A stretch of DNA of 64,000 nucleotides from NCBI GenBank assembly GCA_943788725.1, contig CALSRJ010000005.1, positions 62,001 to 126,000 on the forward strand. Reading direction: 5' to 3'. This DNA comes from an uncultured Flavobacteriales bacterium. GTDB taxonomy: Bacteria; Bacteroidota; Bacteroidia; Flavobacteriales_G; Salibacteraceae. The position numbers and the translations under genes are program-made. The notes beneath the pieces are model-generated. The model searched no databases, had not been told where the DNA came from, and saw nothing but the letters and a program-made list of their open reading frames with translations. Shown one piece after another: positions 1 through 64,000 of this stretch. How positions within the stretch are numbered: position 1 is the first letter of the stretch; the number at the start of each line of letters is the position of its first letter.

Positions 1-163
1 ACTCAGCCTTGAGAGACTTAACAATGTCGGCAGTACCATCAGGGGATCCGTCATCAACGATGAGCAAATCAAATGCGACCGGAAGGGAGAAAACCTTGCG
101 CACCATTCGCTCGACGTTCTCCTTTTCGTTGTATGTGGGTATGATGACTAGGGCTTCTGACAC
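1..163 (-). CDS. Partial GT2 glycosyltransferase, polyprenol/dolichyl-phosphate mannosyltransferase-like (runs off the left edge)
   Basis: Reverse strand reads VSEALVIIPTYNEKENVERMVRKVFSLPVAFDLLIVDDGSPDGTADIVKSLKAE from a GTG start; IPTYNE and VDDGSPDGT are typical of GT2 DPM synthases. Confidence 0.75.
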   Translation of the reverse strand, partial: MSEALVIIPTYNEKENVERMVRKVFSLPVAFDLLIVDDGSPDGTADIVKSLKAE

Positions 164-372
164 GGCTATTCTTGAAGAAGAGCGAATATACTTTGAAAAT
201 CAACAATTCACTTGTGTCGCCGTCTAGATTGCCCTAGCATTCACATTATTTAATGCAAATGAAGAGAATTGGGTTTCCAAGAGTGGATGAAAGCGGTGGT
301 ACAAATAGAAGCATTCCATATAATGTTTCGATAAAAGTGATATATTCATCCTCGAATAAAACAAAAACACCT

Positions 373-2136
373 ATGAAACATCTTTTACTGCTTATCTTTT
401 CAGTATTCGCGACCAGCCTGTTTGCACAGGTGGAACTCTACGCTCCGGTGAATCCCTCATCGGGCGCATCTACTGCGCAGGACTTTGAAGCTGCTTACGA
501 CATCTATGACTCGCAAGGGGCAGAGGATTTTATCGTTCCTTCTGGCGTAACGTGGTATTTGGATTCAATCGTGATACCGGGAACTTATTCTGCTACAGCG
601 ACTACAACCTGTGGCATTCAATTCAGTATTCACAATGATAATAGCGGAGAGCCTGGCTCGACCGTCCTTTTTGGCGACACTGTCAATAGTGATTTGGACG
701 GCAATGGCGACGGTGATATTACGTATGTGTTCAGTACACCACTCGCAATCTCTTCAGGACATTACTGGATTGTGGCGAATGGAAGAAAGAATTTCGCAAG
801 CGGCGGCGGCCAATGGTATTGGGTGCGTGACGTGAACTCAACGGGGTATCCAGCCCTGTGGAAAAACCCAGGAAATGGTTTTGGATCTGGTTGCACATCA
901 TGGGTTCCTATGTATAGCTGCACGGCGCTCGGAATTGCCGATTCTGGCTGGGCGATTTCAATGTATGGGTGCTACGGTCCCAACAAGCCGATTGGAACCG
1001 GATTTGACACACTACTCTGTGCGGGTGCATTCAACAGTGTTACGCTTACAGGAGACACCATTGGCTCTCAATCAAGCGTTTCCTATTTGTGGAGCACAGG
1101 CGCTACCACTCAAAGCATCACAGTTACGGGTTCTGGAACCTACACTTTGTTTGCTGTAGATAGTATCACACAGTGTGGTCGTGTGGCTAGCTATGATGTG
1201 GGTATCGGTTCGGTGCCAGAGCCACAGATTGATGATGACACCCTATGCGGCTCGTCAACCATTCCCGCTACATGGGGTCCTATTGGTGGATGCCAAGACT
1301 GTCAAACATCTTGGAGTGACGGTTCCGTAGGATCATTTTTCTCAAGCTTCACAGATGGATGGGTAGTGGTAACCGTAACGGATACTGTCAGCGGCTGCTT
1401 CAGCGTCGATAGCGCATACCTAACCGTGCTCCCAGCTTCTGCGACCATTGAGCCAGGTTCCGTCATCGACCTCTGCTCAGGATCAACCACCACCGTATCT
1501 GTGCAAGAAACCTTAGGAAACTACGTATGGGCCTTTACATCAGATGGAACCAACTGGTCTTCCTTGGGCACAAATGCAACGGCTGAGGTAGTGGACGGAG
1601 GATTTGTTGCGGTTTCAGGTGTAGATCAAAATGGATGTAACGTAACAGATACAGCTCAGGTAATAGAGCATCCCTCACCTACACCAACCATAACAGCGAC
1701 TTCCCTTGCTAACGGAAATGTGAAGTTGAAAGTGAATTCAGGGTATGCATCCTACCTATGGGATGATGGAAGCGTGGGAGACGTTCTCAACGTTTCTTCG
1801 AATGGGATCTACACCGTTACGGTTACAGATGAATTCGGATGTGAAGGAGTGACTTTCTTCAATGTATTCACGGTTGGAATTGAGGACGCGATTGCTGGTC
1901 AGCTGTCGATGTATCCAAACCCAGCGAACGATAGAATTACAATCGAATGGCCAGCTGAATGGGTAGGAACGTCTACCGCAACGGTGTACGACCTTCAAGG
2001 CCGGGCTTTGATGACAATTCCAGCCAGTGAGCAAATGCAGTCCATTGACCTCGGATCCATCTCGGCAGGTCACTACGTGGTGCAAATCCAAACGCCTGAT
2101 GGCTTGGGTAAAGCGTCCTTGGTGATTACCCAATAA
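373..2136 (+). CDS. T9SS-sorted secreted/surface protein with repeated Ig/PKD-like modules
   Basis: Signal peptide MKHLLLLIFSVFATSLFAQ at 373; repeated YLWSTG..SITVTGSGTYTL / YLWDDGSVG..VTVTDEFGC modules; C-terminal LSMYPNPANDRITIEW...GHYVVQIQT sorting domain. Confidence 0.85.
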   Translation: MKHLLLLIFSVFATSLFAQVELYAPVNPSSGASTAQDFEAAYDIYDSQGAEDFIVPSGVTWYLDSIVIPGTYSATATTTCGIQFSIHNDNSGEPGSTVLFGDTVNSDLDGNGDGDITYVFSTPLAISSGHYWIVANGRKNFASGGGQWYWVRDVNSTGYPALWKNPGNGFGSGCTSWVPMYSCTALGIADSGWAISMYGCYGPNKPIGTGFDTLLCAGAFNSVTLTGDTIGSQSSVSYLWSTGATTQSITVTGSGTYTLFAVDSITQCGRVASYDVGIGSVPEPQIDDDTLCGSSTIPATWGPIGGCQDCQTSWSDGSVGSFFSSFTDGWVVVTVTDTVSGCFSVDSAYLTVLPASATIEPGSVIDLCSGSTTTVSVQETLGNYVWAFTSDGTNWSSLGTNATAEVVDGGFVAVSGVDQNGCNVTDTAQVIEHPSPTPTITATSLANGNVKLKVNSGYASYLWDDGSVGDVLNVSSNGIYTVTVTDEFGCEGVTFFNVFTVGIEDAIAGQLSMYPNPANDRITIEWPAEWVGTSTATVYDLQGRALMTIPASEQMQSIDLGSISAGHYVVQIQTPDGLGKASLVITQ

Positions 2137-2165
2137 TTTAAACTCAACCTATACCTACTACCTAT

Positions 2166-2200
2166 GAGGCCGGCGATTACTTCGTCGGCCTCTTTTTTTT
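2166..2200 (+). terminator. Intrinsic terminator
   Basis: GAGGCCG...CGGCCTC hairpin followed by T8, 30 nt after the stop of the upstream gene. Confidence 0.7.
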
Positions 2201-2228
2201 ACTCCGTGTCAACGGCTAACTTTGACAT

Positions 2229-3950
2229 ATGTATAGGCTCGTCACCACCCTTGTTTACCTTGCACTATTTTGCGGCGACCTCGCAGGCCAAGTGGTGCTT
2301 ATGGATCAGACGGGGGGGCAACAGGGAGCCTCTATCGTCGCGCAGGATTTTGAGTCGGCCTACGAAACCTACACTTCTTTTGCCGCTGAAGACGTTATCG
2401 TTCCCAGTGGAGAGCAGTGGTATTTGGACTCTATTCTGCTGTTCGGGGAATACCAAAGCCCTTTTGGCTCACCAACACCAGGTGCGGGAATCGTCATTTC
2501 TATACACAGCGATAACGGGGGGACGCCAGGGACCACGCTTTTTTCAGATAATGATACCAGCAACGCAGATCCAGGATTGGACGGTACCTTGAAATATGTT
2601 TGGCAAGGATCCATGGTCTTGAATCCAGGCACATATTGGATCGTTGCGGCAGCGCGGAAAGACTATGCTAGCACCCAAACGCAATGGCAATGGTTCAGTT
2701 CGAGTACAACGGAAGGAGATACCGCTCTTTGGGTCAATACTGGTGGTGGCTTTACGTTGAATAACTGCCCTAACTGGACCGAGGTCACCACTTGCTATGG
2801 CTCTACCTATCCTGGTGTGAGCCTTCAGCTTTTCGGGTGCCCTGGCCCTAAACCAGAAATTCTTGGTCTTCCAAACGATACAGGCTTTTGTTCGAATGCT
2901 GAATTGTCGCTCACGGCAACTTCTAACCTGTCAAGTGTAGCATACCTGTGGAGCGATGGCACCATTGGATCGACGGTTTCTATCAATGACAGTGGACTGT
3001 ACATGGTCACGATTACCGACACCCTGTTAGGCTGTTCTTCCGTTGACACGGTCAGCGTGCATGTGTTGACTGCGCCTGAGCCGGTGCTCGACGATACTGC
3101 CGTATGTGAAGGCGAAACGCTCCAAATCCTGGGGAATGGCTGTTTGGATTGCGGATATATATGGAGCAATGGATCCGCCTCGGATACGCTCCAATTAACG
3201 ACTAGTGGTGAGTATTGGCTCTTGGCGTTGGATACCATCAACGGCTGTTCCGCGGTAGATTCTTTTGATGTCATATTGAAAGCGGTATCGCCGATTCAAT
3301 TCAACAGCGACCCTCCTTTTGGCATTTGCCCTGAGGCATCGCTGGACCTTTCCATCACGAATGATTATCAGGCTTTCCTATGGTCTACCGGTTCCACAAC
3401 AAATACCGAAACCATAGTGGAGAGTGGCTGGGTGACCATTTCAGTTGGCGCTTCGAACGGGTGTTCGCGCACAGATTCAATTTGGGTGATCGATTTTCCA
3501 TCGCCGGACCCCACCATTGAAGTTGACTTTACGGCAGGCATGTGGTCGCTGGCATGCCCAGGATTTGGTGCGTATTTGTGGTCGAATGGGTCGGACGACC
3601 CTACCATTGAAGTAACAGGAGGTCTCGTGACCGTGACGGTAACGGACAGTAACGGTTGTCAAGCCAGCGATACGGTGGACCTTGCGGTGGGAGTGCAGGA
3701 GGCAGAGACCAAAGGCTTTCAATTGATTCCGAATCCCGCACAGGAAGTTGTTGTGCTCTCGCAAAACGCAGCCTCCGAGAACGCTGTACTCAAACTCATC
3801 ACCGTAGACGGAAAGGTGGTCATGCAGGAACTACTATCTGGACAGAACGTTCAACAGATTGACCTGAGCGCTCTGCCTCCGGGCATATATCATGTCAACA
3901 TTACCAATCGACGTAATACTTTCACGCAGACCCTGATCAAAGTAGAATGA
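2229..3950 (+). CDS. T9SS-sorted secreted/surface protein, paralogue of the preceding gene
   Basis: Same N-terminal block (QDFESAYETYTSFAAEDVIVPSGEQWYLDSI), repeated YLWS(D/N)G modules and LIPNPAQEVVVLSQ...PPGIYHVNI sorting domain. Confidence 0.85.
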   Translation: MYRLVTTLVYLALFCGDLAGQVVLMDQTGGQQGASIVAQDFESAYETYTSFAAEDVIVPSGEQWYLDSILLFGEYQSPFGSPTPGAGIVISIHSDNGGTPGTTLFSDNDTSNADPGLDGTLKYVWQGSMVLNPGTYWIVAAARKDYASTQTQWQWFSSSTTEGDTALWVNTGGGFTLNNCPNWTEVTTCYGSTYPGVSLQLFGCPGPKPEILGLPNDTGFCSNAELSLTATSNLSSVAYLWSDGTIGSTVSINDSGLYMVTITDTLLGCSSVDTVSVHVLTAPEPVLDDTAVCEGETLQILGNGCLDCGYIWSNGSASDTLQLTTSGEYWLLALDTINGCSAVDSFDVILKAVSPIQFNSDPPFGICPEASLDLSITNDYQAFLWSTGSTTNTETIVESGWVTISVGASNGCSRTDSIWVIDFPSPDPTIEVDFTAGMWSLACPGFGAYLWSNGSDDPTIEVTGGLVTVTVTDSNGCQASDTVDLAVGVQEAETKGFQLIPNPAQEVVVLSQNAASENAVLKLITVDGKVVMQELLSGQNVQQIDLSALPPGIYHVNITNRRNTFTQTLIKVE

Positions 3951-5452
3951 AAAGCATAAGACTCTTTTTTGCGGCTGTACTTCTTTCTCTGTATGGTCTT
4001 TCAGTTCAGGCTCAGCTCAACACAGAAGCGTTTGACGCCTACATCAAGGTACAATATGAGCGATTTGAACTACCGGCTATTTCTGTTGCGATTGTGAAAG
4101 ATGGTGGAGTCATACTCTCATCCAACTACGGGAAAAGGTCAGAAGCTGGAGATAAGGTACCGGATCAAAACACTTTGTATGGTATCGCATCCCTTTCTAA
4201 AGCCTTCACAGCCGCCAGCATTGGTATGCTGGTAGATGAAGGAAAGCTCCACTGGGATGACAAGGTGATAGAACACCTGCCGTGGTTCGAGATGTACGAT
4301 TCGAATGTGACCGAGCAAATGACCATCGAAGACCTGCTCTGTCATCGCAGTGGCCTCATCACGTTTGATGGTGATTTGTTGTGGTACGGAAGCACATATT
4401 CACGAGAAGAGGCAGTGAGGCGGATACGCTACCGCGCACCGACGTATACGTTTCGGGAAGAATTTGGATACCAGAACTTGATGTTTATGACAGCGGGCGA
4501 AGTCATCGAAGAAGTATCTGGAAAAACATGGGACGCATTCGTAAAGGAGCGGATTTTGGAACCATTGCGGATGAACCGTACTACTTCTTCTTTCCAGACC
4601 TTTTCGACGGATTTCAATGTCGCAAAGCCGCATTTGCAAGGGAAAGAAATCTTCATGTTGAGCTATGATAACAGTGGAGCCACAGCAGCATTGAACTCGT
4701 CCACAGCAGACATGAGTAAGTGGATTCAATTCTGGCTTAACCGCGGCATTGTGGGAGACGATACCCTTCTCAGCGAGTCAGCCGTGAAAAAGATCTGGAC
4801 CCTGCACACACCTTTGGAGCGCGGGAACTTTGACGAGGAAAATGGCATAGAAAACAAGGGCTATGGGCAAGGGTGGTTCTTGATGGATTACAACGGAAAG
4901 AAAGTCATGCATCACGGCGGTGGATTGCCAGGTTACATATCAAAAGTGGCCATCGTGCCTGAAGAGAACCTAGGGATCATCGTGTTGACAAACGATATGA
5001 ATTCGGTTCCAACGCTCTTGATGTATGCCGCTATCGATGCAGCTATGGGGAAGGATTACAGCAAGTGGAGCGACAGCTTTTATTCCTTCAAGACGGCGAA
5101 TGCAAAGGGTGAAGCTGAACGAGATGCAAAGCGCTTGGAAGGGCGAAAAGAAGATCCGTTGTTATTGCCCTTGGACGATTACCTCGGAACCTATGCAGAC
5201 GAGATGTATGGGGAAGCGCAAATCACGCTCGGCGAGGAAGGGTTGATTATTTCCCTTTTGCCAGCGAAGGAGCTGTTTACCGGAAAAATGTCTGTGTGGG
5301 GGGACCACGCATTTCGATTTGAGGTAAACGATCCATTTCTTCCTTATGGAATAGCAACGTTTAAAGTGGAAAGAGACGTGGTGCAAGGCTTTACCATTGA
5401 GCTGCCCAACTACGACTTTCATTTCGACAAACTCAATTTCGTCCGTAAGTAA
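3947..5452 (+). CDS. Serine hydrolase of the class C beta-lactamase / DD-peptidase superfamily
   Basis: SxxK (SLSKAF), YxN (GYQNL) and HHGGGLPGY motifs; signal peptide; starts inside ATGA overlap with the upstream gene. Confidence 0.88.
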   Translation: MKSIRLFFAAVLLSLYGLSVQAQLNTEAFDAYIKVQYERFELPAISVAIVKDGGVILSSNYGKRSEAGDKVPDQNTLYGIASLSKAFTAASIGMLVDEGKLHWDDKVIEHLPWFEMYDSNVTEQMTIEDLLCHRSGLITFDGDLLWYGSTYSREEAVRRIRYRAPTYTFREEFGYQNLMFMTAGEVIEEVSGKTWDAFVKERILEPLRMNRTTSSFQTFSTDFNVAKPHLQGKEIFMLSYDNSGATAALNSSTADMSKWIQFWLNRGIVGDDTLLSESAVKKIWTLHTPLERGNFDEENGIENKGYGQGWFLMDYNGKKVMHHGGGLPGYISKVAIVPEENLGIIVLTNDMNSVPTLLMYAAIDAAMGKDYSKWSDSFYSFKTANAKGEAERDAKRLEGRKEDPLLLPLDDYLGTYADEMYGEAQITLGEEGLIISLLPAKELFTGKMSVWGDHAFRFEVNDPFLPYGIATFKVERDVVQGFTIELPNYDFHFDKLNFVRK

Positions 5453-5491
5453 AGCACTTCAATTTTGCTAGGCCGAAGTATCCCGGTGGAC

Positions 5492-8400
5492 TCAAAGCTT
5501 TGCCGCTACTACAAAGGGTAGACGATACCGATGCACGCTGGCTTGTAGGTCAAAGGTCTCTACTAGGATCACATAGATCCCGACTTCGGCTTTTCTTCCA
5601 AGATCATTCATTCCGTCCCAAGTAATCACGCCCTCCTTTCCAATAAGTCGATTGGATGCAATGGTTCGAATAAGTACCCCTTCTTGAGAGAATACCCTGA
5701 TCGAAACCGATTGGCCAGAAGGAAGACCTTTCCATTCAATGGCAAGTACATCTTCAAAGCCGTCGTTGTCGGGTGAGATGCGCGCATTGGAAAGTCGGAA
5801 GGATGCGTCACCTTCTGCGGACTGTAACGCTTGTGAATTGACATAGCCAGGAGTTCCGTAATGGTCCACACTCGAGGCCGAATGCCAATTGCCAGGATCG
5901 GAAGCGGGTTGAAGTGGGGATAGGCGCTCAAGGGAAACACCAGCGGGTTCTCGGATCAGCGCAAAGTGCATGTCACGCGAATAGTGGAGGCTGTCCATCA
6001 CCTCCCCAAACGGATTCAGAAGAACGCATACTCCTTCATCATTCGGCAGCGCTGGGAGCGTGGTAGTGTGCAAGGTTTCTTTCTCTGCGAATGGATAATT
6101 GAGTACCAGATCGTCTAGGTCTTCATGAAAGGCAATGAGCGCATCAGGACCAAGTTCGAGAGGGTGATCGACCAATGGAAACGTGCGCAACCCATCAGCG
6201 TCATGCTGAGCCAGCGACCAACCCAACAGGGGAATAGAAGACAAGGTGGTGTTTGCCAACTCGATGAATTCCGTCCCGTTATTGCGCGCTTCGAACAGTA
6301 TTTCATTGAGCACTACATCGCCCGTATCCGCTAGGTAGGTCGAATCAGATACGCCGGAATAGAAGCGTCCATCGCACGCTGAAATGCTGGAGATGTTAAG
6401 GGTATGCACGATGCTCCTTTCTGCTGGAGATCCAAGTTTAATGGTTGCTTGTTGTGCATTATCATCGAAATGAAGCAGGATGGATTTTTCGTTAAGCATC
6501 GCCTCAACAAGGCTTGTCGTGTCCACTTTGCGATCAAAGGTTACCTCCATCTCATCCGGAGCCACAAATAGAAGGGAGGTGATCTCTATGGGGGTAGTAG
6601 GCGATTCCGATAATACGCTGTTCACTTTACCAGGAGTTCCTTGCAATACATGAACACAGGCCCTCCAGTTGCTGTCTGTGCCGCAAAGGTCATTCGGATC
6701 GATCCGCTCGAGCGCCCATGCGCCGTCCTCTTTCTCCGGTTCTCGGAACCATGACGACGCATATTCCACTACATCGATCGTAATTTCCTGAAGTAGTAGA
6801 CGTATAGCGTCGGAATCGTCGTTCAAGCTTGGCATCGAAGAAACGGCCAGCACATTGCCCTGAAAAAGCGAAGCATCACCGTCGTCGCAAATGACGGTAT
6901 AGCCATCAGGCGCGAGCGTGGCTTCGGGAATCTTGGTGTCGCTTGATTGATCCGCCAGCTGTAGTTCGGCTGTGCTGATGAGTTTTTTGGAACGATTGTA
7001 TACCTCAATGTATTCAGCATTGGGAAGGGGCCCCAATGCTTCGGGATGGGGAAACAGTTCGTTGATCACCAGGTCAAAGGGCTGAGGAGGAACAGCAATA
7101 CCGAATAGAAATGTAGTATCCTCCATTGGGTTCCCTTGACAATCCATGAGTCCTGAGATCGAAAAGGCATATGGAACCCCTTTCTCTAGAGGGGGAGAAG
7201 AATGGAGCACAACGCTCTCAAGCTGCCGTTCTGTTAAGCTCAGCGTATGGTTTGCGAGTTTGAAGGAGCCACTAGAGAGGGTAAGAGTATCCACCGCTTC
7301 GCTGAAGCCGATAAGTATTTGACCTGACACCTCTGCAGTTGCGTACGCGATCCGAGGTGGCAATGCGTCGGGACTGTCATCGAATACCGCGTTTTCCTTT
7401 CCTGGCGTACCTCCGACGATTGATAGAGAAGCCTTCCAATTCGAAGGGCCACTACAAGGGTGAAATGGATTCACCCGCTCGAGGGAATAGCCACCGTCTT
7501 GTGCAGCTTCATCTTCGTACCAATCTTTTGTGAAGGAAATGGCATCGATCTGTTGCGCTGCCCGGTTCAAGATCACATCATCTCCGGCGTTGTTCAAACT
7601 AGGAAAAGAAGGGAGGCCAATGGCCGTGCCGTATGCTTTAAATTGTGAGGTGTCTCCTGTGTTACAAAGAATCAGGAATGAGTCTGGCGGAAGTTGAATA
7701 CCCGGTGGAAAGGGTGCCGTAGAGGAGGCATCGCTAAGCGTGAAACTGTCGAGTTGGATAAAGCGACCGGAGACATTCAATAACTCTATGTATTCACGCT
7801 CAGGCAGGCCAATGGCGGGGGTTGGATCGGCCATAACCTCGTTGATGACAATGTCTAAAAGCGAAGGGACAAGCCATGAGTAGTAAGTGAAAGATTGTGT
7901 GATGGGCGAAATAGAATTTCCGAAGGCGTCGGTTACATTTTCTGTAGTGAGATTGAGCGTCGTACCGATGGGAAAGCTGTCGGTGAAAAGCAGTTCAACG
8001 GTAAGTGAATCAACAAGGTCAACGCTGGCCGCCGAGGGTTGGCCAAGCCCGTTATCCACGGTATAATTTGTTGTTAGCACTGCGGCGTTAGGGTCAAGGG
8101 CTTCGCTAAAGACAAGCGAAAGACGCATGGCATCAATGGGCTCAACCGAAATCAGGGAGGGAGGTGTCGTGTCGGTCATTGCAGAGTCCACTTCTACATT
8201 GTCAAAGTAAAAATCCGTGCTATTGCTCGAAGTATACTTGCACCACACTCCGAAGTAGTTGGCATTGAGGATGGTGCTATCTATCGCTGAGCCTTCTAAG
8301 ACGAAAGGGCCTCCTGCATCAGAGGAGCTTTCTACCTCCCACAGCCCATCGGGATAGCGATGAACGGTTACCCATCGCTCAGGGGAGGAGGAGAGGATCG

Positions 8401-8842
8401 TTATCCCGTTGATCAGTTGAACTTCGTTTCCACCTGAATAGGAAAACAGCTCCAGAGCATCGTCACTTCCATTCCTTCCTAGTCGAAGGAAATAGCCTGC
8501 GCCGTTGATGAGGGTCGTATCTGAGGAGAGGAGAAATACGCGACCTTGGTTGTTGTTGCTCGGTGCAAAGTCTAGGCGCCAATACCAAGTCCACGTGATG
8601 GTGTCGGTGAAATTTGGAGAGAATGCCGTGTACAGGTAAGCGGTGTCTGGTGTTGCTGGACCGTTGGACTGCAGCTGTCCTTGCACATTCACTTGAAAGA
8701 GCATCGTGTCGCCCCACCATGTAGGGTTAGACGAAAACTCACCATCGGTAAAGTCGTCAATAAATTGGGCGTAACCTAGTGTCGGTATCCAACACAGCAG
8801 CAACAATAGCGTCCTCAATGCCATAGTTCTAGGGGATTTCAC
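5492..8842 (-). CDS. Large secreted protein with three lamin-tail-like domains and a FlgD/gliding-motility-type C-terminal domain
   Basis: Three repeats beginning DIVINEVMADP, DLVINELFPHP and DVVLNEILFEA, each ending SLER/ALER...NW...GTPG; C-terminus ISPDNDGFEDVL...ITWDGMNDLGRKAEVGIYVILVE. Confidence 0.8.
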   Translation of the reverse strand: MKSPRTMALRTLLLLLCWIPTLGYAQFIDDFTDGEFSSNPTWWGDTMLFQVNVQGQLQSNGPATPDTAYLYTAFSPNFTDTITWTWYWRLDFAPSNNNQGRVFLLSSDTTLINGAGYFLRLGRNGSDDALELFSYSGGNEVQLINGITILSSSPERWVTVHRYPDGLWEVESSSDAGGPFVLEGSAIDSTILNANYFGVWCKYTSSNSTDFYFDNVEVDSAMTDTTPPSLISVEPIDAMRLSLVFSEALDPNAAVLTTNYTVDNGLGQPSAASVDLVDSLTVELLFTDSFPIGTTLNLTTENVTDAFGNSISPITQSFTYYSWLVPSLLDIVINEVMADPTPAIGLPEREYIELLNVSGRFIQLDSFTLSDASSTAPFPPGIQLPPDSFLILCNTGDTSQFKAYGTAIGLPSFPSLNNAGDDVILNRAAQQIDAISFTKDWYEDEAAQDGGYSLERVNPFHPCSGPSNWKASLSIVGGTPGKENAVFDDSPDALPPRIAYATAEVSGQILIGFSEAVDTLTLSSGSFKLANHTLSLTERQLESVVLHSSPPLEKGVPYAFSISGLMDCQGNPMEDTTFLFGIAVPPQPFDLVINELFPHPEALGPLPNAEYIEVYNRSKKLISTAELQLADQSSDTKIPEATLAPDGYTVICDDGDASLFQGNVLAVSSMPSLNDDSDAIRLLLQEITIDVVEYASSWFREPEKEDGAWALERIDPNDLCGTDSNWRACVHVLQGTPGKVNSVLSESPTTPIEITSLLFVAPDEMEVTFDRKVDTTSLVEAMLNEKSILLHFDDNAQQATIKLGSPAERSIVHTLNISSISACDGRFYSGVSDSTYLADTGDVVLNEILFEARNNGTEFIELANTTLSSIPLLGWSLAQHDADGLRTFPLVDHPLELGPDALIAFHEDLDDLVLNYPFAEKETLHTTTLPALPNDEGVCVLLNPFGEVMDSLHYSRDMHFALIREPAGVSLERLSPLQPASDPGNWHSASSVDHYGTPGYVNSQALQSAEGDASFRLSNARISPDNDGFEDVLAIEWKGLPSGQSVSIRVFSQEGVLIRTIASNRLIGKEGVITWDGMNDLGRKAEVGIYVILVETFDLQASVHRYRLPFVVAAKL

Positions 8843-8856
8843 CGCGTTAAATGTGC

Positions 8857-8864
8857 TATTTTTG
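8857..8864 (+). promoter_or_regulatory. Candidate Bacteroidota -7 element (TATTTTTG) upstream of asd
   Basis: Matches TAnnTTTG, 28 nt before the asd ATG; no clear -33 TTG. Confidence 0.35.
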
Positions 8865-8891
8865 CCCCTCGGTTTAATTGCAGAATTTACA

Positions 8892-9878
8892 ATGAGAATA
8901 GCGGTAATTGGCGCAACAGGCCTAGTGGGTAATGTGATGCTGAAGGTCTTGGCAGAGCGGAGTTTTCCAATCTCTCAATTGTACCTAGTGGCAAGTGAGC
9001 GATCGGTCGGTAAGGAGATCGTATTTGGTGGAATAGCGCATAAAATAATCGGGTTGGCTCAAGCCGTATCGCTCAAGCCTGACATCGCCATTTTTTCCGC
9101 AGGTGGCGCTACCAGTAAGGAGTGGGCTCCCAAGTTTGCTCAGGCCGGCACTACTGTTATCGATAATTCAAGTGCGTGGAGGATGGATCCAGACATAAAA
9201 TTGGTGGTCCCCGAAATCAACGGAGATGAGCTTACCAAAGCCGATAAGATCATCGCAAACCCGAATTGCAGTACGATCCAAATGGTGCTTGCCTTGCGCG
9301 ACATCCATCGTACATATGGTATCGAGCGGCTGGTGATTTCTACCTACCAAAGTGTGTCGGGCACGGGAGTGGAAGCCCTTGCCCAATTGGAGGGTGAGCG
9401 AAAGGGAAGCAAGCCGAAGATGGTGTACCCCTATCCGATCGACATGAACTGCCTTCCCCATGGAGGTGATTTCGATGAGGATGGAAATACCACAGAAGAG
9501 CTCAAGCTCATCCATGAAACGCGCAAGATTTTGGGTGATGAAAGCATTCAGGTCACGGCAACGGTTGTGCGCGTCCCGGTAAAGGGTGGACACAGCGAGT
9601 CGGTGAACATCGAGACGAAGAAGCCGTTTGAATTGTCGGATGTTCGGAGCATGTTGGCTAAAACACCTGGGGTCAAGGTGCAAGACATGCCGGAAACCAA
9701 CACCTATCCGATGCCGCTGTACGCTGAAGGAAAGGACGAAGTGTTCGTAGGACGCATCCGAAGGGATACGAGCCGCCCCAACGCGATGAACATGTGGATC
9801 GTTTCGGATAACCTTCGGAAGGGAGCGGCAACCAACGCTGTTCAGATCGCGGAAGTTGTGAAAGACCTATTGGAATGA
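8892..9878 (+). CDS. asd: Aspartate-semialdehyde dehydrogenase
   Basis: MRIAVIGATGLVGNVMLKVL Rossmann start, active-site region ANPNCSTIQM, VRVPVKGGHSESV. Confidence 0.95.
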   Translation: MRIAVIGATGLVGNVMLKVLAERSFPISQLYLVASERSVGKEIVFGGIAHKIIGLAQAVSLKPDIAIFSAGGATSKEWAPKFAQAGTTVIDNSSAWRMDPDIKLVVPEINGDELTKADKIIANPNCSTIQMVLALRDIHRTYGIERLVISTYQSVSGTGVEALAQLEGERKGSKPKMVYPYPIDMNCLPHGGDFDEDGNTTEELKLIHETRKILGDESIQVTATVVRVPVKGGHSESVNIETKKPFELSDVRSMLAKTPGVKVQDMPETNTYPMPLYAEGKDEVFVGRIRRDTSRPNAMNMWIVSDNLRKGAATNAVQIAEVVKDLLE

Positions 9879-10435
9879 AGCATATCCTAATACTTCTGAC
9901 CTTGAGTGTGCTTGCGATGCTCGCGTCGTGCAATGAAAACGCTTCCATGGACGACATGCGCCCAAAGCAAGAACCGTCTATCGTGCGGAGTCTTCCGACC
10001 CAAGACCGTCACTATTTGCTTGAACCATTGGAGGCCGCCTTAGATGATTTGCGAGAGGTAGTAGAGTACAATCCAAGCTTAGAGACCGCAGAGGAAACGA
10101 CCCAGGAAGAAGGTATGAAAGTAGTTTCCACTTACCGGCTAAATGGGAAGGATACGGTCATGATAGATCATGAGGTGGAGCGTCCTTTCCTGCGTGAAAG
10201 ACACCAGCGCTACTATGATGAAAGGGGAGAGATCTTCCTCTTAGAGTCCAATATTGTCCACCTTGCTGCCGACGGATCGCCTGTTGAAAAGCGTGTTTAT
10301 CGCATCTATTACGAAGACGGTCTGGTGCAGCTTTCTGCGTATGGTAAGGTCGCCTACGGGGAAAATTCGTTGCCCAAAGATTGGGTGACCATTTGCCCGA
10401 CGAAGGAAGAAGAAACTTACCTGCTAAGCCGGTAA
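9875..10435 (+). CDS. Hypothetical lipoprotein
   Basis: Lipobox-like LAMLASC at the N-terminus; ATGA overlap with asd; no family recognised. Confidence 0.7.
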   Translation: MKHILILLTLSVLAMLASCNENASMDDMRPKQEPSIVRSLPTQDRHYLLEPLEAALDDLREVVEYNPSLETAEETTQEEGMKVVSTYRLNGKDTVMIDHEVERPFLRERHQRYYDERGEIFLLESNIVHLAADGSPVEKRVYRIYYEDGLVQLSAYGKVAYGENSLPKDWVTICPTKEEETYLLSR

Positions 10436-10447
10436 CTCAACCTGGAC

Positions 10448-10744
10448 TTATTTCTTTAAGAGCGATCGTTCGAAAATGAACGGGCCAAAGGGCAGCAATG
10501 CTGCAATGAATCCATAGATCACCTTCAGCACATCCCATTTCAGCAGCACGGCTACGTAAATCAGCTGTGCCATGTACACCATAAAGAGGAGTCCGTGTGC
10601 CCAGCCAACGTATTTTACCATTAGGGGCAGGCCCATCATATACTTCAAAGGCATTGCGATCAACACCAACAGAAGGAAGGAAATAGCTTCGGCTCTAGCA
10701 ATGAGAAGAAAGCGGCGCAATTGGGTATTTTGAATAATCTCCAT
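10448..10744 (-). CDS. DUF3817-like small integral membrane protein
   Basis: LRRFLLIARAEAISFLLLVLIAMPLKYM...VGWAHGLLFMVYM pattern; several transmembrane segments. Confidence 0.75.
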   Translation of the reverse strand: MEIIQNTQLRRFLLIARAEAISFLLLVLIAMPLKYMMGLPLMVKYVGWAHGLLFMVYMAQLIYVAVLLKWDVLKVIYGFIAALLPFGPFIFERSLLKK

Positions 10745-10824
10745 GGGGCACGAAAATACATTCCCTTTCACCGCGAACATTTTCAATCTCTAATTCCTTA
10801 CTTTTCAGAATCAATCTATTCAAG

Positions 10825-12579
10825 ATGAAGCATTTCTTACTCCTTTTCTGCATTGTCAGCCTGGGCCTGATCGCGACTGCTCAGAGCAACATCCAATTGA
10901 CGAACCCAGTGGCCAATGAGGTGCTCATGGGCAATTATGACCCGGTGGATTTCGCGGCGAGCAATGTGATCGATGACCCAAGGGTCATTGCTGCTCAGCT
11001 TACCGATAGAATCAACCCAGATTCATTGTTGAGCTACTTAAAGCGTATGAGCGCTTTTGAAACAAGGAATACCGGGTCTGATACGGTTTCCAACCAACGG
11101 GGCATTGGCGCGGCTAGAAGATGGGCACATCAAAAATTTGAGCAGTTCAGCGGACAAAGCGAGGGCAGATTGATACCTAGTTATCTGCAATTTGACCAGG
11201 TGATTTGTGGAATGGCGCAACACAGAAACATTGTTGCGGTGTTGCCGGGTAGAAATGTCATAGAGCCTGGAAATGGCAAAACAGGAATCGTAATAATAGA
11301 AGGCCATTTGGATAGCCGCTGCGATACGCCCTGTGACACCAACTGCTTGGCAGAAGGCATGGAAGACAATGGAAGCGGCAGCGCGTTGGTGCTTGAATTG
11401 GCGCGCGTTATGTCCAAATACACCTACGACCGAACCATCGTTTTTATGCTGACCATCGGGGAGGAGCAAGGTCTCTATGGCGCCGATGCGATGGCCGACT
11501 TTGTGAAGGATAATGGCATCCCGGTAGCCGCGGTGTTAAACAACGACGTGATTGGTGGGGTCATCTGCGGAGAGACAAGTTCGGCGCCCTCTTGTCCGAC
11601 CGAGAACGACATTGACAGTACCCAAGTAAGGATCTTTTCAGCCGGAACCTTCAATTCAAGAAATAAACAACTCGCCCGCTACGTAAAGTTGCAGTACATG
11701 GAAGAGTTGGTGCAACACGTCAAAGTGCCCCAACAGATCACGATCATGACGGCTGAAGATCGGCAAGGAAGGGGTGGAGATCATATCCCATTTCGAAGCC
11801 AAGGCTATGCGGCCATTCGATTTACCTCGGCCAACGAGCATGGCGATGCCTCGAATGGAGCGGGCTATGACGATCGGCAGCACACGAGTGAGGATGTGCT
11901 CGGGGTAGACACTGACAGCGATGGTCAATTGGACAGCTTTTTCGTTGACTTCAACTACCTTGCCCGCAATGGTGCGATCAACGCAAATGCGGCAACGATG
12001 ATCGCTCAGAATGTATGTTTTGATGGAGGATTTGTAGTAGAACAGATCAATTGGCATCAAGTCCGTGTGAGTATCGGCGGAGATTGGTGCCCAGGGCCTC
12101 CCTATCGCATCGCGATCCGGACAGAAACAAACGACTTTGATACCGTGCTCTCTACAGATTCCAATGTGACCATTGTTGAAGTAACCCCGGGCCTCATGCA
12201 TTTTTTCAGTGTGTGTGGCGTGAACGAGAATGACATTGAGAGTCTGTTTACCGGTGAGCAGTTCATCGATATTGTTGGCCTCAATGAGGTCGCCATTGAG
12301 AAGAGAGGCATCGAACTTCTCCAGAACCGACCGAATCCTTTTGATGAGAGCACGACGATTGCATTTTTGGTACACGACATGCCGGCTTCGAAGCAGGCCA
12401 CGGTTAGGATTGCGGATGTAGAGGGGCGGGTTATCCATCAGTTTGACCAACCGCTGCAAGCGGGAATGAATGAGGTGCTTTACCATCATGGCTACGGAAA
12501 AGTAGGCACCTTTTACTACTCTCTTATGATTGATAATCAAGTAGTTGATACAAAGAAAATGGTATTTGTAGCGAACTGA
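10825..12579 (+). CDS. M28-family metallopeptidase with T9SS sorting domain
   Basis: GHLDSRCD, EDNGSGSALVLELAR, IGEEQGLYGADAMA, NNDVIGG; C-terminal LLQNRPNPFDESTTIAF...GTFYYSLMIDNQ. Confidence 0.88.
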   Translation: MKHFLLLFCIVSLGLIATAQSNIQLTNPVANEVLMGNYDPVDFAASNVIDDPRVIAAQLTDRINPDSLLSYLKRMSAFETRNTGSDTVSNQRGIGAARRWAHQKFEQFSGQSEGRLIPSYLQFDQVICGMAQHRNIVAVLPGRNVIEPGNGKTGIVIIEGHLDSRCDTPCDTNCLAEGMEDNGSGSALVLELARVMSKYTYDRTIVFMLTIGEEQGLYGADAMADFVKDNGIPVAAVLNNDVIGGVICGETSSAPSCPTENDIDSTQVRIFSAGTFNSRNKQLARYVKLQYMEELVQHVKVPQQITIMTAEDRQGRGGDHIPFRSQGYAAIRFTSANEHGDASNGAGYDDRQHTSEDVLGVDTDSDGQLDSFFVDFNYLARNGAINANAATMIAQNVCFDGGFVVEQINWHQVRVSIGGDWCPGPPYRIAIRTETNDFDTVLSTDSNVTIVEVTPGLMHFFSVCGVNENDIESLFTGEQFIDIVGLNEVAIEKRGIELLQNRPNPFDESTTIAFLVHDMPASKQATVRIADVEGRVIHQFDQPLQAGMNEVLYHHGYGKVGTFYYSLMIDNQVVDTKKMVFVAN

Positions 12580-12582
12580 CCT

Positions 12583-13299
12583 GTGATAATCAGGTGGGCA
12601 ATATTGATTTATCTGATGCTGCTCGCTGGAGTCGTTCAAGCGCAGGATGATTATTTCGGACAGTGGAACCTGCACCTGGCACAATTGAATCCAACCCATA
12701 ACGGAGATCGCATGGTTGTTGCTGTGATTCCTTTGGGGGGATCGCTAACGACCACCCTGACTCCCCATTGGCTCTTGCGCTATAACGTGCAATACGCCCA
12801 TAGGAAATACAACAGCAGTTGTCGCTCATGCAAGGACGGCCTTGAATCAATAGACCAGTTCGATCAGGTTGAGATTGGGGCTGTGGCGTATTACGATATA
12901 GGCGAGCCCTACTCTGAGAAGCGAGTACAAGTCCTTTTCGGGCTTGGGTTTGTAGCTCAATACACCTTCGCTCAACAATCCTATCAAGGAACGAGTTGGA
13001 GCGTACTCAACGGCACCCAAGAGTTGAGGAGTTTTGGTGTATACGGTACGGCGCCAGTCCTCTTATCTGTAAGATTGAATCCTAGGGTTAGATTTGAGCT
13101 CGGGTCTGAATTGAGGATTGGAGGTAAAAACGTTGCATTTCAAGACCGCAGCACCAGCACGGTCAATGCACAACGCCTGGTCAGCGAATCAGACCAATCG
13201 TTTTCGGATGTGGGCCTTGTGTTTTATCCAGCCTATGCCAGTCTAGGGTTGCTAATCAATCGTGACCGCAAGGAGAGGGAAGCAGACAAGCAAGAGTAG
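12583..13299 (+). CDS. Hypothetical outer-membrane beta-barrel-like protein
   Basis: Cleavable signal (LMLLAGVVQAQ) and alternating amphipathic strands; GTG start 4 nt after the peptidase gene. Confidence 0.6.
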   Translation: MIIRWAILIYLMLLAGVVQAQDDYFGQWNLHLAQLNPTHNGDRMVVAVIPLGGSLTTTLTPHWLLRYNVQYAHRKYNSSCRSCKDGLESIDQFDQVEIGAVAYYDIGEPYSEKRVQVLFGLGFVAQYTFAQQSYQGTSWSVLNGTQELRSFGVYGTAPVLLSVRLNPRVRFELGSELRIGGKNVAFQDRSTSTVNAQRLVSESDQSFSDVGLVFYPAYASLGLLINRDRKEREADKQE

Positions 13300-13305
13300 A
13301 GAGGA

Positions 13306-13950
13306 TTAGGTCTCGTTAGAGGCGTCTGTTTGACTTTCCTCCTCGGCGACTTTTTCTTCAGAAGGGAAATACCTTTTTTGGAAAACTACAATCATCCCAA
13401 TTCCAGTGGTGATGGCTGTATCGGCGATGTTGAAAACAGGACGAAAGAATGCGAAATTGTCTCCCCCTAAGAAGGGAATCCATTCGGGAAAAGTTCCTGA
13501 GACCAGTGGGAAGTAGAGCATATCTACCACGCGGCCGAAAAGGAAGGGAGCATACCCGCCATTCTCTGGCATGAACGTAGCGATTTGGTGATAGCTGTCA
13601 TTGAACAGGACGCCGTAAAACATGGAATCTAAGATGTTGCCTAATGCACCTGAAAAGATCAACGAACCGGCGATGATCAATCCGGGCTTAGCCCCACGAG
13701 CAGCGGTTCTGAAAAGATAGAATCCAATAAGTGAAACGGCAATGATCCTAAAAATGGACAATGCGATTTTACCGCTATCTCCGCCGAACTCCATGCCGAA
13801 GGCCATTCCATTGTTCTCCGTGAAATGGATGATGAACCAATTCCCAAACACTGCAAATTCTTGGCCCAAGTACATATTGGTCTTGATCCAAATCTTCAGC
13901 ACTTGGTCAGCGATGAGGACGGAGAGCGTTATGAAAAGGGCCTTCTTCAA
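13306..13950 (-). CDS. lspA: Lipoprotein signal peptidase (signal peptidase II)
   Basis: ADQVLKIWIKTNM, ENNGMAFGMEF, GALGNILDSMFYG, VFNIADTAITTGI; the only in-frame start seen is TTG. Confidence 0.92.
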   Translation of the reverse strand: MKKALFITLSVLIADQVLKIWIKTNMYLGQEFAVFGNWFIIHFTENNGMAFGMEFGGDSGKIALSIFRIIAVSLIGFYLFRTAARGAKPGLIIAGSLIFSGALGNILDSMFYGVLFNDSYHQIATFMPENGGYAPFLFGRVVDMLYFPLVSGTFPEWIPFLGGDNFAFFRPVFNIADTAITTGIGMIVVFQKRYFPSEEKVAEEESQTDASNET

Positions 13951-13978
13951 ATCGCTAAAGGGGATGAAGGAGGGAATA

Positions 13979-14362
13979 CTATGACTGCTGATTCTTCGCC
14001 TCGATGCTCAGTGTAGCATGGGGGACGATGCGTAGACGTTCTTTGGAAATAAGCTTTCCGGTCACGCGGCAAAGGCCGTAGGTCTTGTTTTCGATGCGGA
14101 TCAGCGCGTCGTTCAAGTGCTTGATAAACTTCTCCTGACGAGCTGCCAATTGGGCGGTCTCTTCGCGAGAAAGCACATCTGAACCGTCTTCAATCAATTT
14201 GAAGGTGGGCGAGGTGTCGTCCGTTCCATTGTTGTCTTTCAAAGACATGGAAGAATTCAATAAATCATAATCCTCCTTCGCCTCTACCAACTTTGATTCA
14301 ATGATGTCGCGGAACTCTTTGAGCTCTGCGTCTGAGAATCGTGTCTTTTCTTTTTCTGCCAT
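13979..14362 (-). CDS. TraR/DksA-family regulator
   Basis: Coiled-coil N-terminus plus ALIRIENKTYGLCRVTGKLISKERLRIVPHATLSIEAK. Confidence 0.85.
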   Translation of the reverse strand: MAEKEKTRFSDAELKEFRDIIESKLVEAKEDYDLLNSSMSLKDNNGTDDTSPTFKLIEDGSDVLSREETAQLAARQEKFIKHLNDALIRIENKTYGLCRVTGKLISKERLRIVPHATLSIEAKNQQS

Positions 14363-14367
14363 GTCGT

Positions 14368-17300
14368 TTATGCTTCGGCTTTCTCTAAATAAATCTTTGT
14401 GGAAACGCCTGGTTCCACTTCGATGTCTTGTGCTTGTTCGTTTGTGATGACCTCCGAAAGCGTCAGTTCAGAGGCAAGCGTCTCGTCACAAATATAAATT
14501 TTATTGGATTCGACCGCACGTACGATATCCGCTTGGTTTTCAACGAATAATTTGATGCGATCTGTTACCTCCAGTCCTCGGTCTTTTCGCATATTTTGGA
14601 TGCGATTCACCAGCTCACGGGCGATTCCTTCGGACCGTAATACCTCACTTATGGTGATGTCCATAGCTACGGTAACGTTTCCTTCACTTGCTACGGTCCA
14701 TCCGGGGATGTCTTTCGTGCTGATTTCAACGTCTTCTTTGCTCAATTCGAACGATGTTCCATTCAAGTCGAGAACAATGCTTCCATCTCGCTCGATTGTA
14801 GTAATCTCCTGCTGACCGAAGCCATTTACCGCTCCTGCGAGCAGCTTCATGTCTTTGCCAACTTTGGGCCCTAGGGTCTTGAAATTGGGCTTGATGCTCT
14901 TCACAAATACACCCTCGTCTTTCACGTATTGCAATTCTTTCACATTGATCTCCGAGAGGATGAGGTTTTCCACCTCGTGCAAGTGACGCTCAAAATTGGC
15001 GTCCATTACCGGGATCATGATCTTTTGCAGCGGCTGACGCACGCGAATGTTTTCCTTCTTCCGCAGGGAAAGGGCGAGGGATGAAGCCGTCTGGGCAAGC
15101 GCCATCCGTTCTTCCAAGTCTTTATCGATGAGCTGTTCGTCGATGGTTGGCCACTCGGCTAGGTGAACCGACGACTCACTCTCTTGCTGTGTTGCTGCAT
15201 TGAGATCACAGAAGAGGTGATCAGAGTAAAACGGCGCAATGGGAGCGCTCAGCTTCGCCACGGTATTCAAGCAACGGTATAAGGTCTGATAGGCCGCGAT
15301 TTTGTCTTCACTGTATTCTCCTTTCCAGAATCGGCGGCGACACAAACGCACATACCAGTTGCTCAGTTCATCCACCACAAAGTCTTGAATCGCCCTACCG
15401 GCGCGCGTAGGCTCGTAGCTCTCGTAAGCGTCTTCCACTTCCTTGATCAAACTGTTCAAGCGAGAGATCACCCAGCGGTCGATCTCCGGCCGTTGCTCCA
15501 AGGGGACTTCTTCCTCGGCGTACGTGAACTTGTCAACGTTGGCGTATAGGGAGAAGAATGCGTAAGTATTGTGCAATGCTCGGAAGTATTTCCGTTGCAC
15601 TTCCGTGATGCCGTCGAGATCAAACTTGAGGTTATCCCATGGAGGAGCGTTGGTAATCATGTACCAGCGTGTAGCATCTGGACCGAACTTGCCGAGGGTC
15701 TCAAAAGGGTCTGCGGCATTGCCGAGACGCTTGGACATCTTTTGACCGTTCTTGTCCAATACTAGTCCGTTGCTCACCACATTCTTGTAGGCTACGGACC
15801 CTTTGATCATCGAAGAAATAGCGTGGAGGGTATAAAACCAACCACGCGTTTGGTCAACGCCCTCAGCGATGAAATCGGCTGGAAATGCCTTTCCACTGTC
15901 TATTAATGCTTTGTTTTCGAAAGGGTAATGCCATTGGGCGTAGGGCATCGCGCCACTGTCGAACCAAACGTCGATGAGGTCTAACTCTCGTGCCAAGACC
16001 TGTCCATTGCGGTAGAAAATGACTTGGTCAACGAACGGACGATGCAGGTCTACTTGGTCTTTCGGCAACGAGGCAAAGAAGATAACCTGCTTGCTGCGAA
16101 TGAGATCGTTCCAAACGTTGTTGACATTCTCACCCCGCAAGCGCATTTCGCCTAGGAGTTTTCTTAGTGACTGACCGTCGTGCCGGTTACCGCTTTCATC
16201 TGTGCAAGATTCGGTGATGAAGTAGGCATTTTTCTCTGCAAATTCGTCGATGGCTCCGAGGCATTCTTCGAGCAGTGGGCCGTAAGGCCCCGTCCGCCAA
16301 ATCGGTAGTGGGGTTCCCCAATAACGGGACCGACTCAGGTTCCAGTCGTTGACGTTTTCCAGCCAATTGCCGAAACGTCCAGTTCCCGTGCTCGCTGGTT
16401 TCCAGTTGATCGTGTTGTTCAACTCGATCATTTTTTCGCGTGCTGATGTTGCCTTGATGAACCATGAGTCCAATGGGTAGTACAAAATGGGCTTGTCCGT
16501 ACGCCAGCAATGGGGGTAGTTGTGTTGGTACTTTTCAACCTTGAATGCCTTGCCTTCGAGTTTCAACTTGAGGGCGATGCGCTCATCCACACTTAAGTAG
16601 TTGCTCAGGTTGGGAATGAATGCTTTGAGCGCTTCCTTCTGCTGTTCGAAGTCCTTCTTCAGCTCAACTTCGGTGAGGTACTCGGCCTTAACCGGTTCTC
16701 CACCCAATCCCCATACAGGGTCTTGCACAGAATCTACAAAACGACCGCGCAGGTCTACCAGTGGAACGGGGTCCCCATTTTCGTTGAGCACTAGCATGGG
16801 CGGAATTCCCGCCTCCTTGGCTACACGCATGTCGTCTGCACCAAAGGTGGGCGCGGTGTGTACAATTCCAGTACCATCTTCCGTAGTGACGAAATCACCC
16901 GCGATTACCCGATAGGCTTTTTCTGCATCTTGAAAAGGCTGTGCGTAAGGAAGGAGTTGTTCGTAGGAAAGGCCGACCATATCGGAGCCTTTGAATGATG
17001 CTAAGACTCGGTAAGGCAACACCTTGTCGTTGGCGGAATAGGCCATATCAGCGGCTTCGCCTTCGGGCTTGAAATAAGCTTGAAGCCTTGACTTCGCAAG
17101 GACGATCTTTTGAGGATCTGCCGTATATGGATTGAACGTGTCAACCAAGAGATACTCGATGTTGGCTCCAACGGTTAATGCAGTATTGGAGGGAAGTGTC
17201 CATGGCGTAGTTGTCCATGCCATGATGAAGACTGCCCCAGCTTGCAGTGCTTCCTGCAGTTCAGCAACGCTGGACTCTGCCGAGTTGACCTGGAAGAGTG

Positions 17301-17931
17301 CCGTGCAACTCGTATCCTTCACATCACGATAGGTGCCCGGAAGGTTGAGCTCGTGAGAGCTGAGACCCGTTCCTGCGGCAGGAGAATAGGGCTGGATCGT
17401 GTAGCCCTTGTAGATCATTTGCTTTTGGTAAAGCTGACTCAACAACCACCAAACGGTTTCGATGTATTTGTTTTCATAAGTCACATATGGGTCACTCATG
17501 TCGACCCAGTAACCCATCTTTTCTGTCAGATCATTCCATACATCCGTATAGCGCATGACCGCTTCTCGGCATGCGCGGTTGTATTCTTCGATCGTAATGC
17601 TTTTGCCGATGTCCTCCTTGGTAATTCCCAGCTCTTTTTCAACGCCGAGCTCTACGGGAAGGCCATGGGTATCCCAACCTGCTTTTCGGTGTACCTGAAA
17701 TCCTTTTTGAGTCTTGTATCGGCAGAAAAGATCCTTGATTGTGCGGGCCATGACATGGTGAATGCCCGGCATTCCGTTGGCTGAGGGAGGCCCTTCATAG
17801 AAGACGTAGTTGGGCTTCCCCTCGCGTGAGCTAACGCTTTCTTCGAAGGTCTTCTCCTGCTTCCACTTCTCCAGTACCTGCTCCGCTATGTTCGGCAGGT
17901 TCATTCCGTCGTATTCTTTAAATGGTTTCAT
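14368..17931 (-). CDS. ileS: Isoleucine--tRNA ligase (eukaryote-like / type 2 form)
   Basis: GWDTHGLPVELGVEKELGI, KMSKRLGN, AWTTTPWTLPSNTAL editing domain; signature region reads PGIHHVMAR. Confidence 0.95.
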   Translation of the reverse strand: MKPFKEYDGMNLPNIAEQVLEKWKQEKTFEESVSSREGKPNYVFYEGPPSANGMPGIHHVMARTIKDLFCRYKTQKGFQVHRKAGWDTHGLPVELGVEKELGITKEDIGKSITIEEYNRACREAVMRYTDVWNDLTEKMGYWVDMSDPYVTYENKYIETVWWLLSQLYQKQMIYKGYTIQPYSPAAGTGLSSHELNLPGTYRDVKDTSCTALFQVNSAESSVAELQEALQAGAVFIMAWTTTPWTLPSNTALTVGANIEYLLVDTFNPYTADPQKIVLAKSRLQAYFKPEGEAADMAYSANDKVLPYRVLASFKGSDMVGLSYEQLLPYAQPFQDAEKAYRVIAGDFVTTEDGTGIVHTAPTFGADDMRVAKEAGIPPMLVLNENGDPVPLVDLRGRFVDSVQDPVWGLGGEPVKAEYLTEVELKKDFEQQKEALKAFIPNLSNYLSVDERIALKLKLEGKAFKVEKYQHNYPHCWRTDKPILYYPLDSWFIKATSAREKMIELNNTINWKPASTGTGRFGNWLENVNDWNLSRSRYWGTPLPIWRTGPYGPLLEECLGAIDEFAEKNAYFITESCTDESGNRHDGQSLRKLLGEMRLRGENVNNVWNDLIRSKQVIFFASLPKDQVDLHRPFVDQVIFYRNGQVLARELDLIDVWFDSGAMPYAQWHYPFENKALIDSGKAFPADFIAEGVDQTRGWFYTLHAISSMIKGSVAYKNVVSNGLVLDKNGQKMSKRLGNAADPFETLGKFGPDATRWYMITNAPPWDNLKFDLDGITEVQRKYFRALHNTYAFFSLYANVDKFTYAEEEVPLEQRPEIDRWVISRLNSLIKEVEDAYESYEPTRAGRAIQDFVVDELSNWYVRLCRRRFWKGEYSEDKIAAYQTLYRCLNTVAKLSAPIAPFYSDHLFCDLNAATQQESESSVHLAEWPTIDEQLIDKDLEERMALAQTASSLALSLRKKENIRVRQPLQKIMIPVMDANFERHLHEVENLILSEINVKELQYVKDEGVFVKSIKPNFKTLGPKVGKDMKLLAGAVNGFGQQEITTIERDGSIVLDLNGTSFELSKEDVEISTKDIPGWTVASEGNVTVAMDITISEVLRSEGIARELVNRIQNMRKDRGLEVTDRIKLFVENQADIVRAVESNKIYICDETLASELTLSEVITNEQAQDIEVEPGVSTKIYLEKAEA

Positions 17932-18037
17932 TTCAGCCAACTACCCTTGTTTTATAAAGGCTGCAAAGGTAAAACGCTCAGGGCATTTGGCATACTTGAC
18001 CTCTGATATAGTTTGTCAATAGGAAAAAGGGACAGGA

Positions 18038-19318
18038 TCAGGCGGGAGAGGTGGTGCGGCGAATGTTGTTCTTGGTGAAGAACGCAACCCTGATCAACCA
18101 GAGCATAGAAGCACCGCAATAAACCAGGGTCAAGGGCGTCAGCCAGCCTGCCGTTGGAGCCTCGGACATGAATTGTAAGACGATCACAGGCAGTGCGATC
18201 AAGCGCAATACTTCGGCAGGAAATGCCAGTCGGCTGTACTCGAGCATTTGTCCATGCGCAAAGACCGAGAGCAACATGGCCGCAGTCAATGCAATGATTT
18301 CTTGATTGCCAAAAATCAGGGCAAGCGTTGGCTCTTGGATGCTTTTTCCAGTGAAGATTAAGTGTGCAAATAGTGTGAGGGTGACCAAGGTGCCGATCAG
18401 CAAGTAGGCCCCGTATTCAAAACTCAACCGTACGTCGCGCTTGACCCGTTGACCTTGCTCGTCTACTTTGTATTCTGAAGGCAGAAAGCCCACATCTTCG
18501 GGCGTCCAGGCGGGCCCTTTCACAAAGACGTTGATTTTATTCTTGAGGCTTTTCGTTTTTCCAGCTCGGGTGAACAGGTCTTTCCAATAAGCAAATTGGG
18601 CGCGAAAGGCGCTGTTGCTTTCAAAACCTGAAGTAATGCCGTAATCCGGCTCCTCGTCTTCACGGACGAAGGTTCCAAACATCTTGTCCCAAATGATGAG
18701 GATGTGACCGTAGTTGTGGTCCATGTATTTCACGTTGCGCCCGTGATGCACGCGATGGTGCGAAGGGGTTGTAAAGATCTCTTCCAAAAATCCGAGCCTA
18801 CCTACCAATCGGCTGTGGGTGACCAGCTGGTAGGTTCCTAGAAAGACGCTGAAGGTGACGATGGACAGGGCGTCGTATCCAATGAACGGGATCCAAATGA
18901 AGAAGACGGATCGAAAGATGACGGCAAAGAATGAAACCCGAAATACCGTGGTAAAATTCAATTCCTCGCTCTGGTGATGGACGATGTGTGCGGCCCATAA
19001 AAAGTTGATCTCGTGGCTGAGACGGTGAAACCAATACGCGACGAAGTCGAAGAGGATGATGCCGAGGATCCAAGTGAAAGCATTCATCGGCATCTGAAAA
19101 GGGGCTATGTGCTCATACACGTACTGCGCCCCTATCAAGAAGAGGACACCATAGAACACGTCAAAAGAGCGCTCAAGGATGGCGCAATAGGTATTGACGA
19201 GGGCATCTGAAAGGTTGAAAACCCGCACACCCGTTCGAATCGAAACCACAATTTCATATCCGAGAATCACCAAAAACAGTACTACGACAATGCCGATGAG
19301 GAGGAAGAAAGTTGTCAT
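18038..19318 (-). CDS. Sterol desaturase / alkylglycerol monooxygenase-like fatty acid hydroxylase superfamily
   Basis: Histidine boxes HRLSHEINFLWAAHIVHHQSEE and PSHHRVHHGRN...NYGHILIIWDKMFGTF; multiple TM segments. Confidence 0.85.
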   Translation of the reverse strand: MTTFFLLIGIVVVLFLVILGYEIVVSIRTGVRVFNLSDALVNTYCAILERSFDVFYGVLFLIGAQYVYEHIAPFQMPMNAFTWILGIILFDFVAYWFHRLSHEINFLWAAHIVHHQSEELNFTTVFRVSFFAVIFRSVFFIWIPFIGYDALSIVTFSVFLGTYQLVTHSRLVGRLGFLEEIFTTPSHHRVHHGRNVKYMDHNYGHILIIWDKMFGTFVREDEEPDYGITSGFESNSAFRAQFAYWKDLFTRAGKTKSLKNKINVFVKGPAWTPEDVGFLPSEYKVDEQGQRVKRDVRLSFEYGAYLLIGTLVTLTLFAHLIFTGKSIQEPTLALIFGNQEIIALTAAMLLSVFAHGQMLEYSRLAFPAEVLRLIALPVIVLQFMSEAPTAGWLTPLTLVYCGASMLWLIRVAFFTKNNIRRTTSPA

Positions 19319-19325
19319 GATTTGA

Positions 19326-20036
19326 TCATATGGATCGTTGTACAGTAATGAGCTCCAATTTTCTTACCCCGAATATCATCAATGCCATGAATCCGCACAA
19401 CAATACGTGACTGATATCATGATAATTGAACCAGCGGTTTACACTGATCTGCTGGTTGAAGATGAAGCTCGGCAGTATACCATACACCAACGCTCCAAGG
19501 ATGATAAGGTTCCCATAATTCCTGAACCGCGCGTATTGAAAGAGCTGCAGCGGCAAGATCAGGCCGACTGCAAACACGCCGTTTGCTAATTGAGCCACCG
19601 CGAAAGATCGCGCTGGACTCAATATCCAAATGAGAAAAGTGGCAAAGAGAAGTCCAATCAGCAGCCGCAATGCTTTATGCAATGGGTCTGGCAATGCGGA
19701 GCGAGCACCGCTGAGAGAGGCAAAAGCAAACACGGTTTGTCCCGCCAAACTGAAGAGCCATCCAATCATTTTCCATTCGAAGCTTACGTAGGCCTGAAGC
19801 CCATGGCCAAACCAGGCGGCGCTGGTCATACCGATAGCGAACATTAGAAAGTACAAGCGGTACAAGCGAAAGGTGCGGTCGTCTACTTCCTTATTTCGGC
19901 TGAGGTAGATGAAGCCGATGATGCACGTAATGGCAATCATAAAATCCGTGATGGAGGTCACGGGCTCTCGCCATTCAAATGCGCCAAAGAATAGGGTCGG
20001 ATTGAGTATGGATGCTTGTTCTTCCAAGATGAGCAA
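19326..20036 (-). CDS. Hypothetical multi-pass membrane protein
   Basis: Several hydrophobic segments; probable TTG start; 8 nt before the hydroxylase gene on the same strand. Confidence 0.65.
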   Translation of the reverse strand: MLILEEQASILNPTLFFGAFEWREPVTSITDFMIAITCIIGFIYLSRNKEVDDRTFRLYRLYFLMFAIGMTSAAWFGHGLQAYVSFEWKMIGWLFSLAGQTVFAFASLSGARSALPDPLHKALRLLIGLLFATFLIWILSPARSFAVAQLANGVFAVGLILPLQLFQYARFRNYGNLIILGALVYGILPSFIFNQQISVNRWFNYHDISHVLLCGFMALMIFGVRKLELITVQRSI

Positions 20037-20070
20037 TAGCTAAGAAGGTGCAAAACTACAGTGCTTTGGC

Positions 20071-20403
20071 TTACCCTGCGCAGCGAACGCAAAAGGGACT
20101 TTCAGGTTTAAGAATGAGCCTTCCTGGAGGAATTTTGGTCCCACATCGCGCGCAATCACCGAAGTCGGGACTGTCAATATTGTCCTGCATGTATTTGAGC
20201 TTCGTAAGCTTCTCTTCTGCCGTACGAAGGGCTGCTTGAACGATCGTTCTATTGTTGATGGCATCCATGCGCGACACACGTCCGATGGCATCATCTGGAG
20301 CGATGGGAGCGGTGCTTTCCTTGTATGCGGAGATCACGTCGATGGTCTTCGCAATCTCTATTTCAAGTAGGTTGAGGATGTCTTGTCGACTAAGCTCCTT
20401 CAT
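20071..20403 (-). CDS. TraR/DksA-family C4 zinc-finger protein
   Basis: FGDCARCGTKIPPGRLILKPESPFCVRCAG; CxxC-x17-CxxC-like finger intact. Confidence 0.85.
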   Translation of the reverse strand: MKELSRQDILNLLEIEIAKTIDVISAYKESTAPIAPDDAIGRVSRMDAINNRTIVQAALRTAEEKLTKLKYMQDNIDSPDFGDCARCGTKIPPGRLILKPESPFCVRCAG

Positions 20404-20827
20404 CGATCGTTGCAATGCACTTCAGTTCGATCGCGATGGGTGTAGGCAGAGAGTTGATCTCTACCGTCGTGCGACAAGGCTGTGCATCCATAAAATACTC
20501 CGCGTAGACCCGGTTATAAGTCGCAAAGTCACGCTTCATGTTCACCAAAAATACCGTCACGTCTACGAGGTTTTCCCACTTACTTCCTGAAGCCTCGAGC
20601 ACCGCGCGCACGTTATCAAATACCGAACGGCACTGGGCCTCGAAATCGAAGGCTTCGAAATTTCCGTTGTGGTCCAACTTCAATCCGGGAACCCCACTAT
20701 CGTTGGCATCTGAACCAGCCGTGCGCGGACCGACTCCGGAGAGAAATAGAAGGTTTCCCACTTTCCGTGCGTGGGGGTAAAGACCTACAGGCTTTGGCGC
20801 CTTGTCTGCATTGATCTTATCGTTCAT
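20390..20827 (-). CDS. RidA family protein (YjgF/Rid superfamily)
   Basis: GNLLFLSGVGP, FDNVRAVLEASGSKWENLVDVTVFLVNMKRDFATYN, PCRTTVEINSLP. Confidence 0.9.
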   Translation of the reverse strand: MNDKINADKAPKPVGLYPHARKVGNLLFLSGVGPRTAGSDANDSGVPGLKLDHNGNFEAFDFEAQCRSVFDNVRAVLEASGSKWENLVDVTVFLVNMKRDFATYNRVYAEYFMDAQPCRTTVEINSLPTPIAIELKCIATIDEGA

Positions 20828-20894
20828 GATCGATCGGCTTTGATTGCTTAAAGGTACGAAGGTGGCACTTTCGAAGGATTTTTGGGAGTCTTAC

Positions 20895-21542
20895 TCAGAC
20901 TTCAAGTTGGATCGCTTGTCCTTCTGTGATCCCAAACACTTGATGACCTTTGCGTGGCCGCACCTTCATCAATCCAGTAAGCGCGCCGAAGGCCGGAAGA
21001 CAAATCCGATGGCCGTCGAAATGAAAACACGGAATCACCATGCGTTGACGGCCTTTTCCTTTCAACGCAATTCCAGGATGGATGTGGCCGTGCATATTTA
21101 CTGCCTCGCCTTTCAGCTTTTCCAAGGGTTCGTGGCTGAGAATGATGCCGTTCCAATCCATGAGATCACAGGTCTCCATGTCAATGGATCGGTATACTGA
21201 GTCTGGCATTACATCATGGTTGCCCTTTACAAGGATGAACTCCGTTTCAGGAAATTGACTGGTAATCATGGCAATCTCTTCTACTTCGCTGTTGTGCTCG
21301 CTGTGAAAAAGGTCTCCCAGGATGATCATCCTTTTAGGCCGATGCATCTCTAACAAGGAGAGGAGCGCAAATTGATCGGCATCTCGCGCTTGAGGCGGCA
21401 CCGCCAGACCCGCTTTTCGAAAATGCATCGTTTTACCAAAGTGGAGATCCGCCAGGAGCAGGTCGCCATCTTTCTCCAAGAAGCGATTCCCAAGGCGCAT
21501 GGAGACGCCGGCAATATCTGTGGGTAGCAAATGGTTTTCCAA
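20895..21542 (-). CDS. pdeM: Ligase-associated DNA damage response endonuclease PdeM-like metallophosphoesterase
   Basis: LLADLHFGKTMHFRKAGLAVP, ILGDLFHSEHN, LVKGNHD, MHGHIHPG. Confidence 0.85.
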   Translation of the reverse strand: MENHLLPTDIAGVSMRLGNRFLEKDGDLLLADLHFGKTMHFRKAGLAVPPQARDADQFALLSLLEMHRPKRMIILGDLFHSEHNSEVEEIAMITSQFPETEFILVKGNHDVMPDSVYRSIDMETCDLMDWNGIILSHEPLEKLKGEAVNMHGHIHPGIALKGKGRQRMVIPCFHFDGHRICLPAFGALTGLMKVRPRKGHQVFGITEGQAIQLEV

Positions 21543-21593
21543 GGTAAATCTTCACTGAGTTTTGCGCCTCAAAGATGTTAGATTTTACGAAAA

Positions 21594-24011
21594 TCAGAGC
21601 TCGACCCGCATCTTGCTAATGCGATCCGCAAGCTTTTCTGACGTGAGCTTTTCGCGCAGACGATCGACCAATATCGGAAAGGCGAACGGGGTGAATTTTT
21701 CGGGACGCGTAATGACAATTTCCTGTTCACCAATGCGGTTGAGCGCCCTTCGCATTCGAACCTCTTCGAGTTGAAAGTCCATCACTTCGTCGTAGGCCTG
21801 GCGCAGCAAAAGGTTGTTTTTCTCATAGTCTTCAAACACGCTGAAGAACAGTTGCGAACTCGCTTGGAGGTGGCGCTCCTTCTTTTGTTTGTTGGGATAG
21901 CCTTGAAAGACGAGCCCAGAAACGCTTGCGATGTCTCGAAAACGTCGCTTGGCCATCTCCACCGAATTGACGCTGGCTAGGATGTCATCCATCAGGTGGT
22001 CGGAGGAGAAGATATTCGTATCGATCGCCTCGCGGATTGGAATGGGCTGGTCAGACAGCAATTCAAATCCGTAGTCGTTCATGGCGATGCTAAAACTGAT
22101 CGGTTGAAGCAGGGATATTCGGTAGGCTAAAAGTGCGGCCATTCCTTCGTGCACGAAACGTCCTTCAAAGGGAAACATGATGACGTGATGTCCGTCCTTG
22201 CTCTCGAATTCTTCGATCAGGAATTGGTTCGCTTGGGGTACGATGGAGTAATGCTGTTGCCGCTCGATCAGGGGCTTTAGAAAAAGAACTTCGGGGTCCT
22301 TGCTCGTTCCCAAGACGGCTTCGTTCAGCTTCTTGCGGAGCATCTTAGACATCTGTGAGCTCAGCGGCATGCGCCCTCCTTGCCAACTCGGTATCGGTCC
22401 GGTTTCCTTGTTGGATTTACGCACCTGCACGGTCATGTCCTTGATGCGGATGAGCTCCAGGCTTCTCCCCGCAAACCAAAAACTGTTTCCGGGCGCGAGC
22501 CGCGCCACGAAGTATTCTTCAATGTTTCCGAGGTATGCGCCGCGCTGTAATTTCACCTTCAGCATCGCGTCGCTGACGATCGTGCCCATGCTCAAGCGAT
22601 GTCGGAGCGCAACGCGCTTGCTGGTAACCTTGTAAACGCCCTCTTCTACTACCACCTTGTGAAATTCGTCATAGCCATTTAAGGAGGTTCCTCCGTACAC
22701 GATGAAGTCTAAACACCACTGCCATTCCTCCTCAGAGAGAGAGTTGTAGCAAAAGGTGCCAAGTACTTCAGGGAAAATTTCGGCAGCCCGAAAGCCCTCC
22801 GAAACGGCGAGGGTAACGAGGTATTGGATCAAGACATCAAATGAGCGCACGAAGGGAATACGGCTTTCCACCAATTTGAGTTCAACGGCTTCTCGGAGCG
22901 CTGCGGCCTCGATCAGTTCTAAGGAGTGGGTAGGCAGAAAGAAGATTTTACTCGTCGCCCCGGGCTGGTGTCCGCTTCTTCCTGCGCGCTGCATGAAGCG
23001 CGACACGCCCTTTGGTCCTCCCACTTGGATGATGGTATCCACGGGGCGAAAATCTACACCCAAGTCGAGGCTAGACGTGCAGATCACCACCTTGAGTCGC
23101 CCGTCGTACAGAGCGTCTTCTACCCAATGCCGGGTCTCCTTGCTCATGGAACCGTGGTGCAGCGCAACTACTCCTGCGAAATCCGGAGAGTGTTCGAGGA
23201 GCTTTTGGTACCAAATCTCCGCTTGACCTCGGGTATTTAGAAAGATGAGGGTGCTCTCGCTGTGCAAGAGAATCGGAATGATTTTATCGATCAGTCGAAT
23301 TCCGAGATGCCCCGCCCAAGGCAGGGTGTCGAGTTCATCTGGGAAGATCGATTCTACCTGAATGACCTTTTCGATGTCTCCACGAATGAAGGCATGTGGG
23401 CGTTCGTGATACCAATTTCCTAGCAGCACCTCCATCGACTCTTCCATGTTGCCAATCGTAGCGGATATGCCCCAGACCCGAAGCTGGGATGAAACCGTCT
23501 TCAAACGTGAGAGCGCCAATTCTACTTGGACGCCTCGTTTTGAACCGATGAGTTCGTGCCATTCGTCCATGACAATGGCCATGAGTCCTTTGAAGTAGGC
23601 GGGGTAACCTTTTTGCGCTAAAAGCACATGCAGGGTTTCGGGCGTTGTGATCAGGATGTCGGGAGGAGATTTCTTGAGTTGCGCCTTTTCCTTCGCACTC
23701 GTATCTCCCGTTCGAATGGCCACTTCGGCGTGGATGCCCATTTCTCCGCAGGCCCGGTTTGCGCTTTGTTGAATCTCCTTGGCCAGCGCGCGGATCGGGG
23801 TGACCCAAATGGCTTTGAGTTTTTTTGTATTGCCGCCTTCTGCAGCGATTTGTAGGAGGATGGGGAGCAACAGAGAGTAGGTTTTTCCGCTTCCCGTGGG
23901 GGCGTTTACGATCCCGTTTTTCCCTTCAGCAAAAGCATTCCAAGCCTCCCGCTGAAAAGGAAACACCTCCCAACCTCGAGAGGCAAACCAATCTTCCGCG
24001 GTTGGAAGCAT
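21594..24011 (-). CDS. Ligase-associated DNA damage response DEXH-box (Lhr-like) helicase
   Basis: NAPTGSGKTYSLLLP, VTPIRALAKEIQ, DEWHELIGSKRGVQ, GISATIGN, FLNTRGQAE, QRAGRSGHQPGA. Start placed at MLPTAEDW; the ORF upstream of this overlaps another gene. Confidence 0.9.
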   Translation of the reverse strand: MLPTAEDWFASRGWEVFPFQREAWNAFAEGKNGIVNAPTGSGKTYSLLLPILLQIAAEGGNTKKLKAIWVTPIRALAKEIQQSANRACGEMGIHAEVAIRTGDTSAKEKAQLKKSPPDILITTPETLHVLLAQKGYPAYFKGLMAIVMDEWHELIGSKRGVQVELALSRLKTVSSQLRVWGISATIGNMEESMEVLLGNWYHERPHAFIRGDIEKVIQVESIFPDELDTLPWAGHLGIRLIDKIIPILLHSESTLIFLNTRGQAEIWYQKLLEHSPDFAGVVALHHGSMSKETRHWVEDALYDGRLKVVICTSSLDLGVDFRPVDTIIQVGGPKGVSRFMQRAGRSGHQPGATSKIFFLPTHSLELIEAAALREAVELKLVESRIPFVRSFDVLIQYLVTLAVSEGFRAAEIFPEVLGTFCYNSLSEEEWQWCLDFIVYGGTSLNGYDEFHKVVVEEGVYKVTSKRVALRHRLSMGTIVSDAMLKVKLQRGAYLGNIEEYFVARLAPGNSFWFAGRSLELIRIKDMTVQVRKSNKETGPIPSWQGGRMPLSSQMSKMLRKKLNEAVLGTSKDPEVLFLKPLIERQQHYSIVPQANQFLIEEFESKDGHHVIMFPFEGRFVHEGMAALLAYRISLLQPISFSIAMNDYGFELLSDQPIPIREAIDTNIFSSDHLMDDILASVNSVEMAKRRFRDIASVSGLVFQGYPNKQKKERHLQASSQLFFSVFEDYEKNNLLLRQAYDEVMDFQLEEVRMRRALNRIGEQEIVITRPEKFTPFAFPILVDRLREKLTSEKLADRISKMRVEL

Positions 24012-24268
24012 CAGAACTCGAGCTCTAAGATCAAGGCGGTCATGGTCCAGATAAACCCGACTGCTATGCCCAATTGAGATACTTTCTTTATGTCCTTTTT
24101 GTGTTGCAACATGGCAATGACCGAGATGACCACAAAACTGCCAAGGGTTCGGGTAATCATCACATCCAAGAGCGGGAGGGTATTGATGCTGTGCCAGAGC
24201 CCAAGAGCCATGATGATGCCTGGTATTACGCTGACGAATCCAATAAGTAGGTTGATGACTCTGTACAT
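24011..24268 (-). CDS. Small hypothetical membrane protein
   Basis: 85 aa with several hydrophobic segments; TGATG start/stop overlap with the helicase. Confidence 0.6.
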   Translation of the reverse strand: MYRVINLLIGFVSVIPGIIMALGLWHSINTLPLLDVMITRTLGSFVVISVIAMLQHKKDIKKVSQLGIAVGFIWTMTALILELEF

Positions 24269-24403
24269 GATTCAAAAGTAATCACCCTCATCACGAAGCG
24301 ATTTCTTTGATGCGTTAACAACAACTTGCCAAAAAATCCTTGAACACATAAGAATTCGCCGCCTTAACGTTCCTAGCTTTGTATTCTATTAATCCACAGG
24401 GTC

Positions 24404-25309
24404 ATGGCTGAAAGCAAAGAAAAAAGCAACAAAGGTCTCATCGTCATTCTCGTGCTGTTGGTGCTCACCAACGCTGCTACATTGTTCTTGTTTTACAATG
24501 AAAGGCAAGAGAACGTGCTGCTCATCACGGACAACACCGACTTGAGTACGGAGAAAGATGCCTTGAACATGGAGCTACAAGACATGCTTGCTCAATACGA
24601 CTCGGTGACCACGGACAACGAGGACATGCTCGCGCAGATTGCTGAGCAAAGAGCCGAGATCGAAAGCTTGATGAAAGAGGCGGAGAAGCACAAGGACGAT
24701 GCTTGGATCATCCACAAGCTCAGAAAAGAGGCAAAAACCTTGCGCGAGGTTATGAAGAACTACCTCGTTACGATCGATTCGTTGAATACGGCCAACCAAG
24801 AACTGATTGTTCAGAAAGCAGAGGTCGAAACCAAGTTGACCAAGCAAAAAGAGCAAAATCAGGAACTCAGCACCAAGAACGACGAGCTCGCGGAAAAGGT
24901 GAAGATCGGATCCAAACTTAAGGTGGTAGACCTCATTTCACTTGGCCAGCGGGTGAAGAACAACACGGTGCATCGCGAGACGGATCGGGCGAAGCGAACC
25001 GACAAGATCAAGACTTGCTTTACCATCAATAAGAACGAAGTCACGAAACCAGGTAAAAAGTACATCTACCTGCGTATTGTTGGCCCGGATGGAGAAGTAC
25101 TGGCGTTTGATCAGGACCAGCAGTACATGTTTACCTACGACGGGAAGGAAGGGTTGTACTCTAGGAAAGAAGAGATCATGTACGAGAACGAAGAGACCGA
25201 CATGTGCTTGTATTGGGACATGCAAAAGGAGGCTATCGAAGGAAAGTACCTCGTAGAGATCTATGCTGAGGACTACCTGATGGGAACTACCAGCTTTGAA
25301 TTAGAATAG
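24404..25309 (+). CDS. Hypothetical membrane-anchored coiled-coil protein
   Basis: N-terminal TM segment (GLIVILVLLVLTNAATLFLFY), long heptad-like coiled coil, globular C-terminal domain. Confidence 0.75.
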   Translation: MAESKEKSNKGLIVILVLLVLTNAATLFLFYNERQENVLLITDNTDLSTEKDALNMELQDMLAQYDSVTTDNEDMLAQIAEQRAEIESLMKEAEKHKDDAWIIHKLRKEAKTLREVMKNYLVTIDSLNTANQELIVQKAEVETKLTKQKEQNQELSTKNDELAEKVKIGSKLKVVDLISLGQRVKNNTVHRETDRAKRTDKIKTCFTINKNEVTKPGKKYIYLRIVGPDGEVLAFDQDQQYMFTYDGKEGLYSRKEEIMYENEETDMCLYWDMQKEAIEGKYLVEIYAEDYLMGTTSFELE

Positions 25310-25325
25310 AAGGAGTCTACGTCGT

Positions 25326-28300
25326 CTAGAAGAAGGCCCTAGCTTCTACACCACCGGTGTGGATCATATTTAAGCCGGGAGATTGCCTGCCATTATAAGT
25401 GAGGTTGATCTGGAGGTTATTCGCAAGGGTTCTTTGGTAGGAAACGCCCCAAGTGGCGTTCAATCCAGGCTGTAATCCTTCTAGCATTTCAAATCCCACA
25501 GGGCTACCCGCTTCTCCAGCATAGTTGATTTGGATGATGCCTCCAGTAAGAAATAGGCTGCCTTTCTCAGGAGAGCTCAAGGTGAATTCCATTCCTGAAC
25601 GCCGGGCAAATGAGCGCTCCCCTCCTGTTGCCGCTCCTTCCACCATCATCGTATTTGTTTGTTCCTTGTAATTGAAGACCAAACTCAATCGCCACAACAC
25701 GCCAGGCTGGATCACTAGTTTGGGCTCAGCTTGGATATAATTGATGCTGTAGTTGCGACTGTTAAGAATGCTTGCGTCGGATGATGAGGATTTGACGCCC
25801 TGCTCTCCTCGGCCCTCTAGGCTCAATATAGAGGTGAAGTTCCACCGGAAGCCGACGCTGGTCTTCTCGTTCTCGCGTGCCTCAAATCCGCTCGTGAGCA
25901 GGTTGCGACTCTCTAAACGTTGGTAGGTAACGTCGGCGCCAAACACGGGATGGCTTTGGTTGAAATAGAAAATGTTGCGGAAATTGGCATTCGTAGATTG
26001 CAGCAGGGTGTCATCCAGATTCAGGAGAAAGGGATTAAACTGATCGAGCAATGGAAGTGCTAAGGTCTTGCGATCGGAGACGAAGGAGAATTGATTGGAA
26101 AAGAAGGAGATCGCTTTGCGCAAGCCGTCTTCTCCCCTCCAAATAGCGGCCGGGCGCAGGAAGAGCGACTGCGAAAATTGGTTTCGAAACACCTTGATGT
26201 AGTCGTTGGTCGGCACAAAGACTTTGAGATAGTTGGCAGAGGCTACCTGATCGGCTTGCACGGCGAGTTCAAATTCATCGAGGTCTTTTTCGCCGTTGTC
26301 GTTGTAGTCGATGTGAATGTGGGTTCCCTGTCCAGGTGTGGTCTCAATGTAGACGAACTCACGACGGTTTTCGAGTCCAGACCCAATCTCGTAGAACGAG
26401 GTGGAAGTAATGGCTCCTTGGAAAAGTCGGAATTGATACTCTGTCCTAGAAATAAGGGTGTTCTCTGGTTTTAGGTTGGTGATGTCATCGTTCAGAATAT
26501 CCAGGGTGCGATAGTTTAGTCGAAACCCGAGCCGAGAATTCTTCATCTTATTCAAACCCATCTCAAATCCGTAGATCCGCGCAAAAGTGGCACGGCCAAG
26601 GGATTCGTCCTTTTTCAGCCAGTCGGTACGTTCGGCATAGGATGCCTTGTATCTGTTTACTGCGGAATCGGGGTTGGAAATGGAGGCTTCCCATTCCCAC
26701 CATTTATAGGCGAGGTTACTTAGCGTGTCCGTGCTGGGGTCAAACCTCCGGTTCTCTTCCAAATCATCTTTGAATCCCAGTTGCACTTTCCAAATGGGAA
26801 TGCGGAGGTCGGTGTTGTGCTGGAAGTACTCAGATTGGATGAGGTCTCCTTGTTGCTTGATCAAGCTAGCTCCATAGCTTCCTTTCAAGTATTTCATGTC
26901 TGAGGTGAGGTCCAAAGAATTCTGCAACCCTTCAAACGACGACCCTGCGTTGAAGGAGCGGATGCCGCAGATGGCCTTGAGTTCCTTTGATTTTCTGAAC
27001 CCAGCCTTGGCGCCGATTACATTTTGGTCGTTTGGAATCTCCAAGCCCCGAATGTTCCAGTCGCGGTCGAATTCAACGCCTCGGAAACGCTCAATCTGCT
27101 GGAAATTGCGGTGAAGGTATTCGTAGTCGACCGAAGCGATTGCGTGCCAATCTCCGCGTATGCGTTGCTCGCCATCCACCACTACGCGTGCCCCCATGCC
27201 CAAGTCGTCGTTCTCATCGGCTGGGCTGAAGGTGTTGTCGTCACTACCGCTTCCTGCCCATTCAACCGATGCCGTGATCTTTTCGGAAATTTTGTACTGG
27301 GCCCGCGCAGAGATCATTTGGCGCTGCTTGGGCGTCACCAACTTGATGATCGGCGCATGGGTTCCTTGCGATTGACCGTCGATGGGGGCTATCCATTCGT
27401 AAATGCGGCCAAAGGCGAGTTGTTCCTTGAAGACATAATCTCCGTTTCCTTCGCCCACATTGCTGAATACTACCTGATAATGGGCTTTGTTGGGATCCGT
27501 GCTGTAGACCAATACGTTCGAAAAGGAGGTGGTAGTACCCGAAATGGAATCGAAGTAGGCGGTATCTACCTGGTCGTAAAGCAGCTGGTTTTCAGAAAAG
27601 CTTACCGAGTCTACGCTGGAAGCCACAGCGGCGTTTAGGTCGTCTCCCGCATTGCGCAAAACGTCTTTTTGAGCATCGGTGAGGTTTTGTTGTAAGGGTT
27701 GATTTTTGGCGTCTTGCTCGGAATATATAGCGAGGTCAACATCCCATCGCTCGCTCTGATAATTGGCGGCTCCGTAAACCATGGAACGTGCATAGTTGCG
27801 GTCTGAGTATTGGTATTCTGCAACAACGCGGCGGTCTTTGGTGATGGGCACCTTCGCGGTGAAGATGACTTCAGATGTGTTGTAATTGATCACGTAGTCG
27901 TTCTCTTGCCCTCGGATCAAGAGGCGACCGTCGAGGTAGATGCGTTCCGTTCCGGATAGGACAATGATAAAGGGCTCACCGTCGGCTCCTAGCAAGCGAT
28001 ACGGACCCTGGTTTCCTTCCACGCCTTGGATCGTTTGACGCGCAAATTTTCCTCTTGAAACGGCGCCGCTGGCATCGACCTGCAGCACTTTGTTGCTGTC
28101 TCCACCAATGTTGACCAATTCCGATTCGATGCGCGCACCTTGCAGCCGTTTGTTGAATTGCATGAAATAGCTCTGATCATTGCGAACTACCTGAAAATCG
28201 CCCGCAGTGAGCCGATTGTGGTCGTCAAATACTTGGATGTAGACTTGGTCGAAGTCCTGCAGTTGTTGTGTATTGCCGTCGGGTTGGATGGGGATGTTCT

Positions 28301-28850
28301 GATCCGCAATGGCGGCTACGATCCCAAAGCGCTCATTGAGGCGACCTGACAATTGCAAATTCAAGCTTGAATTGACGCTCAGGTTCTGCGCACTACCCAC
28401 GGTGATGCCCCTAGATATGCTTCCTCGTTTTTCAATGTCGCCTAAGTTGAGGATGTCATTGTCACCACGGTCGTTTGCGGTAGATCGAAATGGGTTGTAA
28501 ACGCGTTGGCGCGCCACGATCAAGGCTTCGTCTTTGTGCCGGTAAGGCTTGGTGAAGTTGAAAGGAAACGTGCGAAACGAAACCTGCACGTCTTTTGGTA
28601 ATGCGACGGAGGGTGCGACCACCAATGTTGCCTTGGCAAAGTCAACCGTGAAGTCAGTGCTGTCTAACCCCACCAATGAAAAGCTTTCAGGAATGATGCT
28701 GTTGGTATCGAGTAAGGTGGTGTCGGCAGCCAGCGTCAAATCAATGACTCGATCCTGTCCGAATCCTAACTGAACACTGCCTACACAAGCGAGAACAGTG
28801 ATTAGGAAAGGGATGCAATACGGCGCGGATATATGGCGAATGGGCCTCAT
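25326..28850 (-). CDS. Large conserved Bacteroidota outer-membrane protein (about 1170 aa, beta-barrel-like)
   Basis: Signal peptide, GSISRGITVGSAQNLSVNSSLNLQLSGRLNERFGIVAAIADQNIPIQPDGNTQQLQDFDQVYIQV, many amphipathic strands, terminal aromatic residues. Confidence 0.65.
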   Translation of the reverse strand: MRPIRHISAPYCIPFLITVLACVGSVQLGFGQDRVIDLTLAADTTLLDTNSIIPESFSLVGLDSTDFTVDFAKATLVVAPSVALPKDVQVSFRTFPFNFTKPYRHKDEALIVARQRVYNPFRSTANDRGDNDILNLGDIEKRGSISRGITVGSAQNLSVNSSLNLQLSGRLNERFGIVAAIADQNIPIQPDGNTQQLQDFDQVYIQVFDDHNRLTAGDFQVVRNDQSYFMQFNKRLQGARIESELVNIGGDSNKVLQVDASGAVSRGKFARQTIQGVEGNQGPYRLLGADGEPFIIVLSGTERIYLDGRLLIRGQENDYVINYNTSEVIFTAKVPITKDRRVVAEYQYSDRNYARSMVYGAANYQSERWDVDLAIYSEQDAKNQPLQQNLTDAQKDVLRNAGDDLNAAVASSVDSVSFSENQLLYDQVDTAYFDSISGTTTSFSNVLVYSTDPNKAHYQVVFSNVGEGNGDYVFKEQLAFGRIYEWIAPIDGQSQGTHAPIIKLVTPKQRQMISARAQYKISEKITASVEWAGSGSDDNTFSPADENDDLGMGARVVVDGEQRIRGDWHAIASVDYEYLHRNFQQIERFRGVEFDRDWNIRGLEIPNDQNVIGAKAGFRKSKELKAICGIRSFNAGSSFEGLQNSLDLTSDMKYLKGSYGASLIKQQGDLIQSEYFQHNTDLRIPIWKVQLGFKDDLEENRRFDPSTDTLSNLAYKWWEWEASISNPDSAVNRYKASYAERTDWLKKDESLGRATFARIYGFEMGLNKMKNSRLGFRLNYRTLDILNDDITNLKPENTLISRTEYQFRLFQGAITSTSFYEIGSGLENRREFVYIETTPGQGTHIHIDYNDNGEKDLDEFELAVQADQVASANYLKVFVPTNDYIKVFRNQFSQSLFLRPAAIWRGEDGLRKAISFFSNQFSFVSDRKTLALPLLDQFNPFLLNLDDTLLQSTNANFRNIFYFNQSHPVFGADVTYQRLESRNLLTSGFEARENEKTSVGFRWNFTSILSLEGRGEQGVKSSSSDASILNSRNYSINYIQAEPKLVIQPGVLWRLSLVFNYKEQTNTMMVEGAATGGERSFARRSGMEFTLSSPEKGSLFLTGGIIQINYAGEAGSPVGFEMLEGLQPGLNATWGVSYQRTLANNLQINLTYNGRQSPGLNMIHTGGVEARAFF

Positions 28851-28967
28851 GGAGCTTCTTGGACCCAAAGTAACGTTTCGGCGGCGAGAATAGTGAGCGA
28901 AAATGCAGACCATGGTGCGGAATGAAAACCAAGGCTGCCTTGTTCATAAGTCATAGCCCATGGTCAC

Positions 28968-28995
28968 TTGCGGGTTTCAGATGCCGGTAGCTTTG
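28968..28995 (+). promoter_or_regulatory. Candidate Bacteroidota promoter (TTG-N17-TAGCTTTG)
   Basis: TTG at 28968 and TAGCTTTG at 28988-28995, 22 nt before the OmpA-family start codon. Confidence 0.5.
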
Positions 28996-29017
28996 TCACA
29001 AATCAAAGTGGTATACC

Positions 29018-30013
29018 ATGCGAACGATCTTTCTAATGCTTTCCATCGTACTCCTTGCGAGTGCTTGCGTTCCTTCTCGACAGTACGAAGAACTCAAAGC
29101 CAAACAGGCAGATTGTGTCGAGGCTAGGGAGAATTTGACCAACCAGAACAGAACCCTCACGGCTCAAAACGAAGAGCTCAACGCGGACCTCGAGAACCTC
29201 ATGGAGACGATGAAGGAGTTGAAAGACGACACTACTTACCTGGGCAAGCGTCATCGCCAAACACGCGCGAAGTACACGGAGTTGAACAAAATCAACGACC
29301 AGCTTCTCGAAAAACTCAAGCAAATCCAGTCGCAAGGCGATGCTGAGAACCGAACCTTGTTGGACGCGTTGCGCGATACCCAAATCGACCTTCAGCGTCG
29401 CGAAGACGACCTCAGAGAGCTAGAAGGCATGCTGAATGCCAAGGAAAAGCGCCTGAACGAAGTAGAGAGTGCGTTGAAAGACAGAGAGGCGCGTGTGAAA
29501 GAGTTGGAAGATATCATTGCTGAGAAGGATGCTGCAGTGCGCGCTTTGAAGGATCGTATCTCTCAGGCACTCTTAGGATTTAAAGACAAAGGGCTGACCG
29601 TTGAGCAGCGCAATGGAAAAATATACGTAAGCCTTGAGGCGAAGCTGCTGTTCCCGAGCGGAAGCACGGTGGTGAATTCGGAAGGTAAAAAGGCCTTACT
29701 AGATCTGTCTAAGGTTGTCAAGGAAGAAAAGGAAATCACCATTTTGGTGGAAGGACATACGGACAGCGACCCCATCAATGGGGGTGCGGCGATGAAAGAC
29801 AACTGGGACCTTTCGGTGCTTAGGGCTACATCAGTAGTGCGCATCATGAACCAGGAAGGTGGCGTAGACAACACCATGCTTACTGCGGCAGGTCGCGGAC
29901 AGTTCATACCCGTTGCCGATAATTCTACTGCCGATGGAAAGGCCAAAAACCGCCGGATCGAGATCATCCTTACGCCAAACCTCGACCGACTCTTTGAGAT
30001 CTTGAATGAGTGA
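29018..30013 (+). CDS. OmpA-family lipoprotein with coiled coil
   Basis: Lipobox LLASAC; heptad-rich middle; OmpA domain ILVEGHTDSDPINGG...NWDLSVLRATSVVRIM...AGRGQFIPVADN...NRRIEIIL. Confidence 0.88.
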   Translation: MRTIFLMLSIVLLASACVPSRQYEELKAKQADCVEARENLTNQNRTLTAQNEELNADLENLMETMKELKDDTTYLGKRHRQTRAKYTELNKINDQLLEKLKQIQSQGDAENRTLLDALRDTQIDLQRREDDLRELEGMLNAKEKRLNEVESALKDREARVKELEDIIAEKDAAVRALKDRISQALLGFKDKGLTVEQRNGKIYVSLEAKLLFPSGSTVVNSEGKKALLDLSKVVKEEKEITILVEGHTDSDPINGGAAMKDNWDLSVLRATSVVRIMNQEGGVDNTMLTAAGRGQFIPVADNSTADGKAKNRRIEIILTPNLDRLFEILNE

Positions 30014-30026
30014 TGCTTCTTCACCC

Positions 30027-30053
30027 TTGGGGATGGAGATAAACTTATTTTTG
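30027..30053 (+). promoter_or_regulatory. Candidate promoter (TTG-N16-TATTTTTG) upstream of tyrS
   Basis: TAnnTTTG match at 30046-30053, TTG at 30027-30029. Confidence 0.4.
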
Positions 30054-30072
30054 CCGGCCAAACGCTGATTTG

Positions 30073-31347
30073 ATGAACAATTTTGTAGAAGAACTGAGGT
30101 GGCGAGGCATGCTGCACGACATGGTGCCCGGCACGGAAGAACTCCTTGCCAAGGGCGGCGTATCTGGTTACATTGGATTTGATCCAACTGCGGACTCTTT
30201 GGGTATTGGAAACATGGTGCAGGTAATGACCTTGACCCATTTCCAACGCACAGGAAATAAGCCCATCGCCTTGGTGGGGGGAGCCACTGGAATGGTGGGA
30301 GACCCAAGTGGAAAATCCGCCGAGCGGAACTTACTTGACGTGGACTTGCTCCAGCACAACTTGGATTGCCAGCGCAAGCAACTCGAGAAATTCTTAGATT
30401 TTGAGGGAAAGAATGCAGCACAGATCGTCAACAATTACGATTGGTTCAAGGATTTTGATTTCCTGGGCTTTATTCGGGATGTTGGAAAGCACATTTCCAT
30501 CAACTACATGCTCGCGAAGGATTCGGTCAAGAACCGTCTAGAGCACGGCATGTCCTTTACAGAGTTTAGCTACCAATTGATTCAAGGCTATGATTTCTAC
30601 CATTTGTGGAAGCATCATGGGTGCATGATCCAGATGGGAGGAAGCGATCAGTGGGGAAACATTACCACCGGTACAGAATTGATTCGTCGCTTGGAAGGGG
30701 GAGAGGCGTATGCCCTCACCACCCCTTTGATCAAGAAGGCGGATGGTTCCAAATTTGGCAAGACAGAAGGCGGAAACGTTTGGTTGGACGCAGCTCGAAC
30801 TTCGCCCTATAAATTCTATCAATTTCTATTGAACACGGCAGATGGAGATGTGGGCAATTACATGCGCGTATTCTCTACCAAAGGAAGGGAGGAGATTGAG
30901 GCCATTGAGGCCGAGCACAATCAAGCCCCCCACATGCGGAATATGCAACGCGCCCTTGCGGAGGAGTTGACGTCTCGCGTGCATTCTACAGCTGACCTTG
31001 AAAAGGCGGTGAGTGCGTCAGAGGTACTGTTTGGCCGGGCTACGAGCGAAGCGCTTAAGGCCTTGGATGAGGCCACCATGCTGGATGTATTTGAAGGCGT
31101 GCCTCAAGGCCGCATTTCAAAAGATGCTTTGAGTGGGGGCATGAACATCGTTGATCTGCTCTCTTCGGAAAGTGGATTCCTTGCGTCTAATGGAGAGGCC
31201 AGACGAGCACTAAAAGAGAATTCCATCTCAGTGAACAAGACAAAGGTTAACGACGCCTTTGCTACTTCAAGCGATGATTTGATCGCAGGGAAGTATTTGC
31301 TATTGCAACGGGGAAAGAAGAATTACTTTTTGGTGATTGCAGAGTAA
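30073..31347 (+). CDS. tyrS: Tyrosine--tRNA ligase
   Basis: [75 protein letters not shown]-terminal S4-like domain. Confidence 0.95.
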
Positions 31348-31374
31348 CCTCGGCTTCGAAACATCACGAAACAA

Positions 31375-31403
31375 AAAAGGCCCCAAACGGGGCCTTTTGT
31401 TTT
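31375..31403. terminator. Bidirectional intrinsic terminator between convergent tyrS and the downstream lipoprotein gene
   Basis: AAAAGGCCCC-AAAC-GGGGCCTTTT hairpin flanked by A/T runs on both sides. Confidence 0.8.
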
Positions 31404-31418
31404 ATGCGTCAAACGCAA

Positions 31419-32405
31419 TTATTGACGCTCAAGCATCATCGTAGAGCTACCGGTTGAAGTACCAGTGTACTCACGATCATCGTTTTCAGTGTACGGATCG
31501 TTGTCTGTGTAAGTGTAGCTTGACTTGTCAACGTAAGTATTTGTATACGAACGACGAGCCTTCATTTCCTTGTTCTTCAGCATGACGATATCCCACACTT
31601 CGTCAGGATCAGTATCGCTGCCGCTAGCAGTATAATCACCTTCGTCGCTGTCAGTATACGTGTAGTTCCAAAGCGGGTAGGTTTCAGTTGCTGATTGCTC
31701 ATAAGTCTCTTCGGTCGACTTGTACCAAAGCGCAACGCGCTCGTCTTTCTTGAAGCCGTCCTCTTTATTGCCTCCGATGAAAGACCATGTTCCAGATATC
31801 TCAGTAGTTGAGCTTTCTGAGCTTTCAGAGTTGATCGATGATCCACCTTCAATATAAGTGTAGTCGAGGCTGTTCGACATTTCAATCATAGCGGTAAATG
31901 TACCGTCACCTTCGAAAGTGTAGGTAATGGAAACTGCACTCTCGTGATCTCCGCTTGCGTCGAAGCTATAGATGTCGCTTCCACCACCAGCATACGTATA
32001 AGTACTCATGGAACTCATTTCGAAATCGCCATCTTCCATCGTGTATTCGTATTCGCCTGATTGCGTGTTTACGAGTCCAGCAGAACCATAAGAAGAATTC
32101 GTTTCCTCCATGTAGTACTGACTCATATATCCAGCCGCGAAGTTCATGCGCTCTGTGTAAGACATTTCACTTGAAGAGCTGTAGGAGTATCCTTCAGAGT
32201 CGGTAGAAGTATTGTCAGATGTGCCAACGAAAGTGCTGGTGTCGCCGTAAGTAACGACATTCCAAACACCCGTCATTCGGGCTTTTCTAGATCGGAGCGA
32301 CAAGGCAGGATCTTCGTTTCCTTTCTTACATCCCGAAAATTCAAGACTAGCGACTGCAAGCAGCAATCCTACTGCCAGCATCACCTTTGTGTTTTTGTTT
32401 TTCAT
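31419..32405 (-). CDS. Lipocalin-like lipoprotein, strongly enriched in Ser, Tyr, Glu and Asp
   Basis: Lipobox SLEFSGC; TGVWNVVTYGD, ISGTWSFIGGN, EVWDIVMLKNKEMKAR, STMMLERQ resemble the strand order of lipocalin-like proteins. Confidence 0.6.
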   Translation of the reverse strand: MKNKNTKVMLAVGLLLAVASLEFSGCKKGNEDPALSLRSRKARMTGVWNVVTYGDTSTFVGTSDNTSTDSEGYSYSSSSEMSYTERMNFAAGYMSQYYMEETNSSYGSAGLVNTQSGEYEYTMEDGDFEMSSMSTYTYAGGGSDIYSFDASGDHESAVSITYTFEGDGTFTAMIEMSNSLDYTYIEGGSSINSESSESSTTEISGTWSFIGGNKEDGFKKDERVALWYKSTEETYEQSATETYPLWNYTYTDSDEGDYTASGSDTDPDEVWDIVMLKNKEMKARRSYTNTYVDKSSYTYTDNDPYTENDDREYTGTSTGSSTMMLERQ

Positions 32406-32503
32406 AGCATTTATTTAAGTGGTGCAAAGGTACGTGGTTTGGCTGTGCACAAACCTGAATCAAGATTTATAAACGTGGTTTGGGTCTATCGAAAGTGGGG
32501 TGT

Positions 32504-33523
32504 TTAATAAGCACGAGCTCGCGCTATGCGCACCAGGCTAAGCATGATGGGAACCTCAATCAATACGCCTACTACCGTTACCAGTGCGGCCCCAGAATCC
32601 AATCCAAAAAGTGCAATCGCAACAGCCACAGCGAGCTCGAAGAAATTACTCGCTCCGATCATAGCGGCTGGTGCACAGACAGAGTAGCGCAGTTTCATGA
32701 ACTTTCCACTGAACCAGCTGATGAAAAAGATAAAGTAGGTCTGCAAGGTCAGCGGAATGGCGATCAGGAGAATGTGAAAGGGGGCTGCAATTAGTTGGTC
32801 CCCTTGAAAGGCGAAGAGAAGGATAAGGGTGGAGAGCAACGCAATGATGGAAATGGGCTTCAAGCGAGGAAGAAAGGTGTTTTCGAACCATTCCTTTCCC
32901 TTTGTCTTAAGCAGCCAGCGATTGGATAGATACCCCGCTAGGAGTGGAATGACCACAAAGGTGATGACAGAGGTTGCTAGTACCTCGTAGGGAATTTGAA
33001 AATCAGTGATGCCTAGTAAGAACTGCACCAAAGGCACAAAGGCAATCAGTAGAATCAAGTCATTGACCGAGACTTGCACCAGGGTGTAGTTCGCGTCTCC
33101 GTTGCTCAGATAGGACCACACAAAGACCATTGCCGTGCAGGGTGCAGCGCCGAGTAAGATTGCGCCTGCTATGTACTCATCGGCCAGTTCAGGGGTGATC
33201 CATGCATCGTATAGGTGGTCAAAGAAGATCCATGCGAAAAATGCCATGGTGAAAGGTTTGATCAGCCAGTTCACTACCACTGTTAAGCCCAAGCCTTTCA
33301 TGTTGGTGCGAAGATCCTTGAGAGAGCTAAAGTCGATTTGCACCATCATCGGGTAGATCATTAGCCAGACGAGGATCGCGACGGGAATGTTCACGTGCGC
33401 GTATTCCCAAGATGCCAATACGGAGATTTTGTCTCCGCCCACGTAACCGAGGGCAATGCCAACGAGGATGCAAATGAGCACCCACGCGGTCAAGTAACGT
33501 TCGAAAAACCCTATCCCTTTCAT
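32504..33523 (-). CDS. acr3: Arsenite efflux transporter, ACR3 family
   Basis: GAILLGAAPCTAMVFVWSYLSNGDANYTLVQVSVNDLILL; ten-TM topology; location in ars operon. Confidence 0.92.
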   Translation of the reverse strand: MKGIGFFERYLTAWVLICILVGIALGYVGGDKISVLASWEYAHVNIPVAILVWLMIYPMMVQIDFSSLKDLRTNMKGLGLTVVVNWLIKPFTMAFFAWIFFDHLYDAWITPELADEYIAGAILLGAAPCTAMVFVWSYLSNGDANYTLVQVSVNDLILLIAFVPLVQFLLGITDFQIPYEVLATSVITFVVIPLLAGYLSNRWLLKTKGKEWFENTFLPRLKPISIIALLSTLILLFAFQGDQLIAAPFHILLIAIPLTLQTYFIFFISWFSGKFMKLRYSVCAPAAMIGASNFFELAVAVAIALFGLDSGAALVTVVGVLIEVPIMLSLVRIARARAY

Positions 33524-34146
33524 GCTTCCAATCTGAATGATACTTGAGACATTACGTACATCAATTCCCGTCCGATTTCTCTTGATCGTTGCACATATCC
33601 AGGAATTGGATCCTCCTCATCGTCGAATTCTTTGGGGTCTTCAAAGGTGACAGACATCCTTTTTTCTGCCCCTGCTACAAATGGACAGGCTTCTTCTGCG
33701 GCGGAACAGACCATTACAGCCGCAAATTCACGTTGTGGATTGTCGTCGTCGTTGTACACCTTGGAGAAGATCTCTAACATGTTGGCTTCACCCAAGTCTA
33801 CCAAGTAATGAGGGTTGTCCCCTTCGTCTTCTCCAGCAAAGACGAACCCGAGCACCTCGAGTGCCGCTTTTGCATTCGGATGGATCTGGCTTGCCTCCGT
33901 TCCGCCGGAATAGCATTCGATGTTTTCCAGGTCTGCGTAAAGAGAAGTGGCCGCCGCCAATAATTGACTGATATGGCTTCTTCGTGCGTTGTGGGTGCAG
34001 ATGAAGTTGAGCTTCACCGGATCATTTGCCCGCTGCTTGGAGAGGATGTATTCCACCAAGGGTTCTAACACAGGCTTTCGATCTTCTGAAACAAGTCCCA
34101 CTTCGTTTGACAGTGCTTCGAGCGTTGTTTTTAAGGTTTCGTTCAT
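33520..34146 (-). CDS. Arsenate reductase / low-molecular-weight tyrosine phosphatase family
   Basis: CX5R loop FICTHNARRSHISQ; EVLGFVF, VMVCSAAEEACPFVAGAEKRMSVTFEDP; ATGA overlap with acr3. Confidence 0.85.
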   Translation of the reverse strand: MNETLKTTLEALSNEVGLVSEDRKPVLEPLVEYILSKQRANDPVKLNFICTHNARRSHISQLLAAATSLYADLENIECYSGGTEASQIHPNAKAALEVLGFVFAGEDEGDNPHYLVDLGEANMLEIFSKVYNDDDNPQREFAAVMVCSAAEEACPFVAGAEKRMSVTFEDPKEFDDEEDPIPGYVQRSREIGRELMYVMSQVSFRLEA

Positions 34147-34151
34147 AGTCT

Positions 34152-35048
34152 TTAGCAACATCCGGATCCCGGGGTACAACTGGCATTTTGCTCGGCTAAA
34201 TCAGCAATCTTGATCTTGGGTTTTGTCGCCTTTTCCCCCGGCTTCTGGGCGAATACGGTCACGCTATAGATTCCAACACCTCCTTGGTTGAAGCTCGCTA
34301 CCTCCTCTGGGCTTAGGTACGTAGAGAGGATGTCGTTCGGAATGGAAATCGTTTTTTCCTTCTGTACCGTGATGTGTCCGAATCCTTGTGCTTCAATGAA
34401 ACCGAGGTAGGCATCGCGTTGAATGGCTCCCGAGACACAACCGGCGTACATCTCTGCATCTTGGCGTAGGCTTTCAGGAAGGTCGCCCACCAAAACGATG
34501 TCGGAGATACTGAAATGGCCACCTGGCTTCAAGACGCGGAAGATATCGGCAATCACCGCCTGCTTGTTTGGAACCAAGTTCAATACACAGTTGCTCACCA
34601 CTACGTCAGCGCTGTTGTCAACAACGGGCATGGTTTCGATGTCGCCATGCCGGAATTCTACGTTGTTGTAACCGAGCTTCTCCGCGTTCTCCCGCGCTTT
34701 TTGAATCATCGCATCTGTGAAATCGATGCCGATCACTTTTCCGGTGACTCCGGTTTCATGACGCGCTACGAAGCAGTCGTTTCCTGCACCTGATCCTAGA
34801 TCGATAACCGTGTCTCCAGGTTTGATTTGGGCGAACTGCGTAGGAAGACCGCATCCAAGACCGAGGTCGGCGTCGGCGGCGTATCCATCTACAGTGGTAT
34901 AGTCATCTGTCATGATGTTGTACACTTCTTTGGTCACTTCGGTGGCTCCACAACATGAAGCTGCGTTTAATGCCTTTTCGTTGTTGGCGATCTCGGTGTA
35001 TTTATCCCGCACAATCGCTTTGAGTTGTTCTTCTGTTTGCATGATCAT
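34152..35048 (-). CDS. arsM: Arsenite S-adenosylmethionine methyltransferase
   Basis: VIDLGSGAGNDCF, LGLGCGLP, SNCVLNLVPNK, YAGCVSGA (the three conserved cysteines). Confidence 0.92.
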   Translation of the reverse strand: MIMQTEEQLKAIVRDKYTEIANNEKALNAASCCGATEVTKEVYNIMTDDYTTVDGYAADADLGLGCGLPTQFAQIKPGDTVIDLGSGAGNDCFVARHETGVTGKVIGIDFTDAMIQKARENAEKLGYNNVEFRHGDIETMPVVDNSADVVVSNCVLNLVPNKQAVIADIFRVLKPGGHFSISDIVLVGDLPESLRQDAEMYAGCVSGAIQRDAYLGFIEAQGFGHITVQKEKTISIPNDILSTYLSPEEVASFNQGGVGIYSVTVFAQKPGEKATKPKIKIADLAEQNASCTPGSGCC

Positions 35049-35052
35049 GAAT

Positions 35053-35388
35053 TTAGCAGCACCCCTCTCCACGAGAAGCGTCGTATTGATCGAATAGTTC
35101 GTTGAATAATGTGCGGATCGAATTCCAAGCCTCAGGGTTGATGCAATAGCACATCGATGTGCCCTCTATCGTTCCTTGGATGATACCGATTCCTTTGAGT
35201 TCTTTTAAGTGCTGGGATACCGTTGCCTGTGCAAGGCCTAATTCCTGCACCAAATCACTGTTGATGCAAGCATTGGCCTTGAGCAAATGCTGGATGATGG
35301 CAACCCGTGCTGGATGGCCCATCGCTTTTGCGATGTTGCTCAATGCGTTTTGTTTCTCCGTAAAGAGATCTGTTTTGGTGAGTCCCAT
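35053..35388 (-). CDS. arsR: ArsR/SmtB-family metalloregulator
   Basis: HPARVAIIQHLL, ELGLAQATVSQHLKELKGIGII winged helix; C-terminus GEGCC; first gene of the ars operon. Confidence 0.9.
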   Translation of the reverse strand: MGLTKTDLFTEKQNALSNIAKAMGHPARVAIIQHLLKANACINSDLVQELGLAQATVSQHLKELKGIGIIQGTIEGTSMCYCINPEAWNSIRTLFNELFDQYDASRGEGCC

Positions 35389-35398
35389 GGTGATTTAT

Positions 35399-35418
35399 TC
35401 ATTGCAATATTACGATGA
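35399..35418. promoter_or_regulatory. Candidate ArsR operator overlapping a candidate -7 element
   Basis: TCATTGCAATATTACGATGA, imperfect palindrome (16 of 20 positions match the reverse complement), 10 nt upstream of arsR. On the minus strand it contains TAATATTG, 19 nt after a TTG. Confidence 0.5.
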
Positions 35419-35436
35419 TTAAACGGAGATGCAAGA

Positions 35437-35461
35437 AACCCCGCTAATTAATTGCGGGGTT
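35437..35461 (-). terminator. Hairpin, probable terminator of the upstream DUF2892 gene
   Basis: AACCCCGC-taattaatt-GCGGGGTT; only a weak T tract follows (TTTCTTG). Confidence 0.5.
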
Positions 35462-35489
35462 CACATGCTAATTGGCTATGAATGAGGAA

Positions 35490-35702
35490 CTAAGATTTCG
35501 CTTTCTTCCTCAGACTGCTCAACCCAAAAGGCCAGTAAAGCGGACAAAAACTGATAAAACTGGTCAAAAAGAAGATCGCTGCAAGCGCTAATCCGATGAT
35601 GGCGATGGTTCCGCTGATGATCTCTGCATACCACAAGCCTACAACTCCAAGTGCGAGGATCACCCTGATGATCCGATCGGTCATTCCCATGTTCTTTTTC
35701 AT
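35490..35702 (-). CDS. DUF2892-like small inner-membrane protein
   Basis: MGMTDRIIRVILALGVVGLWY...GLALAAIFFLTSFISFCPLYWPFGLSS. Confidence 0.85.
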   Translation of the reverse strand: MKKNMGMTDRIIRVILALGVVGLWYAEIISGTIAIIGLALAAIFFLTSFISFCPLYWPFGLSSLRKKAKS

Positions 35703-35793
35703 TGGTCGCGTATTTAGTTTGACCCATCAAAGCTAGGGGCTATTGGAGCGGCAGAACGTGACGGATGTCACCTAGAAAGGATGATCCAAGTGC

Positions 35794-36927
35794 TTATATG
35801 AGCGACAAAAGAAATCCGGCAGCTGCTCCAAAAACGATCAGCCACATGGAGCTGAGGCGTTTGAAGCCGAAGAAAAAGGCGGTAGTCATCCCCGCTATAG
35901 CGATGGCCTTCCAGTCGGTTAGAGAGGAAGTGGTCATATTTACGAGCACCGATACCATCACCGCAACTGCTGCCACATTTACAGAGTCTAAAAATCCCCG
36001 TAGGAGCGCAGATGATCGCATCTTAGGGATGAGCGGATTCAAAATCCAAACGAACAGAAAGGAAGGAAGGAACATTCCAAAGGTGGCTGCTGCTGCTCCG
36101 GCCCATCCTCCGAGTTGGTAACCAACAAAGGTGGAGGTAGACAACACAGGGCCTGGGGTGAATTGCCCAACAGCAATAGCGTCCATTAATTGCTGTGTGG
36201 ATAGCCAACCTTTCGCGACCAACTCGGCATCCAAATAGGCGAAGAGAACATATCCACTTCCGTATAATACGGCCCCTACTTTAAGAAAAGTCAAAAAGAT
36301 CTTGGTCGTAGAAACTTTGGCAATGGCAACAGAGGTCGATGGAAGAATGGCAAGTGGCAAAAGGCTTCCAAGTCCCCCCTTTGGACGATCTCGAAAATAG
36401 AAGAAGAGCGCTCCGGCTACCCCGGCAATAAGAAGGGCCGCGATCTCGTTCACGCCCAAGAGGGCTAATGCAAGAACAATGGCTCCAAGGATCCCTAGGG
36501 TTGTGTTCTTGACTGCCTTTTTTCCCAATTTGAGAATGGCGCCTACGATAACGACGAGGACTGCGGGTTTGATTCCCTCGATGAAGGGTTCTACCGCGGG
36601 TAATTGACCGTATTGTTCGTAAAACCACGCCAGTCCCGCGGTGATGAGTACCGCGGGAAAGATGAAGCTGAAACCCGCTACAAAAAGTCCAGGAATTCCT
36701 GCCCGTTCATGACCACAATGCATCGTCATTTCAGTGGAATTCGGACCCGGAATCAGGTTCGTCGCGCCCATGAGGTCAAGGAAATGTTCGCGGCTCATCC
36801 ACTTGCGCTTGTTGACCACCTCTTCCTCCATCAAGGCGATGTGGGCAGCGGGGCCACCGAAGCCAATCACGCCTAGTTTAAAGAACAATGTAAAGACCTC
36901 CATGAGGCCGCCTTTTTCCTTCGTCAT
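35794..36927 (-). CDS. chrA: Chromate efflux transporter (CHR family, two-domain)
   Basis: FFKLGVIGFGGPAAHIALMEEEVV...MGATNLIPGPNSTEM and second half FLKVGAVLYGSGYVLFAYLDAELV...AIAVGQFTPGPVLSTSTFVGY. Confidence 0.92.
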   Translation of the reverse strand: MTKEKGGLMEVFTLFFKLGVIGFGGPAAHIALMEEEVVNKRKWMSREHFLDLMGATNLIPGPNSTEMTMHCGHERAGIPGLFVAGFSFIFPAVLITAGLAWFYEQYGQLPAVEPFIEGIKPAVLVVIVGAILKLGKKAVKNTTLGILGAIVLALALLGVNEIAALLIAGVAGALFFYFRDRPKGGLGSLLPLAILPSTSVAIAKVSTTKIFLTFLKVGAVLYGSGYVLFAYLDAELVAKGWLSTQQLMDAIAVGQFTPGPVLSTSTFVGYQLGGWAGAAAATFGMFLPSFLFVWILNPLIPKMRSSALLRGFLDSVNVAAVAVMVSVLVNMTTSSLTDWKAIAIAGMTTAFFFGFKRLSSMWLIVFGAAAGFLLSLI

Positions 36928-36938
36928 TTCAATTCGGG

Positions 36939-37919
36939 TTAAGTGTAAAGTAGGTTACAGCCGCGTAAATCGCTGTGGTCCAAACGGCCCTCCACGGAAA
37001 ATGTTCCGTCCTCCTTTACAATTCCGATGTCTTGCGTCTGAATGAAGGAGCAACTGTGATAATTCGCCAGGTCGATGAAGGCCAAAAGTCCTCGTTTTCC
37101 CGGTTCCAAAATCCGCAAGGGATCACTGATCTCTGTGGTGTATGCCCTCATCCACCGGGGTGGCGTGAAGGAGTGACCGTCTCGCATATATCCTTGGGAA
37201 AGGAGTTCGGTCATCCCGTATTCCGAGTGGATCTGGGAAGATGGAAAGCCTTTTTTAATCGCTCGGTGCAATTCACTGCGCGTCATCTCTTCACGCCTTC
37301 CTTTCATGCCCCCGGTCTCCATCACGATGAGCTCAGGAAAGTCTACCACAACCTGCTCCGCCGTGTCGAGCAGCGCATAGCTCACCCCAAAGAGTACGGT
37401 CGCCTTCTTTTCTTGTTTCAATGCTAGAAGCGTTTCAGTCAACTGCTCGGGTTGACCGAGTAAAAAACAAGACCTGGGGTCGGCTTTGGCAATGAATCGA
37501 TCTACCATGTATACGAGCGATGAATCACCATTCTCGATGTAAGAAGGGAGAAGAGCCAGCACCACCTGTTCATTCAATGGGCCGTACAAGCCTTCAAAAT
37601 GGGAGGTAGAGAGTGCATCGTAAAGCGAAAGGTCGTGCACGTGATGGGTTGACCGCTCTATTCCAGATGTTCCACTGCTCATGAACGAAGCTTCTTGATG
37701 TGGACTGCAGGAAAGGCGCAGGTGCTTGAACAATTCGATCGGAAGAAAGGGAGGGGTGTTTAGATCTAGATGTTCGGCACGGTAAACGTCTTGAACGAAA
37801 CGGCCATATGGAACGTTGTTCTTTAACTGGAATTCAAAAGCTTCGCTTGCCAATGCGGCAAAGTCCTCGTCTGAGGTAACGGAAGCGATTCGGTCTATGA
37901 TTGTTACTTTCGAGTTCAT
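36939..37919 (-). CDS. LuxE/PaaK-like acyl-protein synthetase (adenylate-forming)
   Basis: SFMSSGTSGIERSTHHV, VMETGGMKGRREEMTRSELH, IHSEYGMTELLSQGY. Confidence 0.8.
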   Translation of the reverse strand: MNSKVTIIDRIASVTSDEDFAALASEAFEFQLKNNVPYGRFVQDVYRAEHLDLNTPPFLPIELFKHLRLSCSPHQEASFMSSGTSGIERSTHHVHDLSLYDALSTSHFEGLYGPLNEQVVLALLPSYIENGDSSLVYMVDRFIAKADPRSCFLLGQPEQLTETLLALKQEKKATVLFGVSYALLDTAEQVVVDFPELIVMETGGMKGRREEMTRSELHRAIKKGFPSSQIHSEYGMTELLSQGYMRDGHSFTPPRWMRAYTTEISDPLRILEPGKRGLLAFIDLANYHSCSFIQTQDIGIVKEDGTFSVEGRLDHSDLRGCNLLYT

Positions 37920-38418
37920 GCAACGCAAGCACGCATATCAGTTATCAAAGGTAATGGCATTTGCCATGGCTCTAGGCGTGACCATGGCGTGTAAAAAGAT
38001 CAAGTGCGAAGAGCCAGCACCGGTGCTCAGCTATGACACCTTGATGTTAGATGATACGCGGGAGAACCTGGTTTTTAAAACTGAATTCGAAGATTGCCAG
38101 GGCGACATTGGAAACCTTGGCGCGGTTGACTCAAATACCATTCGCTCGGTCAGAACCTTTTTGTTTGAACAGATCGACGGTGAATGGAAGCGCTGGTATC
38201 CAGCGAACCTTGCCGATACCTCCAGCTTTTTTAGCGTCATTCCAGCATCGAAGAAAAACCGCGAAGGATGGCTCCTTAAAGGAACCGTAGTGCAGAGCTT
38301 TCCCTTGGTGCAGCTCTACCAAGGTCGAGACACCATCCGCTTGGAGACCTATATCCTAGATCAAGCTGGTAACAAGAGCAACCGGGTTCAAAGCGTACCC
38401 TACGTCTTTCAATTCTAG
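37918..38418 (+). CDS. Hypothetical lipoprotein
   Basis: Hydrophobic leader ending VTMACKK; start could instead be the internal MAFAMALG methionine. Confidence 0.6.
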   Translation: MQRKHAYQLSKVMAFAMALGVTMACKKIKCEEPAPVLSYDTLMLDDTRENLVFKTEFEDCQGDIGNLGAVDSNTIRSVRTFLFEQIDGEWKRWYPANLADTSSFFSVIPASKKNREGWLLKGTVVQSFPLVQLYQGRDTIRLETYILDQAGNKSNRVQSVPYVFQF

Positions 38419-38433
38419 GTTGTCCGACTGCTT

Positions 38434-40122
38434 CTAGAACTTACCTGCAAGGGCTTCGTTCACGTTCATCGATAGATCACCAATTCGTTCTAGGCTAGCA
38501 AAAAGGTCGCTGTAAATCATTCCGTTCTGGAAGTCGTACTCTCCTTTTTCGATCTTTTCTAGGTGCTGCTTCCGCATTGAATCACGCTTCTTGTCGATAT
38601 CCAACTCAAGCTTTGCAGCGTGCGGTAAGTCAACATGTGCAGATCCCAACTCAAGGTTTTTCATCATGTTCTCCAAGGAGTCTTCTACAAGCTTGAAGAG
38701 CTTTAAAAGAGCTTCTCTTTGATCTGAGCTGAACCAGATCTTTCGATCGTGCTTTTTGTCGAGCCCTACAGACATTTGATAACAGATGTCGCTCATTTGC
38801 TCTAGTTCCTTGATAACGCTCAGCATGGTTCGCACTAGCATGGAAGATTCAGCTGAAAGTTGCTTACTCGAAACTTTCATCAGGTAGTTGGTCACTTCGG
38901 CCTCGATGTTGTCCGTGATTTCTTCGTACTTCTTGATGCGCTTCACCAATTTTTTGACCTTCTTCTTGTCTTTTTCTACGAGCAGCTCTTTGACCATGCG
39001 CACGTGGCGAAGAGAGATTTCACTGAATTTCACGACTTCCTTTTTAGCTTCAAGAAGGGCGAGCTCAGAAGTGCCCATCAACCCCGTTCCAATGTATTCC
39101 AAGTGGAAGATTTCGTCGTCCTCCCCTTTCGACGGAACAGATTTGATCGCCATTTTCACGAGGAAAGGAACAAACCAGATGAGCAACATGACGTTGGCCA
39201 AGTTGAAGAACGTGTGGAAGTAAGAAAGGGCAAAAGGAATGGATTCCGCGTCTTCAAAAGGCGAAGTGTTGCCCATGACAGTTTGCGAAAACCAATCGAT
39301 CAATTGCAAGGCAAAAGGAAGCACCAATACCATCCATGTAACGCCAATGATGTTGAACATCGAGTGAATCCTAGCCGACCGTTTTGCATGCACATTACCG
39401 ACGAAGGAGGCCAATTCTGCGGTGATGGTTGTTCCAATGTTTTCACCCAAGATCATGGCGGCAGCTAAAGGGAACGGTATCCATCCATTGTTGCACATCA
39501 CGAAGGTCAGCGTCATCGCCGCGCTCGACGATTGTACAATGATGGTAACCGCTGCGCCGATCAGCACGAACATCAAGTTCGTAAGTAAACCAGGCTCAAA
39601 CCCAGCGAGAAATGAAAGGACTTCTGGATTTTCTTTGAGATCTGGAACTGCATCTTTCAACGCCGAGAGTCCTAAAAAGAGGATCGCAAAACCGATCAGG
39701 AATTCACCTGTGCTCTTTACCCTCGAATTTCCAATCAAGCTCATCGGCAAGCCGAAGGCAATCATGGGTAGGGAGAGGGTGACAATCTTGAATTTGAAGC
39801 CGAAATAGGAAACAATCCAACCCGTAATGGTGGTGCCAATGTTGGCACCCATCATTACTCCGGCAGACTCTACCAAGGAGAGCAGTCCGGCATTTACGAA
39901 GCTCACTGTCATCACCGTAGTGGCTGATGACGACTGAACTAAACTTGTAATGATAAATCCGGTGATTACGCCGAAGAATCGATTCTTCGTCATCGCACCA
40001 AGAATTTCCCGGAGCTTTTGTCCGGCGGCTTTTTGAATGCCTTCGCTCATGACCTTCATACCGTAGATGAAGAATCCGAGCGCGCCCATCAGGACGAGAA
40101 AGTCATAGAAAGAATAGTTCAC
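38434..40122 (-). CDS. Na/Pi cotransporter family protein with C-terminal PhoU-like domain
   Basis: GLFIYGMKVMSEGIQKAAG, two QSSSA(T/A) repeats (SLVQSSSATTVM, IIVQSSSAAMTL), C-terminal helical PhoU-like region. Confidence 0.92.
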   Translation of the reverse strand: MNYSFYDFLVLMGALGFFIYGMKVMSEGIQKAAGQKLREILGAMTKNRFFGVITGFIITSLVQSSSATTVMTVSFVNAGLLSLVESAGVMMGANIGTTITGWIVSYFGFKFKIVTLSLPMIAFGLPMSLIGNSRVKSTGEFLIGFAILFLGLSALKDAVPDLKENPEVLSFLAGFEPGLLTNLMFVLIGAAVTIIVQSSSAAMTLTFVMCNNGWIPFPLAAAMILGENIGTTITAELASFVGNVHAKRSARIHSMFNIIGVTWMVLVLPFALQLIDWFSQTVMGNTSPFEDAESIPFALSYFHTFFNLANVMLLIWFVPFLVKMAIKSVPSKGEDDEIFHLEYIGTGLMGTSELALLEAKKEVVKFSEISLRHVRMVKELLVEKDKKKVKKLVKRIKKYEEITDNIEAEVTNYLMKVSSKQLSAESSMLVRTMLSVIKELEQMSDICYQMSVGLDKKHDRKIWFSSDQREALLKLFKLVEDSLENMMKNLELGSAHVDLPHAAKLELDIDKKRDSMRKQHLEKIEKGEYDFQNGMIYSDLFASLERIGDLSMNVNEALAGKF

Positions 40123-40144
40123 GAGTCGAGCAGGTTAAGTTCGG

Positions 40145-41350
40145 TTAGAATGAGAGTTCAGTTTGGAAACGAAAGATCAAGTTCTCGTCAGCAAAGGTTG
40201 TACTTAGGCCTCGCTCGTATGTTAAGTCAGTCTGAACTTTTACGTTATGACCAAGAAAATATCGAGAAAGTCCAAGGGTGTACTGTTCTACGTTCCCTAC
40301 ATCGCTGGCCAAGCCAGAAAGCTTCATGGTTCGCGTATACCTTCCCGCCAACTCCAAATTATTCTCAAATAGGTAGCCCGCCTGTCCAGAATAAGCGAAC
40401 CCCTGGCGGTATGCATTCCCGTTGGCATCTCTGAAATCGCCTAAACTACTCTCTCTGTATGCCGTCTCGATGAGCACAGACCATCCCTTGTATTTGAACA
40501 TCATATCCGCCATGAGGGAAAGCAAGTCGGATTCAACATATGCTCCAGTAGTATCAATCAGGATTTTACCCAACTGACCTCCTGACCGAATGGCTCCTAC
40601 ATTGTAGTCGCCGGTTACACCAATAGACAGTTTGGGCGTTTCTTCCCGCGAAAGGTCGGAAGAGACATAATCGCCTTTTGACGTGAAACTTCCCATTGGA
40701 AGGAATTCGACGCGTCCAGTATATTCCAATCCACCTGCATCTGTGTTGATATAATTTCTGCCCTCGCCCAGCGAAATGGCCTCAGCGAAAATTAGGCGGG
40801 CATCGCCTAATTTGAACTTATGGCGAAACTGGACACCAAAATCGCGGTCGATGTTAAAGCGACTGTTCAGTAAGCTTCGGTCGACGAATTGTAGTTTTTG
40901 GGAAGAGATGACTCGTTCGCGGTTACCCGGAAGCTTGGTCTGCCCAAACCAAATCTGATGGCCCTTGAGAAATTCGTACTTGACCACGGCATCCATGACC
41001 AACCTAGCCGTGTTTCCTACCAATGACCCGTCATCTCTGTAACGCGTATCGCGGTTGCTAAGACCAATCTCGATTTTGTAGGTGAAGCGAGGGTCAAATG
41101 CAAAACCTCCAAACTTGAGACGTACCCTACGCGTTAACGCATTTAGAGCAGGGTCAAAATCTTCCCCCAAGGCTTGCTCTGCGATGAATAAGTTCTGAAT
41201 GCGCGCATTCATCTGGATGGATCCGGATGAGTCGGCCGCAACGAAGCGGATGCCCGATCCGAATTTTGGATAGGTAATGTTCTGAGCAAGGAGTTGACCA
41301 GACACGATCAACAGTAGGCAGGTCAATGCGGTTTTGAGTGTAGGTTTCAT
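40145..41350 (-). CDS. Outer-membrane porin, phosphate-selective OprO/OprP-like
   Basis: RVRLKFGGFAFDPRFTYKIEIGLSN, VKYEFLKGHQIWFGQTKLPGNRERVISSQKLQFVDRSLLNSRFNIDRDFG; C-terminal Phe. Confidence 0.85.
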   Translation of the reverse strand: MKPTLKTALTCLLLIVSGQLLAQNITYPKFGSGIRFVAADSSGSIQMNARIQNLFIAEQALGEDFDPALNALTRRVRLKFGGFAFDPRFTYKIEIGLSNRDTRYRDDGSLVGNTARLVMDAVVKYEFLKGHQIWFGQTKLPGNRERVISSQKLQFVDRSLLNSRFNIDRDFGVQFRHKFKLGDARLIFAEAISLGEGRNYINTDAGGLEYTGRVEFLPMGSFTSKGDYVSSDLSREETPKLSIGVTGDYNVGAIRSGGQLGKILIDTTGAYVESDLLSLMADMMFKYKGWSVLIETAYRESSLGDFRDANGNAYRQGFAYSGQAGYLFENNLELAGRYTRTMKLSGLASDVGNVEQYTLGLSRYFLGHNVKVQTDLTYERGLSTTFADENLIFRFQTELSF

Positions 41351-41551
41351 GACCGCAAAATTTTAATTTCTTCATCTAGGGTTAGCGCCTAGGCAAACTA
41401 CATAACATATTCTTAAAACATGATTAAGGTTGTGGTTACGTCAAAAGCTGAAAAAAGGGCGCGGATCCCTTATGGTTAAAAGGATTTTGACGTCGAGCGG
41501 CCAACGATCAATATTGGCATGTAAAATCCTCAATGTTAACCGTACGTAAAC

Positions 41552-41576
41552 AAAAAGGCCGCCCAAGAGGGCGGCC
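41552..41576 (-). terminator. Intrinsic terminator of the minus-strand lipoprotein gene
   Basis: GGCCGCCC-aaga-GGGCGGCC hairpin, followed on the minus strand by TTTTTG. Confidence 0.75.
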
Positions 41577-41607
41577 ATGTCAATTCAAGAAGAAAACTAA
41601 GGACTAG

Positions 41608-42804
41608 TTAAAGCGATTTAGACCATCCTGAGCGCCAGTTTGTACCCGCCCCTGATGCACCATCACCTACGGCAGCGTTAATCTTGTCAGCTGCCGAAGT
41701 ACTGTCGGCTACCGTATCGAATCCTTTGATTTCAAAAATGTCGCCTACGTTGCTGATGCTGATGTTGGAAAGGACCAGCTCACCTCCAGCAAGGTTTGAC
41801 ACAGTAATCGCATGCTCGACGTCGAGCCCATCGCTGAAATTATCGATGATCACATTTGAAATATTCGCCTTGGTGCCTTCGCGGAGCTTGATGCCATCTG
41901 CCTCGCCGTAACCCGTGAGCGTCAGGTTGGTCAATGTTGGATTCGAATACGGTGAAGCTGCGTTGTCGTCGCCATTGTTGTCGGCCTCAATGCCCCGGTC
42001 TCCGATACCATCGATCTGCTCGGCGATCCAATACGAGCCGGAACCTACCCATCCATACGTCCAGTCGAAGCAATCGTCTCCCGATCCAGTCGAGATCAAA
42101 TAATCTGCTTGCACACTACCACCAAAAAACTCAAAACCATCGTCATTTCCCATGTACGATTGGAGATAGGAAACAGACGTTCCAGACCCAACCCCGTTGA
42201 AGGTGAATCCATTGTGTTCCTTTTCGTCGTTGATTGCATTTCCCGTATACTCTACCCGTACGTATCGAAGTGTGCCCGAATTGTCGTCTGAAGCCGACCC
42301 GCCGTACAATACGTCTCCAACTTCAGCAGTTGCTTCTGATCCATTGTTGATCGGTGCCTTTCCACATAGGATAATACCTCCCCAGTCGCCCGAAGCAGGA
42401 CTTGCAGCTCCAGAAGTGAATATGATTGGCTCGGTCGCCGTTCCGATGGCTTCAAAGCGAGCTCCTCTTTCTATTAAGAGGTAGGCCACAGACTCGTTGG
42501 GGTCAGATTTGATCATCGTGCCGGCTGGAATAGTCAAAACCGCACCACTCTTTACGTGCACTCCCCCTGAGAGTGTATACACTACATCGGCGTCTAAAGT
42601 CATGTCAGCACTGATGTTTCCTGAAAGCACAGAGTCTGCATCGTTGTCATAGGTGCAGCTGTTGTCTTCTTTCTTGGCTTTCTCATCGTAATTGTTTGCG
42701 TTCGGGTCGGTGCAACCTTTCTTGCTACAAGAGGAAAGCGTGATGGCCCCGAGCACTAACATCGCGAGGGTAATTTTCTTGATCATGGTAAATGTTGATT
42801 TCAT
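41608..42804 (-). CDS. Surface lipoprotein with GCTDPNANNY motif and beta-helix-like repeats
   Basis: Lipobox TLSSC; GCTDPNANNYDEKAKKEDNSCTY; GGVHVKSGAVLTIPAGTMIKSD. Confidence 0.8.
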   Translation of the reverse strand: MKSTFTMIKKITLAMLVLGAITLSSCSKKGCTDPNANNYDEKAKKEDNSCTYDNDADSVLSGNISADMTLDADVVYTLSGGVHVKSGAVLTIPAGTMIKSDPNESVAYLLIERGARFEAIGTATEPIIFTSGAASPASGDWGGIILCGKAPINNGSEATAEVGDVLYGGSASDDNSGTLRYVRVEYTGNAINDEKEHNGFTFNGVGSGTSVSYLQSYMGNDDGFEFFGGSVQADYLISTGSGDDCFDWTYGWVGSGSYWIAEQIDGIGDRGIEADNNGDDNAASPYSNPTLTNLTLTGYGEADGIKLREGTKANISNVIIDNFSDGLDVEHAITVSNLAGGELVLSNISISNVGDIFEIKGFDTVADSTSAADKINAAVGDGASGAGTNWRSGWSKSL

Positions 42805-42911
42805 GTTTTTTCTTTTGATTTCAAGGGCAAAGCAACGGGGTGAATCTTACCTGTTCATTGCATCCTTCCTATGGCTCAATTAAGCTATTGTTACGTTGAG
42901 GTTAATCGCGA

Positions 42912-45761
42912 TCATTCGGCGCCGAAGAACTTGTAGCTAAGAGAAACGCCATAGTTCACCCCAAGTCTGTATTCGTTGAAAACAAAGGTTTCACCTCCAA
43001 TCTTTTGTGTTTGCAGGATCCGTGGGTTTAAGATGTTTTTCACAGAGATGTTCAGGTCGAAGCGGTCGCTGAGTTCATTCTTCATCACTAGATCCAGTGT
43101 GTTTACAGGCCGCTCGTAAACGTCTCCTTTTCCATAGGTGCCAGCGAGCACAACACGCGGACCGAATACATTGTAGACCAGGGCAATGTTAGACTTGATG
43201 TTGTTGAAGTCGAAGGCATAGGACAAACTGGAAGAAACCAGGTAGGGACTTGCGCCTAGCATGGGGCGCTCGTTGTTGGTCGCCAGAATGGTTCCTTTAG
43301 ACGTCTGAACTGAATCGGAGGTGCCAATCGAGAATCGAGAGTAATTGAAAGCGGCATTGACGCCTAGGTCTATGTTGTCAATCACACGCGACTCATCCTC
43401 ATTGGATGCACCAAACAGATCGCCCAATGAAAACTTGGATTCCATTTCTACGCCACCCACTACTGCACTTCCTAGGTTGAAGTAGGTAAAGAGTGTCCCC
43501 GATGTGGGCACTTCGAAACGTTCAATGGGGTTTTCGATGTACTTCCCAAACACGGTAAGCGCGAACATTTGACCCACCGCTGGAAACCGCTCGTACTTTA
43601 AGTCGACATTATATGCATACCCACTCGTCAAGTCCACGTTTCCTTCGAAGAGCCTGCGCGATTGATCTTGGTACTGAAAAGGAGCCAACTCCCTGAAGTT
43701 GGGTCGCGATGTAGTTTGCGATGCGGCGAGCCTTACGTTGCTCTTCTCATTGACCATGTATTTCATGTTCAGTGAAGGGAAGATGTTGATAGTATCAAAC
43801 GTAGAAGTCCGGTATTCATCTTTCAATCGATCTCCAAGGAGTTTGTACTCGACCTCCTGCGTTGTGCACTCAACACGAGCGCCCAAGACTACCAACAGGC
43901 GATTGGCAAATAGATATTCAGCATTCATATAACCCGCAAGGATGTCTTGCGAAGCAAAGTGAACCCTTGAACCATCTCGTGCTTCTGTGTATTGGTATTG
44001 ACCAGAAACGTAACTCGAAGGGTTGAGGTATTGATCGGGATTGAGGCTAGACACAATTAAGCCTTGGTTCTGAAGAGAATCCGCGTACGACTTCATTTGA
44101 ACATTGAATTGCCTCCAAGTGAAGTCACGCTGCTTCCATCGTGGCGCAACTCCCACGGTGATCTTGCCCGTGGCCTGATCGTTTTCGTCCATTTGGAAAT
44201 TCCAAGTGATGGCTGCCCGGGCATTCATCTCTGTTTCGTTCAAGGCACTGAAGAAGCGATGGTTGTCTGATGCGTTGAGCACCGCAAAAGTGTAGTCTGA
44301 CTTAGTAGCGTCACTCGCCTCGTAAAGGAGTTGGCTGCGATCTGGCTCTTCATTCTTCGCGAGGTTCATGCTTGCGCCCCATTGCACTTCGATGCGCTTG
44401 TTTACAAGCACATGCTCACCCCTCAATTGACCCGTGGCGAGGCTGTTGACGCGCAATGTGTTCCGAACGGAGTACAAGTAAGAGTTGCGATCCCTGTCGC
44501 GGATCAAAGCATCGTAGTTTGAAATCGCATCAGATGTATTGTGTGTATAGAGTCCAGTCAACTGGATGTTGTGATCCCTTGTTGGACGGAAGTACAAATT
44601 CGCCAACCCCGTAGATGTAGTTTGGTGGTCGTACTTGGTGGTCTGAAAGTAGTTCTTGTCAACGCCGCGGTTATCCAGGTTTCGCGCGAACCCTTCCTGC
44701 GTTTGGTAGCCGTTTTCGTGATCTGCTGAAACCAGCAGTCCAATCAAACCCTCACTGCCAAACGAAGTTGAATTACCAGCCTGAACGCTCACGGCCGTGC
44801 CCGGCATAGCGTTGCTGACCACAGGATTCAAGTTGCGGCTAAACGGATCATTTTGATCATCAGGAGAAGAGCTGTAGTACGCAGATTGGTATCCCTGCTC
44901 GAGGGAGGCCGGCAGTACCCGCTCCGGGTAGTTGGGGGCAATGGTGAATGGCGTAGCGCTTTGCTGAGCAGATTCAAAACGACGGAAGGTGGTGACCGAA
45001 TTTCCTTTGAAGCTGAGTCCTACTTTAACGTAAGGGCGTTCGTAATAATCCTTGGTAGAAATGTCAATCGTGGCACCAGCGAAATCTCCGGGCAGGGCTG
45101 GGTTGAATGCTTTGTAAACATCAATACTCTGAACGATGCTGTTTGGAAAGATGGAAAGGTCGATCAGCTTCTTGTCAGGGTTGGAAGAAGGAATGGGCAA
45201 TCCGTTTAAGAGGGCAGAGTTGTAGCGATCACCCAACCCGCGCACAAACACATCGTTGTTTCCTTTTGACTTGGAAACGCCGCTGATCTTTTGCACGCCT
45301 TGTTCAACGTCTGAAGCACCTTGCCTTGAAAGTTCTGCCGCTCCAATAGACTGTTGGATGGCGGAGGCGTTCTTTTGCTCCATAAGCAGTACGTTCTCAC
45401 TCTCGCGATTCATCTTCGCCTCGATCTCAACTGCTTTCAACACCATAGCGTTGGTTCCCATTACTCGCTTCACCTCCACTGGGGTAGCGACTTGCACAGA
45501 AATCATACTGGTGTCTGACTGCATGCCTACGCTGCTGATAATAAGGGCGTGTTGACCAACGGGTCCTTCAAAAGAGAAGTTGCCATCAAAGTCGGTAGAA
45601 GTGCCGATAGTAGTACCTTCAAGGAATACGTTTGCAAAGGGAACGGGGAATTCACTTCCTCCTGCCACCTCAACGACGGTTCCTTTAATGGTGCCAGATT
45701 GACCAAATAAATGTGATGTTAGGAACAATCCGATCAATAGTAGATAAATGTGTCGCGTCAT
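42912..45761 (-). CDS. TonB-dependent receptor with N-terminal carboxypeptidase-like domain
   Basis: IKGTVVEVAGGSEFPVPFANVFLEGTTIGTSTDFDGNFSF; plug DVEQGVQKISGVSKSKGNNDVFVRGLGDRYNSALLNGLPIPS; large barrel. Confidence 0.92.
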   Translation of the reverse strand: MTRHIYLLLIGLFLTSHLFGQSGTIKGTVVEVAGGSEFPVPFANVFLEGTTIGTSTDFDGNFSFEGPVGQHALIISSVGMQSDTSMISVQVATPVEVKRVMGTNAMVLKAVEIEAKMNRESENVLLMEQKNASAIQQSIGAAELSRQGASDVEQGVQKISGVSKSKGNNDVFVRGLGDRYNSALLNGLPIPSSNPDKKLIDLSIFPNSIVQSIDVYKAFNPALPGDFAGATIDISTKDYYERPYVKVGLSFKGNSVTTFRRFESAQQSATPFTIAPNYPERVLPASLEQGYQSAYYSSSPDDQNDPFSRNLNPVVSNAMPGTAVSVQAGNSTSFGSEGLIGLLVSADHENGYQTQEGFARNLDNRGVDKNYFQTTKYDHQTTSTGLANLYFRPTRDHNIQLTGLYTHNTSDAISNYDALIRDRDRNSYLYSVRNTLRVNSLATGQLRGEHVLVNKRIEVQWGASMNLAKNEEPDRSQLLYEASDATKSDYTFAVLNASDNHRFFSALNETEMNARAAITWNFQMDENDQATGKITVGVAPRWKQRDFTWRQFNVQMKSYADSLQNQGLIVSSLNPDQYLNPSSYVSGQYQYTEARDGSRVHFASQDILAGYMNAEYLFANRLLVVLGARVECTTQEVEYKLLGDRLKDEYRTSTFDTINIFPSLNMKYMVNEKSNVRLAASQTTSRPNFRELAPFQYQDQSRRLFEGNVDLTSGYAYNVDLKYERFPAVGQMFALTVFGKYIENPIERFEVPTSGTLFTYFNLGSAVVGGVEMESKFSLGDLFGASNEDESRVIDNIDLGVNAAFNYSRFSIGTSDSVQTSKGTILATNNERPMLGASPYLVSSSLSYAFDFNNIKSNIALVYNVFGPRVVLAGTYGKGDVYERPVNTLDLVMKNELSDRFDLNISVKNILNPRILQTQKIGGETFVFNEYRLGVNYGVSLSYKFFGAE

Positions 45762-45907
45762 TTTTTAATTCTTACGGGCACAAAGTTCCGCCCCTAGAGT
45801 CAGGATATTTTTAATATTGGATTAATTAAGCGTTAAGTGATTTCTGTCGACTTGATGATTAGATAACACTTGAGGCGTTTTGATAATAACGGTTTAACCT
45901 TGAAGAC

Positions 45908-46636
45908 ATGGCTCGCAACCTACATTCGGACAACTATTCAGATAACACGGAGCCCATGCTTGCGAAGAAGAAGATTCTGGTGGTGGATGATGAGGAGGAT
46001 ATTCTTGAGTTCATCAGTTACAACCTAGACAGAGAAGGCGCTAAGGTCTATACGGCCAAGAACGGCATCGATGCGATTGAGATTGCCCGAAAGAAAAAAC
46101 CGGACCTCATTTTGCTCGACTTGATGATGCCAGAAATCGACGGCGTGGAAACTTGCCTCCGTTTGAGAGAGATCCAAGAAACCAAGCACATCATCGTCGC
46201 GTTTTTGACTGCGCGTGGAGAAGACTATTCGCAAATCGCAGGATTTGATGCTGGCGCGGATGATTACATCACCAAGCCGATCAAGCCGCGTGTGCTGATC
46301 AGCCGCCTGAAGGCACTTCTCAGAAGGAAAGAGAGTTCCATAACCTACGAAGGAGTAGCCGAGTTGAAATCATTGAAAATCGACCGAGACCGCTATGTGG
46401 TTGTCAAGGATGGACTCGAACTGAATCTGCCAAAAAAGGAATTCGAATTACTCGCCCTCCTCATTTCCGTTCCCGGAAAGGTATTCACCCGTGAAGCCAT
46501 TCTTTCTTCGGTTTGGGGGGATGATGTCATTGTGGGAGACAGGACCATTGATGTGCACATTCGAAAGCTTCGAGAGAAGATTGGTAGTACCCACATTAAG
46601 ACAATTAAAGGGGTAGGTTATAAGTTTGAGGAATAA
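45908..46636 (+). CDS. phoB: OmpR/PhoB-family response regulator
   Basis: KKILVVDDEEDILEFISYNL, DLILLDLMMPEIDG, winged helix VGDRTIDVHIRKLREKIG...TIKGVGYKFEE. Symbol inferred from family and phosphate-gene context. Confidence 0.85.
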   Translation: MARNLHSDNYSDNTEPMLAKKKILVVDDEEDILEFISYNLDREGAKVYTAKNGIDAIEIARKKKPDLILLDLMMPEIDGVETCLRLREIQETKHIIVAFLTARGEDYSQIAGFDAGADDYITKPIKPRVLISRLKALLRRKESSITYEGVAELKSLKIDRDRYVVVKDGLELNLPKKEFELLALLISVPGKVFTREAILSSVWGDDVIVGDRTIDVHIRKLREKIGSTHIKTIKGVGYKFEE

Positions 46637-46649
46637 TTCCTCGAACGCG

Positions 46650-47696
46650 ATGAAGATCGAGAACCCCAAACAGATTAGCCTGCTCATTGCAGGGAGCGTG
46701 AGCGCTGTGCCGCTCGCGGTGACCATTGTGATTTACCTGATCGAGCAATGGGATATTCCAGTGTGGTTCTTTTTGCTGTATGGTATCGTTTCCTTCGGCG
46801 TTGGATGGCTGATTTCTTGGTGGGCGATTGAGGTTTTTCTCCTCGGGAAAATCAAGATGATCTACCGCACCATCTTTTCACCAATGAACATGGAAGAGCG
46901 GATCAAGGATGCCGCTTCCAGTGGGGATCAACTCGGAAGCGTTCAGAAAGACGTGCAAGAGTGGGCCTCGATCAAACAAAAGGAAATCACGGCACTGAGA
47001 GAACAAGCGCGGTTTCGAAGAGATTTTATCGGAAACCTTGCCCACGAACTCCGCACGCCGATCTTTAATATGCAAGGGTATTTACACACCTTGATCGAAG
47101 GAGGCTTGGAAGACCCGAAAATCAACTACGACTACTTAGACCGCGCGGACAAGAACCTAGATCGCTTGGTTGTACTGATTGAGGACTTGGATCACATCTC
47201 TAAATTGGAGTCGGGAAGCACTTCGCTTAAGTTCGAAAAGTTCAACATGGTGAAGGTGGTGGAAGAGGTCTTCAAACTGCTGGAAATTGCCGCGTCGAAG
47301 AAGAAGATCAAGCTGTCGTTTGACCAGAAATATGAAAAGCCCATTACCGTCAAGGCAGACCGCAGCAAGATGCTACAAGTGATCACCAACTTGGTCATGA
47401 ATTCTATCCACTACGGAAAGAACAAGGGCTTTTGTAAGGTCAAGTTTTTCGACATGAGTGAAAAGGTATTGGTGGAAGTATCGGATGATGGCATTGGGAT
47501 TGAGAGCGACCACCTTCCACGCCTGTTTGAGCGGTTCTATCGAGTAGACCGCAGCCGCTCTCGCCACGAAGGAGGCACAGGACTCGGCCTAGCCATCTGT
47601 AAACACATCATCGAATCGCATGGCCAAACCATCAGCGTGCGCAGTGTTGTAGACAAGGGAACCACCTTTTCCTTTACCCTCGAAAAAGCCAAGTAA
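46650..47696 (+). CDS. phoR: PhoR-like sensor histidine kinase
   Basis: FIGNLAHELRTPIFNMQGYLHTL H-box, VMNSIHYGKN N-box, VSDDGIGIE, FYRVDRSRSRHEGGTGLGLAICKHI. Symbol inferred from context. Confidence 0.85.
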   Translation: MKIENPKQISLLIAGSVSAVPLAVTIVIYLIEQWDIPVWFFLLYGIVSFGVGWLISWWAIEVFLLGKIKMIYRTIFSPMNMEERIKDAASSGDQLGSVQKDVQEWASIKQKEITALREQARFRRDFIGNLAHELRTPIFNMQGYLHTLIEGGLEDPKINYDYLDRADKNLDRLVVLIEDLDHISKLESGSTSLKFEKFNMVKVVEEVFKLLEIAASKKKIKLSFDQKYEKPITVKADRSKMLQVITNLVMNSIHYGKNKGFCKVKFFDMSEKVLVEVSDDGIGIESDHLPRLFERFYRVDRSRSRHEGGTGLGLAICKHIIESHGQTISVRSVVDKGTTFSFTLEKAK

Positions 47697-47706
47697 GGCC
47701 ATTGCC

Positions 47707-48693
47707 ATGGAACACTTTAGAACAGAGGTTGAAGCGCCGGAATTTCCCTTTTTCATCGACCATGAAAGTCGGGTGGTGATGCTGGGATCTTGTTTTGCAG
47801 AGAACGTGGGAGGTCGCCTCCAGCAAAACAAAATCGAGACGCTCATCAATCCATTCGGGATCCTGTTCAACCCATTTTCCATCATGAATGCCCTGGAGCG
47901 CATGCTCAACAATCGACCTTATTCCAATGAGGATCTGATGCAAGTGGGCGAACAATGGGTCAGCTTAGACCACCACGGGAGTTTCAACCATACCAACGCA
48001 GATACTTGCGTGGAAGGCATCAACGCATCCTTGACCAATGGCGCGGAGGCGTTGAAGAAAGCAGACACGCTCTTCATTACGCTGGGCTCAGCCTGGTTGT
48101 ATGAACACACCGCAAGCGGTCGCACGGTTGCCAATTGTCACAAGATCCCAAACAAGGAATTTAGGAAGCGCCTCCTTTCCTTTCAGGAGGTGCACCTCAT
48201 TCTGCGGCACATTCCCGACTTCTTGCGATCGAAGGGAATCAAGGCGAACGTGGTCTTCACGGTGAGTCCCGTTCGGCATTGGAAAGATGGAGCCGTAGAA
48301 AACCAACGTTCCAAAGCCCACCTAGTCGCAGGAGCCCACGCGGTGGTTGATGAATTCGATGCTTGCCACTACTTTCCTGCCTACGAAATGTTGATTGACG
48401 ACCTGCGCGACTACCGCTTCTATGGCGCTGACATGTTGCATCCTTCTCCACAGGCGATCGACTATGTCTGGCAAAAATTTGAGACGAGCTTCTTCTCCGA
48501 CGAAACGCGGATCATGGGGAACGAATTGAAGGCCATCATGCAAGCGGTTCAACACCGACCCATGGATCCGGAGAGCAATTCCTTTCAGCGGTTTCTAAAA
48601 AAGCAGATCGACATCATCACAGCGCTCGAAAAGAAATACCCCAGCCTAGATCTATCCAAAGAAAGAGAGCACTTCAAGGGGTATCAATTCTAA
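47707..48693 (+). CDS. GSCFA-domain protein
   Basis: VVMLGSCFAENVGGRLQQNKIETLINPFGILFNPFSI; TLGSAWLYEH; ADMLHPSPQAIDYVW. Confidence 0.92.
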   Translation: MEHFRTEVEAPEFPFFIDHESRVVMLGSCFAENVGGRLQQNKIETLINPFGILFNPFSIMNALERMLNNRPYSNEDLMQVGEQWVSLDHHGSFNHTNADTCVEGINASLTNGAEALKKADTLFITLGSAWLYEHTASGRTVANCHKIPNKEFRKRLLSFQEVHLILRHIPDFLRSKGIKANVVFTVSPVRHWKDGAVENQRSKAHLVAGAHAVVDEFDACHYFPAYEMLIDDLRDYRFYGADMLHPSPQAIDYVWQKFETSFFSDETRIMGNELKAIMQAVQHRPMDPESNSFQRFLKKQIDIITALEKKYPSLDLSKEREHFKGYQF

Positions 48694-49634
48694 AGTTTTG
48701 GACCGTGAAGTCGGGCCAAATATTCCTGTTCCGTTTGACCTGGAGTAGGATGGTATTCGACGTTGTTCACCCCTAGAGCATCCAAGTCCATGATCGTCGA
48801 GTAGCCGCTTCGGGCAATGATCAGATCTGCGGATACCAGCGCCTCGGCTAATCGTTTATCACCCATGTGATGTACCACCTTGAGTTGGTCGATCTGACTT
48901 TCTTTCGGCTCGTCGGGTTTCCCTTCTAGGATCAAAGCGCGTTCACCACTTTCGATCAATCGCCGCGCGACTTCTGCTTCGAAGATGCTCCGCTGGGGTT
49001 CGGGGCCGCTGATGGCCGCTACTACTTTCATAGGGTCCGCCCCTTTGGGTACCACCTTGCCATCAAATCGACTCAAGGGACCGATGTACCGGTAGTGCTT
49101 TGGCATGTTGTCGGGATGAGAGAGATCCCCTGCCAGTCCAGGAGATTCGGCGTGATCCGGTATCCACACTTCGTCGTATTGGTTCATCACCCAATGATTG
49201 AGCCGGTTGATGAGTCCTTCAAAGCGTGGACTCATGATCTTGATTTGGTGACTCACGAAAACGCATCGGCAATGCCGTGACCACAAACCAAATCTGGAAT
49301 CGGAAATGACCAGGTCAATCGACTCAGATCGGATGAGTCGCTGCAACTTCTGATGTTCTTTCCAAATGCTGGCCATCAAACCCAAGCCATGCCAAGTGAA
49401 GTGGCGCACCATGTTTCCATCGGCGGGATAGGTGATGGTTTTGAAAGGGAATGCAACAAAACGAAGCGCGGGAAAATGTTCCTGAAGCAAAGCCAACGGG
49501 CCACCGGAAGCGGCCACCATGACTTCATGCCCCAAATCCAATTGCTGTTGAATCAGTGGTATACACCTCGCGGCGTGACCTAATCCCCAATGCAGAGGAG
49601 CGACGAGTACGCGCTCAATCTTAGGGGTGTTCAT
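48690..49634 (-). CDS. Glycosyltransferase, MurG/GT28-like
   Basis: VLVAPLHWGLGHAARCIPLIQQ start and ALVSADLIIARSGYSTIMDL...TPGQTEQEYLA C-terminal part. Confidence 0.8.
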   Translation of the reverse strand: MNTPKIERVLVAPLHWGLGHAARCIPLIQQQLDLGHEVMVAASGGPLALLQEHFPALRFVAFPFKTITYPADGNMVRHFTWHGLGLMASIWKEHQKLQRLIRSESIDLVISDSRFGLWSRHCRCVFVSHQIKIMSPRFEGLINRLNHWVMNQYDEVWIPDHAESPGLAGDLSHPDNMPKHYRYIGPLSRFDGKVVPKGADPMKVVAAISGPEPQRSIFEAEVARRLIESGERALILEGKPDEPKESQIDQLKVVHHMGDKRLAEALVSADLIIARSGYSTIMDLDALGVNNVEYHPTPGQTEQEYLARLHGPKL

Positions 49635-49637
49635 AGA

Positions 49638-52097
49638 TCAACGAGCGATGTTGAAGGCTTCTATCAAGGTGCTTCCATCACTGAGTTCTACCTGGAGGAA
49701 GTAGGATCCTGAAGGCAATATTTGCACGTCGATGGTTCGATCCGTGGTTTCTGTCTGCACGGTTACGGTGCGACCCAGTTCATCCAAAATAGTCAGCTTG
49801 GCAATGCGTTGATCTAAACTCAATCCTATATGCAATGCATCCGAAACCGGATTCGGATAGAGCACGAGCCCTGAGCTGGATGGTTCATCTACTCCCACTC
49901 CCGACCAACTGTCTTCGTTGCTGAGGGCAGAGCTGCCGGCCGGATTAATTGCGAAGACGCGGTAGTAGTATTCGGTCCCCAGCATGCTTACGTTCGGGTC
50001 GCTGTAGGTGGTGCTGTTGAAGGCTACCGTATCAATCGGGGTAAAGCTGCCGTTGCCTCCTACGGACCGCTCAATCACCCATTCGTTTTCATTGGTAAAG
50101 GGATCGTTCCATGACAGATCGATGGAGCCGGTAGGGAATTGGGGAGCTACGCTCAGCACAATATCATTACCGACGGGGGCAAGTGGGTTCACAATGCTAA
50201 ACACGCCTGGATTGTAGTTGAAGAACACGTTGTCAGCCGCCTCTACTCGAACGCGGTTTCCACCGCCTAGGTTGTTAGCCATTAATACGAACGCGCTTCC
50301 TGTATTCGGCACATCGGCGGCCAATGTATCCGAGAGAGTGAGGCCGTTGTTGTCGTACAGGAGGATGTGCACACTCTGGCAATTAATGGGGCTTTGGTCG
50401 GTGCCAGCGACGTCCCATTCTACTTGATAATAGACCCCGCTTTGGGCTTGTCCCCCGGTCGGTGGTGAGGTCACTATGAATGGGCCTTTGTTGCCGTCTA
50501 CTTCCATCGAAACTTTATCATAGGCCACGCCTCCGCCAGCGATGTTGTTGTCTCGAACGGTTAGGCGAAAATTCAAATCCCTAGAGTAGGTAGGATAGAT
50601 CTCACCATAGGCTAAACTGCCTGTCAGAACGGAAATCAGCCGAGGGAAAGTACGTTCGCCATGGTCAACAGGATCCCATGATCGGAAAATAGGAGCGTTT
50701 AAGCTTGGGCTTTGGGGATTGCCCTGAGGGCCAAAATCTATTTCTTCCCAGCAATAGCTCAGGTCATCGCCTTCGTTATCGCTTGCCGAACCCCTGAGCA
50801 CGAAAGGAGTTTCTTTAGGTATAGAATAGGATGCGGGGTCAATAGCTACTTCAGGCGCCGTATTTCCAGTGCTGGATTGCTGACTGCATCCATTTCCGCC
50901 ACCATTAAATGCGTACTGACCCATACTGTTGTAGGATCCCGCATTGAAGTAGTCGTCTGAATTGTTTTGTAAATTCTGTGGGGAGCAAATGCCGGCATAG
51001 GCCATGATGGTAGATCCACTTCCTGGCTCAAGTCTATCGCTTGAAGAAAAGCTAGCATTCGACGAGCAGGATCCTGCACTGCCGTTGTAGGAATGCGGCC
51101 CGCCGAATTGGTGCCCCATTTCGTGGGATACGTAATCGATATCAAAGGGATCGCCTGTTGGGCTATTGATGCCTGTAACGCCGCTCGCTTTACTTCCACC
51201 ACACACAACACCTAGCCCAGCGAGTCCACCCCCACCGGTGCTGAACACATGCCCGATGTCATAACTGGAACTGCCTACGAGGCTATTAAGAACATTAGCG
51301 TTGACATTGATCATTTGACCAGGACTGTTATTTTGATAGGGGTCGGTGGCTGCGTTCAAAAAGATCAGATCATCATTGTTGCCGATCAACTGCATGGTGA
51401 TCGAAAACTCTCTTTCATACACGCCATTTATCCGGTTCATAGATACCACCATGGCGCTGAGTACTCCCGAAGTAGTTCCTCCGTGGAAGGAAGCATACTC
51501 ACCCGTGCAAGCCAATGCCAAGCGGTAGGTTCTCAAAATCTCACCCGATTGCCTTTCGCCTCGGGCCATTTCTACCTCTGCAGGGCCGGATTGGCCACTG
51601 TCGTCCAACAAACATTGGTGGTCTTTGGTATGCTTGTAAAATTCGACGTAGTCTTTGCGGTTGTAGGTGTGGTAGGTCTGCGCTTCATTTCCGATGGGGT
51701 CAATGTACAGCGTGCCATTTGTCGTGAAGAGGATGGCGTGAAACCCTTTGTCAGTATATCCGATACGGCCACTCACGCCTTTGCCTTTCACCTTGTAGGT
51801 TTTGATGTTGGGGAAGCGCTCCGCTAGTTCGGGAGCCATGATTGGACTTTCATACGCTTGCAATTCCAGGTGGTTTCCCGAAGGATCAGGCAGGGTGATG
51901 GTCACGCCAGCAGCGCGTCCTGCCTCAGACAACGAGGGAGCATCAATGAGACTGGATTTTACACCGTCGTCATCAATGGTATAGATATAGGAGGTGTAAC
52001 CCGTCGTCAGGGTGTTGACCTGATTGATCAGGCTTTGAGCAGTGAGGCTCAGGCTGGCTGTGAGCACCACAAGTGTTGCGAAGTATCTGTTTTTCAT
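49638..52097 (-). CDS. Secreted reprolysin-like (M12B-type) zinc metalloprotease with propeptide, Fn3-like domain and T9SS sorting domain
   Basis: HEMGHQFGGPH zinc motif (51093-51125), upstream YRLALACTGEYASFHGG, C-terminal LVLYPNPVSDALHIGL...GSYFLQVELSDG. Confidence 0.92.
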   Translation of the reverse strand: MKNRYFATLVVLTASLSLTAQSLINQVNTLTTGYTSYIYTIDDDGVKSSLIDAPSLSEAGRAAGVTITLPDPSGNHLELQAYESPIMAPELAERFPNIKTYKVKGKGVSGRIGYTDKGFHAILFTTNGTLYIDPIGNEAQTYHTYNRKDYVEFYKHTKDHQCLLDDSGQSGPAEVEMARGERQSGEILRTYRLALACTGEYASFHGGTTSGVLSAMVVSMNRINGVYEREFSITMQLIGNNDDLIFLNAATDPYQNNSPGQMINVNANVLNSLVGSSSYDIGHVFSTGGGGLAGLGVVCGGSKASGVTGINSPTGDPFDIDYVSHEMGHQFGGPHSYNGSAGSCSSNASFSSSDRLEPGSGSTIMAYAGICSPQNLQNNSDDYFNAGSYNSMGQYAFNGGGNGCSQQSSTGNTAPEVAIDPASYSIPKETPFVLRGSASDNEGDDLSYCWEEIDFGPQGNPQSPSLNAPIFRSWDPVDHGERTFPRLISVLTGSLAYGEIYPTYSRDLNFRLTVRDNNIAGGGVAYDKVSMEVDGNKGPFIVTSPPTGGQAQSGVYYQVEWDVAGTDQSPINCQSVHILLYDNNGLTLSDTLAADVPNTGSAFVLMANNLGGGNRVRVEAADNVFFNYNPGVFSIVNPLAPVGNDIVLSVAPQFPTGSIDLSWNDPFTNENEWVIERSVGGNGSFTPIDTVAFNSTTYSDPNVSMLGTEYYYRVFAINPAGSSALSNEDSWSGVGVDEPSSSGLVLYPNPVSDALHIGLSLDQRIAKLTILDELGRTVTVQTETTDRTIDVQILPSGSYFLQVELSDGSTLIEAFNIAR

Positions 52098-52101
52098 AGG
52101 T

Positions 52102-52710
52102 TTATCGATATGAGCCGTCGCGAGGCGCACTTGGGGGCAAGGCCTCTTCGGTATAAACGGCGTAATAAGTTTTGCTTCCTTTTAGGATGGGTGAGATGAG
52201 GTGCTTCGTCCCGGTTCCGGTAATTTCTGCGAAGAGCCCTTCTTCATTCGTGTCAAGCCGGACACTCAGTTTTCCATCGGCGGATTTTCCTTTGTAACTC
52301 CGGATCTCCGGAAACTTTGCTGCTAATGCTGGGCTCATGGTCTGTGCATCCACAACAGTGAAAGAGACCAATCCATCCAACGTAGGCAGCACCACCTCCA
52401 TGTTTTCTTCGTCCAACGCATAGGTTAATTGATCAAAGTCACAGACATAGGCATCAAACGATGAAAGCTCAATGCGGTGCTCTTGGTCGGGAAGTGAATA
52501 GGCATCTCGTTTTACCCAAAGGACTTCGGTATCTGCCTTCTCTTCAACCTGCCGGTTGTCATCAGCAGATGTTGCGGCTCCAGCACCGATAAGCTGAGCG
52601 GAATCTTCAACTTGCACTACGGGGGTTTCAGCCCCATCGCTTCCTTTTCGCTTGGAAGAAGAACACGCGGTTAGGCAAAGGCAAAGCAGAATCGTTAGGT
52701 ATTTCAGCAT
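52102..52710 (-). CDS. Lipoprotein consisting of a stand-alone homologue of the metalloprotease propeptide
   Basis: Lipobox LCLTAC; VVLPTLDGLVSFTVVDAQTMSPALAAKFPEIRSYKGKSADGKLSVRLDTNEEGLFAEI aligns with ITLPDPSGNHLELQAYESPIMAPELAERFPNIKTYKVKGKGVSGRIGYTDKGFHAIL of the next gene. Confidence 0.8.
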   Translation of the reverse strand: MLKYLTILLCLCLTACSSSKRKGSDGAETPVVQVEDSAQLIGAGAATSADDNRQVEEKADTEVLWVKRDAYSLPDQEHRIELSSFDAYVCDFDQLTYALDEENMEVVLPTLDGLVSFTVVDAQTMSPALAAKFPEIRSYKGKSADGKLSVRLDTNEEGLFAEITGTGTKHLISPILKGSKTYYAVYTEEALPPSAPRDGSYR

Positions 52711-52818
52711 AGCGGGCCCAAATATATCATCAACGAACCCAAACAAGGGGAGTAGTATGAAAGTTTACTTGGAAAGCCATCCATTGCAAGGCCGCCAAGT
52801 TCTGCACATCTTTGCCCC

Positions 52819-53517
52819 ATGAAGAATGCGATCATCACAGGATCTACGAAAGGAGTAGGAAGGGCTATTGCCGAGCGCCTGTCTACCATGGGTTACAGGG
52901 TTTGGATTACCGCAAGAAACCAACAAGACCTCAACGCAGCCAAGACTGAAATGGAAAGAACGACGGGGAATCCTGTCGAGGCACACGCAGTAGATTTTTC
53001 GAATTCCGCCGAGGTGGAGAGCTATGCGCAGACAGTATTGAAAGGGTGTGAAAGCATCGACGTACTCGTTAATAACGTGGGAATCTACATCCCGGATACC
53101 TTGACGGATGAAGCCCAGAAAATCGACCTGCAAATGGCGGTAAATTTTAGGGCGCCGTATACCTTAACGCAAGCCCTCTTGCAGCGCATCAAAGAACAAG
53201 GAAGCGGAAACATCTTTAATATGTGCTCTGTCGTGAATCGAAAACCAAGGGTGGATGGCGCGAGCTATACGATCTCGAAATTCGCGTTTTATGGATATCA
53301 CCAACTGTTGCACAAGACCCTACTGCCGGAGGGGATCAAAGTCACAGGCTTTTTCCCGTCTTCCATTGCTACCTCTAGTTGGGATGGTATGGACGCACCT
53401 TTCGCAGAGTTCGTGCAGCCTGAAGACATTGCTTCCATGGTGGAAAACATCCTCGGGATGCAACGCGGCACGGTCCCATCCGAAATCGATCTAGTAGCCA
53501 TCAATCCGGATTATTAA
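52819..53517 (+). CDS. SDR-family NAD(P)-dependent oxidoreductase
   Basis: AIITGSTKGVGRAIAERL, LVNNVGIY, S-x12-YTISK (NMCSVVNRKPRVDGASYTISKF). Confidence 0.92.
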   Translation: MKNAIITGSTKGVGRAIAERLSTMGYRVWITARNQQDLNAAKTEMERTTGNPVEAHAVDFSNSAEVESYAQTVLKGCESIDVLVNNVGIYIPDTLTDEAQKIDLQMAVNFRAPYTLTQALLQRIKEQGSGNIFNMCSVVNRKPRVDGASYTISKFAFYGYHQLLHKTLLPEGIKVTGFFPSSIATSSWDGMDAPFAEFVQPEDIASMVENILGMQRGTVPSEIDLVAINPDY

Positions 53518-54230
53518 TGGGAAAGAACAAGTTGATGAAGTTCGCGACGGTCAAGGAGATGGACCACGTGATCGAGCCCCCGTTTAGCGAGGTGCTCAAA
53601 AAAGACTTTCGGCTGAAGGGTAAATGGAACGAGGAATTCGGAAATGACCGCCCCATTGTGTTGGAATTGGCATGTGGAAAAGGAGAGTATTCGGTAGGCA
53701 TGGGCCAGATTTACCCGGATAAAAACTTCATCGGAATCGACATCAAAGGTGCCCGCATGTATAGCGGTGCGATGGAAGTCAAAGAAAAAGGAATGCAGAA
53801 CGTTCGGTTCTTGCGTACCAAGATCGATATGATTACCTCCTTTTTCGCGCAGGATGAAGTGGATGAGATTTGGATCCTTTTTGCCGATCCACAAATAGGG
53901 AGGCCTCGTAAACGACTCACTGGCTACCTGTTCCTTGACCGCTACATTCAGCTCTTAAAACTAGGGGGCACCCTGCACTTAAAGTGCGATAGCGAAGACC
54001 TCTACTCCTTTACCAAGGAGGAAGCAATTCCTGCATTCAATGCTGCCGACAAAGGCTTTCAATTTGAAAAGGAGTTCGATACGAATGAGTTGTACGAAGA
54101 AGGAATTCATACCTTGGACGAGACCATGAAGGGGGTGTTGAACATACGCACCTACTACGAGCAAATGTGGTTGGAACAGGGAAAGAAGATCAAGTACCTC
54201 CGTTATCGATTGGAGCGATCTCTGAAGTAG
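53517..54230 (+). CDS. trmB: tRNA (guanine-N7-)-methyltransferase
   Basis: VLELACGKGEYSVGMGQIYPDKNFIGIDIKGARMYSG, IWILFADPQIGRPRKRLTGYLFL. Confidence 0.9.
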   Translation: MGKNKLMKFATVKEMDHVIEPPFSEVLKKDFRLKGKWNEEFGNDRPIVLELACGKGEYSVGMGQIYPDKNFIGIDIKGARMYSGAMEVKEKGMQNVRFLRTKIDMITSFFAQDEVDEIWILFADPQIGRPRKRLTGYLFLDRYIQLLKLGGTLHLKCDSEDLYSFTKEEAIPAFNAADKGFQFEKEFDTNELYEEGIHTLDETMKGVLNIRTYYEQMWLEQGKKIKYLRYRLERSLK

Positions 54231-56632
54231 TTCCGTGTTCGGTTGTAGTCCAAAAAGTAGGTCAAGCGAATCGAGAAGTTGTTCTGCATCGGTGAATTGA
54301 AGGTCTGTTCCAGGTTCACCAGGTAATTCTCACCTACGGTGTTGTCCACCCGAGCAATCACATTTCTGTACAAAAGCACCAGTTCCGAAGCCGGAGCAAA
54401 CCACCAAGAGAATTTGAAATCCACGTTGAACGTGTTGAAATTGAGGTCGTTCACCCCTTCCAAATCAGCGGCTGATAAATCACCGTTCTGCTCTAGCAGG
54501 TAGAAATCTTGATAGTCTACATCAAAGTAGGAATGGCGCAGGCTCAGGCTTAAGGCGGAGGTCGGTGTAAATACGTAGCGTGCCCGCAGGATGCTTTCGA
54601 TCGACAGGTTGTTGCGGCGACCAAAAAAGATCTCGGTGGGCAGGGTATCTGGCACGAATCCGTAATCGTTGATCCACTTTGTGAGCCTCACCTCAGGAAG
54701 CATGAAGAAATGATCTCCCAGCCGGATCCGCGGATTGATCATTGTCCAAATCATGTTATAATCCAAGTCGCCTATGCGCTCATAGCCAGCGCGGGCATCA
54801 ATGGCGAGCACTTTTCGGTAGTCGGATGAGATGAAAAAGCTCGACTCAAACCCCGCCGGAACTCTAAACCAACGCCCAAATTCACGAGGCTCGAAGTAGT
54901 CGTAGGTTTCAATAGGTCGCGCCGTGAAGTTGGCTCCAAAGGCGAAAAAACTTCGGGTCAAAAAGAATACCCTGCCGAAGGTGAAAAAGTCTTCATAGCG
55001 GAAGGGTCGATACAGCTGTTCGTAGCCCGCATTGACTTCTGCTTCCATGCGGTTGAATTTCCCAAAGGGTTGAATCGTTTGGAAGGTGAGCATGCCGTAC
55101 GTTCCCACTTGGTTGTTGCGCTGAAGGAAACCGAGGTCATTGTTATCGTAGCGATCGGTAATGATCTTGTTTGCGACGGCCCATCGCCAATTGCCGTCTA
55201 CATCGCCGATGGCATTCTCGGTGAAATAGCCATCATCCACTGAGCCACCTTCGAAAATTGCACTTTGCTTCACGTCGGTATTCAAGAAGTATTTTCCTGA
55301 TTTGGTGTTGAATCGACCCACAACAGCGGCGACATTTGCATCCCTATCGGCACCTTTTCGCATTGTGTTGGTGTTGACAAAGCTGACGGAAGAATTGCGA
55401 TTGAAACGCTGGTCCAATACAATGACGTTGTAGTTGGTCATGGGCTCAGTGAGCAACCGCGTCTCCTTTCCATCTTGTATGCGAGTGCTGTAGTTGGCGT
55501 CTGTAAGCGCATTGAGAAAGCCAATCCCCAAGTTGTTCTTGGTCCGACCGGAGACCTTGGTCGCGTTGAGCAACCGCGTATATTCTTGGCGAATGGTTAC
55601 CGAATCGTTCGAATTGAGGTCTTGTCCTCGGATGTTTTTGGGTTGCCCTCCAATCCGGCGGGTGTACAAGAGATCGCCGATTGTGAAAAGGTCCGTTCCT
55701 TCAACAAAAAACTGCCGGTTCTCATCGAATTGATTTTCAAAGGGGGAAAGGTTCAAGAACTGTTGGTCAAAAGCCACCTGGCCGAAATCCGGAACCAAGG
55801 TCATGTCGAGCGTAAAACTCTCGTTGATGCCATACTTAAGGTCCATACCAGCATTGAGGTCAAAGGCTGACTTCCCATTAAAGTAGTCTGCATAGCTGGA
55901 GAAGTAGGGAGTCGCAGAAAGACGGACAGGGGGCTCTATGTCACTCATTCCGGTGAGCAAACCACATTGGTATTCGAGGCGGTAGCCCAGGCTCTTATCT
56001 AGGAAGTTCCATGTGGAAGATTTCCGCGAACGTCGAATGCTACGCATGAAGTTCAATCCCCAGTCCTTCACCGGTGTTTCGGGAAAACGAAGCGCGATGT
56101 ACGGAATTTCTACTTCCATGATCCACCCGGAGTCAACGATGCTGACGGCGCTCTTCCAGATCGAATTCAAACTGAAGTCGTCTCCGTTGGGCGTGGTCTT
56201 GCTGTCTGCTTGCGTACCTGCAGCGGTTACCCAGAAATTGAAGTCGCTGAGGCCGTCGTTGTAAGGGTTGATGAAGAATCCGAGCCAATCGGTATTGTGA
56301 TTGAACTCATCTCGCTCGGTCATTTGGGTAAGGATGCTGTCTGGATTCGGGTCGTACATCATGGCTCCGATGTAGATCGCTTGGTCGTCGTACAACACTC
56401 GCACAACCGTCTGCGTTTCACGGCCAATGGCGGCCCCATTTTCAGGTTCAAACATCACAAAGTCTGTGGCAACAGGGGCGGTAGCCCACACGGCATCGTT
56501 CAGCTTCCCGTCGATCTTCGGACTTTCTGAGGCGCGGGTAGCGGGGATCGTTTTGCGCACAACTTCTTGTGCCAAAGAAGGGCTGTGCCAAAGCAGCAGG
56601 CAGGTCAATCCGATGAGCCCAAGGCGATCCAT
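54203..56632 (-). CDS. DUF5916-like protein: N-terminal CBM9-like domain plus C-terminal outer-membrane barrel-like region
   Basis: SPKIDGKLNDAVWATAPVATDFVMFEPENGAAIGRETQTVVRVLYDDQAIYIGAMMYD; long beta-rich C-terminus. Confidence 0.85.
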   Translation of the reverse strand: MDRLGLIGLTCLLLWHSPSLAQEVVRKTIPATRASESPKIDGKLNDAVWATAPVATDFVMFEPENGAAIGRETQTVVRVLYDDQAIYIGAMMYDPNPDSILTQMTERDEFNHNTDWLGFFINPYNDGLSDFNFWVTAAGTQADSKTTPNGDDFSLNSIWKSAVSIVDSGWIMEVEIPYIALRFPETPVKDWGLNFMRSIRRSRKSSTWNFLDKSLGYRLEYQCGLLTGMSDIEPPVRLSATPYFSSYADYFNGKSAFDLNAGMDLKYGINESFTLDMTLVPDFGQVAFDQQFLNLSPFENQFDENRQFFVEGTDLFTIGDLLYTRRIGGQPKNIRGQDLNSNDSVTIRQEYTRLLNATKVSGRTKNNLGIGFLNALTDANYSTRIQDGKETRLLTEPMTNYNVIVLDQRFNRNSSVSFVNTNTMRKGADRDANVAAVVGRFNTKSGKYFLNTDVKQSAIFEGGSVDDGYFTENAIGDVDGNWRWAVANKIITDRYDNNDLGFLQRNNQVGTYGMLTFQTIQPFGKFNRMEAEVNAGYEQLYRPFRYEDFFTFGRVFFLTRSFFAFGANFTARPIETYDYFEPREFGRWFRVPAGFESSFFISSDYRKVLAIDARAGYERIGDLDYNMIWTMINPRIRLGDHFFMLPEVRLTKWINDYGFVPDTLPTEIFFGRRNNLSIESILRARYVFTPTSALSLSLRHSYFDVDYQDFYLLEQNGDLSAADLEGVNDLNFNTFNVDFKFSWWFAPASELVLLYRNVIARVDNTVGENYLVNLEQTFNSPMQNNFSIRLTYFLDYNRTRNYFRDRSNR

Positions 56633-56724
56633 GGCGCGAAAGTAGTTTGCTTCACGTGTTTGCCGAAAGAAACAAATCACAAGAAGCGGGATGTGTGACG
56701 AACCGAGCTGCTTAGTTTTGGGCG

Positions 56725-57060
56725 ATGGAGAAAGATTTTTTCGATCAGGTGTACCAAGTGGTGCGGCTCATCCCAGCGGGACGGGTAACCAGCTATGGTA
56801 CGATTGGAAAATATTTGGGGGCTCCACGTTCGGCTCGGATGGTGGGATGGGCCATGAATGCAAGTCATCGGCAACACCCGCCTGTACCTGCGCATCGCGT
56901 TGTGAATAGCCAAGGGTTACTCACGGGCAAGGTGCATTTTGAAACGCCTTTTGCCATGCAGGAAAGATTAGAAGCGGAGGGCATAGAGGTCAAAAACGAT
57001 AAGGTGGTCAACTTCAGGCAATTGTTCTGGGACCCGGCCATCGAGTTGAGCCTGGATTGA
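56725..57060 (+). CDS. MGMT-family alkyltransferase-like protein (ATL, no catalytic Cys)
   Basis: VVRLIPAGRVTSYGTIGKYLGAPRSARMVGWAMN...PVPAHRVVNSQGLLTG; the PCHRV cysteine is replaced. Confidence 0.9.
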   Translation: MEKDFFDQVYQVVRLIPAGRVTSYGTIGKYLGAPRSARMVGWAMNASHRQHPPVPAHRVVNSQGLLTGKVHFETPFAMQERLEAEGIEVKNDKVVNFRQLFWDPAIELSLD

Positions 57061-58035
57061 TCATTCCGCCGCTACTCGTGCTACCGACGCTAAGTCGATG
57101 TTGAAAACGCACCCGTCTTCGTAGCCGCGATTTCCCAATTTGCTTGTAGGTCGCTTAGGGCAGTCGGCTTCGATCATGCGGGAACCTGCCACTGCTTGCC
57201 ACGGTGAGAAGCCCAAAGCGGGGGTCGTCGCGAACCAAAGCGAAATGACAGGGCGGCCCAAGGCGGTCGCGATGTGCATCAACCCGGTATCATGGCTGAT
57301 CACCTTGTGCGCTTGTTGTATTAAACTCGCCGACTGGTTCAGTGAAAACGCGCCGCAGGCATTGAACACGCTATTGCCGCACGCTTTTACCACCTGATCT
57401 CCGCGCGCTCGATCTTCGACGCTGCCCAGCAATACGATGGGCTTGGAAATACGCGTACACAAGTCAATCATTTGTTGGAGGGGCAATATTTTTCCCATCA
57501 TCTGCCCGCCGATGGCATAGGCGATGTAGTTGTTTTGAAAATGGGCTGGGAGCACATTCAAAGAGACTTCTTGCTGGGGGGGAATGACATAGTCGAGCCC
57601 TTTTCCATCGTCCTGAACGCCCAAAGAGCTTACTGAGTCGAAGCTCCTAGTTACCACATGTCCGATCGGTTGCAACTCGCGTTTGGTGCGCACATAGAGC
57701 CACTTGGCGATGTTGCGTTTGTCCAAGGTAAAGGAGAGGGCTCGGCACGCCTTCTTTACTTGTCTCGAGCGGATGTTGTTGTGCAAGTCAATGACGTAAT
57801 CGTACATCCCATCGCGCAGCTGATCATGCACTTCGCTGACCTTCTCATCTATCGTGATTACCTCGTTGAGGTAGGGGTTGTATTCGAGCAAGGTCGCAAA
57901 CTTGCGTTTCGTAATGAAATCGATCTGTACCTCGCCTTCCAGCTGTGTTTTCAAAGCGCGTATGACCGGAGAAGTCAAGACTATGTCTCCAATGGAGCTG
58001 AAACGTACGATGAGGATTCGAGTAGGCTGGGACAT
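57061..58035 (-). CDS. Glycosyltransferase family 9 (heptosyltransferase-like)
   Basis: ILIVRFSSIGDIVLTSPVIRALK, VIDLHNNIRSRQV, ISHDTGLMHIATALGRPVISLWFATTPALGFSPW. Confidence 0.9.
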   Translation of the reverse strand: MSQPTRILIVRFSSIGDIVLTSPVIRALKTQLEGEVQIDFITKRKFATLLEYNPYLNEVITIDEKVSEVHDQLRDGMYDYVIDLHNNIRSRQVKKACRALSFTLDKRNIAKWLYVRTKRELQPIGHVVTRSFDSVSSLGVQDDGKGLDYVIPPQQEVSLNVLPAHFQNNYIAYAIGGQMMGKILPLQQMIDLCTRISKPIVLLGSVEDRARGDQVVKACGNSVFNACGAFSLNQSASLIQQAHKVISHDTGLMHIATALGRPVISLWFATTPALGFSPWQAVAGSRMIEADCPKRPTSKLGNRGYEDGCVFNIDLASVARVAAE

Positions 58036-58157
58036 TGAGAACGGGAATTGCGCGAATTTCACGAATTTGGTCCACCTAACGCGCACATTTACACATTCGG
58101 TATGCGGTGATTTGGAGATCAGAAGTGCCAATCACCCATTCCAACTACATTTGACCT

Positions 58158-58985
58158 ATGCTCATCGACAGCCACACCCACATTTACCTCGATGCCTTTG
58201 AGGAGGATTTCGACGCGATGATTGAGCGCGCTCGTGCGGCTGGTGTGGAGTATTTTCTGATGCCCAACATCGATGTAGAGAGCATCCCGTCCATGCACAA
58301 GTGCGCGGATCGGCTCAGCGACAATGCTTTTCCGATGATGGGATTGCACCCATGCTCTGTCAAAGAAGACTACCAAGAGCAATTGGAAGAAATCAAGCGG
58401 CACCTATTTCAACCGGTCAGAAAGTACTGGGCCGTTGGCGAGATCGGCATAGATCTGTATTGGGATAAATCGACCTTGCCGCAACAAGTCGATGCCTTCG
58501 AACAACAGATTCAATGGGCGAAGGCTCTGGACCTTCCGATCGTCATCCATGTGCGAGACGCCTTTGATGAGACCTTTGAAGTGGTAGATCGTCTGATGGA
58601 TGATCGCCTCCGCGGGGTATTTCACTGCTTTACCGGGACGGTCGAACAGGCGCAACACATCGCGGATTATGGCAGTTTCAAGATGGGGTTGGGAGGAGTG
58701 CTGACGTTCAAGAATGGGAAGATTGACCAGTTCATCAGCGACTTTGATCCAAGCCTGTTCATCCTCGAAACGGACGCACCTTATCTGGCGCCAGTACCGC
58801 ATCGCGGAAAGCGCAATGAGCCTGCGTATACTGCGCTTGTAGCCCAAAAAATGGCCGATTGCTATGGGGTAACGATGGAGGAGATCGCCGCCACCACCCA
58901 TGCGAACTGCAAAGCATTGTTCCGACTTAACCTACCCTCTTATGAAACGAATACTGACGCTCATCCTGAGCATTTTGACGATTAG
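58158..58985 (+). CDS. TatD-family hydrolase
   Basis: MLIDSHTHIYLDAF, MGLHPCSV, VGEIGIDLYWDKS, FHCFTGTVEQA, LETDAPYLAPVPHRGKRNEP. Confidence 0.93.
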   Translation: MLIDSHTHIYLDAFEEDFDAMIERARAAGVEYFLMPNIDVESIPSMHKCADRLSDNAFPMMGLHPCSVKEDYQEQLEEIKRHLFQPVRKYWAVGEIGIDLYWDKSTLPQQVDAFEQQIQWAKALDLPIVIHVRDAFDETFEVVDRLMDDRLRGVFHCFTGTVEQAQHIADYGSFKMGLGGVLTFKNGKIDQFISDFDPSLFILETDAPYLAPVPHRGKRNEPAYTALVAQKMADCYGVTMEEIAATTHANCKALFRLNLPSYETNTDAHPEHFDD

Positions 58986-60102
58986 CGCAGCAGCCCAGTC
59001 CCCTTGGGACGGTGCCGAAGCCTCATTCGGAGCCTACGCCGATGCGTATTACTCCTATTACAGTAATGCCAAGGATGTGCGCTATCAGCAGCATGATTGT
59101 ATTGGAGCATTCCACAACAACCTTGGATTGAACATCGCCCAATTCACAGGAAGCTTCGACAGTGATAGATTCAGAGGAGTCACGACCCTACATTTCGGCG
59201 ACATTCCTAGTATAACTTGGGAAAGCACCTATCGAAACATCCAAGAAGCCAATGCGGGAGTGCGACTAACTAAAGGGCTCTGGCTCGATATGGGCTTTTT
59301 CAAGACCCATGTGGGAACAGAGAGCTTTTTGCCAAAGGATAATATGTTGAGCATTATTTCACTGGGAACCTTCTATGGTCCATTTTACCAGAGCGGCGCA
59401 CGATTGTCTTATGATTTCGGAAATGATTGGCACATTGAATTGCACGCAATCAACGGCTACAACAAGCACATCGATGATAACGACTACAAGACCTTCGGAA
59501 TGCTCGTATCTAAGCAATGGAGTGATCGACTTTTCATGAGCTATTCAAATATGGCTGGACAGGAGAATACGGGTCAATTGAATGACGCATATCTGCTTTA
59601 CCAAAACATCTATGCCAACGTTGACTTTGAAAAGCTCACGCTGCAGGCTGGCGTGGATGTGGCATTTGCCAATCAATGGCGCTATGGCGGAGAAGGGTGG
59701 CTTGCGGATCCGTTGGTTGCGGGGTTGATCACTGCCAAGTACGCTATCAAGGACGACTTTTCTATTGCCGTTCGCGGAGAGATCTTCCACGACCAGAGTT
59801 CCATTAATTCATTTCGTGTGATACCCATTGGTAATGCAGCCAATACCTCAAGTGTGTTTCCAGATGCGGGGGGGGGCATGACCATTTTTGGCGGAACCAT
59901 GAGCGTTGAAAAAGCAGTTGAGGAGTTCGGGTTTTTCAGGGTAGAATCACGATTTCTGTATGATGCAGACCCTCTTGTGAATGAGTATCCAGTTGGATAT
60001 CGAGAGTCTATCACAAGTATCCACCCTATGCTTGGAACTCGGGCACAGATCTTAATGACGGTTGGAATTTATTTCGATAAAACGTTCACATTCGCACAGT
60101 GA
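58942..60102 (+). CDS. Porin-like outer-membrane beta-barrel protein
   Basis: Signal MKRILTLILSILTISAAAQ; GVRLTKGLWLDMGFFKTHVGTESFLPKDNM; amphipathic strands. Confidence 0.8.
   Translation: MKRILTLILSILTISAAAQSPWDGAEASFGAYADAYYSYYSNAKDVRYQQHDCIGAFHNNLGLNIAQFTGSFDSDRFRGVTTLHFGDIPSITWESTYRNIQEANAGVRLTKGLWLDMGFFKTHVGTESFLPKDNMLSIISLGTFYGPFYQSGARLSYDFGNDWHIELHAINGYNKHIDDNDYKTFGMLVSKQWSDRLFMSYSNMAGQENTGQLNDAYLLYQNIYANVDFEKLTLQAGVDVAFANQWRYGGEGWLADPLVAGLITAKYAIKDDFSIAVRGEIFHDQSSINSFRVIPIGNAANTSSVFPDAGGGMTIFGGTMSVEKAVEEFGFFRVESRFLYDADPLVNEYPVGYRESITSIHPMLGTRAQILMTVGIYFDKTFTFAQ
59868..59876. repeat. G9 homopolymer inside the porin-like gene
   Basis: gatgcgGGGGGGGGcatg (nine G), encoding D-A-G-G-G-M. 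Confidence 0.95.
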
Positions 60103-61121
60103 GCAAGATTTTGATCATATACACCGGCGGTACGATCGGTATGGTAGAGTCTGAGGACCAGCAGACCTTGGTGCCTTTTGACCTGAAACACATCCTGGAG
60201 AAAGTGCCCGAATTGCACAAATTGGGCGCTGAACTGGATTCCGTTTCGTTTGATCAACCCATTGACAGTTCGGACATGATGCCAGCGCATTGGGCGCACC
60301 TTGCGCATCAGGTAGAGGTCAATTACGATCAATACGATGGATTTGTCATTCTCCATGGCTCAGACACGCTGGCGTATACTGCATCCGCGCTTAGCTTCAT
60401 GTTTGAGGGGTTGCGAAAACCAATAATTCTGACCGGATCTCAACTGCCAATCGGAAGAATTCGAACGGATGCCCGGGAAAATTTAATTACAGCGGTTGAC
60501 TTTGCGATCCAGAAGATTGCGGATGAACCGGTCATCCAGGAGGTAGCTGTTTGCTTTGAAGACCAGCTGTTCAGAGGAAATCGTACCAAGAAGTTTTCGA
60601 CCGAGGCATTTGATGCATTCATTTCACCAAACTATCCAGACCTCGCAGCGGCGGGAGTTAACTTGAATTTTGACCACCAGGAATTGTACAGGTCTGAGAA
60701 GACAGCGTTTCGACTGACGGGTGGTTTTGATCAAAGGGTCGCGGTATTGACCTTTTTTCCAGGAATAACCGAACAATTGGTGCTTTCGGTCCTGACCAAT
60801 GAAAGTTTGAGGGGAATTGTTTTGATGACATTCGGCGCTGGCAATCTTCCACGACATCCATGGTTGTTGGAGGCTATAAAAAAGGCCGTTGCTCGGGGAT
60901 TGGTGGTGGTGAACGTCACGCAGTGCGCCAAGGGAAATGTGGAACAAGGGAAGTACGAAACCAGCTCTGGATTGGCCGAAGGCGGGGTAGTGAGTTGTGG
61001 AGACATGACGTTGGAAGCCTCTCTCACCAAGCTTATGTTCTTACTTGGTCAAAGCGAAGATGCCGATTGGGTGCGCGATCAAATGGCCACCAACCTAAAA
61101 GGAGAATTATCGATACGCTGA
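60099..61121 (+). CDS. ansA: Type I L-asparaginase
   Basis: KILIIYTGGTIGMVES, FVILHGSDTLAYTASALSFM, PIILTGSQLPIG; GTG start in a GTGA overlap with the previous gene. Confidence 0.92.
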   Translation: MSKILIIYTGGTIGMVESEDQQTLVPFDLKHILEKVPELHKLGAELDSVSFDQPIDSSDMMPAHWAHLAHQVEVNYDQYDGFVILHGSDTLAYTASALSFMFEGLRKPIILTGSQLPIGRIRTDARENLITAVDFAIQKIADEPVIQEVAVCFEDQLFRGNRTKKFSTEAFDAFISPNYPDLAAAGVNLNFDHQELYRSEKTAFRLTGGFDQRVAVLTFFPGITEQLVLSVLTNESLRGIVLMTFGAGNLPRHPWLLEAIKKAVARGLVVVNVTQCAKGNVEQGKYETSSGLAEGGVVSCGDMTLEASLTKLMFLLGQSEDADWVRDQMATNLKGELSIR

Positions 61122-61122
61122 A

Positions 61123-63231
61123 ATGGCCAAGCGCAAAGGATATACCCCCAAGAATCAGCCGGCCCCCGTTGAGGAGGAGGTGATATTGGAGCCACAGAAG
61201 GCAACCCATCCCAAGCGGAACAACCTCCCCTATTTTCTTGTCTTCGCCTTAGGGTTCTTACTCTACGCGAACACCATCCCGTTTGATTACGCCTTGGATG
61301 ACAAGTTGTACATCACGGCCAATGACTTCACCAAGCAGGGCATTGATGGCTTAGACGAAATCTGGACCAATGACTTGATGACGGGCTTCTTTGGAGCCAA
61401 AAAGAAACTGGTAGAAGGCGGTAGATATAGGCCTTTAGCCTTGACAACACACGCATTGGAATGGCAGGTTTTTGGTAATGCGCCGCAACTCAGCCATTTT
61501 ATCAATGTGGTTTTGTACGGACTCATTGGGGTCGTATTGCTCATGGTCTTGCGCTCGATCTTTGGCTGGCGTGAAGAGCGGTGGTGGTTTACCTTACCCT
61601 TTTTAGCGACGATACTTTTCATTGCGCATCCTTTACACACGGAGGTCGCGGCCAACATCAAGAGCCGCGATGAGATCATGAGTCTGCTCTTTGCGCTCCT
61701 CTCTTTCAAGGCGGTGCTAGACTTCATGAAATCCGAGGATAAGAAGTTGTTGGCCTATGCTGGCATCTGGTTTTTATTGAGTCTGTTCTCAAAGGAATCG
61801 ACGGTCACTTTCCTAGGCGTAATTCCATTGACGCTGCTTTTCTTTCCAAAAGGCGGCCTACGGAAATCTCTATGGGCGATTGCGCCGATGGTGGGTGTAT
61901 CGGTCTTATACGTAATGATTCGTCTAGCGGTGTTTGGCGACCAAGGCGCCAGCTTAGACGTAGCGGACGAACTGATGAACAAACCCTATTTGAACGCAAC
62001 CTCTGCTGAGCGATTGGCGAGCATTTTCTTCACCATGGGATTGTACTTGAAGCTGTTGGTTTGGCCGCACCCCTTGACCCATGACTACTATCCTTTTCAT
62101 CCCTTTCGGAGCTTTGAAGAATTGTCGGCCGGAGTAAGTCCTTACTACGATTGGTCTCACCCGGGAGCTGTATTTTCCCTCGTAGCCTATGCGCTGATTC
62201 TCGGGTTTGGCTTGTTTACACTGATGCGAAGCATACGAGGAGGAAAAGGCAATGTAATCGGCTATGGCTTGCTGCTCTATTTTGGCACCTTCATCTTGTT
62301 CAGCAACCTATTCTTCGATATAGGGGCGTTCATGAACGAACGTTTTCTTTTCATTCCATCCCTTGGGTTTGCCTTAATCCTCGGTCATGTGTTGGCCCAA
62401 GTGATAGAAAAGCGCATGGGGCAGACCTTGGCCACAGGCCTGTTGGTTGTGGTCATGTTGGGATACGCAGGAAAGACGGTGATGCGGAACTATGCTTGGG
62501 AGAATGACCGTGCCTTGGCCACCGCCGACGTGAAAACATCGGATGGTTCTGCTAAGGTGAAGATGACGATGGGCAGTGAAATGCTGGATCTCGCCAAAGA
62601 GACCGCCAACCCAACGGAGAAGCAGCGCTATCTCAAAGAAGGAGAGCAGTATTGCTTACAATCGCTCAAGATCTATCCGTCCTACTTTCCTCCGCTCGAT
62701 ATTCTGGGCAACCTCTATTTCGAAATGGGCAATTTCGAGTACAGCATCCACTATTTTTCTCAGGCGATCAAGGTGCGAAGGAACGATGATCGTTTGCTGA
62801 CCAACTTGGAAGCAGTTGGAAACGTAGCCACCCAAAAAGGAGAATTCCAGTCGGCCGATAAGGCTTACAAAGTGCTGACGAAGTATCGAAAAGGAAAGGA
62901 ATTGTCGCGCATCTACTCATCATTGGGAGAACTCCACGGCAAGAGCATGAACGACCTGACGGGAGCCAAAAGATTCTTGCGAAATGCCATCGAGGCTGAC
63001 CCGAGCAATGCAGCCGCGTATCAAAAAATAGGCATCGTATACGCCATGACGGGCGTGGCGGATTCAGCGTTGTTCAACTTCAATCGGTCTCTTGACTTGG
63101 AGCCGAAGAACGCTAGGGTTTTGTTAAACCTAGGCATCCTCTACAAGCAATTAGGGGAGGTTCAAAAAGGAGAAGAATACCTCCAACGCGCCGTAGCAAT
63201 AGATCCAACCGTAGCGAACGGTGTGAACTAG
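61123..63231 (+). CDS. Multi-pass membrane protein with C-terminal TPRs (TMTC/PMT-like architecture)
   Basis: N-terminal TM bundle with DYALDDKLYI...RYRPLALTTHALEW...HPLHTEVAANIKSRDEIMSLLF; C-terminal TPR repeats (NLYFEMGNFEYSIHYFSQAIKV). Confidence 0.85.
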   Translation: MAKRKGYTPKNQPAPVEEEVILEPQKATHPKRNNLPYFLVFALGFLLYANTIPFDYALDDKLYITANDFTKQGIDGLDEIWTNDLMTGFFGAKKKLVEGGRYRPLALTTHALEWQVFGNAPQLSHFINVVLYGLIGVVLLMVLRSIFGWREERWWFTLPFLATILFIAHPLHTEVAANIKSRDEIMSLLFALLSFKAVLDFMKSEDKKLLAYAGIWFLLSLFSKESTVTFLGVIPLTLLFFPKGGLRKSLWAIAPMVGVSVLYVMIRLAVFGDQGASLDVADELMNKPYLNATSAERLASIFFTMGLYLKLLVWPHPLTHDYYPFHPFRSFEELSAGVSPYYDWSHPGAVFSLVAYALILGFGLFTLMRSIRGGKGNVIGYGLLLYFGTFILFSNLFFDIGAFMNERFLFIPSLGFALILGHVLAQVIEKRMGQTLATGLLVVVMLGYAGKTVMRNYAWENDRALATADVKTSDGSAKVKMTMGSEMLDLAKETANPTEKQRYLKEGEQYCLQSLKIYPSYFPPLDILGNLYFEMGNFEYSIHYFSQAIKVRRNDDRLLTNLEAVGNVATQKGEFQSADKAYKVLTKYRKGKELSRIYSSLGELHGKSMNDLTGAKRFLRNAIEADPSNAAAYQKIGIVYAMTGVADSALFNFNRSLDLEPKNARVLLNLGILYKQLGEVQKGEEYLQRAVAIDPTVANGVN

Positions 63232-63276
63232 GAACGGAATCATTATTTTCGCGCTCCCAATGTTAAATTGGACCAA

Positions 63277-63361
63277 GGAGAGGTGGCAGAGTGGCTGAAC
63301 GCGCACGCTTGGAAAGCGTGTTTACGGAAACGTAACGAGGGTTCGAATCCCTCTCTCTCCG
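63277..63361 (+). tRNA. tRNA-Ser (anticodon GGA)
   Basis: Acceptor GGAGAGG/TCTCTCC, anticodon arm CACGC-TTGGAAA-GCGTG, variable arm TTTACGGAAACGTAA, T arm GAGGGTTCGAATCCCTC; 85 nt, CCA not encoded. Confidence 0.95.
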
Positions 63362-63369
63362 CAGAAGAA

Positions 63370-63404
63370 AGCCTTAATTTATTGTTATTCAATAGATTAA
63401 GGCT
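63370..63404 (+). terminator. Hairpin downstream of tRNA-Ser
   Basis: AGCCTTAAT ... ATTAAGGCT, followed by TCTTTATTTTATT. Confidence 0.55.
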
Positions 63405-63439
63405 TCTTTATTTTATTCTAGTCAGCGATTAGTCAGTAA

Positions 63440-63889
63440 CTCCAATTTAAAAGGACATTCAATCGGAAAATTGAAGAGGAATATCCAAACATTTCAGTTA
63501 CTACTGATGTTTACATAGGCTATCATCAGTGGAAGAATGTATATGCGGTTTTCATTAAAACATCCGAGGAGGAACTAAAACTCCTTCTTGGTTCTTATGA
63601 CACTACATATGACTATGTACTTCAAGTTTTTATTCGGGGTGAGAAGAGTGAGATTTTTCTCAAAAACAATCCTATTAACCTCGAACGTATTCTACTCATT
63701 CTACTTTATAAAATGGATCTCAATTATGAGGGCTCTATACATCAATTTGAACCCTCGAAAACACATGTCGGAAAGTTGTTGAGTAAGGAATTTTGCAATT
63801 CTTTGACCACTAGGATGAATGGAATATCAGATGATAACAAGTTGACTGATTTATTGAAGAGTCTTGCTACGTCATCTAGCTTGGATTAA
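63440..63889 (+). pseudogene. Open frame of 149 codons with no ATG or plausible start near its 5' end; possible truncated gene
   Basis: LQFKRTFNRKIEEEYPNISVTTDVYIGYHQWKNVYAVFIKTSEEELKLLLGSYDTTYDYVLQVFIRGEKSEIFL...SSLD* preceded in frame by TAA at 63437. Absent from the ATG-based ORF track except for unrelated frames. Confidence 0.5.
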
Positions 63890-64000
63890 TGAACATAGCA
63901 CAATCCTTAAAAACAACCCCGCAAATAATCAAGATCTATGATATTGAAAAAGGCGAAAAAATGTAATAGGCCAAAAGTAAAATTAGATCCAAATGATAAT

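Follow-up and report, generated by a model that had tools for sequence, protein, structure and literature searches.

A free-standing lipoprotein copy of a metzincin prodomain is encoded beside a predicted type IX secretion metalloprotease in Bacteroidota

Introduction

How bacteria with a type IX secretion system (T9SS) protect their own periplasm from folded, activity-competent proteases is little understood. In the window analysed here, a 64,000-nt stretch of DNA from an uncultured Flavobacteriales bacterium (contig CALSRJ010000005.1), a gene for a small lipoprotein lies directly upstream of a gene for a secreted zinc metalloprotease, and an earlier note on this DNA read the lipoprotein as a free-standing copy of the protease propeptide. 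The locus raises the question of what a detached propeptide does beside a protease that has kept its own.

Results and Discussion

Domain organization of the pair

The coordinates, strand and spacing given for the pair in the earlier note are correct: the lipoprotein coding sequence (202 aa), supported by its translation and by homologues in other genomes, runs from 52710 to 52102 on the minus strand, and the protease (49638..52097, minus strand, 819 aa) starts 4 nt further on with an ATG at 52097. A longer protease frame, starting with a GTG at 52130 and overlapping the end of the lipoprotein gene (52098-52130, minus strand), was rejected since the ATG at 52097, followed by a signal peptide, is the better start. 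The protease is an M12B, reprolysin-like enzyme in which the signal peptide is followed by an N-terminal domain, a linker with Cys162 (51612..51614, minus strand), a catalytic domain and a T9SS type A sorting domain. The N-terminal domain, the in-cis propeptide, covers residues 21-148 (51654..52037, minus strand) as delimited by alignment, profile comparison and model. The catalytic domain (50913..51536, minus strand) matches Reprolysin_4 (PF13583, 1.8e-32) and contains the HExxHxxGxxH zinc motif of M12B reprolysin-like enzymes as HEMGHQFGGPH (51093..51125, minus strand); no other Reprolysin_4 protein is encoded in the genome. The C-terminal domain (49668..49862, minus strand) matches Por_Secre_tail (6e-11) and TIGR04183 (2.2e-9), and the T9SS component SprA is encoded in the genome (SprA_N 5e-163); from both, the protease is predicted to be T9SS cargo, as had been proposed.

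The lipoprotein consists of four parts, all on the minus strand: a signal peptide with the lipobox L-T-A-C16 and SSSKRK after the Cys (52663..52710), a fast-evolving low-complexity linker (residues 17-62, 52525..52662), a prodomain-like domain (residues 63-186, 52153..52524) recognized by sequence matches, AlphaFold2 and Foldseek, and a C-terminal tail (residues 187-202, TEEALPPSAPRDGSYR, 52105..52152). The protein ends at about the place of the conserved Cys162 in the partner propeptide. Residues 1-62 have a pN of 0.17 vs 0.053 in the domain, and in one pair of genomes dN/dS was about 0.06 in the lipoprotein domain and 0.12 in the propeptide; the domain of the free copy is under purifying selection at least as strict as that on the propeptide. 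Searches of Pfam, NCBIfam and PADLOC gave no match for the lipoprotein. Neither its domain nor the in-cis propeptide domain is present in Pfam or NCBIfam, and therefore such genes would today bear no family name. Separately, a Cys at lipoprotein residue 90 (52441-52443, minus strand), in the first core strand, is invariant in the genus and in G015 (C28, alignment A1) and is absent from free copies of other families.

Homology and predicted fold

The lipoprotein matched its partner protease by BLASTP with an E-value of 2e-6 (28% identity over 94 aa), and when the whole genome was searched with the lipoprotein, the partner's propeptide was the only second match (6.9e-4). A profile-profile comparison (hhalign) of 13 lipoproteins with 14 propeptides, a check that the earlier note had proposed, gave a probability of 98.7% and an E-value of 2.7e-16 over 100 columns. 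These three results rule out chance similarity, and the block that had been noticed in both proteins is real. The homologous region extends beyond the block first listed, taking in the strand 'FDAYVCDFDQL' / 'YTSYIYTIDDDGV' and also the N-terminal 'R.I.P..Y' motif when the comparison is with class-wide propeptides. In the lipoprotein, the M12B-type prodomain is complete and follows a lipoprotein signal and a linker.

The AlphaFold2 model of protease residues 21-419 (pLDDT 89.2, pTM 0.89) had four ADAM17 chains as its best PDB matches in Foldseek (451-479 columns, E 1e-9 to 3e-8), three of which are zymogen or prodomain constructs, with the alignment spanning both the prodomain and the catalytic domain; pro-fragilysin entries ranked after ADAM17. 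Since the model aligns with ADAM17 zymogens over both domains, the N-terminal block is, by predicted fold, a true metzincin prodomain placed before the catalytic domain, in agreement with the earlier reading. The ADAM17 and pro-fragilysin prodomains have the same domain order and predicted fold as the in-cis propeptide of the window, and they differ from the free copy in being part of the protease chain.

The lipoprotein model (pLDDT 86.7, pTM 0.80) is disordered only in its last 7 residues (pLDDT <50). Its top PDB match was the ADAM17 prodomain (8snm, prob 0.90). ADAM17 entries filled four of the first five Foldseek rows, the best E-value being a weak 0.018. Six further rows were short chains of 6o38 (prob 0.87-0.98, TM about 0.5, E 0.15-0.8), the CpaA-CpaB complex; because of their length (117-130 residues), the matched chains would be CpaB and not CpaA. 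Neither the lipoprotein domain nor the propeptide had a meaningful sequence match to solved structures, the CpaB chains included. The best 50 Foldseek rows of the lipoprotein model held no potempin structure.

Distribution and origin of free-standing copies

Across 1237 genomes in total, the surveys for free copies and orphans detected 40 free-standing copies, distributed over six families of Bacteroidota. The lipoprotein is present in 12 of 13 genomes of the window's genus and in one other genus of the same family; further copies belong to families f37 (13), f51 (10), f24 (2), f29 (1) and f63 (1). Every one of the 40 lies directly upstream, on the same strand, of a protease whose own propeptide is this same domain. 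Within the genus the neighbourhood varies (an SDR and a methyltransferase gene, a ferredoxin oxidoreductase gene, or other genes) and the pair is constant. The survey of relatives that the earlier note had suggested thus found the pair kept well beyond the genus.

The fused form is far commoner than the free copy, and most proteases of this family are partnerless. In a sample of the class, the domain was found in 99 of 395 genomes, with a free copy in 11 of these 99 and none in the other 88; in a sample of the phylum, 3 of 78 genomes had a free copy, each within the window's class. One member of the window's genus (G001) retains the protease and has no lipoprotein. Among the 1237 genomes searched there was no true orphan free copy. 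The candidate in G542 is the front part of a broken protease and still has the Cys, and that in G063 is a disrupted protease; G394:C66 and G256:C59 are proteases at contig edges, and by position G913 and G900:C166 likewise look like contig-edge proteases.

Some proteases of the family are themselves unusual. In G542 the protease is in pieces (L165 3755-5258, plus strand): the propeptide and its Cys come first, and the zinc motif lies in a frame of its own after them. The partner protease in G005 (L036 1419-4013, minus strand) has the zinc motif HEMGHQFRGNH, with Arg for the usual metzincin Gly, and its free copy is intact. Some genomes have two to nine family-protease matches (L096 3820-10508, plus strand; G511, G850, G900), with no free copy among them.

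For none of the 40 free copies was the propeptide of its own protease the nearest relative, which rules out recent tandem duplication in each genome; judged by these comparisons, the free copies are ancient paralogues of the propeptides. Trees constrained to a single free-copy clade beat the free search (lnL +8.6 and +9.1; p-AU 0.62 twice). Many independent origins are thus unsupported, a single clade fitting better, and the alignments do not reject one common origin for the free copies, although with 116-120 columns the tree result is no proof of it.

Latch residue and C-terminal tail

Metzincins can be kept latent by a cysteine-switch latch. A Cys between the last strand and the catalytic domain is present in 80 of 82 propeptides, at a median offset of +15 from the last-strand Tyr; in the partner protease it is Cys162, invariant in alignment A2. 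This feature of the prodomain has no match in the free copies, none of which (0/40) has a Cys at the latch position. Instead, 33 of the 40 have an aromatic-(x)-Glu/Asp motif at +13 to +16, mostly a few residues from the C-terminus. The Cys is the one systematic difference between propeptides and free copies.

We read the propeptide Cys as a candidate cysteine-switch latch and the free-copy tail as filling that position in another way. The switch itself is something that we infer, because the Cys sits in a low-confidence stretch of the protease model; such a switch is described in Tannerella forsythia mirolysin (PMC8259862). Coordination of zinc by the tail cannot be general, because the window's copy and its sister, which end in Tyr-Arg, and a few other copies are without the acid. 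In the window's copy, therefore, such a role could fall only to the terminal carboxylate or to other side chains.

Membrane anchor and location

The lipid Cys is followed by polar or basic residues, CSSSKRK here and CSSSKKK, CKSNRQ or CGSSKK in relatives. The acidic export signal by which Bacteroidota surface lipoproteins are recognized (LES, as defined in PMC5080379) is absent after the Cys in the lipoprotein forms examined, and the lipoprotein therefore probably faces the periplasm. A lipobox was recognized by eye in about 28 of the 40 free copies. In the other 12 or so, mostly from f51 (9 of its 10), the signal peptide is of the plain type or the lipobox is not clear; the anchor would thus be useful but not essential. 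The membrane tether postulated in the earlier note is thus predicted for the window's copy and for most others, and it is not constant across the free copies.

Proposed function

The most economical reading, in our view, is a role in trans. We propose, with about even confidence, that the lipoprotein is a metzincin prodomain which, detached from its protease chain and tethered to the membrane, acts on the adjoining protease and keeps it latent before export. As the 4-nt spacing suggests, the two proteins would be synthesized together and would both cross the inner membrane. The lipoprotein, given its lipobox and the absence of a surface-export signal, would stay anchored and face the periplasm. 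Its prodomain, by homology and fold, would dock on the prodomain-binding face of the catalytic domain, and its flexible C-terminal tail may lie in the active-site cleft, as the CpaB tail does in CpaA. Until its export by the T9SS, the protease would thus be kept latent, and possibly folded, within the envelope; the tethered copy would then remain behind.

The lipoprotein might instead be a dedicated folding or secretion chaperone with no inhibitory purpose, escorting the protease to the T9SS as CpaB does for the type II system (T2SS) or in the manner of Lif foldases. The possibly CpaB-like predicted fold, the adjacency and the tether in most copies fit this account, and deletion of cpaB abolishes CpaA secretion (PMC4713064). 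We consider it somewhat unlikely here, since the protease retains a complete propeptide of its own and the free copy is absent from G001 and from 88 of the 99 domain-bearing genomes, so that folding and export generally need none. Because the protease has its in-cis propeptide, most relatives are partnerless and the G001 protease stands alone, an added guard appears preferable to a needed foldase; this ranking is tentative, as sequence cannot separate the two.

A prodomain fold should bind a catalytic domain, and with the lipobox of most copies this would also suit a receptor that retains the mature protease for use at the membrane. Such a role is improbable, given that about 12 of the 40 copies are without a lipobox and that no surface-export signal follows the Cys, whereas the protease is predicted T9SS cargo. 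We give an equally low probability to a copy that has drifted to another job, such as sensing or defence against a foreign metalloprotease, and is adjacent by history only: its high divergence from the partner's propeptide would be expected, but the adjacency of all 40 copies, held in several genomic contexts within one genus, and the lack of orphans in 1237 genomes argue against it. That the lipoprotein is a non-functional remnant of a propeptide duplication is very improbable indeed. The existence of unpaired proteases shows that they can do without it, yet purifying selection (dN/dS about 0.06) already contradicts decay, as do the residues invariant across the genus, the deep age and the intact signal peptides.

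Comparison with known systems

The earlier note knew of no described two-gene system of this type. This needs correction, for such systems exist: potempin/KLIKK (PMC7296668), CpaB/CpaA (PMC7542363, PMC4713064) and Spi/SpeB (PMC2873492). Potempins are lipoproteins that are encoded upstream of the T9SS-exported KLIKK proteases of T. forsythia and inhibit the co-expressed protease (PMC7296668). They share with the window's pair a small lipoprotein gene directly upstream of that for the protease, in their case in an operon; they differ in that the KLIKK literature cited does not describe them as prodomain copies, and the lipoproteins upstream of KLIKK proteases have no significant similarity even among themselves (PMC4404884).

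CpaB of Acinetobacter is N-terminally tethered, encoded adjacent to CpaA and needed for its stability and secretion, and its C-terminal tail blocks the CpaA active site (PMC4713064, PMC7542363). The adjacent gene, the N-terminal tether and the single dedicated metzincin are shared, and the predicted fold may be similar; adjacency to a metzincin protease, as for CpaB, was found for 40/40 free copies, with a predicted lipid anchor in most. CpaB differs in that it has a transmembrane helix, is encoded downstream of its protease and serves the T2SS, whereas the protease here has its own propeptide and T9SS sorting domain, and sequence matches to the solved chains are lacking. Spi of Streptococcus pyogenes is a propeptide-analogue inhibitor encoded next to SpeB (PMC2873492), and thus likewise a free-standing analogue of a protease propeptide with an adjoining gene; SpeB is a C10 cysteine protease, of another class, and Spi is not a lipoprotein in that description. 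In Bacteroides fragilis, the Bfi proteins are staphostatin-like inhibitor candidates co-transcribed with C10 proteases (PMC2873492). They resemble the present case in being small candidate inhibitors from Bacteroidota that are exported or lipoproteins and are co-transcribed with a protease, and differ as relatives of the lipocalin-like staphostatins with no significant identity to propeptides. By analogy, the nearest models would be CpaB in mechanism, potempins in genomic arrangement and Spi in evolution.

The class of mechanism is thus known, and what is new is the combination: a propeptide-derived, lipid-anchored partner in a T9SS setting, beside an in-cis propeptide and with the latch exchanged. 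A partial literature search found no description of a T9SS reprolysin that has a free-standing prodomain as its partner. If the proposal is true, the pair would give the T9SS a dedicated propeptide-derived partner, one for which that search found no description, and would widen the potempin concept to include a lineage derived from propeptides. An ancient prodomain copy that is always beside its protease and lacks only the latch residue also makes a simple two-gene test case. A broader idea, which we consider doubtful, is that detached metzincin prodomains form a general class of partners dedicated, in the envelope, to exported metalloproteases. CpaB, a chaperone that was presented as novel, might on this view be another detached prodomain; it and the Bacteroidota copies would then be of the same kind, having arisen by prodomain duplication or detachment, and in Bacteroidota the exchange of the latch Cys for an aromatic-acid tail would give reversible latency in trans on top of the in-cis propeptide.

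Transcription context

A TATATTTG box (52719..52726, minus strand), 8 nt before the lipoprotein ATG, may serve the pair as a Bacteroidota -7 promoter element, with a TTG 17 nt upstream of it (region 52719-52746, minus strand); the box and the upstream TTG fit the Bacteroidota promoter pattern. The sequence TATATTTA/G is kept in five members of the genus within an otherwise divergent intergenic region, and the TATATTTG motif by itself is no rarer than chance in the window. As a promoter, the box would leave almost no leader. In this region, promoters of the sigma-70 type and terminators were no more frequent than in shuffled sequences. A glycosyltransferase-like gene (48690-49634, minus strand), which does not adjoin the pair in other lineages, begins 3 nt past the protease stop, and in the window's lineage the pair may share a three-gene transcript with it.
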